From Blastopirellula marina (GTDB taxonomy: Bacteria; Planctomycetota; Planctomycetia; Pirellulales; Thermoguttaceae): 44,855 nucleotides of DNA. Shown here one piece after another: positions 1 to 44,855 of this stretch; position 1 is the stretch's first letter; each line of letters begins with the position of its first letter. The translations under genes and the position numbers were made by a program. The stretch lies in assembly GCA_020721965.1 (NCBI GenBank), contig DYLS01000033.1:1-44855 (forward strand). The letters run 5' to 3'. The notes beneath the pieces were generated by a model. That model saw nothing but the letters and a program-made list of their open reading frames with translations. It was not told the origin of the DNA and made no database searches.

Positions 1-148
1 GATTTCTCCTCGCTGACGCTCGTCGAAATGACATTCGGTTCCATACTCAGGGAACCTCTGGAACCTCCAACCCTCGTTGTCTCGCAAATCTTTTCCGTTG
101 CGGCTCGGCCATGAACCGTTACTGCGCTGCCGTACGAGGCACATCCCG

Positions 149-3100
149 CTACCTGAGAAAGCCGATGAAGAAGCTGAATACCTGCTCGTCGTCCGTGGGT
201 TCCTTGCTGACAGGGAAGGCGAAGTCCAGGGCGATCGGGGCCGGGCCCATCGCCGGGATGACGATCCGCAGGCCGAATCCCGGCGCCACGCGATAATTCT
301 GGTCCCAGGAGTCCGCGGTCCGCTCGACCGTCCCCGTATCGCAAAAGATCACGCCGCGGATCAAATCGTCGGCGGTAATGGGGAACATGTACTCGGCGGA
401 GGCCAGGAGCATCATGTGCCCACCGACAGAGATGCCCATCTCGTGCGGCGACGCCCCGCGGAAATCGAAGCCGCGAAGACTGGAGTAGCCGCCCGCAAAA
501 TAGTGGTCGTAGATCGGAGTATCGCTTCCCGTCGCGCTGAATCGCGTGCTCAGCCCCAGGACATGGCGGCCCGAGCCGTCCGGCCGTTGGCTGAGCATGA
601 AATACTTCCGCAGGTCCAGCTCGGCACGGGGATAATCGTATGTCCCCACGACCTGCTCGAACGAGACCTGGAAGAGGTGCCCTTCGGTCGGCAAGAAGCT
701 GTTGTCGCGCGTATCGTGCGTGAGCGCCACCTCGAATCCGTGCAGGATGCTGGTGCCGACTGCGTCCAGCAGGTCCTGCGGGGTCCCGAAAGGCGTGATG
801 ATGGGATCGCTGATCTTGATATCCGCGCCGCGGTAGGCAATCGTTCCCGACAGGTCCGGAGTGAATTGATAGCCGAATCCGATCCGCCCCCCCAATCGCT
901 CTTCGTTCCATTCGCGAAAGTTGCGGCGATAGTAGTAACCGCTCACGCTCAGGCTGACGTTGCGATTGAGAAAATAGGGGTCGGAAAAGCTGACGCTGTA
1001 GCGCTGAACCTCCGTGCCCGGCACGGCCTCCAGGCGGAACCGCTGGCCTGCCCCGCGCCAGGCGACACCGTCCGCGATCTCACGCCAACTGCGCGGCAGT
1101 CGGGCGATGTCGAAGTTCTGCTCCTCGACCAACACCGTCCCCAGCAGACCGGCATCGGAATTGACGCCGACGCTGAACAGCAGCCGCCCCGTCCTGGTCT
1201 CGGTGACGATCGGCTCGAGCGGGAGTTCGAGGGGTGGTTCGGGGGACGGCTCGCCCGTATCCCAATAGCCGTCCCACTCTCCGGGCGGTGGGCGATCCGG
1301 AAAGAGGATCGGCTCCGCGGCGGCGGACGTTCCTCCCGCGGCTACGCCACCGGCAGGAGCAACCGCCCCGCCCGAGGGCGTTGCGAAGGCACCACCCGAG
1401 CGATCCACTGCGTTCGCACCGGTCGGATTGGCGATCCCGGAGGGGTCGGCCGGGATGGCATCCGTGCCCGCCGTCGGAACCACCTCCGGTCGCTGGGGGC
1501 TCCAAGCAACGCCGGGAGATGTGTACACCGCCGGCTGAACTGCCGCGTTGGCTTCCAGGCCGGGCTGCTGGGTATAAACCGCCCCCTCCGCCGTGGCGGT
1601 GTCTTCCGCGGGCTTGCGGTTGGGAATCACCCGGCGCCACCAGGGGGGCGGCGACGGCAGGCTCGTACCCGCCGCTGGGCCATATTGTCCCCGATAGATC
1701 GTCGGCTCCGCCGTGCTCGGCGTTTCCTCGCCTCCAGCCGGTATCACGCCATCGTTCGGAACCAGGGTTGGCGGGCGAGGGCCGGGCGCCGGATCGGTAC
1801 GCGGTGGCGAGTTCCCTTTCTCCGCCAGGACGGGCCGTTGCCGCGGACGGCCGGTATCCGGGTCCGTCACCTCCGGTGGACTGAACACGATCTTCGGCAG
1901 CACGCCTCGCGTAGGATCGACCTCGAAAATCTGGGACGCGCGGAGCCGGCGCTCGCTGTCCCGCAACTGACGGGTATCCACAATGTCGGTGGGCGCGAGG
2001 GACATGCGGTCGAGCACGGTAGTCAGCCGGGTATGCGGAAATTCGCCCTGGATTTTGACGTTGATGCGGCCGACCTGATATTTCCGCCCCTCGTCGATGC
2101 GATAGACCAGGTCCAGCATCCCCGGCTCTTCCAAAAACCGCGGATCGACTTCGACGTCGGCGAAGACATGCCCGATCGCACCGTACTGGTCCTGAAGCTT
2201 GGCGACATCGAGCTGCAATTTGTTTTGGTCGAAGTAGTCCCCGGCCTTCAGTTCCAGGTCCTTCTCCAGCTTTTCGCGCGGCAGCTTTTCGTTTCCGAAG
2301 AAGGCGATGTTCCGTACCCGGTAGCGGGGACCTTCATCGATCACGAAAGTGACCGTCACCCACTCGCGATTGGAATCGAAGGGATCGGAATGGACTTCGA
2401 CGTGCCTTCCGACCCGGGCGCGGAAGAAGCCCAGCCCGCGATAGTAGGCCGTCAACCGCTCCACGTCGGCATCCAGCGTCTCGCGGTTGAACAGTCCGCC
2501 CAGGAACCAGAGCCAGCCGGGCTTGGTTTGGACCTGCGTCCGCAGCCGGGCATCGGAGGCAATGGTATTGCCGAGGAAGTCCGTCCAGCCGATGCGCTGG
2601 CGCCGTCCCTCGTTGATCAGGAAAACGGCCCCCTGATCCTCCGGCTTGTTCCCCTCCAGAATCATCACGGAGGCATCCGGATAGCCTTTACTGCGATACA
2701 GTTCCAGGATGCGACGCTGGGCCTCTTCCACTTGCCAATTGTCGAGCGGATCGCCGGTGGCCAGCCCGGTTTCCTTGGCAAGGCGATTGGCGTCGAATGC
2801 CCGGTTGCCCGCATAGGTCACGTAGTGCAGCAGCGGGCGCGGAAGCACCTCAAACACGACCAGCCTTCCTCCGGCGACCTCCGGCGTGTAGGTTTTTACG
2901 TCCAAAAACAGGCCGGTGCGATGCAATCGCCGCACGTCTTCTTCGATCAAATCCGGATTGAACGGGCGGCCGGCACGGGTCTTGATCGCGGGCAGAAATT
3001 TCTCGCGCGGCACGCCCTTGGCCCCCACGATCCGCACTTCCGTGACCAGCGGCGCCGCGGCCCCCGCCGATTCCCCTCCCGCCGAAGCCCCCGCCGCATC

Positions 3101-3340
3101 CGCGACGCCGGGGAGCGTCAGCGGCGGTCCTGCAACCGACCGCAGCGGCGATTGTGGAAAGGAGACATCCTGCGCCGAGGCCGCCGGGAGTGGAAACGAA
3201 CCAAGACCTGTCCCAAAGGCGAACGCTACCAGCACAACCAGCAGAAATGGTACCAGTGAAGATAATGCCGCAATTGCCAAGCCCTCGACGGCAACGGCGC
3301 CTGGCTTGACGAGGAATCCGCCGCAGCCCCGCAAGACCAT
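149..3340 (-). CDS. bamA: BamA/Omp85-family outer-membrane protein assembly factor with long disordered linker
   Basis: This is a POTRA plus beta-barrel protein that inserts beta-barrel proteins into the outer membrane. From the ATG at 3340 it has about 1063 residues. The chosen start opens with basic residues and a long hydrophobic stretch, and a signal peptide ends near ASAQDVS. Upstream in-frame codons only translate a repeat block and were excluded. About five POTRA-like repeats follow at roughly residues 98-490 (for example VTEVRIVGAKGV and VIDEGPRYRVRNIAFFGN). Residues about 491-710 are a Pro/Gly/Ala/Thr-rich linker with no fold that I recognise. The barrel starts near RTGRLLFSVGVNSDAG and contains the family LRGF loop motif (SSLRGFDFRG). 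The last residue is Arg, not the aromatic residue usual for barrels. Family BamA proteins are nearer 800 residues, and the linker explains the excess. TamA-like or other Omp85 functions cannot be excluded. Confidence 0.9.
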   Translation of the reverse strand: MVLRGCGGFLVKPGAVAVEGLAIAALSSLVPFLLVVLVAFAFGTGLGSFPLPAASAQDVSFPQSPLRSVAGPPLTLPGVADAAGASAGGESAGAAAPLVTEVRIVGAKGVPREKFLPAIKTRAGRPFNPDLIEEDVRRLHRTGLFLDVKTYTPEVAGGRLVVFEVLPRPLLHYVTYAGNRAFDANRLAKETGLATGDPLDNWQVEEAQRRILELYRSKGYPDASVMILEGNKPEDQGAVFLINEGRRQRIGWTDFLGNTIASDARLRTQVQTKPGWLWFLGGLFNRETLDADVERLTAYYRGLGFFRARVGRHVEVHSDPFDSNREWVTVTFVIDEGPRYRVRNIAFFGNEKLPREKLEKDLELKAGDYFDQNKLQLDVAKLQDQYGAIGHVFADVEVDPRFLEEPGMLDLVYRIDEGRKYQVGRINVKIQGEFPHTRLTTVLDRMSLAPTDIVDTRQLRDSERRLRASQIFEVDPTRGVLPKIVFSPPEVTDPDTGRPRQRPVLAEKGNSPPRTDPAPGPRPPTLVPNDGVIPAGGEETPSTAEPTIYRGQYGPAAGTSLPSPPPWWRRVIPNRKPAEDTATAEGAVYTQQPGLEANAAVQPAVYTSPGVAWSPQRPEVVPTAGTDAIPADPSGIANPTGANAVDRSGGAFATPSGGAVAPAGGVAAGGTSAAAEPILFPDRPPPGEWDGYWDTGEPSPEPPLELPLEPIVTETRTGRLLFSVGVNSDAGLLGTVLVEEQNFDIARLPRSWREIADGVAWRGAGQRFRLEAVPGTEVQRYSVSFSDPYFLNRNVSLSVSGYYYRRNFREWNEERLGGRIGFGYQFTPDLSGTIAYRGADIKISDPIITPFGTPQDLLDAVGTSILHGFEVALTHDTRDNSFLPTEGHLFQVSFEQVVGTYDYPRAELDLRKYFMLSQRPDGSGRHVLGLSTRFSATGSDTPIYDHYFAGGYSSLRGFDFRGASPHEMGISVGGHMMLLASAEYMFPITADDLIRGVIFCDTGTVERTADSWDQNYRVAPGFGLRIVIPAMGPAPIALDFAFPVSKEPTDDEQVFSFFIGFLR
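1211..1870 (-). other. Low-complexity linker inside the BamA-like protein
   Basis: This segment codes for about 220 residues between the last POTRA domain and the beta-barrel. It is dominated by Pro, Ala, Gly, Thr and Ser, with scattered Trp and Tyr (for example LPSPPPWWRRVIPNRK and VYTSPGVAWSP). It keeps the reading frame open without stop codons. It has no predicted hydrophobic segment and no clear tandem period. It would sit in the periplasm, tethering the POTRA arm to the barrel. Confidence 0.75.
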
Positions 3341-3441
3341 GCCGCCCGCACGCAGCCGCGAGACACATCCCCCGTCGCTGCGCTGATCAAACCGTTTCGA
3401 ATGCTCAAGCTCGTGATTCGTTTGCACCGGGTAAGCGGCCT

Positions 3442-3560
3442 TCCGTATTCCTGATCGGGCATTCCTGGCGGGGTATTTCTGGTCGGGCATTCCTGATCGC
3501 GCATTGCCGATCGCGCATTGCTAATCGGGCATGGCTAATCCGGCATTCCTGGTCGCGCTA
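3442..3560. repeat. Degenerate tandem repeat block, unit about 14 bases (5' of bamA)
   Basis: About nine imperfect copies follow head to tail with consensus GGCATTCCTGATCG. Variants include GGGTATTTCTGGTCG, CGCATTGCCGATCG, CGCATTGCTAATCG and GGCATGGCTAATC. The block begins about 100 bases upstream of the bamA-like start codon. The copies diverge at different positions and there are no unique spacers, so this is not a CRISPR array. Confidence 0.8.
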
Positions 3561-4000
3561 AACCGTATTCGCCGACCCGCCGCTACGGGCATCTCGCTGG
3601 CAGGCGTGTCTCACGAAATGCAGGTACCGGTATGCGTTCTACGAAAAATGCGTGATCGTCGTCGGGCGACGCCCGCCACTCCTGCTCGCCGCAAGGACGC
3701 ACTCCTTTTCACCGCAAGGGCAAAGGAATACCGGATCACGCCGGTTCTCGCAAGGTGAATTCTCCTACACGACAGCCACCCAACGGCTACACAACAGCTC
3801 AACCACACGTCAAGGAAAGCTCAGCGCCAGCTCATATGCACTTGTCCGCAGCATCCTCCACCTGTCCGCGGTTTCCAGAACGGGCTGAAATCTCCGCGGA
3901 TTGACCTTGCTCCACAAAGAAAAAGCCGGTATTACCTGCCAGTCCATTTCGAGATCGTCTCGCGTCTGCCGGGACCTCGCCTTTCCCGGAAAGTGTCCGC
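3561..4000. other. Intergenic region between divergent bamA-like and lipoprotein genes
   Basis: Apart from the repeat block at its left edge, I see no convincing gene, RNA or strong promoter here. Short open frames on both strands have no recognisable protein features. The sequence holds some loose A/C-rich stretches around 3760-3830. Confidence 0.4.
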
Positions 4001-5011
4001 ATGGGTCGAATCGAGGGAGATTTCGCACGAGGCCGCATCCCGCGTCAAGGGCCTAGTTCCTTGCGCGTGCTTCCTTTTTTCTTGCTGTGCGGTTTGCTGC
4101 TATTGACCCAATGGGGGTGTCAAACGCCGCGGATCGTCCGGGAATTGGAGCGTGAGAATCGCGAGCTGGAGAACAAGATTTGGGAGCTGGCGGATTTACT
4201 GGAAGACAAGCAGGCGGAGCTGGAGGCCTGCCGCCGAAGCGGCGGCTCATCCGCCCCCAGCCCAGCGACCGGCAGAACATCCGCGGGGCCGACGGAAGCG
4301 GCCCCTGCCTGGCCGGGGCGAGCTGAACCGCCGCCTTTGCCAGCACACGATAATCTGCCAGGCATCCAGATCTCGCCGCCGCTTCAGGAGACCAATCCCG
4401 AGCAGGCCCTGCCGGGCAGCGCGCCCCCTGCCGGCGCCCCCGGCGCGTTCCTGCCGCCCGACTCTTCCTCGGTCTTACCCCAATTCCCCGAGACCACGCA
4501 AACTCAGCCTTCATCCGGCGAGGCAGGAAAAACGGCTGCCGTCCCTGTCGCTCGCCGACAAGGGGTGATCGCGTCGGGCCGAGTCCGCCAAGGGAGCAGT
4601 GAAGAGGTCAACACACTCGTCTTGCATCCCCAGTGGGTGCGGGGGATCGACCTCGACGGCAGGCCCGGCGACGATGGCATTCAGGTCCTGTTCCAGCCGC
4701 TGGATAAGGATGGGGACCTGCTCGCGGCCGCCGCGCCGGTGAGCGTGGTGGTCCTCGATCCGCAACTCTCCGGCTTGACTGCCCGCATCGCTCGATGGGA
4801 CCTCCACCCCGACGAAGTGCGGAGTTATTTTGTCCAGCGGGGAGAGGCGTCGGGCTTTCTGTTGGACCTGCCTTGGCCCGCCGAACCACCCGTTCACCAC
4901 CAACTGCTGGTCTTCGTCCGCTATGTCACGGCGGACGGGAGGAGGCTCGAAGCCCAGGCCGAGCTAGCCGTCCATCCGGTCACCGCCGCCTCCTGGAATG
5001 GCAGCCCGTGA
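4001..5011 (+). CDS. Putative coiled-coil lipoprotein of unknown function
   Basis: The predicted product has 336 residues. A basic N-terminus leads into a hydrophobic stretch (VLPFFLLCGLLLLTQWGC) ending in Gly-Cys, an atypical lipobox that suggests export and lipid attachment. A short coiled coil follows immediately (LERENRELENKIWELADLLE, then DKQAELEACRR). Next comes a Pro/Ala/Ser-rich linker to about residue 185. The C-terminal 140 residues are compact, with mixed hydrophobic strands, and I do not recognise the family. The ATG at 4001 has only a weak GGAAAG upstream, and a TTG or GTG about 20 codons later would give a tidier signal peptide, so the start is uncertain. The gene converges on the membrane-protein gene at 5080, with about 68 bases between them. 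Confidence 0.7.
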   Translation: MGRIEGDFARGRIPRQGPSSLRVLPFFLLCGLLLLTQWGCQTPRIVRELERENRELENKIWELADLLEDKQAELEACRRSGGSSAPSPATGRTSAGPTEAAPAWPGRAEPPPLPAHDNLPGIQISPPLQETNPEQALPGSAPPAGAPGAFLPPDSSSVLPQFPETTQTQPSSGEAGKTAAVPVARRQGVIASGRVRQGSSEEVNTLVLHPQWVRGIDLDGRPGDDGIQVLFQPLDKDGDLLAAAAPVSVVVLDPQLSGLTARIARWDLHPDEVRSYFVQRGEASGFLLDLPWPAEPPVHHQLLVFVRYVTADGRRLEAQAELAVHPVTAASWNGSP

Positions 5012-5079
5012 CGGACCGGGCGTTGGGCAAAGCCTCCGCACGGCATCATGGTTTCCAGCCCACGCCCAGCCCCTGCAAA

Positions 5080-5682
5080 TTACCGCGGCTCGTCTTCCGC
5101 GGCAGACGGGGAGGTCGCGGGACCTTGCAAATAGGGTTCAGCCAAGGCCTTGCCGTTTCCCTGAACCCGTTTCAAGCGGTCGGCTAGCACCTGCAACTTG
5201 AGTTGTTCCAGATCCGATTCATCCCGCAATCTGCCATAGTAGTGCCACGAGGCCAGCATGTCGGCCAGGGCGGTGAGCAGCATCCAGACGACGAGCAGGG
5301 CGACAAAACCCCAGTAGGCCAGCCCCAAGAGAGTCGGCGTGTCGCGTCCTGGCCACCAGCTTCCCACGAGCATCAACGCCCCGGCCAGGGCGCACAACCC
5401 CCCGGCCTGGACCCGGCGATAGAACTGCCGACGGCGAAAAGTGGCCTCGCCAACTTCTCCCGCGCCTCCCCGGCGAAACCGCTGGACAGCCCACGCGCTC
5501 CAGGCGATCAAACCCAGCCCGGTGAGAAGCACCACCACGGAAAAAGCAACTCCCACCCAAGCCGCGGGCGGGGGAACTCCCGCTGCTTCGGCAAACAAAG
5601 GCAGCCCCCAACCGGAGATCGAAGCATGGCTAGCCAGCACGCCGCGGAGATCCTCTTTCGCTAGAGCGGGCCGCCGTCGCAC
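5080..5682 (-). CDS. Small membrane protein of unknown function
   Basis: The predicted product has 200 residues and three probable transmembrane segments: around residues 38-64 (WVGVAFSVVVLLTGLGLIAW), 93-110 (GLCALAGALMLVGSWW) and 118-142 (LLGLAYWGFVALLVVWMLLT). A charged cytosolic tail follows (HYYGRLRDESDLEQLKLQVL and after). The reading starts at a GTG. A second in-frame GTG 14 codons later, preceded by AGAGGA, is a credible alternative start. I do not recognise the family, and the neighbours give no functional hint. Confidence 0.65.
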   Translation of the reverse strand: MRRRPALAKEDLRGVLASHASISGWGLPLFAEAAGVPPPAAWVGVAFSVVVLLTGLGLIAWSAWAVQRFRRGGAGEVGEATFRRRQFYRRVQAGGLCALAGALMLVGSWWPGRDTPTLLGLAYWGFVALLVVWMLLTALADMLASWHYYGRLRDESDLEQLKLQVLADRLKRVQGNGKALAEPYLQGPATSPSAAEDEPR

Positions 5683-5896
5683 CGGACCGAGACGATCGGC
5701 CCGGGAAGGCGGTCCTCAAGAAAAAGCAAACGGTCGGCGAATCCTATCGTATCGCCAACCGTATTCTAGCGTAATCGGCCGCCAGCGACTGTGCTACTCG
5801 GGTAGGCATCGCCCCGCCGCCATGCCGCCGACCAGCAACCGGAAGGACGAAAAACTCCACGTCACCTTGCCGGGGACGTGCCGTTTGCGGGTCACG

Positions 5897-6175
5897 TCAC
5901 TGCTCGCAGAGCGGCGTCTTCTTTTCCGTAATCTTGGGGCACTGGGGCGCCATGTCGGCATTGATCTGGATGTATTCCTTCCACTCATCCGGCACGTTGT
6001 CGGCCAGAAAGATTGCCTCGACCGGGCACTCCGGCACGCACGCCTCGCAATCGATGCATTCATCCGGGTGAATGTACAACATGCGTTCGCCCTCGTAGAA
6101 GCACTCTACGGGGCAGACCACAACGCAATCGGTGTACTTGCAGTCCACGCATGGTTTGCACACGACGTGAGCCAT
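5897..6175 (-). CDS. fdxA: Seven-iron ferredoxin (3Fe-4S plus 4Fe-4S)
   Basis: This is a 92-residue soluble electron carrier that closely follows Azotobacter FdI-type ferredoxins. Counting the initiator Met, Cys9, Cys17 and Cys50 match the 3Fe-4S ligands, and Cys21, Cys40, Cys43 and Cys46 match the 4Fe-4S ligands. Cys12 and Cys25 are the usual non-ligand cysteines, and Cys6 is extra. The block [19 protein letters not shown] is characteristic. The family's C-terminal extension is present but short, ending [10 protein letters not shown], against about 107 residues in the classical proteins. The ATG is preceded by AAAGGACG at good spacing. It is a single gene, not in an obvious operon. Redox partners cannot be read from the context. 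Confidence 0.93.
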
Positions 6176-6638
6176 GAAACGTCCTTTCTTCGTTCAATCG
6201 CGAGTAGCTCGTCCAATCTCGAAGCAACGACCGGCCGCGCCAGACACCATGCCAGCGACGGCCGCCGTCCGACCGTGTCGGATTTCAGCGGACAGGCAGA
6301 CTTATCAAATCCTATGATGACATTATTCGCCCGTCAAGAGAACCGGATTGGCCCATCAGGGGAACAGGCCGAGCGGCGCCTTTTGCCTGCCGAGTCCCGT
6401 AACCGTAGCGTACCCTGAAAGCCCCCCCACACGGCTGGCCGGTGAGAGTGTTTTGCCTGCCAAGCAGGGCAAAACGGCAAGGACGCTCGCCGCGGCCACC
6501 GCCGCATTGAGAAAGCGTCAAGAAAGGCGAAGAGCCCGGTACGAGACCGAGCGCTTCGCGATTCTGCACGGTGGGGAAGGATTTTCGTGACCGACTGGGC
6601 GGATCGCCCACCAAGGTCTTAGACCGGCCAAGCGACGG
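6176..6638. other. Intergenic region without recognisable features
   Basis: This is the spacer between the ferredoxin and the acyl-CoA synthetase/GNAT gene, both on the minus strand. I see no gene, tandem repeat or clear terminator hairpin. The ferredoxin promoter presumably lies near 6190-6320, but no convincing -35/-10 pair stands out. Confidence 0.4.
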
Positions 6639-9326
6639 TTACGCCAAGGGACGCGAGACCAGCACCACCTCCTGGTCGGCCTTGTCATTGAATTCGAAGC
6701 CGCGGTTGCGGAAGGTGGCGAGCATGCGGGCATTGTCCTTGGAGGTCTCGGCAACGACTCGCTTGATGCCCCAGCGCTTGGCGACTTCCAGGCAGTAGTC
6801 GGTGAGCAGGCCGCCCAGCCCGCGGCTGTGCCAACGATCCACCACGATGACGGCGTATTCGGCGACCTCGTGGTTGGCATCTGAGACGAGCCGCCCGACG
6901 CCGATCAGGCGTCTTTGCCCTTCCTCTTCCACTTCCGCCACGATCCCGATTTCCCGGTCGTAGTCGATGAAGCAATAACGCGAGGCCATTTCGTGCGTGG
7001 TTTGCTTGAACAGGTAGCTGAAGCGGAACCACAGCGACTGCGTGGAGCAGCTTGCCAGCAGCTCGTGCCACATCGGCTCGTCTTCCGGCTTGATGGGCCG
7101 CAAGATCACCGGCGTGCCGTCCTTGAGCTGTCTTTCCGTGACGAACTCCTCGGGATAGGGGCGGATGGCCAGATGGGCGTAGGGTCGCACACCATACACC
7201 AGGGCGTTGCGATCCACGATGACGCGGGCGTCCAGGGCGATCACCTCATCCGGCGTGACGAGCAGCGGGTTGACGTCCAGCTCTTGAATCTCGGGATAGT
7301 CGGCCACGAGATAGGAGAATCGCATCAAGGCCTCAATCAGTTTGTCGATGTTGACGCCCGGCCGGCCGCGATAGCCGCGCAGGAGCGGCCAGGATTTGAG
7401 CGATTCCAAGGCCCGACGTGCCAGCGTCTCGTTGAGCGGGGGCAGCGCCAAGGCTCGATCTTGGAAGACCTCGGCCGCCACGCCGCCCATCCCGACCAGA
7501 ATCACCGAACCGAAGACCGGGTCGCGCTTGGTGCCGATGATCAACTCGAAACTGTTGGGGTAGCTGACCATCTTCTGCACGGTGCAGCCGATGATCTGGG
7601 CATCGGGCCGCCGCTCGGCCGCTCGTTGCGTCATCTGCTCGAAGGCCTCGCGGACAGCGGATTCGGAGGCCAGGTTCAGCTTTACGCCGCCCACGTCCGT
7701 CTTGTGCGTAATCTGCGGCGAGTGAATCTTCATCACCACGGGGAAGCCGATCCGCCTGGCGATCTCCACGGCCTGTTCAGCAGTGCGGGCCAAGAAGGGC
7801 TTGCTGACGGGGATACCATACGCTTCGAGAAAGGCCTTGGACACGCTTTCCGTAAGAACCTCGGCCCCCTCCGTAAGCAGGCTTTCGAACACCCCCCGGA
7901 GCCGCTGACGATCGAAGGAGAACGAAACAGGGATGTCGCGCGGCGTCTCGTGCAGCAGGGTCAGGTTTCGGGCATAGGAGACCAGATGCATGAACGCCCG
8001 GACGGCCTTCTCCGGCGTGGCATATGAGGCCACGCCGAAGTCGTTCAGAACTTGCATGCCATCCGCCACGGTATGGCCACCCATCCAGGCCGCCAGGACC
8101 GGCTTTTTGTGTTTTTTCGCCACCTCGCCCACCGCCCGGGCCGTACCAGTGGAGTCGGTCATCGCCTGTGGCGTCAGAATCACCAGCACCGCGTCCACGT
8201 TGGGGTCCTGCAACACCACGTCCAGGGCTTTCGCGTAGCGTTCGGGCGGGGCATCGCCGAGCACGTCCACGGGGTTATTGTGCGACCAGAACGGCGGCAG
8301 GAATTCGTTCAACCTCTGAAGGGTCTCGTCGGACAGCGGAGCCAGATGGCCGTCCCGCGCTATCAAGGCGTCCGTCGTCATCACACCTGGCCCGCCGGCG
8401 TTGGTGACAATCGCTAGCCGGTCACCCTTGGGAGGCTGCTGCCGGGCGAGCAACTCGGCACAATCGAACATGTCCTCGATTTGGAAGATGCGTTCGATCC
8501 CCGCTCGCTGGAATGCCGCCTCGTACACGGCATCGACCCCGGCCATCGCGCCGGTATGCGAGGCCGCCGCGGCCGCGGACTCGGCAAATCGGCCAGACTT
8601 GAAGGCCACAATCGGCTTGGAGCGTGCAAACGCCCGGGCCGCCGACATGAATTCCCTCGCCTCCGTGATCGACTCGATGTACAGAATGATGGATTGCGTT
8701 TCGGTTTGCGACCCGAAATAGTCGATCAGATCGGCAATCGAGACGTCCAGCATGTTGCCGACGGACACGAAATAGGAAAACCCGATCCCCTGATCGATCG
8801 CCCAGTCCAGTACCGAAGTGCACAACGCCCCGGATTGAGAGATGAAGCCGATGTGCCCCTTGGGCGGGGTCTCGGCCGCAAAACTCGCGTTCAAAGAGAG
8901 TCCCGGGACAATGAGTCCCAGACAATTGGGGCCGATGATCCGCATGCCGGGGAATTTTGCCTGCTCCTGGAGGATCTGGGCCTCCAGCTTGCGGCCCTCT
9001 TCGCCGATCTCTCGGAATCCTGCCGAAATCACCACGATGCCCCGGGTACCAGCCTCGCCCAGATCGCGGATCAAGCCCGGCACGGTCCGGCCTGGCGTGC
9101 AGATTACTGCCAGGTCGGGGGCATGAGGCAGGCTCTGCACATCCTTGTAGGCATGGATACCCTGCACCGATTCTCGCTTGGAATTCACCGGATACACTAC
9201 CCCCGGGAATCCCGAACCGACCAGATTTTGCAGCACGGTATAACCAACGCTGGTCGGTGTGTCGCTGGCACCGATGACGGCCACACGCTGCGGATGGAAA
9301 ATCTTATTTAGGTTTTCGATACTCAC
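6639..9326 (-). CDS. ADP-forming acyl-CoA synthetase fused to GNAT acetyltransferase
   Basis: The 895-residue product joins an NDP-forming acyl/acetyl-CoA synthetase to a C-terminal GNAT domain, the architecture of protein lysine acetyltransferases such as PatZ. In order there is a CoA-binding Rossmann domain (RVAVIGASDTP, residues 14-24), a succinyl-CoA-ligase-like domain with the phospho-His motif SHTGAMAG (His257), an ATP-grasp domain (about 470-700, FPVVMKIHSPQITHKTDVGG) and GNAT (about 725-895, with acetyl-CoA loop SRGLGGLL). Pat-type members often lose the phospho-His. Here it is kept, so the synthetase half may be active. The start is a GTG preceded by GGGAGAGGA. It could make acetyl-CoA and ATP, or sense acyl-CoA and acetylate proteins. 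I cannot decide which from sequence alone. Confidence 0.92.
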   Translation of the reverse strand: MSIENLNKIFHPQRVAVIGASDTPTSVGYTVLQNLVGSGFPGVVYPVNSKRESVQGIHAYKDVQSLPHAPDLAVICTPGRTVPGLIRDLGEAGTRGIVVISAGFREIGEEGRKLEAQILQEQAKFPGMRIIGPNCLGLIVPGLSLNASFAAETPPKGHIGFISQSGALCTSVLDWAIDQGIGFSYFVSVGNMLDVSIADLIDYFGSQTETQSIILYIESITEAREFMSAARAFARSKPIVAFKSGRFAESAAAAASHTGAMAGVDAVYEAAFQRAGIERIFQIEDMFDCAELLARQQPPKGDRLAIVTNAGGPGVMTTDALIARDGHLAPLSDETLQRLNEFLPPFWSHNNPVDVLGDAPPERYAKALDVVLQDPNVDAVLVILTPQAMTDSTGTARAVGEVAKKHKKPVLAAWMGGHTVADGMQVLNDFGVASYATPEKAVRAFMHLVSYARNLTLLHETPRDIPVSFSFDRQRLRGVFESLLTEGAEVLTESVSKAFLEAYGIPVSKPFLARTAEQAVEIARRIGFPVVMKIHSPQITHKTDVGGVKLNLASESAVREAFEQMTQRAAERRPDAQIIGCTVQKMVSYPNSFELIIGTKRDPVFGSVILVGMGGVAAEVFQDRALALPPLNETLARRALESLKSWPLLRGYRGRPGVNIDKLIEALMRFSYLVADYPEIQELDVNPLLVTPDEVIALDARVIVDRNALVYGVRPYAHLAIRPYPEEFVTERQLKDGTPVILRPIKPEDEPMWHELLASCSTQSLWFRFSYLFKQTTHEMASRYCFIDYDREIGIVAEVEEEGQRRLIGVGRLVSDANHEVAEYAVIVVDRWHSRGLGGLLTDYCLEVAKRWGIKRVVAETSKDNARMLATFRNRGFEFNDKADQEVVLVSRPLA

Positions 9327-9423
9327 GGTCCTCTCCCGGATTGGCTGTTGGAAGCACCAAAGGTTGACAGAGCCTGAAAGCGTCGAGCAGTCTGCCTAGA
9401 GAAAGATAAACTATGCAGACTGG

Positions 9424-9451
9424 TTAATATATCATCTCGACGCAATTTCAA
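9424..9451 (-). promoter_or_regulatory. Candidate sigma-70-type promoter for the synthetase/GNAT gene
   Basis: On the minus strand TTGAAA (9446-9451) and TATTAA (9424-9429) are 16 bases apart, about 95 bases upstream of the GTG start at 9326. They sit in a markedly AT-rich stretch (about 9400-9530) within otherwise GC-rich DNA. This is pattern matching only. Confidence 0.35.
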
Positions 9452-9821
9452 AAAGGATTCACGATTGGCGATACTGAAGCGTTTATATCACTTATTTCGA
9501 TTGACACCCAAATATTCAATCTTACGGTTAATGCCAAGCGCCGTAGTCACAACTCGCAGACGCCGTAGCCAAAACGATACGGTCAAGACCTCGGAATCCG
9601 TCGGCCGCCTCCCAAGCCCACCTCGTCCATCGGCAGGCCAAGCCGTTCGGCCAATTTTTCGCGGCACGCAGTGGAAATATGCCACCCCAGCCGGCAAAAT
9701 TCCCCTAGGCTGTGTAATTGTGCCTTTCTTAGCTACGCAAGTCCGATCCTACTTGTTTGTCGTGTTTCGGATTCGTGGCCTTCGGATGCTGCCTCCAGCT
9801 CGGGCTAAGGCTTCTCCACCA

Positions 9822-9841
9822 CCTCGGGCTGACGCCCGAGG
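9822..9841. repeat. Palindromic element copy 1 (CCTCGGGC-TGAC-GCCCGAGG)
   Basis: A perfect 8-base inverted repeat surrounds the tetraloop TGAC. The same 20 bases recur at 9910 and 9969, each preceded by A or CA. A looser relative, GCCTCCAGCTCGGGCTAAGG, lies just to the left. Confidence 0.85.
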
Positions 9842-9909
9842 ATCGATAACGCCCCGTCTCGCGCGACGAGGAGACCACGAAAACCCCAGCTCGCGCCGAG
9901 GCGTCCCCA

Positions 9910-9929
9910 CCTCGGGCTGACGCCCGAGG
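9910..9929. repeat. Palindromic element copy 2
   Basis: The sequence is identical to the 20-base palindrome at 9822. A truncated relative (CCCCAGCTCGCGCCGAGG) lies about 15 bases upstream. No T-tract follows on either strand, so it does not look like a simple intrinsic terminator. Confidence 0.85.
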
Positions 9930-9968
9930 CTCCGGCTCGCAAAAAATGACGTTTCGGCAATACTGCCA

Positions 9969-9988
9969 CCTCGGGCTGACGCCCGAGG
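9969..9988. repeat. Palindromic element copy 3
   Basis: This is the third identical 20-base palindrome, with spacing of 88 and then 59 bases between copy starts. The arrangement resembles REP-like or miniature mobile palindromes scattered in planctomycete intergenic DNA, but I cannot confirm a genome-wide family from this window. Confidence 0.85.
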
Positions 9989-10035
9989 CTCATGCTGTCG
10001 CGTTAATCACGCGGTAATCAACCCACAGCGCCGAG

Positions 10036-10055
10036 CCACCAGCGTAAGCTGGTGG
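10036..10055. repeat. Hairpin CCACCAGC-GTAA-GCTGGTGG
   Basis: A perfect 8-base inverted repeat with a GTAA loop, different in sequence from the three copies to its left but the same size (8+4+8). It lies about 200 bases upstream of the sigma factor start codon. Confidence 0.8.
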
Positions 10056-10256
10056 TGACCGTGTCTTTTCTTTGTTCTCGATGCCTTTGCTGTCGAGGGC
10101 CGGTTGTGAAATCGGTTCGAGCTGGCTATTGTTTGATTCAGGGCTTGAGTAGGTGAACGGCACGCAAGGCGTGGCGCGGGCAGTCGTCTTTCATGGGGAT
10201 CGTCCGCGGGCGAGCACCATCGCGCATTGCAGTCGCCGACGGCACGGAGGACCCGT

Positions 10257-10901
10257 ATGGCCAGTGACCGCGACATGGATTGGGCTTTGCTTCAAAAGGC
10301 TCGGGCGGGCGATTTCTCCGCCTTCGAGGCCCTCGTCTCGCGGTACGAACGCCGTGTCTTCGGCTTGGCGCATCGCATTGTGGGAAACGGTCACGACGCT
10401 GAAGAGGTGGTCCAGCAGACCTTTCTGACGCTTCTGGAGCACCTCCACGACTTCCGCGGCGATTCCGCCTTTGCCACCTGGTTGTTGCGGATTGCCTCGA
10501 ACCATGCCCTGGGGCTGCTGCGGCGCGAGGCGGTCCGAGCCACGGTGACCTTGGCCGAGGATACCCGCCACGACGGTCAAGACGACCTGCCTTTCCCGTC
10601 TTTTATCGCCGAATGGAGGGAGACGCCGGATCAGATTCTCGGTCGCGCCGAGACCGCTCGAATCTTACAGCAAGCCATGAACGAACTGGACGAGAAATAC
10701 CGTCTCACGTTTCTATTGCGGGACGTGGAGGGGCTATCCACCGCGGAAACAGCCGAGGTCCTGGGAATCACGGAGTCCAACGTCAAGGTCCGGCTTCTCC
10801 GCGCCCGACTGATGCTGCGAGAAAAGCTCACCCGCATCTTCGGCGACGAGACCCGGACAGTCCCTCCGCATCGGCATGACGATCTCGAGAAAGACATTTG
10901 A
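10257..10901 (+). CDS. ECF-like sigma-70 family RNA polymerase sigma factor
   Basis: From the ATG at 10257, with GGAGG at 10246-10250 and six bases of spacing, the product has 214 residues. An ATG 10 codons upstream was rejected because it lacks this site. Region 2 occupies about residues 10-85 (FSAFEALVSRYERRVFGLAH, DAEEVVQQTFL, FATWLLRIASNHAL). Region 4 lies at about 145-200 (LDEKYRLTFLLRDVEGLSTA, SNVKVRLLRARLMLREKL). The domain pair without region 3 is typical of extracytoplasmic-function sigma factors. These usually lie next to an anti-sigma gene, and no zinc-finger or membrane anti-sigma is visible on either side. The stimulus and target promoters are unknown. Confidence 0.93.
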   Translation: MASDRDMDWALLQKARAGDFSAFEALVSRYERRVFGLAHRIVGNGHDAEEVVQQTFLTLLEHLHDFRGDSAFATWLLRIASNHALGLLRREAVRATVTLAEDTRHDGQDDLPFPSFIAEWRETPDQILGRAETARILQQAMNELDEKYRLTFLLRDVEGLSTAETAEVLGITESNVKVRLLRARLMLREKLTRIFGDETRTVPPHRHDDLEKDI

Positions 10902-11229
10902 AGCCCGCCGCCCAGAGGCGACCACCGCCGCCATCTTCGGTTTCCGCTGCCATCTCTCGGCGGGATACGGTCAGCCGCAGCGACGGACCTTCTGAAACGA
11001 GCCGGGTCGCGCGATCACGCCCCCAAAGCACACCGGTCCGACCGCGGAGAGTCCGCCGGATTGCACGATGTGCCCGGCATGTTTTGCGAGGCGATAGGTC
11101 CCATCACCCAGATGTTGAACCAAGCACACCATCCTGCGCCGTAGTAGGAGCCGCGGCGTGGAGCCTCGGCCCTGACGGCACGAAGCGGCGGGACCGAAAC
11201 TCGCGGCGTCCTCGGGCTAGAGGTCGCTG
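10902..11229. other. Convergent spacer between sigma factor and PpiD-like genes
   Basis: I see no gene here. An overlapping ATG frame beginning inside the sigma factor gene (10878) runs about 38 codons and does not resemble an anti-sigma factor. No tandem repeat block or clear terminator hairpin was found. Confidence 0.4.
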
Positions 11230-14040
11230 TCAACGCCGAGCCGCGCGGGCCGGGGCACGATTCCATCGCAGACCCGCCTCCTCCTCCAGATTCCGGCTCC
11301 AGCGGCTATACGCCTCGATACGGTCGTACCACGAAACGGAGATGTACGTCTGCTCGTTTTGCCGCACGAAGGCCTCGTAAAGCTGGGCCGGGGAAGGCTG
11401 CATCTCGATCACCCGCACAAGATAGACCTTCGATTTCGGCTGATTCCAGGCCACACCCACTTGCCCCGGTTGAAGGCGGAACACGGCTTCCATGAAGTCG
11501 TTGCCCGGCTGATCCACCGCATCCTCGTCCGTCACCAGACCGCTGGCCGGATCCTTCCGCTTGACCTTGATGGAGCTGAGGAAGGGCGGTCTCCGCGCCG
11601 CCCACGCCAGGTTCAAATCACCATAGGTCATCCAGGTGAATGGATCTGTATCGGGGACGATGCGGATGCCCGCAAGCTCTTTATTGCCCGCCAAAAAATC
11701 GGCCAACGTCTTACCCGACTTTTCCGCCGCGGAAGCCAGACGGCTGCATTCGGTCTCAGCCAGCTTGCGGCCCTCCATCAACCGCCACGCGCGAAGCACT
11801 TCGTCCTTGACGCCCGGATCGGTAAACTCGGGAACGTGCTCTTCCTCCCGTTCGGTGGGCCAGGCCAGATACTGATTTTGATTCAGATCGAAGGTGCGAA
11901 CCGTCATAAACTCTCTCAAGTCATAAACGATCTGCGCGAACGGAGTCCCTTGCGCGTCCGCAGATTGGCCGATTTCCAGCTCGGCCATCTCCCAGCGCGG
12001 CAAGAGATCGGTGCGACCGTATTGGAAACCTTCGCGTCGGGCTAGTTCCTCCAAGTTCGGCCGTTGCGGCGGTTCCGGTGGAACGGCCTTTGACTCCTTC
12101 GCCGACTCCACGGCAGACAGGTAATTGCCCCAGGCCATCTGGTAGCGGCGCATTCCTTCCTCGATCTTGTCCAGCACCGTCCGCATCTGCTCGCCCGCGA
12201 TGAGCCGCCGCACCTCTTCGCGGACCTCGTCAAACGGACGATATTTCGATTTTTCGGGCGGGTTTTGCGATGCCGGACCGGCCTCCGTCGGCGGCTGGGG
12301 CTGCGTGGCCGAACCTGCCGAACCCGCCGGGACAGGATCGCTTTCCCCGGCCCCCGGGGCCTGTGACTGTGACTGCTGTTCCCCAGATGGCTGCGATTCC
12401 GGTGGCGAGCGCATTTCCCCAGATGGCTGCGATTCCGGCGACGAGGGCGTCTCCGGTTGCGGTTGAGAGGCGGATTCGGTGGCTGGCGCGCCGTCGGAAT
12501 TACCCGCCTGGGGCGATGATGCCTCGGGAGCCGTGGACGTCCCCCCCTGCGGCGATCCGGCGGACTCTTCTACCAAGCTCACCCAGCGGACCACACCCCG
12601 CCATCTCGCCCGCGACTGATCCGCAGCCGGTACCGGGGTTTGGCCTTCCGCGGGCTGTTGCGGCGTCGATCCCCCCTCGCCCCCTTGCCCAACCGGTTCA
12701 TCCTGAGTCGCTTTTTGCTCCGACGGCTGCCCCCCCTTCTCGTCCTTTCCTGCCTTTTCTTCTTGTACGCCCTTTTCTTTTTCTCGCTTTTCTTGTTCGG
12801 CAGCCTCTTGTTCGGGAGCCTCTTGTTGGGCGGCCGATTCGCCGCTCATCGCTGGTCCCTCGCTGGCGGCGGGAGCGGGGCCTTCACCGCCACCGCCACC
12901 CTCGGGAACCGGCATCTCCTGCGCGGGCGACGCACCCTGTTGAGACGGCGGCGTCCCCCCCGGAACAGGCACGCCCTGCTGAGACTGTGGCGAACTCCCT
13001 GGAACAGGCGCACCCTCCGAAACCGGTGAAACCCCTTCAGGCGGCAGACCGGTGCCTGCCGGCGGCGTCGGTGTCGTTTCCGGCGGTTCCGTCGAGGGCA
13101 GACCGGGACCGGTCGCGATCGGTAACGCGGCCGAGGTCTGAGGCGTCAGAAACAGCTCATCTTTCCGTTCCTCGTAAACTCGCCGCAATTCCTCCTCTGG
13201 AATAGAGTGCCCCTCCAGCCAAACCGTCACGTCCCCTTTCAGATACTCGACACGGACCTTTTCCGGGACCTTGAAACCCGGTTCGGGACTATTGGGCTGC
13301 GGTAGGTGCGTCTTCCGCTTTTCAAATAGCTCTCGCAATTGCGCGTCCGTCGGAGGCGTGACCTTGGCGGCGAATGTCTCGACGGGAACTTCGGCCAACT
13401 CCACCGAGGCCAACCGGTGAAGGCGGAGGAAATAGTCCCAACGCTGCCCCGGCGTCTCGCCTGCATAGCCGGGCAAAAACCGCCACGGATCCACTCCACT
13501 TAGCTCCGCATAACGCATGGCCAGCAAGGCGAGGCTCATCCCCGAAAAGAACGCATCTTCACTGATCCGCTGTTGTTGTATCAGACCCTGAACGTCTTGT
13601 TCGGAAATCGCGATCCCCGTGGAGCTGACCAGGTCTTGCACATAGCGGTTCACGACCGGATCGGAAACCACCATGCCCGCCGCCTCCGCGTAGCGTGCCA
13701 ACAACCACAAACGCACGACCTGCTCTTCCGAAAGCTCACCCAAGGTCTGCCGGAGCAACTGGATTTGCAGGGTATTCCCTTGTCGCCGCAGCGCGAAGTC
13801 TTGCAAGGCCTCCAAAAACCGCTGCACAGCCGCCTGGCCGGTCCACAGGTTGGCCAACTGCTGTTCCGAGAGGCTGCCGAATCGCTTGGTGACCACAACG
13901 GGCGGGATATTGGAGCCGCGCGTTGCACCAAGGTACTCCAGCAAGGCCGGAATGATCACAAAGCTGATCATCGAAATCAGGAACAGGCCGACCAACAATA
14001 CCTTGGCATTCTTGCGGAAAATCTTGAAAGGACTGGCCAT
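11230..14040 (-). CDS. SurA/PpiD-like membrane-anchored periplasmic chaperone with low-complexity insert
   Basis: The product has 936 residues. A short basic N-terminus and one membrane span (residues about 13-34, VLLVGLFLISMISFVIIPAL) anchor it with the bulk in the periplasm, as in PpiD. A SurA-N-like helical region follows (about 60-300), including LSEEQVVRLWLLARYAEAAG and the PEEELRRVYEERKDELFL helix that normally precedes the peptidyl-prolyl isomerase domain. At that point about 295 residues of Pro/Glu/Gln/Ser/Gly-rich sequence intervene (about 301-597). The downstream helix (YRPFDEVREEVRRLIAGEQM) is again PpiD-like. I see no intact parvulin domain, so a chaperone role without isomerase activity is likely. 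The C-terminal 300 residues include a second helical and beta region. Confidence 0.75.
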   Translation of the reverse strand: MASPFKIFRKNAKVLLVGLFLISMISFVIIPALLEYLGATRGSNIPPVVVTKRFGSLSEQQLANLWTGQAAVQRFLEALQDFALRRQGNTLQIQLLRQTLGELSEEQVVRLWLLARYAEAAGMVVSDPVVNRYVQDLVSSTGIAISEQDVQGLIQQQRISEDAFFSGMSLALLAMRYAELSGVDPWRFLPGYAGETPGQRWDYFLRLHRLASVELAEVPVETFAAKVTPPTDAQLRELFEKRKTHLPQPNSPEPGFKVPEKVRVEYLKGDVTVWLEGHSIPEEELRRVYEERKDELFLTPQTSAALPIATGPGLPSTEPPETTPTPPAGTGLPPEGVSPVSEGAPVPGSSPQSQQGVPVPGGTPPSQQGASPAQEMPVPEGGGGGEGPAPAASEGPAMSGESAAQQEAPEQEAAEQEKREKEKGVQEEKAGKDEKGGQPSEQKATQDEPVGQGGEGGSTPQQPAEGQTPVPAADQSRARWRGVVRWVSLVEESAGSPQGGTSTAPEASSPQAGNSDGAPATESASQPQPETPSSPESQPSGEMRSPPESQPSGEQQSQSQAPGAGESDPVPAGSAGSATQPQPPTEAGPASQNPPEKSKYRPFDEVREEVRRLIAGEQMRTVLDKIEEGMRRYQMAWGNYLSAVESAKESKAVPPEPPQRPNLEELARREGFQYGRTDLLPRWEMAELEIGQSADAQGTPFAQIVYDLREFMTVRTFDLNQNQYLAWPTEREEEHVPEFTDPGVKDEVLRAWRLMEGRKLAETECSRLASAAEKSGKTLADFLAGNKELAGIRIVPDTDPFTWMTYGDLNLAWAARRPPFLSSIKVKRKDPASGLVTDEDAVDQPGNDFMEAVFRLQPGQVGVAWNQPKSKVYLVRVIEMQPSPAQLYEAFVRQNEQTYISVSWYDRIEAYSRWSRNLEEEAGLRWNRAPARAARR
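12250..13140 (-). other. Low-complexity insert in the PpiD-like protein
   Basis: This segment encodes about 297 residues rich in Pro, Gln, Glu, Ser, Gly and Ala. There is a highly charged sub-segment (EKREKEKGVQEEKAGKDEK) and local duplications (SQPSGE twice; at DNA level a 20-base unit containing CAGATGGCTGCGATTCCGG occurs twice near 12385 and 12420). It occupies the position where a parvulin domain would be expected. Confidence 0.75.
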
Positions 14041-14826
14041 GGCGGGTTTGTTGCGCTCCTCGTAGCGACTCGGCTTTTTTGCGGGCGACTCAAAAGCACC
14101 CCGCGGACGTCCCCCACCGATTGTGGGAGAGCCTTCCGACTTGACACTTCATCCGAAAACCGCAATTGTAACGATTGGGCGGTCCGTAACGAACCAGCCC
14201 TGATTTCCCAAACCACTTGAAACGGTCATTCTAAATTGCTTTGGAGCAATTGAAAATGGCAACGCCCTGAAGGTCCAAAACCGGACGGGCAAGCATGACG
14301 CATCTTTTGGGTCGGTCCCAGGATTTCGGCACGGAACAGCCTCCGGCAATGCGGCGGGGAGCTGCGTTCCGGAAGGCGGCGCAAAACCGCCTCTCCGTCC
14401 GCGGCCCGGCGAGCAACGCCCAATGGCGGACGTTCGGCGTCGCGTTGCCCATCCTGATCGAAACAGGGGATCGAAACAGCGGATCAAAAAGGGGATCAAA
14501 ACACGAAGGCACGGAATCCGAACGCGAAATCGTAACCTAGAACCAAAGCATGGGGTCGAAGCAGGGAGCTGAAACCCCGAATCGGAGCATGGAATTGAAG
14601 CACGGAGCGTTGCAAAGGGGATCACGATCCAATCGAAAAATCACCGCTGGGAGGTGCTGGGGACTCGCGGCCCCTTCGTGCAGGAACAAGAATTTGACGC
14701 TCCCCGACGGCGCATCCCGCTAGCATGGGATACCGTGAAAAGATGAATCCTCGGAAAAGTTGGATCACCCATTGACCGTGTAACGGCGCCGCGAGGAGCG
14801 ACGAGAATCGAAACTTTGGAGAGATA
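14041..14826. other. Divergent intergenic region between PpiD-like gene and topA
   Basis: It holds the tandem repeat block at 14452-14630. Outside the block, I see no convincing gene, and short frames on the minus strand across the block merely translate repeats. The topA start has its own ribosome-binding site. No promoter is confidently assigned. Confidence 0.45.
14452..14630. repeat. Degenerate tandem repeat block, unit 13-14 bases (5' of topA)
   Basis: About thirteen imperfect copies share the consensus GGATCGAAACAGGG. Variants include GATCAAAAAGGGG, AACCAAAGCATGGG, GTCGAAGCAGGG, AATCGGAGCATGG and AATTGAAGCACGG. The block ends about 200 bases upstream of the topA start codon. The left half is closer to consensus than the right. 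Confidence 0.8.
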
Positions 14827-17556
14827 ATGGCAAAGAAGCAATTGGGTACGCCAAGTCGGCTCGTCATCGTGGAATCGCCAGCCAAGGCCCGGACGATCAG
14901 CCGGTTCCTCGGCCCGGAGTACCGCATCGAAGCCAGCATCGGCCACATTCGCGATCTGCCCGAGGGGGCCAAGGAGTGTCCGGAGGAATATCGGAGGGAG
15001 CAGTGGGCCTACCTCGGGGTCAACACCGATAACGATTTCGAGCCGATCTACATCGTCCCCAAGGACAAGAAGAAGCAGGTCAGCAAACTCAAGGAGGCCG
15101 TCAAAAACGCGACCGAATTGCTGCTCGCCACCGACGAAGACCGGGAAGGCGAGGCCATCAGTTGGCACTTGTGCCAGGTTTTGCAGCCGCGCATCCCCGT
15201 GCGGCGACTGGTTTTCCACGAGATTACGCGACGCGCCATTTTGCAGGCTTTAGACTCGCCGCGCCAGATCGACGAGAACCTGGTTCGCGCGCAGGAGGCG
15301 CGCCGGATATTGGACCGCCTGTTCGGTTACGAGGTCTCTCCGCTATTGTGGCGAAAAGTGCGCCGGGGGCTCTCCGCCGGCCGCGTGCAGAGCGTGGCCG
15401 TCCGCTTGATTGTGGAGCGCGAGCGCCGCCGCATGAGTTTCGTCCGCGCCTCGTATTGGGACATAACGGCGATTCTGGCGAGCGGCTCCGGCGAATCTTT
15501 TCCCGCCTTGTCCATCTCCGTCGACGGAAGGCGTGTCGCCTCGGGCCGCGACTTCGACCCCAACACCGGCCAGCTCAAGACTGCCGAGGGGGCCGCGGCC
15601 GCCGACCTGATCCTGTTGGACGAAGCCGCCGCCAAGGCCGCGGTGGAGCGGGTGCGCCGCGCCGCATGGCGGGTCCTGGGGGTCGAGGAAAAGCCCTACA
15701 CCACCCGGCCCTATCCGCCATTCACCACCAGCACCCTCCAGCAAGAGGCCAATCGCAAGCTAGGGTACACCGCGCGGGCCACCATGCAAATTGCCCAGCG
15801 GCTGTACGAGAACGGCTACATCACGTACATGCGAACGGACTCCACCAACCTCTCCGAAGAGGCCATTTCCGCGGCGCGGCAGACGATTCGAAACCTGTAC
15901 GGAAAAGAGTACCTTTCGCCCTCCCCCCGGGTGTACGCAACCAAGGTCAAGAACGCGCAGGAGGCCCACGAGGCCATTCGCCCGGCAGGCACGGACTTTC
16001 GTACGCCGGAATCCTTGCGGGGAGAGTTGTCGCCGGACGAACTGCGAATCTACGAATTGATCTGGAAACGGACTGTCGCCTGCCAGATGGCGGATGCCCG
16101 CGGCCGACGCCTCCTGGCTCAAATCGATGCCGACGGCGTGGTGTTTCAGGCCTCGGGCAAAACGATCGAGTTTCCCGGCTACTTGCGAGTGTACGTGGAG
16201 GGAGCGGACGACCCCGAAGCGGAACTGGCCGATCGCGAGACCGTATTGCCGCCCTTGCGGGAGGGCCAAGCGCTGACGCCGCTGGAGATCACGCCCAACG
16301 GCCACGTCACGCAACCGCCGCCACGGTACACGGAAGCGGCCCTGACCCGGGCTTTGGAGGAAATGGGCATCGGCCGGCCCAGCACCTACGCCTCCATCAT
16401 CGACACCATCCTAGAGCGAAAATACGTCTTCAAGCGGGCCAACGCCCTTGTTCCCACCTGGACCGCGGTGACGGTCGTTCAGCTTTTGGAGCAGCACCTG
16501 CCGTCCCTGATCGACTATTTGTTCACGGCCGAAATGGAGGATGCCTTGGACGCCATCAGCCGCGGCGAGCTGCGCTGGGTGGACTATCTGCGGCGATTCT
16601 ACTACGGAAACGAGCAACCGGGACTGAAATCGCTCCTGGCCAGCAAGGCCGCGGAGATCGACGCCCGAGAGGCATCCCGCGTGTTCATCGGCCGACCGCC
16701 GGGGGCGAGCGACGACGATCCAGGTATCTGGGTCCGTGTCGGGAAATATGGCCCATTTCTGGAGTACGGCGAGCGCCGCGGCAGCATCCCCGATGATCTA
16801 CCGCCCGACGAACTGACACCGCAAAAGGCCCTGGAATTGTTGAACCGTGCCGAGATGGCAGAGTCCCCCCTGTGCTACTGCCCGACGACCGGCAAGCCCA
16901 TCTATGTCAAAACCGGCCGGTACGGTCCCTACGTCCAGCGGGGATCGGGCGGCGGCGACACCAAGCCCGAATACGTCTCCCTCCCCAAGGGTATGCGGCC
17001 CGAGGACGTCCGCCCCGATATCGCCCTGAAGCTCCTCTCTTTGCCGCGAACGCTGGGGGCGCATCCCCAAACCGGCGAACCGGTCGTGGCCCAACTGGGA
17101 CGATTCGGGCCGTACCTTCAGTGCGGGAGCGAAACGCGGTCCATTCCCGACGACATCTCGATACTCGACATCACGTTGCAGCAGGCCCTGGACCTGTTAT
17201 CACAACCCAAGGGAACGCGACGCCGCCGGATCGAGGCCCTCCGCGAGCTTGGGACGTCGCCCGCAACGGGCCAACCGGTCAAGCTGATGTCTGGTCGATA
17301 TGGGCCGTACGTGACCGACGGGATAACCAACTGCTCTCTGCCCAAGGGTTTCCAGCCCGAGGCGGTCACGCTGGAGGCAGCCTTGTCCTGGCTGGCGGAG
17401 AAGGCGGCTACCGGCGGCCCCAGCAGCCGGAAAAGGGCCGCACGAAAGGCCGCGCGGGGAACCTCCGCTGCCGCAGGAGCCGTGAAAAGAGCCACCGCCA
17501 AAAAGGCCGCCAAAAAAAGCACTGCGAAAAAGGCGGCCCCCAAGCGGGCTGGCTAG
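14827..17556 (+). CDS. topA: DNA topoisomerase I (type IA)
   Basis: This 909-residue enzyme relaxes negative supercoils by single-strand passage. The TOPRIM domain has Glu16 (VIVESPAKA) and the acidic cluster ATDEDREGE (Asp103, Asp105). The catalytic Tyr is Tyr334 in GYITYMRTDST. The active-site core continues through KPYTTRPYPPFTTSTLQQEA and GIGRPSTYASI. After about residue 610 come four C-terminal repeats built on a GRYGPYV or GKYGPFLEYG core. They lack the four-cysteine zinc modules of the E. coli enzyme. The protein ends in a Lys/Ala-rich tail (KKAAKKSTAKKAAPKRAG), as seen in other high-GC bacteria. The ATG is preceded by GGAGAG at good spacing. Confidence 0.97.
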   Translation: MAKKQLGTPSRLVIVESPAKARTISRFLGPEYRIEASIGHIRDLPEGAKECPEEYRREQWAYLGVNTDNDFEPIYIVPKDKKKQVSKLKEAVKNATELLLATDEDREGEAISWHLCQVLQPRIPVRRLVFHEITRRAILQALDSPRQIDENLVRAQEARRILDRLFGYEVSPLLWRKVRRGLSAGRVQSVAVRLIVERERRRMSFVRASYWDITAILASGSGESFPALSISVDGRRVASGRDFDPNTGQLKTAEGAAAADLILLDEAAAKAAVERVRRAAWRVLGVEEKPYTTRPYPPFTTSTLQQEANRKLGYTARATMQIAQRLYENGYITYMRTDSTNLSEEAISAARQTIRNLYGKEYLSPSPRVYATKVKNAQEAHEAIRPAGTDFRTPESLRGELSPDELRIYELIWKRTVACQMADARGRRLLAQIDADGVVFQASGKTIEFPGYLRVYVEGADDPEAELADRETVLPPLREGQALTPLEITPNGHVTQPPPRYTEAALTRALEEMGIGRPSTYASIIDTILERKYVFKRANALVPTWTAVTVVQLLEQHLPSLIDYLFTAEMEDALDAISRGELRWVDYLRRFYYGNEQPGLKSLLASKAAEIDAREASRVFIGRPPGASDDDPGIWVRVGKYGPFLEYGERRGSIPDDLPPDELTPQKALELLNRAEMAESPLCYCPTTGKPIYVKTGRYGPYVQRGSGGGDTKPEYVSLPKGMRPEDVRPDIALKLLSLPRTLGAHPQTGEPVVAQLGRFGPYLQCGSETRSIPDDISILDITLQQALDLLSQPKGTRRRRIEALRELGTSPATGQPVKLMSGRYGPYVTDGITNCSLPKGFQPEAVTLEAALSWLAEKAATGGPSSRKRAARKAARGTSAAAGAVKRATAKKAAKKSTAKKAAPKRAG

Positions 17557-17925
17557 TCCTACAGCGCAAGGTCCGTGTGCCTGCATGATGCGCCCACCAT
17601 ACGTTGCAATGCGTTGTTTCTCATCCCTACAAGATTGAGAACGACCCAGCGCTGGAGCACTCGCACCACGGCGCAACGTTCTTTGCTTGGCGCGACATCG
17701 TGTGGCGTCGCGACATGACGCCTCGCGATCCATACTACGCACAGCGTGCAATCCGACGGACTTCGCGCTGAAGTGCTAGCTCGCGGAGACGCTTACCGGC
17801 TCCGGTCCCAAAACAAAAACCCGCGGCGGAAAGCCGCGGGACACTCGTTATCCGTCGCGAGGGTCTTGCCGCGACGGTTTGTCGGGAATCGGCGAGTCAT
17901 CGACCGCCTTGCAGGGCGGACGCCA
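17557..17925. other. Convergent spacer downstream of topA
   Basis: I see no gene here. The right part holds the terminator of the HTH/receiver gene. There is no tandem repeat block in this spacer. Confidence 0.45.
17811..17843 (-). terminator. Intrinsic terminator for the HTH/receiver gene
   Basis: Read on the minus strand, a perfect GC-rich stem (CCCGCGGC, loop TTTCC, GCCGCGGG) is followed by TTTTTGTTTTG. It lies about 85 bases beyond the stop codon of the gene at 17926. This is the clearest intrinsic terminator in the window. Confidence 0.85.
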
Positions 17926-18498
17926 TCAGACCAACTCTTTCCTAGCACCGACCAGGCTGCGAATCCGTTCGGCCAACAGGCTGGCGTCGAAGGGCTTTTT
18001 GAACGTCTCGTTGATCGCCGAGCGATCGAAGCTCATGGAGCTTCCATCGTCCGGCAGGAGGGCGATCAGCACCACCTCGTTGAACTCACCATTGCGGCGG
18101 ACGTGCTGGCAAATCTGCAAGCCCTCCGTCTTGCCGATCGAGAAATCGACCACGATGCAATCCGGGCGAAAGCTCTCGGCCTGGATGCCAGCGTCGAAAC
18201 CGCTGGAGGCAATCGCCACCTTGAACGCACGTTCCGGCGGCAGCTCCCGCTTCAGGTTCTCGATCAGCACCTGATCCTGCGCAACGATCAAGACCTTCGC
18301 GGTGGTTTCATCCTCCAATTCGCCGAGCGGCATCCCGTGTTCCCGAAGGAACTTGATCAGGTACTCGCGCGGGATGCGGCGGTCCTGAGAACCCGGGATA
18401 CGATAACCCTTCAGGCGACCCGAGTCGAACCATTTGCTGACGGTGCGCGGGGCAACTTTACAGATCTTGGCAACCTGACCTGTAGTGAAGACCTTCAT
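17926..18498 (-). CDS. Regulator with N-terminal HTH and degenerate response-receiver domain
   Basis: The product has 190 residues. Residues 1-55 form an excisionase/MerR-type helix-turn-helix (FTTGQVAKICKVAPRTVSKW, then GRLKGYRIPGSQDRRIPREYL). Residues about 67-185 look like a CheY-type receiver. Asp118 (DCIVVDF) matches the phosphoacceptor and Lys168-Pro169 the conserved lysine. The usual acidic pair after the first strand is replaced by Ala-Gln (VLIVAQDQ), and the conserved Thr/Ser position is Leu. Phosphorylation may therefore be weak or absent. HTH first and receiver second is the reverse of most response regulators. No histidine kinase is adjacent. A terminator hairpin follows the gene. 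Confidence 0.8.
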   Translation of the reverse strand: MKVFTTGQVAKICKVAPRTVSKWFDSGRLKGYRIPGSQDRRIPREYLIKFLREHGMPLGELEDETTAKVLIVAQDQVLIENLKRELPPERAFKVAIASSGFDAGIQAESFRPDCIVVDFSIGKTEGLQICQHVRRNGEFNEVVLIALLPDDGSSMSFDRSAINETFKKPFDASLLAERIRSLVGARKELV

Positions 18499-19198
18499 TG
18501 CAGGCTCTCCAAACTGTCACTAGATCCAATGAATTCTCCGGTCGGCCTCTTCCGACCGTCCCTCTCCGCCCCGTGGTCTTTCCTTTTTCTGCCGCTCGCT
18601 CCGTCGCGCGGCGCGACATCCGTCCTTTTTGGAAAGACCCCTGGGTCAGGGCGTGCGAGGTGACCACTTACTTCGTCGGCCGTGGTACAGCTCCTTCTGA
18701 CCCGCGCCTCATTCAAATCATCGGCTGGCCGAACCCTTGGAAGTCAGAGAAAACTCGTAAAATGGGGAAGTTTCAGTTCGATCCAGCCAATTACTACACT
18801 GACTCCCACTCTCGGAAACGAACAAGCCGACATATTCAGGAGAGAAAATGCGAGAAGTACATGTCGTCTCTTCCCTGGAATCGGGACGAGACCGGCAGGC
18901 TTACTTGCCACTTTCCCCCCTGATAATCGTCCCATGCCACGCCTCTATTCATACTGCTCGGCAAGGAACAAACGCTCCGATTGTTAGTTTCGATTTTTTA
19001 TCCCGCCACACTTTAGAATCTTTCCCCACGCCATTGCGAAATGTAGCCGAAATACTGGTCGCGATAATTGCGCAAGGCGTGTGAAGGAAAGCGATTGTGC
19101 GGCCTGCGCCGTGCGTTGCGCGTGCCTCGAACCATTCGCTTCCGGGTGCAAAAGCCGGAAAAGAGCGCAGGATTTGCAGAAGCAACGGAAAATGCCGT
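18499..19198. other. Intergenic region between the regulator and smc
   Basis: These 700 bases lie upstream of the regulator and downstream of smc, both on the minus strand. I see no gene, tandem repeat block or tRNA. Short open frames have no recognisable features. Composition becomes more AT-rich at about 18730-19060. Confidence 0.45.
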
Positions 19199-22100
19199 TC
19201 AGGCAGCCTGATCCGCCTCCAAAGAGGGCGGCGTACCGGCCTCGCCCCGAGGGATGAACTCCCCGTTCTCGCTGACGTCCTCGAACCGTACCGAGACCCG
19301 TTTCGAAACCCCCGACTCCTCCATCGTGATCCCGTAGATGGCGTCGGCGCAGATCATGGTCTTTTTCGAGTGCGTGATGATGAGGAATTGGGTGACGGAG
19401 AGAAAGTCGCGGAGGACCTTCGCAAAGCGGTCGATGTTGGCTTCATCCAGGGCGGCGTCCACCTCGTCCAAAACGCAGAACATGCTGGGGCGGCTGCGAA
19501 ACATGGCCAAAAGCAGCGCCACGCAGGTGAGCGTCTTTTCACCCCCGCTGAGCAGGGAGATGCTTCGCGGCTCCTTTCCCGGCGGTCGGGCCACGATCTC
19601 GATCCCGCTCTCCAGGACGTCTGCCCCTTCCTCCAGCTCGATGCTGGCCTGGCCCCCGCCGAACAGCTCGCGGAACAGCCCTCCGAAGTGTTCCCGTACC
19701 GATTCCAATGTGGCCAGGAACAGGCGGCGACTATCGGCATTGATGCGATCGATGATCCGCTGCAAGGACGCCTTGGCCGAGGTCAAATCTTGATACTGTT
19801 CGGAGAGCGTCTGGTAGCGGTGTTCCAACTGAGACAGCTCTTCCAATGCCTCCAGGTTGACATTGCCAAGCAGATGGATTTTCCGCCGCAGGTCGTCCAT
19901 TTCGGCCTGGATTTCGTCGCGCGCCCGGTGGTCCTCCAAAGATGTCGGCTGATCCAGATCGGCAGTCGAGATGCCGTAATCTTCCCGCAATCGGTCCGCC
20001 AGGGCGGCCTTTTCGTGGATCACCCCGTTGCTCTCCAGCTCCAGACGATGCAGCTCTGCCTCCGCCGCGTGAATCTCCTTGGCGAGGGTCTGTAACCGCC
20101 GGGTCGCACGCGCGTGCTCTTCTTCCAAGGCCCTTCGCCGCAGCGTGATTTCCCACAAATCCCGGGCCAGCGTCTCCTTGCGCCAGTACATGCTTGCCAA
20201 TTCGGCCTCGCCTTCCAGCACGTTTTGCTGGGCCAGGCGGCAATTGCGGGCAGCTTCACTCAAGCGCTCGGCCAACTCGTTCCGTTCCCGCAGGCGCTCG
20301 CGTCTTGCCTCTTCCTGCCGCAATTGCTCCGCGCGGAGGTTGCGCAAGCGCTCCTCGCTTTTGGCCAGCCCCACCTTCAACTCTGTGACGACTTCCGTCC
20401 GCTCGTGGACCGCCGCTTCCGCCCCGGCCAGGTCCGCCGCCGCCTCGGCCAGCAGCCCCTCGGCCAGCCGCGCCGCTTCCTCGGCCTCGGCTTTCTCGCG
20501 AAGCGCTTGCTCCAAGAGCGTGCCAATCTCCCCGATCTCCCGCTGCATTTGTTCGCGCTGTTCCTCCCAGCGCCGGACCTGTGGCTCGGCCTCTTCCCAT
20601 TGCACGCGCAGGGCGTCCAGGCGATGATTGCATTCCGTTAGTTCGGCGCGGATTCGGGCAGCCTCCCGTTCGGCCTCGATCAGGGCCGACTCCTCTTGGC
20701 CCGCCTGCTGGCGGAGGGCTGTTTCCTCGCTTGCCAGGCCGGCCAAGGATTCGGCCAGCCGGGCCACCTCCTCGTCCAGTGCGCGAAGCTCGCTTTTGCG
20801 GCTGATCAGCCCCCCTCCCGCCGTCTTCGGCCCGGCGATGAGGACATCGGCCTCCACGACCTCACCGGCCAAGGTGACGAAACGGACTTGCCCGCCGCAC
20901 TCGCTCAGGCGAAGGGCGGTGGCCAGCGTATCCACGAACCAGACGTTCCCCAGCAGACGGCGTTTGAGCGGTTCGCAGTCAGGATCGGTCTCCACGAAAT
21001 CCGCCGCTCGCCCCAGCACGCCAGGCAGGTTCGAGAATAGGGCCTCTTCCACCGGGGCGACGTCGCCGGGGTCGGCGCCTCGATCCCGGGCGGCGATCAC
21101 GTCCAGTCGCAGAAATGCCACCCTCCCCATGGGGGCCGCGTCGCCACTCAGCCAGCGTTCGAACAGCGGGGCACTCTCGGTGAGGACCACATACTGCGCG
21201 GTCTCGCCCAGCGCGGCATCGATGAGCCATGCGGCCTGAAGCTCGGCGCGGAAGAGATCGGCCACCAATCCGCGGACGCGCCCACGATCCCCCGGCGCGC
21301 CCTCCTGGAGCCGCTGCAAGAAGTCTTGGACTCCCGGTTCGATGCCTTCCCGGCGGCTTTCCAATTGCTGCAACACTGCCCGCCGCTCGCTCCGCGCGGC
21401 GTGATGCTGCTCCAATTCGCGGCGGTGCTGTTCCACCTGCTGCAAGCGCTCGCGCGTGGCCGCCAGCGTGGCCCGTCGCGACTCCAAGGTCGCCATCAAG
21501 GCCTGCTCTTCGCGGTCGGCCCGGCCTTGCTGCGACTCCCAATAGGCGATCTCTTCGCTCAAGCGCCGCCGTCTTTCGCACGCGATTCCCAGCTCTTTTT
21601 CGATCCGTTGTTGTTCGGCGCGGGCGGATTCCAATCGAGTTTCGAGTCGCGCCGCGCCGTTGGCCGCGTTCAGCGACCGCTGCAATTGTTCCCACTGCGC
21701 GCTTTGGCGCTGCTCGTAGAGGACGCGGACGCGGTCCAGGGCCTCCAGGGCCTCGGAGAGATCGCGTTCCTTTTCGGCCAGCGTTCGGGCGAGTTCCCGC
21801 CGGCGCTGTTCCTCTTCCTCGCCCGAGCGGGCCAACGAATCATGGGCGCCAGCCGACTCGTGGACGCGACGCTGGAGCTGGAGCAGGGTCTGGCCCAAGC
21901 GATCCATTTCCCGCTCGGTATCCCGCAAGCGGCCGAGCTGATGGGCAATCGCGGCTTGAGTGGCGGCGATCCTCTCTCGATCGTCCGACGCGGCCGCCTG
22001 CAACTGGCCGGCCTGGGCGTCCAAGGTAATCGCCTCGCTCTCCAGCCGATGCCGTTCCTCTTCCAGCGCGGCCTGCTCGCTGACGGCCCGTTCTTTCCGT

Positions 22101-22855
22101 TCCACAACGGCGCGGCTGCTCTCGGCGAGGGCGGAGAGGCGCTGGTTCATGGCGTCCCAATCCAGTCGCGCCGTGTGCATGCGCAACTCGCGGAGGCGCT
22201 CCGTGTATCGGCGATAGCGTTCCGCCTTACCGGCCTGCGAGCGCACAACGCGGAGACGGTTCTGGATTTCCTCCACGATGTCCGCCAATCGCAACAGGTT
22301 TTGATCGAGGCGATCGAGGCGGCGGAGGGTCTCCAGCTTTTTCGCCTTGAAGCGGCTGATGCCCGCGGCCTCCTCGAAGACAGCCCGACGCTCGATCGGC
22401 GAGGCTTGGAGCAGTTGGTCGATCTTGCCCTGCTCGATGACCGAGTAGGCCTGCGTGGTCAGCCCTGTCCCCGCCAGGATGTCTCGGATATCCCGCAGCC
22501 GGCAGTCGCGGCGATTGATGAGATACTCCGATTCGCCGCCGCGATAGACCCTCCGCGTGATGTGGACCTCCGGCGTATCGACCGCCAACAGGCCTTTGGA
22601 ATTGTCGAGGGTCAGCGTGATTTCGGCAAAATTGAGGGGCGTTCGTCCCGACGAGCCGTTGAAGATCACATCGGCCATCTCTCGGCCGCGGAGGCTCTTG
22701 ACGCTTTGCTCGCCCAGAACCCACTTCACGGCATCCACAATATTCGATTTGCCCGAGCCGTTGGGACCGACGATCGCGGTAATGCCCGGGCGAAACTCGA
22801 AACGAGTCCGCTCCGCGAAGCTTTTGAAACCAACGATCTCTAGGGCCTTCAGCAT
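19199..22855 (-). CDS. smc: Chromosome segregation ATPase SMC
   Basis: From the ATG at 22855 the product has 1218 residues, normal for bacterial SMC. The frame is open for another 80 codons upstream, but [20 protein letters not shown] is the canonical N-terminus. Walker A is GPNGSGKS (residues 30-37). The Q-loop region, two long coiled coils and a hinge around residues 500-670 follow. The C-terminal head has the signature LLSGGEKTL and Walker [16 protein letters not shown]. The coiled coils are rich in Glu, Arg, Gln and Ala. It organises and compacts the chromosome with ScpA and ScpB, which are not in this window. Confidence 0.97.
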
Positions 22856-23414
22856 TGCGTTGGCGACGGGTCTTGGATCAGCGTTGCGCTCGTGACAGCT
22901 TTTGGATCGGAGTTGCGTTCGTTGGGGGGGCTTGAATCCGTATTGCGTCGGCGACGGATATCGGAAGGGCCGCTCCTCGGGTAAATCGCACGGCCAAAGG
23001 TCGCGGCGCCCCATCACGGTGCCACAAGTCCCGGTACAACGGGCCGTCACTCCGCCATCACGAGAAAGGGAATGACGGGCAGGGCGGCCCCGCACACCCG
23101 GACCTTATCAGGATAGCTCAAAATGCCTTGTTTCACGAGTGCGGCTCTTTCCGCTCCACCGGAACGCAACGACTTGTACCGATTTGGCATCCTCCGCTGG
23201 TTTTCACGCCCGATTTAGTTCCGCACACGATTTAGTTTTGCACACGATTTGTTTCGGCGTCCGACATGTTTGTGCGCATGATATGTTTTCACGCACGACA
23301 TGTTTCTGCGCTCGATTTATTTCTGCTGGGGTCGATTGGTTTCCGAGATCGATTTGCTTTCGGGATCGGTGGGCAGAGCGTTCTCGCACGCTGGATCCGA
23401 CCTTTGCCGCGCCT
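22856..23414. other. Intergenic region between FlgI-like gene and smc
   Basis: The right part is the tandem repeat block at 23201-23380. The rest, upstream of the smc start, has no gene that I can support. Short frames extending smc upstream have unlike composition and no known N-terminal extension. Confidence 0.45.
23201..23380. repeat. Degenerate tandem repeat block, unit about 17 bases (5' of smc)
   Basis: About ten imperfect copies share the approximate consensus TTTCNCGCACGATTTG. Variants include TTCCGCACACGATTTAG, TTTTGCACACGATTTG, TTTGTGCGCATGATATG, TTTTCACGCACGACATG and TTTCTGCGCTCGATTTAT. It lies about 350 bases upstream of smc and just beyond the 3' end of the FlgI-like gene. Confidence 0.8.
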
Positions 23415-25256
23415 TTAGTCGCTAGATTTTCGCAGACCGAGACGTTGCAGCAGGCCCGGCCGACGCGTAGCGGCCGTCTCTTCGGGAGCAGAGGCCTCGC
23501 TTACGGAAGGACCGCCTTCTGCCGAAACGCCCATCTTCGAGGGACGGTCGCCCTCTGCCGCCGCATCCGTCTCCGATTGGGGTGCCTCGGGGTTGTCCTC
23601 CACCAAGGGACCCCGCAATTGCTCCTGATCAGGTGCGGACTGGGGCAAATACCGACGTCCCGGCTCGGGGAGGGCGTCCACCTCGAAGCGGGCCATGAGA
23701 TAGCCGCCGGCCTTGGCCTGTTGCAGCATCTGCACGACCTCCGGATAGGTCCCGCCCAGCTCCACCACCGCCCGAACGACTTCGTCCAGATTCTCCGAGA
23801 CGAAGCGTTTCTGATCCGCTTCGTTGGGGGTGAATTTGGAAACCACGATTTTGCCCGGCTCGGGGCTGGTCAGCATGATGCGGTTGCCCGCCTCCAGCAT
23901 GGGCGGATGGTTGAGACGGATGTGCGAACCAAACAGAACCAACTCGGGCTTGCGGCTCTTGGTGACGTGCACCATGGGTGGGCCGTCCACGTTCAGCACA
24001 TGATACCAGAACTGGTCTCCCAATTTCTCGCCCATGATCATGGGGTCGTTGGGATTCAACGTGGAGAGGGCGCGGAAGGCCCCGTAGCGCGTTTCGGCAC
24101 TGGAAAGCGAGAGCATCGACCGCAACTGCTGGACCGATTCCAGGTCGTTCAACGTGCTCAACGCGGACAAGGCGTAAACGCGGAAGGCCGGCTCATCGCG
24201 CGCGATCTGGCCGAGCACGGGCGCGGCGTCCGGGCAATCGAGGTAGGCCAGGGCCTCGGCGGCATAGAAGCGGACCGGCGCGTGGGGCGACTGCAAGGCC
24301 TCCTTGAGCGTCGCGACGGCGGGCGTGCCCATCGCCTCCAGCTTGAGGGCGGCCGCCCCAGCCTTTTCCGCATCCATCAACTGCTGCTGAAGCTCGCCCA
24401 AACGGCGGACGCGGTCCGTTTCGCTGTCTTTCAACGGAATCGCCCGAATCACCGCCAAGTAGCGCTCGATATTGTCTTTATACCGCGGGTGCACTTTCAG
24501 CTCGATGTACTCGTTGGTCTTGGCCTTGGCGACGCCCTCTTGAATCCCGCGATGAACGAGAGAGAAGCGGCGATTGACGACGGTTTGAATGCGGGCACTA
24601 TTGAAGACCGACTGATGCTCTGGTTTGAGGACCAGCCCGAGCGTCCGCGAAGTCCGCGACACACCGCCGCCGAGGATCACGCCCCGGGTGGCGTAGATGG
24701 GATCCTTGGCGGGATCGGCGTTGGGATCGACCAGGACCGGTCCTTCTCCGGATGCCAGGGTCCGCCCCTCGCGGATGGCTCCGCCCAGTACCGCCATTTC
24801 CCGCATGGGGACCTCCAGCAGGTACCCGCCCAGCAGACTCTTCGTCTCGCTGCGGGAGGGCACGCGGACCTCGATATCGAAGCGGTCACCGCGCTGGATG
24901 CCCGGCCGAAGATATCCGCGGAGCAGGACCAGGGCCGTGTCGGGCGAGGCCAAAATGGTATTCGGCGAATCGACTCCGCGGCGCTGCATCTCGGCCAAGA
25001 GGTACTGCCGCTCCGGCGAGGGGAGTGGGTCGCTTCCCGTTCCCCGCAAGCCGGTCACCAGGCCGATGGACTCCACGGGGATGGGGTGAAGCCCATACGG
25101 AACGGCCAGGTCACCGACGACGTCCGCGTTTTCGCTGGTCGCGGCATCGAGACTTCGCGACGGATCACCCCGCGACCAAAGCGAACATCCGCCTCCCGCC
25201 GTCAGGAGTGCCAGTGCGGTAACGCATAACGCGAAAGGTGTCGCAACGGACTTCAT
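23415..25256 (-). CDS. FlgI-like lipoprotein with HEAT-type repeats
   Basis: From the ATG at 25256 the product has 613 residues. A signal sequence ends at a Gly-Gly-Gly-Cys probable lipidation site (Cys24). Residues about 50-260 resemble the flagellar P-ring protein FlgI: VESIGLVTGLRGTGSD, a D-x-A-x-V stretch (SPDTALVLLRGYL), RFDIEVRVPSRSETKSLLGG and YLLEVPM. Residues about 275-400 form HEAT-like helical repeats (VRFYAAEALAYLDC and FRVYALSALSTLNDLESVQQ). A further folded region and an acidic, disordered tail follow. No flagellar gene is nearby. The lipid anchor and the HEAT extension differ from true FlgI, so a ring-like envelope function other than the flagellum is plausible but unproven. 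Confidence 0.8.
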   Translation of the reverse strand: MKSVATPFALCVTALALLTAGGGCSLWSRGDPSRSLDAATSENADVVGDLAVPYGLHPIPVESIGLVTGLRGTGSDPLPSPERQYLLAEMQRRGVDSPNTILASPDTALVLLRGYLRPGIQRGDRFDIEVRVPSRSETKSLLGGYLLEVPMREMAVLGGAIREGRTLASGEGPVLVDPNADPAKDPIYATRGVILGGGVSRTSRTLGLVLKPEHQSVFNSARIQTVVNRRFSLVHRGIQEGVAKAKTNEYIELKVHPRYKDNIERYLAVIRAIPLKDSETDRVRRLGELQQQLMDAEKAGAAALKLEAMGTPAVATLKEALQSPHAPVRFYAAEALAYLDCPDAAPVLGQIARDEPAFRVYALSALSTLNDLESVQQLRSMLSLSSAETRYGAFRALSTLNPNDPMIMGEKLGDQFWYHVLNVDGPPMVHVTKSRKPELVLFGSHIRLNHPPMLEAGNRIMLTSPEPGKIVVSKFTPNEADQKRFVSENLDEVVRAVVELGGTYPEVVQMLQQAKAGGYLMARFEVDALPEPGRRYLPQSAPDQEQLRGPLVEDNPEAPQSETDAAAEGDRPSKMGVSAEGGPSVSEASAPEETAATRRPGLLQRLGLRKSSD

Positions 25257-25365
25257 GGCGATGTGGCATCCTTGCCCATGAGACGATCGTGTCGGGCGTC
25301 CCGGCACACGGATCGCTGCGCCCGACTTCAAGCTCATCCCCGTCCAACTTGCTGGGCGGAGGGAT

Positions 25366-25540
25366 CTCTCCGTTAATGTGATCTGCCCTGAAACAGACTT
25401 GCCGTCAAAGGGAACTGTCGTTAAAGGAATCTGCCGTTAGCGGACTCCGCCGTCAGAGGAATCTGCCAGTAAACGCATCTGCACCTAAAATAAACAACTA
25501 AATCTGGGGATAAAAGGAAGAATCTGTCGCCGCGGGGACG
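25366..25540. repeat. Degenerate tandem repeat block, unit about 16 bases (5' of FlgI-like gene)
   Basis: About nine to ten imperfect copies share the consensus AATCTGCCGTTAAAGG. Variants include GATCTGCCCTGAAACA, GACTTGCCGTCAAAGGG, AACTGTCGTTAAAGG, ACTCCGCCGTCAGAGG and AATCTGCCAGTAAACG. The block starts about 110 bases upstream of the FlgI-like start codon. Confidence 0.8.
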
Positions 25541-25624
25541 TGCCGCAGGTTGATCCGCGCACGCCTCGGCGGCTGGCGAGTAGGTTACCTGGCCGCGCTG
25601 GTTTCCACAATAGCGATTGACGTC

Positions 25625-25895
25625 TTCACCAGGCTCACGCCCCGGCCTGACCCAATTTATGCCTTGATCTTCCCCCGATTTATGCGCCAGTCTGATCCGA
25701 TTCACGTCCCAGCCTGCCCCGGCTCATGTCCCCAGCCTGACCCGATTCGCGCCCGGGCCTGACGCGATTTATGCCCCGATCTTACTCGATTCACGGGGCA
25801 GCCTCTGATCCGCTTCACGCGGCAGCCTCTGATCCAGTCCAATCGCCAGCCTGATCCGATTCCTGCCCCGGGATCACCAGGTTCACGCGGCAGCC
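25625..25895. repeat. Degenerate tandem repeat block, unit about 22 bases
   Basis: About eleven to twelve imperfect copies occur. The unit is made of GCCCCAGCCTGA followed by TCCGATTCAC. Copies vary to ACCCAATTTAT, CCCCGATTTAT, CCCGGCTCAT, CGCGATTTAT and ACTCGATTCAC in the second half. Two copies carry an extra CT (GCAGCCTCTGATCCG). The sequence is unrelated to the 16-base block 85 bases to its left. Confidence 0.8.
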
Positions 25896-25968
25896 GTGGG
25901 AGATGGACACTGGGGCGTCCGACTTGCATTAATCCCTCAATGCCCGTTTTCGCCGTTTGCCCAATTTT

Positions 25969-26010
25969 TCCAAACCCACCACGATTTTCTCCAAACGCAC
26001 CACGATTTTG
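25969..26010. repeat. Two-copy 21-base tandem repeat
   Basis: Two adjacent copies of TCCAAAC(C/G)CACCACGATTTT plus a final C or G differ at only two positions. It may be a young or shrunken member of the tandem-repeat class seen elsewhere in this spacer. Confidence 0.7.
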
Positions 26011-26335
26011 TGGCGTCCCATCGCCATTGCACGCCACTATATGTTGCACCTAGAAGTCGCTATCAATGCTATATGCTGTGCCTCAATGGGCGTGTGTCAT
26101 GAGAGTAGGCCACCGGGCACGATTTTGCTTGAGCAAAAATCTCGCTTGGAGCATAAGATTAAATTAGCGACAATTTTGCGGCGGCGATTCGTTGGCGCGA
26201 CCCAAGGCGTGGGCCGGGTAGGTTTCTGGCTAAAAGCGAGGGCAGCGCGGTCCAGATGGGCAGGCCGCCCCCCATCCGCCGCCCCTTTCCCACGTTTCCA
26301 ACCTTTGCGGACCCCATTTCGAGGCATGGTCGAAG

Positions 26336-27766
26336 ATGAGCTTGGATCACTATCTGTTCGTGACGGGTCGCCTGGCCGAGCCGTCCTTGCGGCGCATGCT
26401 CCCGGATCTCGCCGAGTGCTTCGACTTTCAATATAGCGTGGCGGTCATGCCGATCACCGTGGCCGCCCTGATGAGCACGCCCTGGGTCGCTGATCGGTTG
26501 CAGGTGCCCGAGCCTGTCACGCGGATCCTTTTGCCCGGCCACTGCCGGGGGGACTGCGAGGTCTTGCAGGCCCGAGTGGGCCGACCCGTGGAACGCGGTC
26601 CCACCGACCTGCATGACTTGCCACGGTATTTTCGCCAGAAGAATTGGCCTGCGACGGTGGGCGACGAATTCCATCTACGGCTGGCGGCGGTGATCAAAGA
26701 TGCATCCGAATCGCCTCGGCCGCAGATTCACCAGCAGGCCGAATCGCTCCTCCGCGATGGTGCCGACGTGATCGCCCTCTCGCACGAAGACGGCCAACCG
26801 TGGCCAGCCGCGCGCAAGATTATCCAATCGCTCGTCGAGACAGGGTATCGCGTGTGGGTTCGCAGCACCAGCGCCCAGGTACAAAAGGCCGCCATCGCGG
26901 CAGGCGCCGAGTTCGTCGAACCGTTTCGATTGGAAGCCGCCGATCTGTGGAGGCAGCGGAAAACGACCGCCGTGGTCACGCCGCAACTGCCCGGCACGTG
27001 GGACGGCGTGGACGACAAGATCGCCTGGCTGGAAAAACACAAGGTCCCCTGGATTCTCCAGCTCTGCCTGGCACCCATCGGCATGGGTTTCGCCACGAGC
27101 CTTTTCCAGCTTTACGAGGCCACCGCCAAATGGGAAAACGCTGTGATGAGCATGGACTTGTGCTCGCTGCTCATCCACAGTCGGGCGGACTCGGCGCCGA
27201 TGCTGCTGCTTCTTCTGGGGCTAGCGGAGGAATTGGGCGTTCGCTATGTCCTCACCACGCAAAGCGTCAACACGGCCCGATCCTCCGTCCGCGAATGCAA
27301 CTGGATTCGCCTCCTGACCGCCACTGCCAATCGCTACGGGGTCTCCATACGCAATCTGGATTCCCAACTGGCCATGCTCCGCGATCCTCAGGCGGCCGAC
27401 GACCGCGAACTCATCGACGACCTGGCGATCCGATTGTCGGACCCGTCGCCCCGCATCTTCGTTTCGGGTCAGGAGCTGCGCGTGCTGGGTTTTGGTCGGG
27501 ATATCCGCGGCACCGACGCCTATGACGTTTTCGAGCAACTGCTCGAGGCCGCCGCAACGTCCAAGCGGTCCTTGACCGCGCGGACCGCTTTTTACTTGGG
27601 CTACGAGATGGCCAAGGCAGGGATCGCGGGACAGTTGGGAAAGAACTACGCGCAGGACGAGGCCCTGCACTGGGGCATGCACACCGTTCCCGAACCGAGT
27701 CCCGCCGAACGGCGCCAGCGCCGCCTGGCGCGGAAAAAGGCCCTTGAACATTGTCCCGATGCGTAG
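26336..27766 (+). CDS. DUF6513 protein with dihydropteroate-synthase-like domain
   Basis: The product has 476 residues. The N-terminal part (LDHYLFVTGRLAEPSLRRML, then FQYSVAVMPITVAALMST) matches the DUF6513 type that I know from planctomycetes and methylotrophs. The middle (residues about 110-400) is like a dihydropteroate-synthase TIM barrel, with LRLAAVIKDA and the repeated strand-helix units around DGADVIALSHED and NAVMSMDLCSLLIH. Related archaeal proteins act in tetrahydromethanopterin synthesis, joining a pterin to a 4-aminobenzoate derivative. The stop codon TAG overlaps the ribosome-binding site of pabB, so the two genes are surely co-transcribed. No strong Shine-Dalgarno precedes the chosen ATG. 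Confidence 0.8.
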   Translation: MSLDHYLFVTGRLAEPSLRRMLPDLAECFDFQYSVAVMPITVAALMSTPWVADRLQVPEPVTRILLPGHCRGDCEVLQARVGRPVERGPTDLHDLPRYFRQKNWPATVGDEFHLRLAAVIKDASESPRPQIHQQAESLLRDGADVIALSHEDGQPWPAARKIIQSLVETGYRVWVRSTSAQVQKAAIAAGAEFVEPFRLEAADLWRQRKTTAVVTPQLPGTWDGVDDKIAWLEKHKVPWILQLCLAPIGMGFATSLFQLYEATAKWENAVMSMDLCSLLIHSRADSAPMLLLLLGLAEELGVRYVLTTQSVNTARSSVRECNWIRLLTATANRYGVSIRNLDSQLAMLRDPQAADDRELIDDLAIRLSDPSPRIFVSGQELRVLGFGRDIRGTDAYDVFEQLLEAAATSKRSLTARTAFYLGYEMAKAGIAGQLGKNYAQDEALHWGMHTVPEPSPAERRQRRLARKKALEHCPDA

Positions 27767-27775
27767 GAGGCGGCC

Positions 27776-29278
27776 GTGTCCTCCGACCAATTGCCGCTGG
27801 TCCGCGAGGTCCCTTTCCAGGGGATGCCGGCCTGGTTGCCGCGCTGGGCCTCGCTGCCCTATTGCGTCTGCTTCGACACCGCTGTTTCGTACGAAGAGAC
27901 GGGCCGCTTTTCCTTCCTGGCGGCCGACCCGTACCACGTTTGGACCGTGCCGGAAGCCGCCTCCGGCGTGGAGGTTCGGCGAACGTTAGCAGCCGTGGCG
28001 GAGCTGAAAACCCGGCCCGATGCCGCGACCGCCTCGGAATGCCCCTGCCCGTTCCAAGGGGGGCTGGCGTGCCTATGGAGCTACGATTTGGGGCGATTCT
28101 TCGAAGAGCTGCCCATCTCCGCCCCCAGGTTTCGGGATCACGCCTTTCCGCTGTTTTGGGGTGGCCTTTACGACGTCGTCCTGGCGGTCGACCACGTCGA
28201 GCGTCGAGCGTGGCTCGTATCGCAGGGTCTGCCCGCTGAGAACTCGCACCATCGCCATCGCCGCGCCACGGCCCGACTCGAACGCTTCCTGGCACTCCTG
28301 AACGCGCCCGGGAAGAAGGACGAGCCTTGGCCCACTGCCGCGAATAATTGGGATGGCCAGCGGAGTCCGGCCGGCTTTCCCGCCGGTCCCATCCAGCCCC
28401 TCAGCGACGGCCTGTGGAGCAACTTTTCCCGCGAAGAATACCTTGCGGCGGTGAGGGGGGTCGTGCGTCGCATTCGGTCGGGCGACGTGTTCCAAGTAAA
28501 CCTCTCGCAACGGCTGTATCTGCCCGCCACCCGCCATCCGGTCTCGGCCTACCTGGCCTTGCGCGAGAGCAACCCAGCGCCCATGAGCGGCTACCTGGAC
28601 CTCGGTCCGCGGCAGGTACTGTCCAGCTCGCCGGAGCGATTCCTCCGCGTTCGGGAAGCGCACGTCGAGACCCGGCCCATCAAGGGGACCCGGCCACGCC
28701 ATACCGACCCCAGGCGGGATGCCGCCGCGGCCGCCGAGCTGGCGGCAGGGGAAAAGGAGCGGGCCGAAAATACCATGATCGTGGACCTGCTACGGAACGA
28801 TCTGTCCCGCGTCGCCCGACCCGAAAGCGTGCACGTCACCGTCTGGAATCGCGTGGAGTCTTACGCCTCCGTGCATCACCTGGTTTCGGTGGTCGAAGCG
28901 GATCTGCCGCCGGACAAGACCTGGTACGATTTGATGCAGGCCGCCTTCCCCGGCGGTTCCATCACCGGGGCACCCAAGATTCACGCCATGGAAATCATCG
29001 CCGAATGCGAACCACACGCCCGGGGACCTTACTGCGGGTCATTGGGCTACGTATCTCTCTCGGGCCAGGCAGACTTCAACATCCTCATCCGCACCGTCTT
29101 GGCCGACGGCGGATGGTGGATCGTGCCGGTGGGCGGGGGGATCACCGCGCAGTCCGATCCCGCTGACGAATATGCCGAGACGTGGGACAAGGCGCGAGCC
29201 ATCATCGCCGCCTTGACATCCCAGAGCGTGGCGAGGCTCCCCGGCCAGGCCAACCCTCACTCCACCAGCTTGCCCTGA
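27776..29278 (+). CDS. pabB: Aminodeoxychorismate synthase component I
   Basis: The 500-residue product belongs to the chorismate-utilising family and makes 4-amino-4-deoxychorismate. The PabB-type catalytic motif PIKGT (Lys303) is present, where anthranilate synthases have PIAGT. Other family blocks are IRSGDVFQVNLSQRL, ENTMIVDLLRNDL, FPGGSITGAPKI and PVGGGITAQSDPADEY-like. The start is a GTG at 27776 preceded by GGAGG at 27766-27770, overlapping the stop of the upstream gene. A glutamine amidotransferase partner (PabA) and a lyase (PabC) are not here. Pairing with a DHPS-like enzyme suggests the 4-aminobenzoate feeds pterin synthesis. Its last 22 bases overlap the 3' end of the opposing gene. 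Confidence 0.93.
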   Translation: MSSDQLPLVREVPFQGMPAWLPRWASLPYCVCFDTAVSYEETGRFSFLAADPYHVWTVPEAASGVEVRRTLAAVAELKTRPDAATASECPCPFQGGLACLWSYDLGRFFEELPISAPRFRDHAFPLFWGGLYDVVLAVDHVERRAWLVSQGLPAENSHHRHRRATARLERFLALLNAPGKKDEPWPTAANNWDGQRSPAGFPAGPIQPLSDGLWSNFSREEYLAAVRGVVRRIRSGDVFQVNLSQRLYLPATRHPVSAYLALRESNPAPMSGYLDLGPRQVLSSSPERFLRVREAHVETRPIKGTRPRHTDPRRDAAAAAELAAGEKERAENTMIVDLLRNDLSRVARPESVHVTVWNRVESYASVHHLVSVVEADLPPDKTWYDLMQAAFPGGSITGAPKIHAMEIIAECEPHARGPYCGSLGYVSLSGQADFNILIRTVLADGGWWIVPVGGGITAQSDPADEYAETWDKARAIIAALTSQSVARLPGQANPHSTSLP

Positions 29279-30282
29279 TCCCACAGCTCCCAGAACTCCG
29301 GCGGCGCATAGAGCCGGTCCTCGATCCCCCAATCGGATTCGCCGAAAGCGGTCCCGATCTCGCGGAGGCTCGTCATGCCGCGCACAACGTCCAGCCCGGT
29401 CCCGATCCGCGACGGCGTGAAGACCAGCCGCTCCAGCATCAGCCAGCGGAGCGGGGTCAAGTCTTTGACGGGCGTTCGGGCAATGTGCAGCCGCTTTAGC
29501 GGCACGCCTTTCAAGGGCTGCAAATCCTCGACCGCGGTCCCAGCCAGAGTCAGGCTCTCCAGGGGCGTCTGGGCCAGCGGGGAGACGTCGTGCACCGGTG
29601 CATCGTTCAGCCACAGGCTTTGCAGCGGGCAGCCCGACAGCGGCGAAAGATCACGCACCTTGGTGCGAACCAGATTGAGCTGCCGCAAGGGGCAACCCCG
29701 CAGCGGCGTCAAATCCTGCACGGATGTCTCGCTGGCCGAGAGATATTCCAGCGGCATTCCCTGAAGCGGCGACAGATCGCCCACTTGAGTGCGATCGATA
29801 GCCAGCGCGGTGAGCGGCAGGCCACGCAGCGGCGACAAATCCCCCACACCGCACTCATAAAGATCGAGCTTGTGGATGCGCAGGCCGGCCAAGGGGGTGA
29901 TGTCTTTTACCGCCGGGTCGTTGATCGCCACCACCACGTCGCCCCCTTGCCGTTCCATGATTGCCTTGCCCTGAAAGCCGGGATTGGCCGCGCGGAGCTG
30001 GCTGGTCAGTTCGTCTGCATTCACGTCACGGAGCGGAACAGCGATCGGCAGCGATTCGCCTTGCAACGTTTCACCCGCCGTGCCTGTCTTTGGCCTTTCG
30101 TCACCAGCCGGCACTTGGGACGCTGGCCCGGCAGCCTGCCGCGATGCCGCGCCCCCCGAGGCAGTCATCCCGTCACGCGGCTTGGAGCACCCTGGGCCGC
30201 CGATCAATTCGCCTACCAAGACGGCGATGACCCCGACAACCAAGGCACGCGAAGAACAATGCCACTTGGGAAAAATCAACAT
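29257..30282 (-). CDS. Leucine-rich-repeat lipoprotein
   Basis: The product has 341 residues. A signal sequence (LVVGVIAVLVGELIGGPGC) ends at a probable lipidation Cys near residue 32, followed by a Gly/Ala/Ser-rich linker. Residues about 115-300 are roughly eight leucine-rich repeats with an unusually strict 21-residue period, such as VGDLSPLQGMPLEYLSASET and VRDLSPLSGCPLQSLWLNDA. Repeats of this D-L-(S/T)-P-L-x-G-x-P-L type are common in planctomycete secreted proteins and kinases. It probably binds proteins at the cell envelope, with the partner unknown. The gene overlaps pabB by 22 bases tail to tail. Confidence 0.85.
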   Translation of the reverse strand: MLIFPKWHCSSRALVVGVIAVLVGELIGGPGCSKPRDGMTASGGAASRQAAGPASQVPAGDERPKTGTAGETLQGESLPIAVPLRDVNADELTSQLRAANPGFQGKAIMERQGGDVVVAINDPAVKDITPLAGLRIHKLDLYECGVGDLSPLRGLPLTALAIDRTQVGDLSPLQGMPLEYLSASETSVQDLTPLRGCPLRQLNLVRTKVRDLSPLSGCPLQSLWLNDAPVHDVSPLAQTPLESLTLAGTAVEDLQPLKGVPLKRLHIARTPVKDLTPLRWLMLERLVFTPSRIGTGLDVVRGMTSLREIGTAFGESDWGIEDRLYAPPEFWELWDQGKLVE

Positions 30283-30598
30283 GGGAAAAACCTATCTCAA
30301 AACCGCTCCTTAAGATGCTTTAACAACCATCGAAACGCCTTCCACTCCAGCTTGCCGTCACTGCCAAAGACGATCTATCCACGAAGAACACGAAGGTCAT
30401 GAAGGGTTTTATCGCAGTGGTCCGAAGTCTTCTTGACTTTGCGGTGGCAGTGGAGGTCGCCTCAGCCCAACCATACCGTATTGCCAGGCATCGACACGAG
30501 TTTACCCGAAGCTGGCGGCAATTGTACGCGCGGTGGCCAAGCGGGAATCGCCGCACCACGATCTGAAAGCCTCCGCGAGCGGCACGATTTGCGATCCA
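30283..30598. other. Intergenic region between the LRR lipoprotein and addA
   Basis: I see no gene here. It contains the ACGAAG repeat at 30378-30404. It presumably carries the promoter of the LRR lipoprotein gene, but none is clear. Confidence 0.45.
30378..30404. repeat. ACGAAG-type tandem motif, copy 1
   Basis: Three 9-base steps are built on ACGAAGNNC (CCACGAAGAACACGAAGG, then TCATGAAG). It matches the element at 40698-40724 at 24 of 27 positions. Confidence 0.75.
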
Positions 30599-33500
30599 TC
30601 ATCCAACGGCCTCTCCCAGCGGCACGACCTTGCCCGGATAAACAAACGCCAGTGCCGCCGCCACGCGATTTCGGGGAAGCCCTAATAGAAGTGCCACCGC
30701 CTCGCGATACTTTTCCATTTGAGGTTGGTAGAAGGCCGCCCTCGCGGAGACGCGCCGTTCCGCCCCCACGCCCGCGCCATCAGCCGAGGCCGCATTCTCC
30801 TCCCCCTCGGTGTCGAAGACCTGATCCGTTTTGAAGTCGATGACTTGGGCCAGGAAGGGCTGACCCTTGCGATAGACCGCCACGACCCGATCGAACTGGC
30901 CACGGCAGAACGTGCCGTCGTCGAGGAAGATGGCAAAGGGCCGCTCTTTCCAAACGATCCACGTATCGCCGGGGAGGGGCCGATCCGCGTCCATGACCTC
31001 CGGCGGCAGAAAGTCGCAGCGGCCGTGGCGGGATAAGAGCTTCCGCACGGCGTCTCCCCGCAACACGCGACGAAACTCGTCCAGCAGGGCAGCCAGACTC
31101 TCGGCGGTTGCTGGACTCCCCGAAAACTCCTTTTCCGCCAGGCTCAACAGGATGCCATCGTCGGGGACGCCATCCTCCAGCCATTCGATCTGCGAAAACC
31201 AGAGATGGAGGACGCTTCCCTTGTCCAAGGCCCGTTGCGGCGGACGGCGGAAAAGATCGCGGAGCGTTCGATCTCTCCCTTCCAGGCTGTGTGGGGACAG
31301 CCACTGGACGGCGCGACAATGTTGCGGCTTCCGCGCCAGCAGAATCGGCCCTTTTTCGGGCAGGGAGGAGGGCGGGCTGGTCGGCGGTATTGTCCCGCGC
31401 GGCGACCGCCAATCCGCCTTACCATGAGACCAAAGCTTTGTCTTCGGGGGGACGGGAGGGATGTTGATTTGGTCGCTGCGCTCTTCAGCGGTCAGCGCCG
31501 CCCGCAGGATGCCCGCCCAGGTCAACGGCACGCTTTTCTCGTTGTCGCGCGAGGGGGCAATCAACAGGTACAAGGCGTGCACGGCCCGGGTCATCGCCAC
31601 GTACAACAGGCACAGCGACTCCCGTATTTCGCGGGTTCTTACGCGGTCGAATCGGGCGGCGAACTCCCGCGATACAACGTTTGCCTCGCGCAAGCTCTGA
31701 TCGAGCCAGGGACAGACCCAGTCGTATTTGCCGGAGGGCTGGCCGCGATCGGCAGCCACGTTGGGAGTTTGCCCACCCAATCTCTCGTCCAAATCGGGGA
31801 GGACGACGATCGGGAATTGCAGCCCCTTCGCGGCGTGGATCGTCATCACGCGGACCACCCCTTGGGAAGGCTCGGCCTCGCGAAGGCTTTCGATCCGGCG
31901 GATAAAATCGTCCACGCGCAGCCGACCACGCTCTTGATACGCATAGGCCGATACCGCCAATCGTTCGAGCCGCGGCAGGTCCTCCACGGCCGACCAAGGA
32001 ACCAGCCGCCGGGCGAATTCGTAAACCACGGGGCCATAGCCGCGGATCGCGATTGCCGCCCGCAGCCGCAGGGAGAGCGTGCGCCGGGCCTCGGCCTGCT
32101 GGTCGGGCGGCCAGCGGGGATATGCTGTCCAGTCCACGGCCTCCGCCAGGGGTGAATGCGCCACATGAAAGGCTGCCGCGGTATCGCCGGGATGGTCCGC
32201 CAGCCGCAAAAGCGACAAGATCGCCCGCACCCCCGGCGCAAGGTCCAACGGATTGCCCGCCTCTTCGCTCACGGGGATCCCCTCTCGCCGCAGACCGGCC
32301 AGCAGGGGCGGCATCGCATTCCGCTTGCGGAACAGCACGCCGATTTCCAGCTCGGGGTAGCGATGGTGCAGCTCCTTGATCAATCGCACGGCCCGACTCG
32401 ACTCCGGCAAAACTTCCTCCGGCCCCCCATTCTCACCGGAGTCCTCTTGCCGCGATTGGCCCGACGCGGACGCCTCCTTGCTCATGAGGACGCAGTATCC
32501 CTCCAGCTCGGTCCGCGCCGTGTCGTGCGATTGAAAGGCCCGGCCGAAACCCTTCGCCGCTTCCAGGACCAGCGAGCGATCCAGGGAATCCGAACCCGGA
32601 AGCGAAATCAAGTGTTCCACCAGAGCATCGAAAACCAGGTTCACCGTGTCGATCACGATTGGACTGGAGCGATAGCTGCGGTCCAGCGGTCGGATCTCGA
32701 TCCCGGGAAGCTCGTCCGGCAAGCCCTCGATGATCGCCGGCTCGCTCCCGCGCCAACCGTAGATCGACTGTTTCACGTCGCCCACGCAAAACAGCGTCCC
32801 CTGCGCGCTCCCGCGAACCGACTGCACGATCGGGCGGAGGGCCTCCCACTGGGGCATCGACGTGTCCTGGAACTCATCCAACAAAAGGTGCTCGATCCTC
32901 CCATCCAAGCGATATGCGGTCCGCTCAGAGTCGGGATGCTGTCGGGCCAGGCCATCCCGGACGCAGCGGGTGACATCCGCGAAGGTCAGGCCGCCTCCAC
33001 GCCGTTTGGCCGCTTCGTACGTGCGGTGAAATTCGCCGAGCAGCCGGAACATCGCCTCCGTTTGCCGCCGCAGGCGGCTCCGCAGCACCGCTTGCGCGTG
33101 CGTCACCAGCGGACGGTAGGCCATTTCCAACTCCCCGTCGATCACCTTTCCGTAATAGGTGCAGGGGTCACCCTTTTCGGATTCCCTGGCAACCGCGTTG
33201 GCGATGCCGCGGGTCACAAAATGCTGCCAGTCGCCGCTGGACGCACGCTCGATGTCGGCATCGAAAGCCTTTTTGAACCGTTGGTCCTTGATTCTCACCG
33301 CGAACAGGTCCGCCTTTTCCCGCAGCGCGCGGATTGCAGCCTGCACTTCCGGATCACTAAGCTCCGCCGCCCCGGGGATGGCATTCCAGGCGGTCTCCGC
33401 GGACTCTAGAAAGACCAGGTCGTAGAGCTGATAGACCAATTCCAGGATTTGATCGGTAACGGATCGGGCCGCGTGCCCCTTGGTCAAAAGCCGCACCCAG

Positions 33501-33982
33501 TCGGCGGCCTTCGCGCTTTCCTCGCTGGCCAGCATCTCCGAGATCGCCCGCAATCGCAACCGCCGATCGTCATCCTCTTCCAAGATGTTCCATGTCCAGG
33601 GGAGGTCCAGCTCCAAACGAAACCGCTGCGCCACACGCACAAAAAATCTGTCCAGCGTGCCGATATTGACCCGGTCGAGGCAATCCACGAGGCGCCGCAA
33701 CATGGAGCAGCAATCGTCGGCGGTGAGAGGCCGGCCGATGACCTGGGCCACCGCCGCCGCCTGCTGGTCATCCTGAGCCGCGGACCGCAGCCGGGAGAGG
33801 AGGCGATCGAGAATCTCGCGAGCCGCCTTGCGACTGAAGGTAGTGGCGAGAACACTTTCTACGGGACGCCCTGACAGGAGAAGGCCCGCCAAAGCGTGAA
33901 TCAACTGAAACGTTTTGCCCGACCCCGCCGAGGCCCGAATCAGCAAGTAGCGGGAATGTCGTTCGCGTTGGGCATGTTCCAT
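30599..33982 (-). CDS. addA: AddA-like UvrD-family helicase-nuclease
   Basis: The 1127-residue product is a superfamily 1A helicase with a C-terminal nuclease. Walker A is ASAGSGKT (17-24), motif II LLLDEFQDTS (about 366-375) and motif III GDVKQSIYGWRG (401-412). Motif V is VMTIHAAKGLQFPIVVLPDL and motif VI LLYVAMTRAVHALYLL. The PD-(D/E)XK nuclease is near the C-terminus (GQFDRVVAVYRKG, then QVIDFKTDQVFD). The upstream neighbour, 70 bases away on the same strand, is an AddB-like protein, giving the AddAB layout that resects double-strand breaks for recombination. A RecB-only reading is less likely, as no RecC or RecD is present. Confidence 0.9.
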   Translation of the reverse strand: MEHAQRERHSRYLLIRASAGSGKTFQLIHALAGLLLSGRPVESVLATTFSRKAAREILDRLLSRLRSAAQDDQQAAAVAQVIGRPLTADDCCSMLRRLVDCLDRVNIGTLDRFFVRVAQRFRLELDLPWTWNILEEDDDRRLRLRAISEMLASEESAKAADWVRLLTKGHAARSVTDQILELVYQLYDLVFLESAETAWNAIPGAAELSDPEVQAAIRALREKADLFAVRIKDQRFKKAFDADIERASSGDWQHFVTRGIANAVARESEKGDPCTYYGKVIDGELEMAYRPLVTHAQAVLRSRLRRQTEAMFRLLGEFHRTYEAAKRRGGGLTFADVTRCVRDGLARQHPDSERTAYRLDGRIEHLLLDEFQDTSMPQWEALRPIVQSVRGSAQGTLFCVGDVKQSIYGWRGSEPAIIEGLPDELPGIEIRPLDRSYRSSPIVIDTVNLVFDALVEHLISLPGSDSLDRSLVLEAAKGFGRAFQSHDTARTELEGYCVLMSKEASASGQSRQEDSGENGGPEEVLPESSRAVRLIKELHHRYPELEIGVLFRKRNAMPPLLAGLRREGIPVSEEAGNPLDLAPGVRAILSLLRLADHPGDTAAAFHVAHSPLAEAVDWTAYPRWPPDQQAEARRTLSLRLRAAIAIRGYGPVVYEFARRLVPWSAVEDLPRLERLAVSAYAYQERGRLRVDDFIRRIESLREAEPSQGVVRVMTIHAAKGLQFPIVVLPDLDERLGGQTPNVAADRGQPSGKYDWVCPWLDQSLREANVVSREFAARFDRVRTREIRESLCLLYVAMTRAVHALYLLIAPSRDNEKSVPLTWAGILRAALTAEERSDQINIPPVPPKTKLWSHGKADWRSPRGTIPPTSPPSSLPEKGPILLARKPQHCRAVQWLSPHSLEGRDRTLRDLFRRPPQRALDKGSVLHLWFSQIEWLEDGVPDDGILLSLAEKEFSGSPATAESLAALLDEFRRVLRGDAVRKLLSRHGRCDFLPPEVMDADRPLPGDTWIVWKERPFAIFLDDGTFCRGQFDRVVAVYRKGQPFLAQVIDFKTDQVFDTEGEENAASADGAGVGAERRVSARAAFYQPQMEKYREAVALLLGLPRNRVAAALAFVYPGKVVPLGEAVG

Positions 33983-34052
33983 TTAGCAGTCCCACCAGTG
34001 CTCGGTCGCGGAATGCTTGGCCTTGGCTTAAAAAAGCTGGAGATTCTCGCGG

Positions 34053-37000
34053 TTACACCTTATCACCGATGATCCGTTCGCCGATGATCCGGTTGAAGTC
34101 GTCGAAGCCGCGGGGCGGGGGAACGGCGGGCGGCCAATACTCCCCCCGGCACACGCATCGGATGACCTCGAAGGCCGCCTCGGCCGCGGCATCCAGCGTC
34201 TGGCGGTCCCACTCCGCAAACTTCGTCCCGGTCGAACTCAGATCCTTGGGTAAAAGGAAATAGCCCAGTTGCAACTCCAGCGTCCCATCGGGCAGCGCAC
34301 CGTCGGCCGGCGGGCCCAGCGATCCCCAGTCCAGCAGCGCTTCCTGACCTGCCAGCAAATCCTCGTCCAGCAGCGATTCCTGCCCAGCCAGCGATCCCCG
34401 GTCCCGTAACGTTTCCCGGCCCAGTAATGACTGCCGGACCAGCAAGTCGTACAGCGGCAATTGCAGATCGACCCAACGGCTCGGCCTGGGGGAGTCCATC
34501 ACGATTTTCTCCCACAACGACGCCGGGATATGCTGGGGTCGCGGCTCGCCATCCCGAAGGTTTGCAAGATGGGCCTTCCCCGGATCCGTTCCGCTATCGC
34601 CCAGCTTGTAATCCAGAATGGCGTAGGTCTTCCGATCGGGGTGATAATCAATGCGGTCCACGCGACCGACGATGCTCAAGGGCTGCCCCTGCGCGACCTC
34701 CACCGGAACGGAATATGAGAACTCGCGCTCCGTGACCAGGATTCGCCAGCCCTCCGCGGCTCGCCCTGCCTGCTTGTCCGCAAATGCCAGCAAGCGATGC
34801 TTGAGTTGCTCCACCTGAATGGCGACAGCCGGCTTGGGACGCTCACCGAATCGCTCCTTGGCCAAACGACTCAGCCGAAACAGCAGAAAATCCGCGATGG
34901 CCTGGGCGTCGCTCGAATCCTTCCACCTCGATCGCCCGAAGTCGCTCAGTACCTGGTGCGCCAGGCTACCGAAGTCCAGGGCAGAAAGCTCTTCCACGTC
35001 GTCGGAGCAGGCCTCCAACCGCAAGCGGTGCCGCAGGTAATAGCGGTAGGGACAGGCCAGATAGTCGCGGAACTCCGTGACCCGCATCTCACCGGGAGGG
35101 GGTAGGTCCCGGGGTCGCGGCGGCAACCAAATGCCGCCCGGCTGGTCGCCGCCTCCTCCGAAAACAGGCGGCAGCGGGGCACTCGGCGCAACTCCCGCAA
35201 CCCGGGCTGCGACCCGGGCACGCTCCGACTCGGCCGCTGCCTGCGGCGCGGATGCCGGCATCGGCTTGGCTGGTAGCGACTCGGCTGGTGGCAGAGCTTG
35301 GGACGCGGACGGCGACTTGGGCGCTAGCGGCGGTTCCGAACCACGCACCGACTCTAACGCCGGCGGTATCTCCCGATTCGGCAGGGGCGCCGCAGCCGGT
35401 GGGAGCAGCCGGGCCGAAGCCGTCTCCGGTCGCCCGAAGTAGCTTTCCACCTGCTGAAGGAAGACCTGCTTGTCGCGCGAGAAAAGGAGCCGGCTGGGGA
35501 GCAGCGGATCACCCTCCACGCTTTGGCGCGCCGCGATCAACCGCCACGCCGTGCGGCTCTTCATCAACAGCGTCAAGCCATACGCATCCCGCGCGAAACG
35601 GCGCTGATCGTCGTTCAGCTCTAGAACCTTCCGCAACCGATTCGGCAGAAAGGGATCGTTTCCCGTGCTCGACGGCACCAAGCCCTCATTCACGTTGGTC
35701 ACGATCACAGCCGGGGCGTCATCCCAGGGCGCTTCCAGCCAACCGACCAGTTCCACGGCCTTGGGAAACGGCTTGGGCGATAAACGGCAGCCACGAAGTT
35801 GATTCTCCAAAAGGGGGAGCCAGTCCTGGGCAGCCAACCCCATCCCCACACGCTGCCACATGGAGTCCAGCAGATCCTGCCAGGCGTGCAGGGCCTCGGC
35901 GATCTGCTCGCAGGCCTCGCGGATGGTGGCCAGATCGGCGCGGGAAAGGGGAAGCGTGCCGCCATCTCCGCCCTCGTCCCCGCGGTCCCCCTCCCCGCTC
36001 GCTTCGAGCAAGGTGGTCAAAGCCGCAGCGATGCCGTCGGCCCAATCCTTCAGCGGCCTCGCCTGGCGACACATCAGCGGCCGCAAAATCTCCTCCAAAT
36101 GAGCGTGCATTTGCCGCACGAGAGCAGAGGAACGGCTCTTCGGCTCCAGGCCCGCCCGGGCATCCAGCGGCACGTGCTCTTGCACCCAGCGATCCACGGC
36201 AGAGAGGATATCAACCCCCTTGCCCAGCCGCGGCTGGAGGAATCGCTCCACCCAGGGATGGCGGACCAAGGCGGCCAGATCCTCCGCCGTCCCACGAGAG
36301 GCATAAGCGCTGATATCGCGTAACAGCCGCCAGGGGGCACTGTCGGTTACCAGCCCGCCCGGCCCATACCGGGCAGGAACGCCCAGCCTTTCCAAGATTT
36401 GCAGGAACAGCGGAGCCAGTGATTCGTCGGCCAGGCCCAGGGTGATTTCTCCCGCCGCGAAGGTACCGCTCCACTCCCGCAGCGATTCCTCCAATTTGGC
36501 GGCCTGATCGATGGCCTGATCGACGACGGCGATCCGCTCCGGCGGCGGCGGTTCGGGCAGTTCGCGCCAGGCCTCTGTCCGCAAGGCCCCGCACTCCTCG
36601 AAGCGGCCAGCCTCCGCCGCAGGCGCGGCAATCAGGGCGGTCACCTTGTCGCCCAGGCTGAGCAGCATGGTTTGCAGAATCCGCGGGGGATCGGCCACCC
36701 CCACCAACACGATGCGGCGATCGCTCCGGCACAGACCCTCCCGTGCAGCGGAAAGCCGCGCCATCTGCACATCGCCAAAGCCCTCGGCATCGAGGGTCTC
36801 CCAATAAAGCCGCTGCAACTCGGCCATGGCCTGCCAGCGGGGGCCTTCGGGAAAGCCGGGCAAAAGTCGGGGTGCCTCGCGGGCCACGTCCTGGAACGTC
36901 ATCCCCGCCCCCGCCAGCTCCCCATGCAAGCGCTGAAACCACTCCGCCGCTTGCAGCCGTTCGGGGAGGTCGTCCGAGGCCGGGGGGCGACGCAGGATTT

Positions 37001-37343
37001 GCTCCACGTCAGCAGGGGACCGCCGCCGCAGCTCCTCCACGGCGACCGCCCAGGCCAACTTCTCCAGACCAGGCGGCGCACACGGACGGCGACTCTCGTA
37101 CAACAGCTCGGGCAAGGCTCCCACCGTCACCACGCGCGGCGGAATCAAGACCCGCCTTTGCGATTGCAGCCGCTGGGCTAGAAGCTCCAGGAACCTGCGG
37201 CCCGCCCTGGCCGTGGGAAACACCGCAACCCAATCCGAACCATCAGCCGCCTCAGGCGAGGAGGCATCGCCCAGCCGCCCCAGAAACCACTCCACCGCGG
37301 AGACCAGCAGGGGACGATCCCACCCCAGGAACACCCGTTTCAT
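34053..37343 (-). CDS. addB: AddB-like nuclease/inactive helicase subunit
   Basis: The 1096-residue product has a degenerate helicase-like N-terminal two-thirds without Walker A, including VAVFPTARAGRRFLELLAQR and APAVIVTNVNEGLVPSSTGN. A Pro/Ala/Ser-rich linker (about 670-740) precedes a PD-(D/E)XK nuclease. Its catalytic region is IVGRVDRIDYHPDRKTY then AILDYKLGD, and the Q-x-x-x-Y motif is LQLPLYDLL. Directly after that motif a hexapeptide tandem repeat of about seven units is inserted. Known AddB proteins bind a 4Fe-4S cluster with one Cys before and three after the nuclease. Here a Cys lies in YLACPYRYYL but only a C-x-C remains near the end (IRCVCRGEYW), so the cluster may be missing. 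It lies first in an operon with addA. Confidence 0.87.
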   Translation of the reverse strand: MKRVFLGWDRPLLVSAVEWFLGRLGDASSPEAADGSDWVAVFPTARAGRRFLELLAQRLQSQRRVLIPPRVVTVGALPELLYESRRPCAPPGLEKLAWAVAVEELRRRSPADVEQILRRPPASDDLPERLQAAEWFQRLHGELAGAGMTFQDVAREAPRLLPGFPEGPRWQAMAELQRLYWETLDAEGFGDVQMARLSAAREGLCRSDRRIVLVGVADPPRILQTMLLSLGDKVTALIAAPAAEAGRFEECGALRTEAWRELPEPPPPERIAVVDQAIDQAAKLEESLREWSGTFAAGEITLGLADESLAPLFLQILERLGVPARYGPGGLVTDSAPWRLLRDISAYASRGTAEDLAALVRHPWVERFLQPRLGKGVDILSAVDRWVQEHVPLDARAGLEPKSRSSALVRQMHAHLEEILRPLMCRQARPLKDWADGIAAALTTLLEASGEGDRGDEGGDGGTLPLSRADLATIREACEQIAEALHAWQDLLDSMWQRVGMGLAAQDWLPLLENQLRGCRLSPKPFPKAVELVGWLEAPWDDAPAVIVTNVNEGLVPSSTGNDPFLPNRLRKVLELNDDQRRFARDAYGLTLLMKSRTAWRLIAARQSVEGDPLLPSRLLFSRDKQVFLQQVESYFGRPETASARLLPPAAAPLPNREIPPALESVRGSEPPLAPKSPSASQALPPAESLPAKPMPASAPQAAAESERARVAARVAGVAPSAPLPPVFGGGGDQPGGIWLPPRPRDLPPPGEMRVTEFRDYLACPYRYYLRHRLRLEACSDDVEELSALDFGSLAHQVLSDFGRSRWKDSSDAQAIADFLLFRLSRLAKERFGERPKPAVAIQVEQLKHRLLAFADKQAGRAAEGWRILVTEREFSYSVPVEVAQGQPLSIVGRVDRIDYHPDRKTYAILDYKLGDSGTDPGKAHLANLRDGEPRPQHIPASLWEKIVMDSPRPSRWVDLQLPLYDLLVRQSLLGRETLRDRGSLAGQESLLDEDLLAGQEALLDWGSLGPPADGALPDGTLELQLGYFLLPKDLSSTGTKFAEWDRQTLDAAAEAAFEVIRCVCRGEYWPPAVPPPRGFDDFNRIIGERIIGDKV
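34312..34449 (-). repeat. In-frame degenerate tandem repeat, 18-base unit, inside addB
   Basis: About seven imperfect copies with unit CCAGCAGCGATTCCTGCC (plus strand) are translated on the minus strand as hexapeptides RQSLLG, RETLRD, RGSLAG, QESLLD, EDLLAG, QEALLD and WGSLGP. The period is a multiple of three, so the frame is kept. The design resembles the intergenic blocks. Confidence 0.85.
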
Positions 37344-37835
37344 GCCGCCTATCCTTTTGGATCAGATCTCCCGGACCGCGATCCAAGGCAAATGCCCGCG
37401 GCACCCGCCGCCAAAAGGGACCAAGCCGTTGGGCGCAAGCGGGAAGGCCCCGGATAATTCGCAGGACGGCCCAGCCCCGAGCAGGCACCCTCGCGGCGAC
37501 GGACCCGGCCTGCATATCATCACCCCGCGGACCGCCCCAGCGGCCGCCCCCGGCACCGTCCACGCTTTACGCTAACAGACGCAGGCCGCCGTTGGCAAGC
37601 AGCACCGCTGCCATGTTATTACGGGACTTTTGCAAAGTCCTCCATCCCCGTCTGAGAGAGGGCTACAAACTGGAGTGTTGGGCAATTCAGCGAAACAAGG
37701 AAAGCTATTTTCCTGGGAAATAGCCTTCGCCGTACCTTTCTCCAGGGAATGGGCGCTCTCCAGGGAATGGGCGAGCTTGTGACGCCAAATTGCAAAAGTC
37801 CAGTTATCAGCCAAGATTGCCGCATCGATTCGCCG

Positions 37836-37922
37836 CGGGTCAAGCCTCGGGTGAAACCACGCGTGAAGTCACGCGTGAAACTGCGGATGAAGCCACGGGT
37901 GACGCCAGGGGCAAGCCTCGGG
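37836..37922. repeat. Degenerate tandem repeat block, 12-base unit
   Basis: About seven copies share the consensus CGGGTGAAGCCA. Variants include CGGGTGAAACCA, CGCGTGAAGTCA, CGCGTGAAACTG, CGGATGAAGCCA and CGGGTGACGCCA. It sits about 490 bases upstream of addB. Confidence 0.85.
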
Positions 37923-38173
37923 AAAAATAGTGAAATAGTGTCACGCAACGCTGGCCGTAACCTTACTGTGGTCTTTCACAGGGGCTCGCGGCTATGCAAA
38001 ACGGCTCGCCCGCCCCCCCGGAAGCCCGCCCGTCAGCTATATTTTACAAAGCCCCCCGACCGGCCATCCGCTCATGCACCCGGACGCACGACGAGGGGAC
38101 ACGGCGGGCGACCGGAATTTGCCCACGCTGTCGTATCGGATAGGCTGTGGTATTGGACCGCCCCGCAACTCCG

Positions 38174-38222
38174 CCGGTCGCCCAGCCAACCTTTCGCGAA
38201 TCGCCCAGCCAGCCTTTCGTGA
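38174..38222. repeat. Two-copy tandem repeat of about 23 bases
   Basis: Two adjacent copies of TCGCCCAGCC(A)(A/G)CCTTTCG(C/T)GAA differ at very few positions. It precedes the larger 20-base block upstream of galU. Confidence 0.7.
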
Positions 38223-38240
38223 AAGGGACGGAGGCCGGCC

Positions 38241-38433
38241 ATTCCCGGATAGAGCAACGTATTCCAGGAAAAAGCAAGGCATCCCAGGATAAGGTAGGCT
38301 ATTCCAGCATGAGGGAAGGGTATGCGGGATAAGCCACTCCGGGTTAAGGACGGGCATCCCAGGAAGAGCCGCTTTCCCAGGATACGGATGGCTAATCTAG
38401 GATAAGGATGGGCACCTCGGAAAAGGACGAATC
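38241..38433 (+). repeat. Degenerate tandem repeat block, 20-base unit, abutting the galU start codon
   Basis: About ten copies share the consensus ATTCCAGGATAAGGATGGGC. The last degenerate unit, ACCTCGGAAAAGGACGAATC, ends immediately before the ATG at 38434 and provides the AAAAGGA ribosome-binding site. Most units carry an AGGATAAGG core that itself resembles a Shine-Dalgarno sequence. Confidence 0.85.
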
Positions 38434-39330
38434 ATGCCTGAAGCGACGATCGATTTGGCGGTGGTTCCCGTGGCAGGTCGGGGAACGCGATTGCTCCCCT
38501 TGACCAAGAGCCAGCCCAAGGAAATGCTCCCTGTGGGACGCAAGCCCGTGGTCCAATACGTGGTCGAGGAATTGGCCCGTTGCGGCCTGCGGCGATTCCT
38601 CTTCGTCACCGGACCCGGTAAAACGGCGATCGAAAACCATTTCGACATCGACGCCGAATTGGTCGAGAGTCTGCGGGAGTCGGGCAAGGAAGAGCTGCTG
38701 CGGGAGCTGGCGTTCGAGCGGGCGGAGCTGGATTACTTCTACACCCGGCAGCGGCGCCAGCTCGGGTTGGGCCATGCCATCCTCTGCTCCGCGCCCGCGG
38801 TGGGGAATGAACCGTTCGTGGCGGCCCTGGGCGATTCCATCATCGGCATCCACGCGCAGTCACAGATCGTGCGGCGGATGATCGAGGCCTTCCATGCGCG
38901 GCAGGCCGACGCCGTGATTGCCTTTGAGGCCGTGCCCCCCGAGGACGTGGTGCATTACGGGATCGCGCAGCCCGACCGCTCCCCCAGCGGCGACGAGAAC
39001 GTCTTCCGGCTTGCCGGGATCGTCGAAAAGCCCTCGCCTGCCGAGGCCCCCAGCAATCTAGCCGTGGCGGCCCGCTACGTCTTCAGCCCCGTCATTTTCG
39101 ATCATCTCCGCGAGACGGAGCCGGGCAAGGGGGGCGAGATCCAGCTTACGGACGCCATCCAGCGGCTGATCCAAAGCGGCGGCACGGTACTGGGAATGCC
39201 TCTCCCCCCTGCCGAGCGACGCTTCGACATTGGCAACTTCGAGAGCTACTTCAAGGCCTTTTTGGAATTCGCCTTCGCCGATCCGGAATACGGCGGCCAA
39301 CTCCGACGGCTGGCGAAAGGTCTGCTCTGA
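38434..39330 (+). CDS. galU: UTP-glucose-1-phosphate uridylyltransferase (GalU-type)
   Basis: The 298-residue product is a nucleotidyltransferase that makes UDP-glucose or a related UDP-sugar. The nucleotide-binding signature GRGTRLLPLTKSQPKEMLPV (residues 15-34) is that of GalU. QRRQLGLGHAILCSAP, the metal-site region FVAALGDSII and the C-terminal region EIQLTDAIQRLI and FDIGNFESYFKAF also match. The length is normal. The start has an AAAAGGA site within the preceding repeat block. About 240 bases downstream lies a GHMP kinase like plant glucuronokinase, so the substrate could be another sugar-1-phosphate such as glucuronate-1-phosphate. This is inference from neighbourhood only. Confidence 0.92.
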   Translation: MPEATIDLAVVPVAGRGTRLLPLTKSQPKEMLPVGRKPVVQYVVEELARCGLRRFLFVTGPGKTAIENHFDIDAELVESLRESGKEELLRELAFERAELDYFYTRQRRQLGLGHAILCSAPAVGNEPFVAALGDSIIGIHAQSQIVRRMIEAFHARQADAVIAFEAVPPEDVVHYGIAQPDRSPSGDENVFRLAGIVEKPSPAEAPSNLAVAARYVFSPVIFDHLRETEPGKGGEIQLTDAIQRLIQSGGTVLGMPLPPAERRFDIGNFESYFKAFLEFAFADPEYGGQLRRLAKGLL

Positions 39331-39366
39331 GGCCGCGACCGCAACCTTGGCCCACACGCCGCATCA

Positions 39367-39466
39367 CCCAGATACCGTTGCCAATACGATAGCAGATACC
39401 TTCACAGATACCGTCGCACATGCCATCGCACATGCCATCGCCCACACCGTCGCCCACACCGTCGCA
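39367..39466. repeat. Degenerate tandem repeat block, 12-base unit (between galU and the GHMP kinase gene)
   Basis: About eight copies share the consensus CACATACCGTCG. CACATGCCATCG and CCCACACCGTCG each occur twice in perfect tandem, and the left copies are looser (CAGATACCGTTG, CCAATACGATAG). The block starts about 36 bases beyond the galU stop and ends about 107 bases before the kinase start. Confidence 0.85.
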
Positions 39467-39573
39467 AAATCAGCATCGACCCGATGCCCGCAGCCACACC
39501 GGACTGATTCGCCGCCCGAACAGGAGCTAACGATCCGTGTCGTGCTTGGGCCTTTTACTGGGATTGCCGTGCC

Positions 39574-40590
39574 ATGGAATTGATACGACGTTTCGCTTTC
39601 GCACGGGCCGGACTGCTGGGGAATCCTTCGGACGGATACCATGGCAAGACCATCTCGGTAAACATCCGCGACTTTCGGGCAGAGGCCGTGTTATACGAGT
39701 GGGATCGGCTGGAATTGGTCCTCAGCCAGGAAGACCAGAGCAAGTTCCGGTCGATTCGCGAGTTGGCCCGCGACGTGCGCTTGCACGGCTATTACGGCGG
39801 CGTGCGCCTGGTGAAGGCCACCATCAAGAAGTTCGTCGAGTACTGCGACGCACAAAACGTCGAGCTGCACGACCGCAACTTCTCGATCCGCTATCAAAGC
39901 ACGATTCCCCGGCAGGTCGGCCTGGCAGGATCCAGCGCCATCATCACGGCGGTCTTGCGCTGCCTGATGGACTTCTACGGCGTGGAAATCCCCCGGTGTG
40001 TGCAGCCCTCGCTCATCCTCTCCGTGGAGACGGACGAGTTGGGCATCGCCGCGGGGCTTCAGGACCGCGTGATTCAAGTTTACGAGGGCCTGGTTTACAT
40101 GGATTTCGCCCAGGACAGGATGGAAACCATCCAAGCCTTTGCCTGCGGCGTCTATGAACCCCTGCCGCTCGACCTGCTGCCGCCGCTATACCTGGCCTAC
40201 GATCCCAGAATCGCCGAACCCACCGAGGTGATTCACAACGATCTCCGCGGGCGCTACCGGCGGGGTGAGCCGGCCGTGCTTCAGGCCATGCAACGCTTCG
40301 CGGAACTGGCCGAGGCCGGAAGGTCCGCCCTCCTGGCACGCGATGGGGCGGAGTTCTCCCGCCTGATGGACGCCAACTTCGACCTCCGCCGATCCATCCT
40401 CCGCCTTGCTCCCGATCACGTCCAGATGGTCGAGAAGGCCCGCGGCTGCGGCGTCTCCGCAAAATTCGCCGGCTCCGGCGGCGCGATCGTGGGTGTTTGT
40501 CCGGATGAAACCACGTTCGACCGCCTGAAGCAAACCATGAGGGAGATCGGCTGCGTGGTGATTCGTCCTGGCATCCTTCCGGCGCAATGA
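39574..40590 (+). CDS. GHMP kinase resembling plant glucuronokinase
   Basis: The 338-residue product belongs to the GHMP sugar kinases. From memory, it is strikingly like plant glucuronokinase over its length: [30 protein letters not shown], the ATP-binding [13 protein letters not shown] (residues 111-123), [20 protein letters not shown] with the likely catalytic Asp164, and the third motif [13 protein letters not shown] (295-307). It would phosphorylate a sugar at C1, perhaps glucuronate. The GalU-type enzyme upstream could then form the UDP-sugar. Specificity among GHMP kinases cannot be fixed from motifs alone. No clear Shine-Dalgarno precedes the ATG. Confidence 0.85.
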
Positions 40591-40599
40591 AAAAAGCCG

Positions 40600-40657
40600 C
40601 GAAGCCGCCGTAGCGGGCGATGCAGAGGAGCCGAGTCAAATCGACACGGCGGCTTCG
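40600..40657 (-). terminator. Inverted repeat with T-tract, candidate terminator
   Basis: A perfect 12-base inverted repeat (CGAAGCCGCCGT at 40600-40611 and its complement at 40646-40657) encloses 34 bases. Read on the minus strand it is followed by CGGCTTTTTTC. It lies 160 bases beyond the stop of the lipoprotein gene at 40820 and just past the stop of the GHMP kinase gene. The long loop lowers confidence. Confidence 0.5.
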
Positions 40658-40697
40658 ACGGCGCGGGATACGGCCTCCAACCTTCGTCTTCCAAAGC

Positions 40698-40724
40698 TCC
40701 ACGAAGGACACGAAGTTCACGAAG
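40698..40724. repeat. ACGAAG-type tandem motif, copy 2
   Basis: Three 9-base steps are built on ACGAAG (CCACGAAGGACACGAAG, then TTCACGAAG). It is nearly identical to the element at 30378-30404 and lies in the convergent spacer between the kinase and the lipoprotein. Confidence 0.75.
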
Positions 40725-40819
40725 CTTTTTCTTGGTGCCCCTTCGCGCCCTTAGTGGTTCATCTTACCAAGCGTGCCATCACGAGTTGATATATCCAATC
40801 CTTGGTCGCTTTCTCGGCT

Positions 40820-41293
40820 TTATGGCGAAGTCAGCTCGAAATCGTAGATCGTTCGATCCGCGGTGACCTCGACCGTCAACTGGGAATCCTTGTTGTACCG
40901 GGCGGGGACCAGCTCTTGGGGCCGCTCCGGCGGGGCGTCCTCCCCCCCTTCTTCCGCCGAGCCTTCTTCCTCGCCGAAGCCGACGTTCAGCCCCGGTATT
41001 CGCGTAGCCGTGCTGATCCGCACCATCTTATTCCCGGTGGTGACGCCCTTTTTTCGTGAATCGACCTGAAGCCGGTACCTCCCCGAGGCGTCGGTCAAGC
41101 CCACGCACACGGTTCCATCGTCGGGGTTCTCGAACATCACCACCGCGTTGGGAAGAGGTTGCCCGTTGAGCGTGACGGTTCCGCCACCCGCCACCAGATC
41201 GAGCTTCGAATAGTCCGCAGACGGAGTCCAGGTGCATCCCAGAAAGATGCATACCGGACCGAGCAAAGCGAAGCGAAAGATTGCCAACTTCAT
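40820..41293 (-). CDS. Small lipoprotein with carboxypeptidase-regulatory-like domain
   Basis: The product has 157 residues. A signal sequence ends at Gly-Cys (Cys20, LLGPVCIFLGC). The body is an immunoglobulin-like beta domain of the carboxypeptidase-regulatory type: GGGTVTLNGQPLPNAVVMFE, then GLTDASGRYRLQV. An acidic loop (GEEEGSAEEGGEDAPPE) precedes a final strand. Such genes commonly follow DUF1559 genes in planctomycetes, as here, 106 bases downstream of one. GAGAGGA precedes the ATG at good spacing. It probably acts at the outer cell surface, function unknown. Confidence 0.85.
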   Translation of the reverse strand: MKLAIFRFALLGPVCIFLGCTWTPSADYSKLDLVAGGGTVTLNGQPLPNAVVMFENPDDGTVCVGLTDASGRYRLQVDSRKKGVTTGNKMVRISTATRIPGLNVGFGEEEGSAEEGGEDAPPERPQELVPARYNKDSQLTVEVTADRTIYDFELTSP

Positions 41294-41399
41294 TCCATTT
41301 CCTCTCGAAACAACCCATGATCTATATCCGTTACAAGCACCGCCGCCCCAGCATCTCCTCCGTCCCTCCCGAACCAGGGATGCGTGCCTTCAGAAAAAA

Positions 41400-42368
41400 T
41401 CAGAAAGAACCTGGGACCTCTTGCCCGTTACGCGAGCCGATGCCCTGATACACGCTAAGATCGATCGTCTCGCTGAGAAACCGTACGGAGCCATCGCAAA
41501 AGCCGATGTTCGCCCCGCCCGGGTGATAGCTGCCACAAGCAAGCTCCATCAATCGGCCGTGCGTCGTGGGGTCGCGCCAGGCGTTGAGCTTCGGATAGGT
41601 GGAGCACAAGGCCTCGGAATACTCGGTACCGCCTCTGTTGCCTTGCCTCCATCCCCCGGTCTGCGGCAGGCCAATCTGCCAGTAGTCCATCCCTTGACGA
41701 TCTTTGACAAATTCAGGATCGGTATGCATCTCGCCGAACATGGCGGTGTTGCTGGTGCCGTCCTTGATATCGATGAATCGAACGTGGCTGTTGCCGAAGA
41801 AGACTCCATCCAGCGGGTACTGCTCGAGCGCCACCCTTGGATGACCCGGTGGGACCGTGCTCAGATCGTCCGACGACGCCTGCGACGACGCCACGCCGGT
41901 GTAACTGGTGGGCACGCGGCCCGTGATCCGGTTGTAGTCGAACCGTTCCTCGATCGGCAGGCTCGGGCAGCGAAACGCCGGAATGATGGTTCGACAGGCC
42001 TCGGTGTTGGCCGACCCGGAGTCCCAATTTCCCGGCCCCGACTCGGTGAAAATCAACGTATCGTACAGGTTCTTCTGTTCGATGTACGGCAACAGCATGG
42101 CATGCCACGACTGTTCCAATTCGCTAAAGCCGAACGGCAACACGTCGTGCGTGTCGTGATAGTTGTGCATCCCCAAGGCTAACTGCTTGAGATTGTTGGT
42201 GCACTGGGAACGCCTGGCGGCCTCTCGGGCGGCCTGCACCGCCGGCAACAGCAGCGCGATCAAGATGCCGATAATCGCGATCACAACCAATAGCTCGACA
42301 AGCGTGAAGCCAAACCGGGCAGCAGCTCGACCTCCAAAAATAACTCGCCTTCGTAAATCGAACTCCAC
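41400..42368 (-). CDS. DUF1559 protein with type IV pilin-like N-terminus (copy A)
   Basis: From a GTG at 42368, preceded by GGGAGGAG with eight bases of spacing, the product has about 322 residues. An ATG six codons upstream overlaps that site and is less likely. A short basic leader ends in the prepilin cleavage and methylation motif GFTLVELLVVIAIIGIL, followed by ALLLPAVQAAREAARRSQC. The globular part ends with the family C-terminal signature YHPGGANIGFCDGSVRF. DUF1559 proteins are a large, planctomycete-specific pseudopilin-like family of unknown role, likely exported and surface-anchored. It probably forms a unit with the lipoprotein gene downstream. Confidence 0.92.
   Translation of the reverse strand: MEFDLRRRVIFGGRAAARFGFTLVELLVVIAIIGILIALLLPAVQAAREAARRSQCTNNLKQLALGMHNYHDTHDVLPFGFSELEQSWHAMLLPYIEQKNLYDTLIFTESGPGNWDSGSANTEACRTIIPAFRCPSLPIEERFDYNRITGRVPTSYTGVASSQASSDDLSTVPPGHPRVALEQYPLDGVFFGNSHVRFIDIKDGTSNTAMFGEMHTDPEFVKDRQGMDYWQIGLPQTGGWRQGNRGGTEYSEALCSTYPKLNAWRDPTTHGRLMELACGSYHPGGANIGFCDGSVRFLSETIDLSVYQGIGSRNGQEVPGSF
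42187..42306 (-). repeat. Conserved 120-base pilin-like segment, copy A
   Basis: It encodes the prepilin helix and the following QAAREAARRSQCTNNLKQ. It differs from the matching segment at 43884-44003 by roughly ten substitutions, all apparently synonymous, while the rest of the two genes is far more diverged. Confidence 0.85.
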
Positions 42369-42580
42369 GTTCAAATCTCCTCCCATTGGCACAACACACC
42401 CTAAGCCAAAAAGCACAATCCAGCAGCCACGATACCCCATCCGCCAGATGCAGCAAACTATAACGCCATGCATCCGGCCATGACACGAACCCGTTGGGCG
42501 CCCAAGTGGAAACGAGTCGGGCGCCCACACGGGATTGCCTTTCCGAACTGTAATCCGGACGAAGCTCGCAAAAACCGGTC

Positions 42581-42757
42581 CTAGCGCCGCGGGAAGCTCC
42601 TCCCCTGCGACTCCTCAGCGCTGGCCACCGCCTGGTCTTCCGCCTGGATCGCCGCCTGGACCTCCGGCGTCAGGGCTGGCGGAGATGGTGCCCGCTCACA
42701 ACCCAGCGACACGATCCCAAGAACCACCGTCGCCAAGACAACACACACGGACCGCAT
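42581..42757 (-). CDS. Very small lipoprotein
   Basis: The predicted product has 58 residues from the ATG at 42757, which is preceded by GGAGG with eight bases of spacing. The signal sequence MRSVCVVLATVVLGIVSLGC ends in a lipobox-like L-G-C, and a short hydrophilic tail follows (residues 21-58, Ala/Glu/Gln-rich). I do not recognise the family. Small lipoproteins of this kind often accompany DUF1559 genes in planctomycetes. It lies between two of them on the same strand. Confidence 0.75.
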   Translation of the reverse strand: MRSVCVVLATVVLGIVSLGCERAPSPPALTPEVQAAIQAEDQAVASAEESQGRSFPRR

Positions 42758-42783
42758 GGCACATACCTCCTGTGCAATTCTCC

Positions 42784-42927
42784 CACGACACCACAACATC
42801 ACGCCTGAACCATCCCACGGGCCAACGCTTCACGCCGGACCGCAGGAAACATCCAAACAAAACGCCCGAACCACGCATCCGAACAACACATCCACACAAA
42901 ACATCGGCCCAGAACTTCCGCACAGAA
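42784..42927. repeat. Degenerate tandem repeat block, unit about 13 bases (5' of the tiny lipoprotein)
   Basis: About eight to ten loose copies share the consensus AACATCCGAACAA. Variants include AAACATCCAAACAA, AACGCCCGAACCA, CGCATCCGAACAA, CACATCCACACAA and AACATCGGCCCAG. The left end is poorly defined. It begins about 27 bases upstream of the lipoprotein start codon. Confidence 0.7.
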
Positions 42928-43036
42928 CCGGGATCGCCCGCGGCGCTTGGGTAGGTGTAGCGACCTTGGCGGGATGTCGGGCGACGCACCGCGGGCAATC
43001 CATCGGCCTGGCGTGAAGAGGACACACTTGGCTCGC

Positions 43037-44056
<1,020 letters not shown>

Positions 44057-44335
44057 CTGGACAACCTCCGCGTTTCTTTGCGACGCCGCGAAACTCACTG
44101 GGGCACCGGACCGACGCCGCCTTATCCGGCGACCAATTTCTATGCTTGACTTTCCGTCCCTCCGCCCTTTGTTCCTACTCATCTTAGAAACCGATTGTTA
44201 GGATATTGTGAGGAAACGGTTAGAAATCCGTTAAAGATTGACCACAGTTCAGCACACCAGGCCACGATTGTTACCAATCGCCGGGCTTCGCGGCCTATCC
44301 GAATCCAAACCGGGAAACGGAATCCGGGGGTCGTC

Positions 44336-44668
44336 TCAAATCGTAACCTCTGAACTTGACAGTTGTTGCGTCGAGTCTGCGTGGGGCGTGTGCAAGAGTT
44401 GCCACCGGTCGGTCGTGGGCAGTCGGAGACCGAGCAGCTCGTATGGGTAGCACCCCGGACGCTTGCCGCTCTGGAACGGCCGACCGTTCCAATACAGCCG
44501 TTCGAGGTCCAGCATCGGTTGAGTCACCGCTCGATGCCGCCCCTGGTGCATCCACAACACGCTGTTTGCCGCTGTTTCTGAAAATCGACCAGACCTCGCT
44601 GGAGGCCGCGACCGCCATCGACGAGCGATTGCTCCAACAGGTCGCATCCCTGCAACGCCTCGCTCCAC
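44336..44668 (-). pseudogene. Decayed transposase C-terminal fragment
   Basis: The minus-strand frame ends with NSVLWMHQGRHRAVTQPMLD, LERLYWNGRPFQSGKRPG and YPYELLGLRLPTTDRWQLL. From memory this matches the C-terminus of a bacterial transposase family, whose members read like NSVLRMHQ, then LDLKRLYWNCR and SPY-LLGL. The rest of the transposase is missing or in other frames, and no terminal inverted repeat is visible. The family is not assigned to a named insertion sequence. It is probably a remnant. Confidence 0.4.
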
Positions 44669-44855
44669 GTCGAGCCGCTGCGGGCGGTGGCGTCCCTACA
44701 AGCTGTGGAAGGCATCTGCGGGCCGCCGCCCGACGTCGAAAAAGGGAGAAGGACCTGAAACAGCGGCAGCCCACCCTGCCCCGGGAAACGGGTGGAGTCG
44801 TTGCTTAAACAGACCCCGGAAGCGTCTCATTTCGGTTGAAACGGTTCACAAAAAC

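Follow-up and report, generated by a model that had tools for sequence, protein, structure and literature searches.

The stretch of DNA analysed here, hereafter the window, spans 44,855 bases and corresponds to C301, one of the 380 contigs of a 4.95-Mb genome (G000). Its reverse strand carries addB (34053..37343), a gene of 1096 codons whose product ends in a PD-(D/E)XK nuclease domain, as judged from Pfam, fold matches and an alignment of orthologues (A1); the Pfam domain PDDEXK_1 covers residues 755-918 (E 2.7e-22). Directly downstream on the same strand lies its partner addA (30599..33982, 1127 aa), a UvrD-type helicase ORF with Pfam matches to UvrD-helicase (E 2.5e-34) and UvrD_C, on which the NCBIfam AddA and RecB-like models score below their cut-offs. 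The curated AddB equivalog models TIGR02786 and TIGR02773, which judging by their names are alphaproteobacterial and Gram-positive AddB models, reach 90.2 bits against a cut-off of 486.5 and 30.8 against 903.7. Since these cut-offs are not reached, we name the protein an AddB-like orthologue, on the grounds of its fold, its motifs and its neighbour.

Two motifs, which we take to be the DYK and QxxxY motifs of the addB nuclease, are kept. DYK (residues 911-913, 34605..34613, reverse strand) is taken to belong to the active site of the nuclease from its invariance in A1 and in a second alignment, of nuclease domains (A2); D911 and K913 are invariant in A1, and D176 and K178 in A2. In the second motif, QLPLY (residues 961-965, 34449..34463, reverse strand), Q961, L962, P963 and Y965 never vary in A1 and L964 hardly does, and in A2 Q226, L227, P228 and Y230 are invariant. 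Thus D176, K178, Q226 and Y230 hold across all 70 aligned nuclease domains of A2. It is directly after QLPLY that the gene carries an in-frame tandem repeat.

The hexapeptide array in addB

Next to QLPLY, on the reverse strand, lies an 18-bp tandem array of eight in-register units (34305..34448), recognized from its periodicity and from its absence in the orthologues that cover the site. Read from 34448 down to 34305, its units translate as DLLVRQ, SLLGRE, TLRDRG, SLAGQE, SLLDED, LLAGQE, ALLDWG and SLGPPA. Six of them are clear (34323-34430), with one weaker unit at each end: the opening unit, DLLVRQ, forms the final part of the QxxxY helix, and the closing one, SLGPPA, has only 4-11 of its 18 bases in common with other units. 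A preliminary description of the locus had reported an in-frame hexapeptide array directly after the Q-x-x-x-Y motif, made of RQSLLG, RETLRD, RGSLAG, QESLLD, EDLLAG, QEALLD and WGSLGP, and both the array with these peptides and its position against the motif are confirmed. Its coordinates, 34312-34449 (138 bp), needed correction, as those seven units occupy 34311-34436 (126 bp), so that the high end ran 13 bases over and the low end fell 1 base short.

In the best 126-bp window of the array, identity at a lag of 18 is 59% (z 7.55). Codon shuffles of the whole gene (n=300, lags 9-30) reached a maximum z of 5.99, and when the 48 codons of the array itself were shuffled 20,000 times, 7.55 was never attained. 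The array is therefore a minisatellite in the sense of head-to-tail units of at least 10 bp repeated beyond chance. TRF alone detects only 34331-34395 (3.7 copies, 72% matches), and the array is thus degenerate: adjacent clear units have 8-13 of 18 bases alike, with 15 alike between units 3 and 5. Identity across the whole array is 61% at lag 36 as against 54% at lag 18, which is suggestive of a 36-bp super-period that is not significant over all orders of units 1-6 (P = 0.2). Folding of the array strand is slightly more favourable than that of its shuffles (z -2.09, 2 of 200 equally good), a weak signal of hairpin-driven slippage.

That the array is an artefact of assembly or binning has to be considered, for a genome split into 380 contigs and for a class of sequence, tandem repeats, that is reportedly a source of assembly error (PMC6868369). 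We hold this to be exceedingly improbable, because the collapse of reads or a false duplication does not yield diverged copies such as these, because the reading frame is kept, and because a separate genome (G003, see below) shows the same excess of arrays.

Orthologues and the predicted nuclease fold

The array is absent from all 14 aligned relatives from other genomes in A1, the closest of which is the AddB of G003, 66% identical. A1 took in 14 of the 29 loci from outside the window's own genome, the remainder being incomplete or more divergent; three of this remainder (L019, L021 and L026) also show the site and lack the array. We further compared a set that we call the named orthologues, made up of the best 80 out of 253 confirmed relatives and drawn from planctomycetes as well as other phyla. 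The motif columns are present in 79 of these 80 loci; in two of them the sequence stops at that point, and the 77 left cover the loop that runs from the motif to the next strand. This loop has 61 residues in the window's AddB as against 12-30 in those 77, 15 being the length in 42 of them. A2 holds 69 of the best 80, leaving out seven long AddB-AddA fusion-like ORFs, L163 (too long) and the truncated L193, L206 and L208. A search of the genome contigs with AddB as a single protein, and a phmmer search with it against PDB sequences, each found no relative.

The expectation that the insertion would be missing from close relatives was thus borne out in every orthologue covering the site, the closest included, and the prospect that it is conserved in distant AddB proteins, which would have made it an ordinary domain element, is countered by its absence from all 77 named orthologues that cover the loop. 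The proposal of a recent expansion is not sustained in a strong sense, given the 8-13 of 18 bases alike between adjacent clear units, though units 3 and 5 share 15. The nearest AddB compared is that of G003, at 66% identity and without the array; no strain-level relatives were found. The loop of G003 is somewhat longer than the commonest 15 residues, as might be expected if the insert were ancestral and had been lost in the other lineages. However, such a history would need parallel losses, and no hexapeptide repeat can be made out by eye in the G003 loop, so that we regard it as highly unlikely.

We modelled the AddB nuclease domain with AlphaFold2 from an alignment that included 69 related domains. 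The model has a mean pLDDT of 87.6, with 259 of 361 residues at or above 90. The first unit falls within the confident QxxxY helix (model residues 226-238), and the units after it have a pLDDT of about 51-55, ahead of the strand at 288-295 and with a single short helix (259-268) inside. The low pLDDT suggests disorder in the array loop, which low confidence does not prove. The best fold matches, for which Foldseek was also used, are the AddB chains of the AddAB complexes 3u4q, 3u44, 4ceh, 4cei and 4cej (Z 18.2-19.6 over 280-287 residues, rmsd 3.2-3.4), which we presume to be those of Bacillus subtilis. The nuclease fold is thus AddB-like and resembles that of the solved complexes, although sequence identity is only 16-18%. 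Since both fold and motifs are kept, the insert can most simply be read, on this model, as a flexible loop. The amphipathic helix that had been anticipated for the array finds no support in a low-confidence loop with one short helix; nor does the idea that the array affects the structure of the nuclease, whose core is confidently modelled and has AddB chains as its best matches.

Does the array do anything for AddB? It could be a selected functional element, such as a docking surface or a repeat like the left-handed beta-helix, and there is a loose pattern in units 1-6, with Leu at position 2 and Gly or Asp at position 4, besides the retained frame, to suggest so. The differences between units 1-6, however, fall on codon positions 1, 2 and 3 in the ratio 34:42:36, with no third-position excess, whereas the AddB genes of the window and G003 differ at 240:186:448 over 967 aligned codons. 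The contingency of units against the whole gene gives P 7.5e-5, in a test that is weakened because the comparisons among units are not independent of one another. As far as the sequence tells, the hexapeptide appears unconstrained. Moreover, the model shows the array as coil of low confidence, containing one short helix and none of the strands of a left-handed beta-helix hexapeptide repeat, no Pfam repeat family matches it at E 1e-3, and the relatives covering the site do without it. A selected function therefore seems quite unlikely to us.

The array is accompanied by other changes in the same gene. At the C-terminus, a second in-frame tandem duplication (34062..34091, reverse strand) consists of two 15-bp copies encoding RIIGE and RIIGD, with 13 of 15 bases alike; in the orthologue from G003 the unit is present once. 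A Pro/Ala/Ser-rich linker insert (residues 649-738, 35130..35399, reverse strand), delimited by pairwise alignment with G003 and by A1, is missing from the closest orthologue except for about 12 residues, and has a borderline 36-bp periodicity (z 5.85 as against a highest value of 5.65 in 20 shuffles).

Tandem arrays in the window and in related genomes

Tandem arrays recur along the window. The strongest lag peak (lag 14, z 10.67) belongs to a 14-bp array of 7.8 copies at 3447..3555 (TRF score 99), which lies mostly beyond the predicted CDS 152-3490. One reverse-strand CDS (11233-14040) holds three TRF arrays at 12379..13016, with periods of 18, 15 and 39, all multiples of three, in a linker that is shorter in the aligned congeners. 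TRF and lag analysis together mark intergenic arrays of 17 bp at 23211..23368, a cluster with periods 16, 22, 24 and 21 at 25400..26009, and a 12/24-bp array at 39410..39466; TRF further finds a cluster between addB and the next gene (37739..38307, periods 18, 12, 23 and 20) and a 13-bp intergenic array at 42849..42928.

Array density was compared at a TRF score of 50 with runs of N removed, each genome being sampled in part. The G000 sample was non-random, 40 loci made up of 33 contigs taken at regular numbers and seven further stretches of five, with pieces under 500 bases dropped. Three congeners were compared (G001, G002 and G003), two of which are fragmented, and G003 is 87% complete; we take G003 as the nearest relative of G000, without a tree, because its AddB and one other protein are much closer than those of G001 and G002. 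Per 100 kb, G000 has 19.3 arrays (75 in 389,403 bases), the window 37.9 (17 in 44,855) and G003 29.5 (17 in 57,691), as against 2.5 in G001 (2 in 78,871) and 2.2 in G002 (9 in 400,000). With sites treated as independent, G000 differs from G002 at P 1.5e-14 and G003 from G002 at P 5e-10. Two further genomes, G051 and G042, have 7.0 and 5.5 (200,000 bases each), 50 kb of E. coli K-12 has 2.0, and the 80 named planctomycete and other loci pooled have 8.7 (111 in 1,274,233). Five dinucleotide shuffles left 1-4 arrays in the G000 set, 0-4 in the G002 set and 9-15 in the named loci. By locus, for loci of at least 12 kb and with N runs left in, the medians are 6.4 for 54 named loci and 16.5 for 20 loci of G000 with the window among them (Mann-Whitney P 0.0015). 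At a TRF score of 80 the gap narrows, to 4.6 in G000, 10.4 in G003, 1.3 in G001, 1.5 in G002 and 2.1 in the named loci. Among loci of at least 12 kb, 5 of the 54 named ones exceed 20 arrays per 100 kb (the highest, L185, has 26), and 2 of 20 in G000, the window being one of the 20, have none. The excess of arrays is not unique to this lineage within the phylum.

Perfect duplications of 10-45 bp are distributed in the same way, with 18 in the 434 kb of G000 and the window and 3 in 57.7 kb of G003, and with 2 in 400 kb of G002, none in 78.9 kb of G001, and 1 and 2 in the 200 kb each of G051 and G042. The 92 arrays of G000 and the window range in their TRF matches from under 65% to above 95%, favour no period, and for the most part (80 of 92) resemble nothing else in the 434 kb sampled. 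No shared motif was found among them, the commonest 8-mers occurring in 5 arrays where random segments gave a mean maximum of 4.74 and a highest of 7 (100 draws). With strands pooled, the base composition of noncoding arrays (A 0.210, T 0.217) is close to that outside them (A 0.210, T 0.207). Mixed match levels, the lack of a favoured period and mostly private arrays are what continuing local duplication would leave, and the general local expansion process that had been proposed from the window holds for this genome. The remaining 12 of the 92 arrays do have similar sequence elsewhere, which leaves room for the thought that the insert in addB arrived as a copy of some dispersed or mobile element, in the manner of Rickettsia palindromic elements or REP-type repeats. 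But a search of the whole genome with the array's DNA returned its own position only, it does not qualify as a REP or RPE repeat, and its first unit grades into the codons of the helix, all of which make a landed copy most improbable.

Selection for the reading frame is seen in this genome. With coding and noncoding DNA assigned by gene calls from a simple codon-usage heuristic, periods that are multiples of three make up 20 of 23 coding arrays in G000 and the window as against 22 of 69 noncoding ones (Fisher P 5e-6). The corresponding counts, coding first, are 1/1 and 0/1 in G001, 4/4 and 2/5 in G002, 10/10 and 1/4 in G051, 6/8 and 0/3 in G042, and 61/73 and 16/38 in the named loci. In G003, with its short contigs and poor gene calls, they are 5/10 and 1/7, and these stand against a clean pattern. 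The earlier argument that a period in a gene should be a multiple of three, as selection would require, thus applies to the addB array and to the coding arrays of G000, and falters on the coding arrays of G003.

Known cases of VNTR length variation are mostly in surface proteins, whereas the repeat here sits in the nuclease domain of an enzyme of DNA repair. The likeness, so far as the parts of PMC2884548 consulted go, is that in VNTR-type bacterial proteins in-frame units likewise change protein length. The nearest published analogue that we found is the repeats of Borg elements, which, in the excerpted account of PMC9879509, form many independent arrays both intergenic and in ORFs, those in ORFs commonly disordered; the arrays here, too, are both intergenic and in ORFs. 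According to the same excerpts, Borg repeats are perfect, A-enriched, under very strong selection inside ORFs, and extrachromosomal. The addB copies, in contrast, are degenerate (8-13 of 18 bases alike) and fall short of near-perfect identity, the arrays here have no overall A or T enrichment with strands pooled, the addB array peptide seems free of constraint, and the contig is part of a bacterial genome; the pLDDT of 51-55 in the addB units after the first suggests, but does not prove, the disorder that the excerpts ascribe to Borg ORF repeats. For prokaryotic satellites, the portions of PMC6749651 drawn on here state that arrays are often inside genes, that bacterial repeat lengths are mostly multiples of three, and that more than 4 satellites per Mb, defined by at least 4 copies of a decamer, occur in only 18 of 119 bacteria, a figure with which our densities are not directly comparable because the TRF criterion is looser than the one those portions give. 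Among the top results of a search of open-licence PMC articles, we found no report of such an excess in Thermogutta or in planctomycetes.

Origin of the array and of the duplication excess

Taken together, the addB array is probably an in-frame minisatellite that was amplified in a tolerant loop, in a lineage with an excess of short tandem duplication. It can be hypothesized that the codons for DLLVRQ at the end of the QxxxY helix served as the seed unit and were duplicated in tandem, that the duplication was then amplified, probably by slipped-strand replication, to about seven or eight copies of 18 bp, and that these copies would have diverged afterwards. The array would have survived because it is in frame and free of stops, and because it lies in a loop, already variable in length, that joins the QxxxY helix to the strand after it. 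The resulting peptide is most likely functionally inert. The array would then be one instance of the genome's excess of short tandem duplications, of about 10-45 bp, which is also present in G003, and selection in the genes of this genome would keep mostly those that are multiples of three. A single inherited cause may be acting in both G000 and G003.

Of the 18 perfect duplications in G000 and the window, 16 are two-copy. Nine of these 16 have no microhomology at the junction, and 4 have at least 3 bases of it (5.8% expected by chance). With 9 of 16 lacking microhomology, it is not evident that slippage between pre-existing repeats came first. The duplications could instead come genome-wide from Ku/LigD end joining of filled-in staggered breaks or from error-prone synthesis by a Y-family polymerase, processes to which junctions with so little microhomology would be suited. 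Yet Ku was found in none of 6 genomes, both array-rich ones included, by a search whose control was positive in 1 of 14 (Bacillus subtilis), and the Y-family IMS domain in none of 4 genomes, with a control positive in 11 of 14; we consider such an origin very unlikely. Only tentatively, as a possibility that we would not yet favour, do we suggest that the lineage of G000 and G003, close to Thermogutta terrifontis, has a heritable bias towards duplications of about 10-45 bp with little microhomology, arising without Ku or Y-family enzymes, that has filled its noncoding DNA with degenerate, largely private minisatellites and lengthens its proteins time and again, AddB among them.

Several candidate genes were considered. 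MutS1 has a match in all 4 genomes, above the cut-off in 3 and partial in G003 (1-466 of 840). SbcD has a match in 3 of 4, above the cut-off in none, and does not separate array-rich from array-poor genomes; nor do Ku and the Y-family domain. Loss of RecJ as the shared cause was rejected: recJ is present in G001, G002 and G003 and was not found in G000, and G003 is array-rich despite having it. The syntenic G000 contig ends 509 bases past the last shared gene, and in G003 recJ starts 629 bases past it, so that the contig ends before the expected start and the missing recJ is most likely an assembly gap; synteny at this site is not kept with G002. Loss of ExoVII was likewise set aside, xseA being present in G000, G001 and G002 and unfound only in G003 (87% complete). 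Nor is the insert in AddB itself the cause of the genome-wide excess, since G003 is array-rich and lacks it.

In-frame minisatellites are well known, and a 9- to 13-fold gap in array density between the sampled portions of genomes assigned to one GTDB genus is the less ordinary finding. This contrast offers a natural setting in which one could map how bacteria genetically control short tandem duplication, and the case of AddB suggests that such growth, where it falls in a loop, is tolerated even in the nuclease domain of a core enzyme of repair.

Open frames and linkers at in-frame arrays

A second reading frame, other than that of addB, stays open through the 18-bp tandem array within this gene, and the resulting 150-aa ORF (34063-34515, minus strand), which carries a Gly/Ala-rich repeat of its own, is probably a by-product. 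Three in-frame arrays lie in the CDS at 11233-14040 (minus strand), whose product has a hydrophobic segment at its N-terminus and a long Pro/Gln/Glu-rich linker, the latter exceeding the length found in the congeners aligned.

Recurring array units

Two families of similar repeat units, around CGTCGAAATGACA and around GCGAGAAGTCTT, recur in the sampled loci of the window's genome, with a first group of sites at L042:12931, L095:16787, L098:7413 and L110:12019, and a second at L046:3446 and 5450 and L103:16672. Arrays of both types belong to the 12 of 92 that have similar sequence elsewhere in the sample.

Apparent AddB-AddA single ORFs and other repair genes

Among the 80 named loci (the best 80 of 253 relatives), seven apparently encode AddB and AddA in a single ORF, roughly 1800-2180 aa long: L156:2578-8805, L184:1717-8139, L164:2657-8755 and further loci L157, L162, L185 and L187. 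In the three of these seven that were scanned, a PD-(D/E)XK nuclease domain is followed by the N- and C-terminal domains of a UvrD helicase; a literature search found no report of AddB-AddA fusions.

Neither a Y-family polymerase domain (PF00817) nor SbcD above its cut-off was found in any of the four congeners searched (G000, the window's own genome, and G001, G002 and G003). recJ is seemingly absent from G000; since the syntenic contig (C224, locus L246) stops right where recJ would begin by comparison with L238, this apparent absence most likely reflects an assembly gap.
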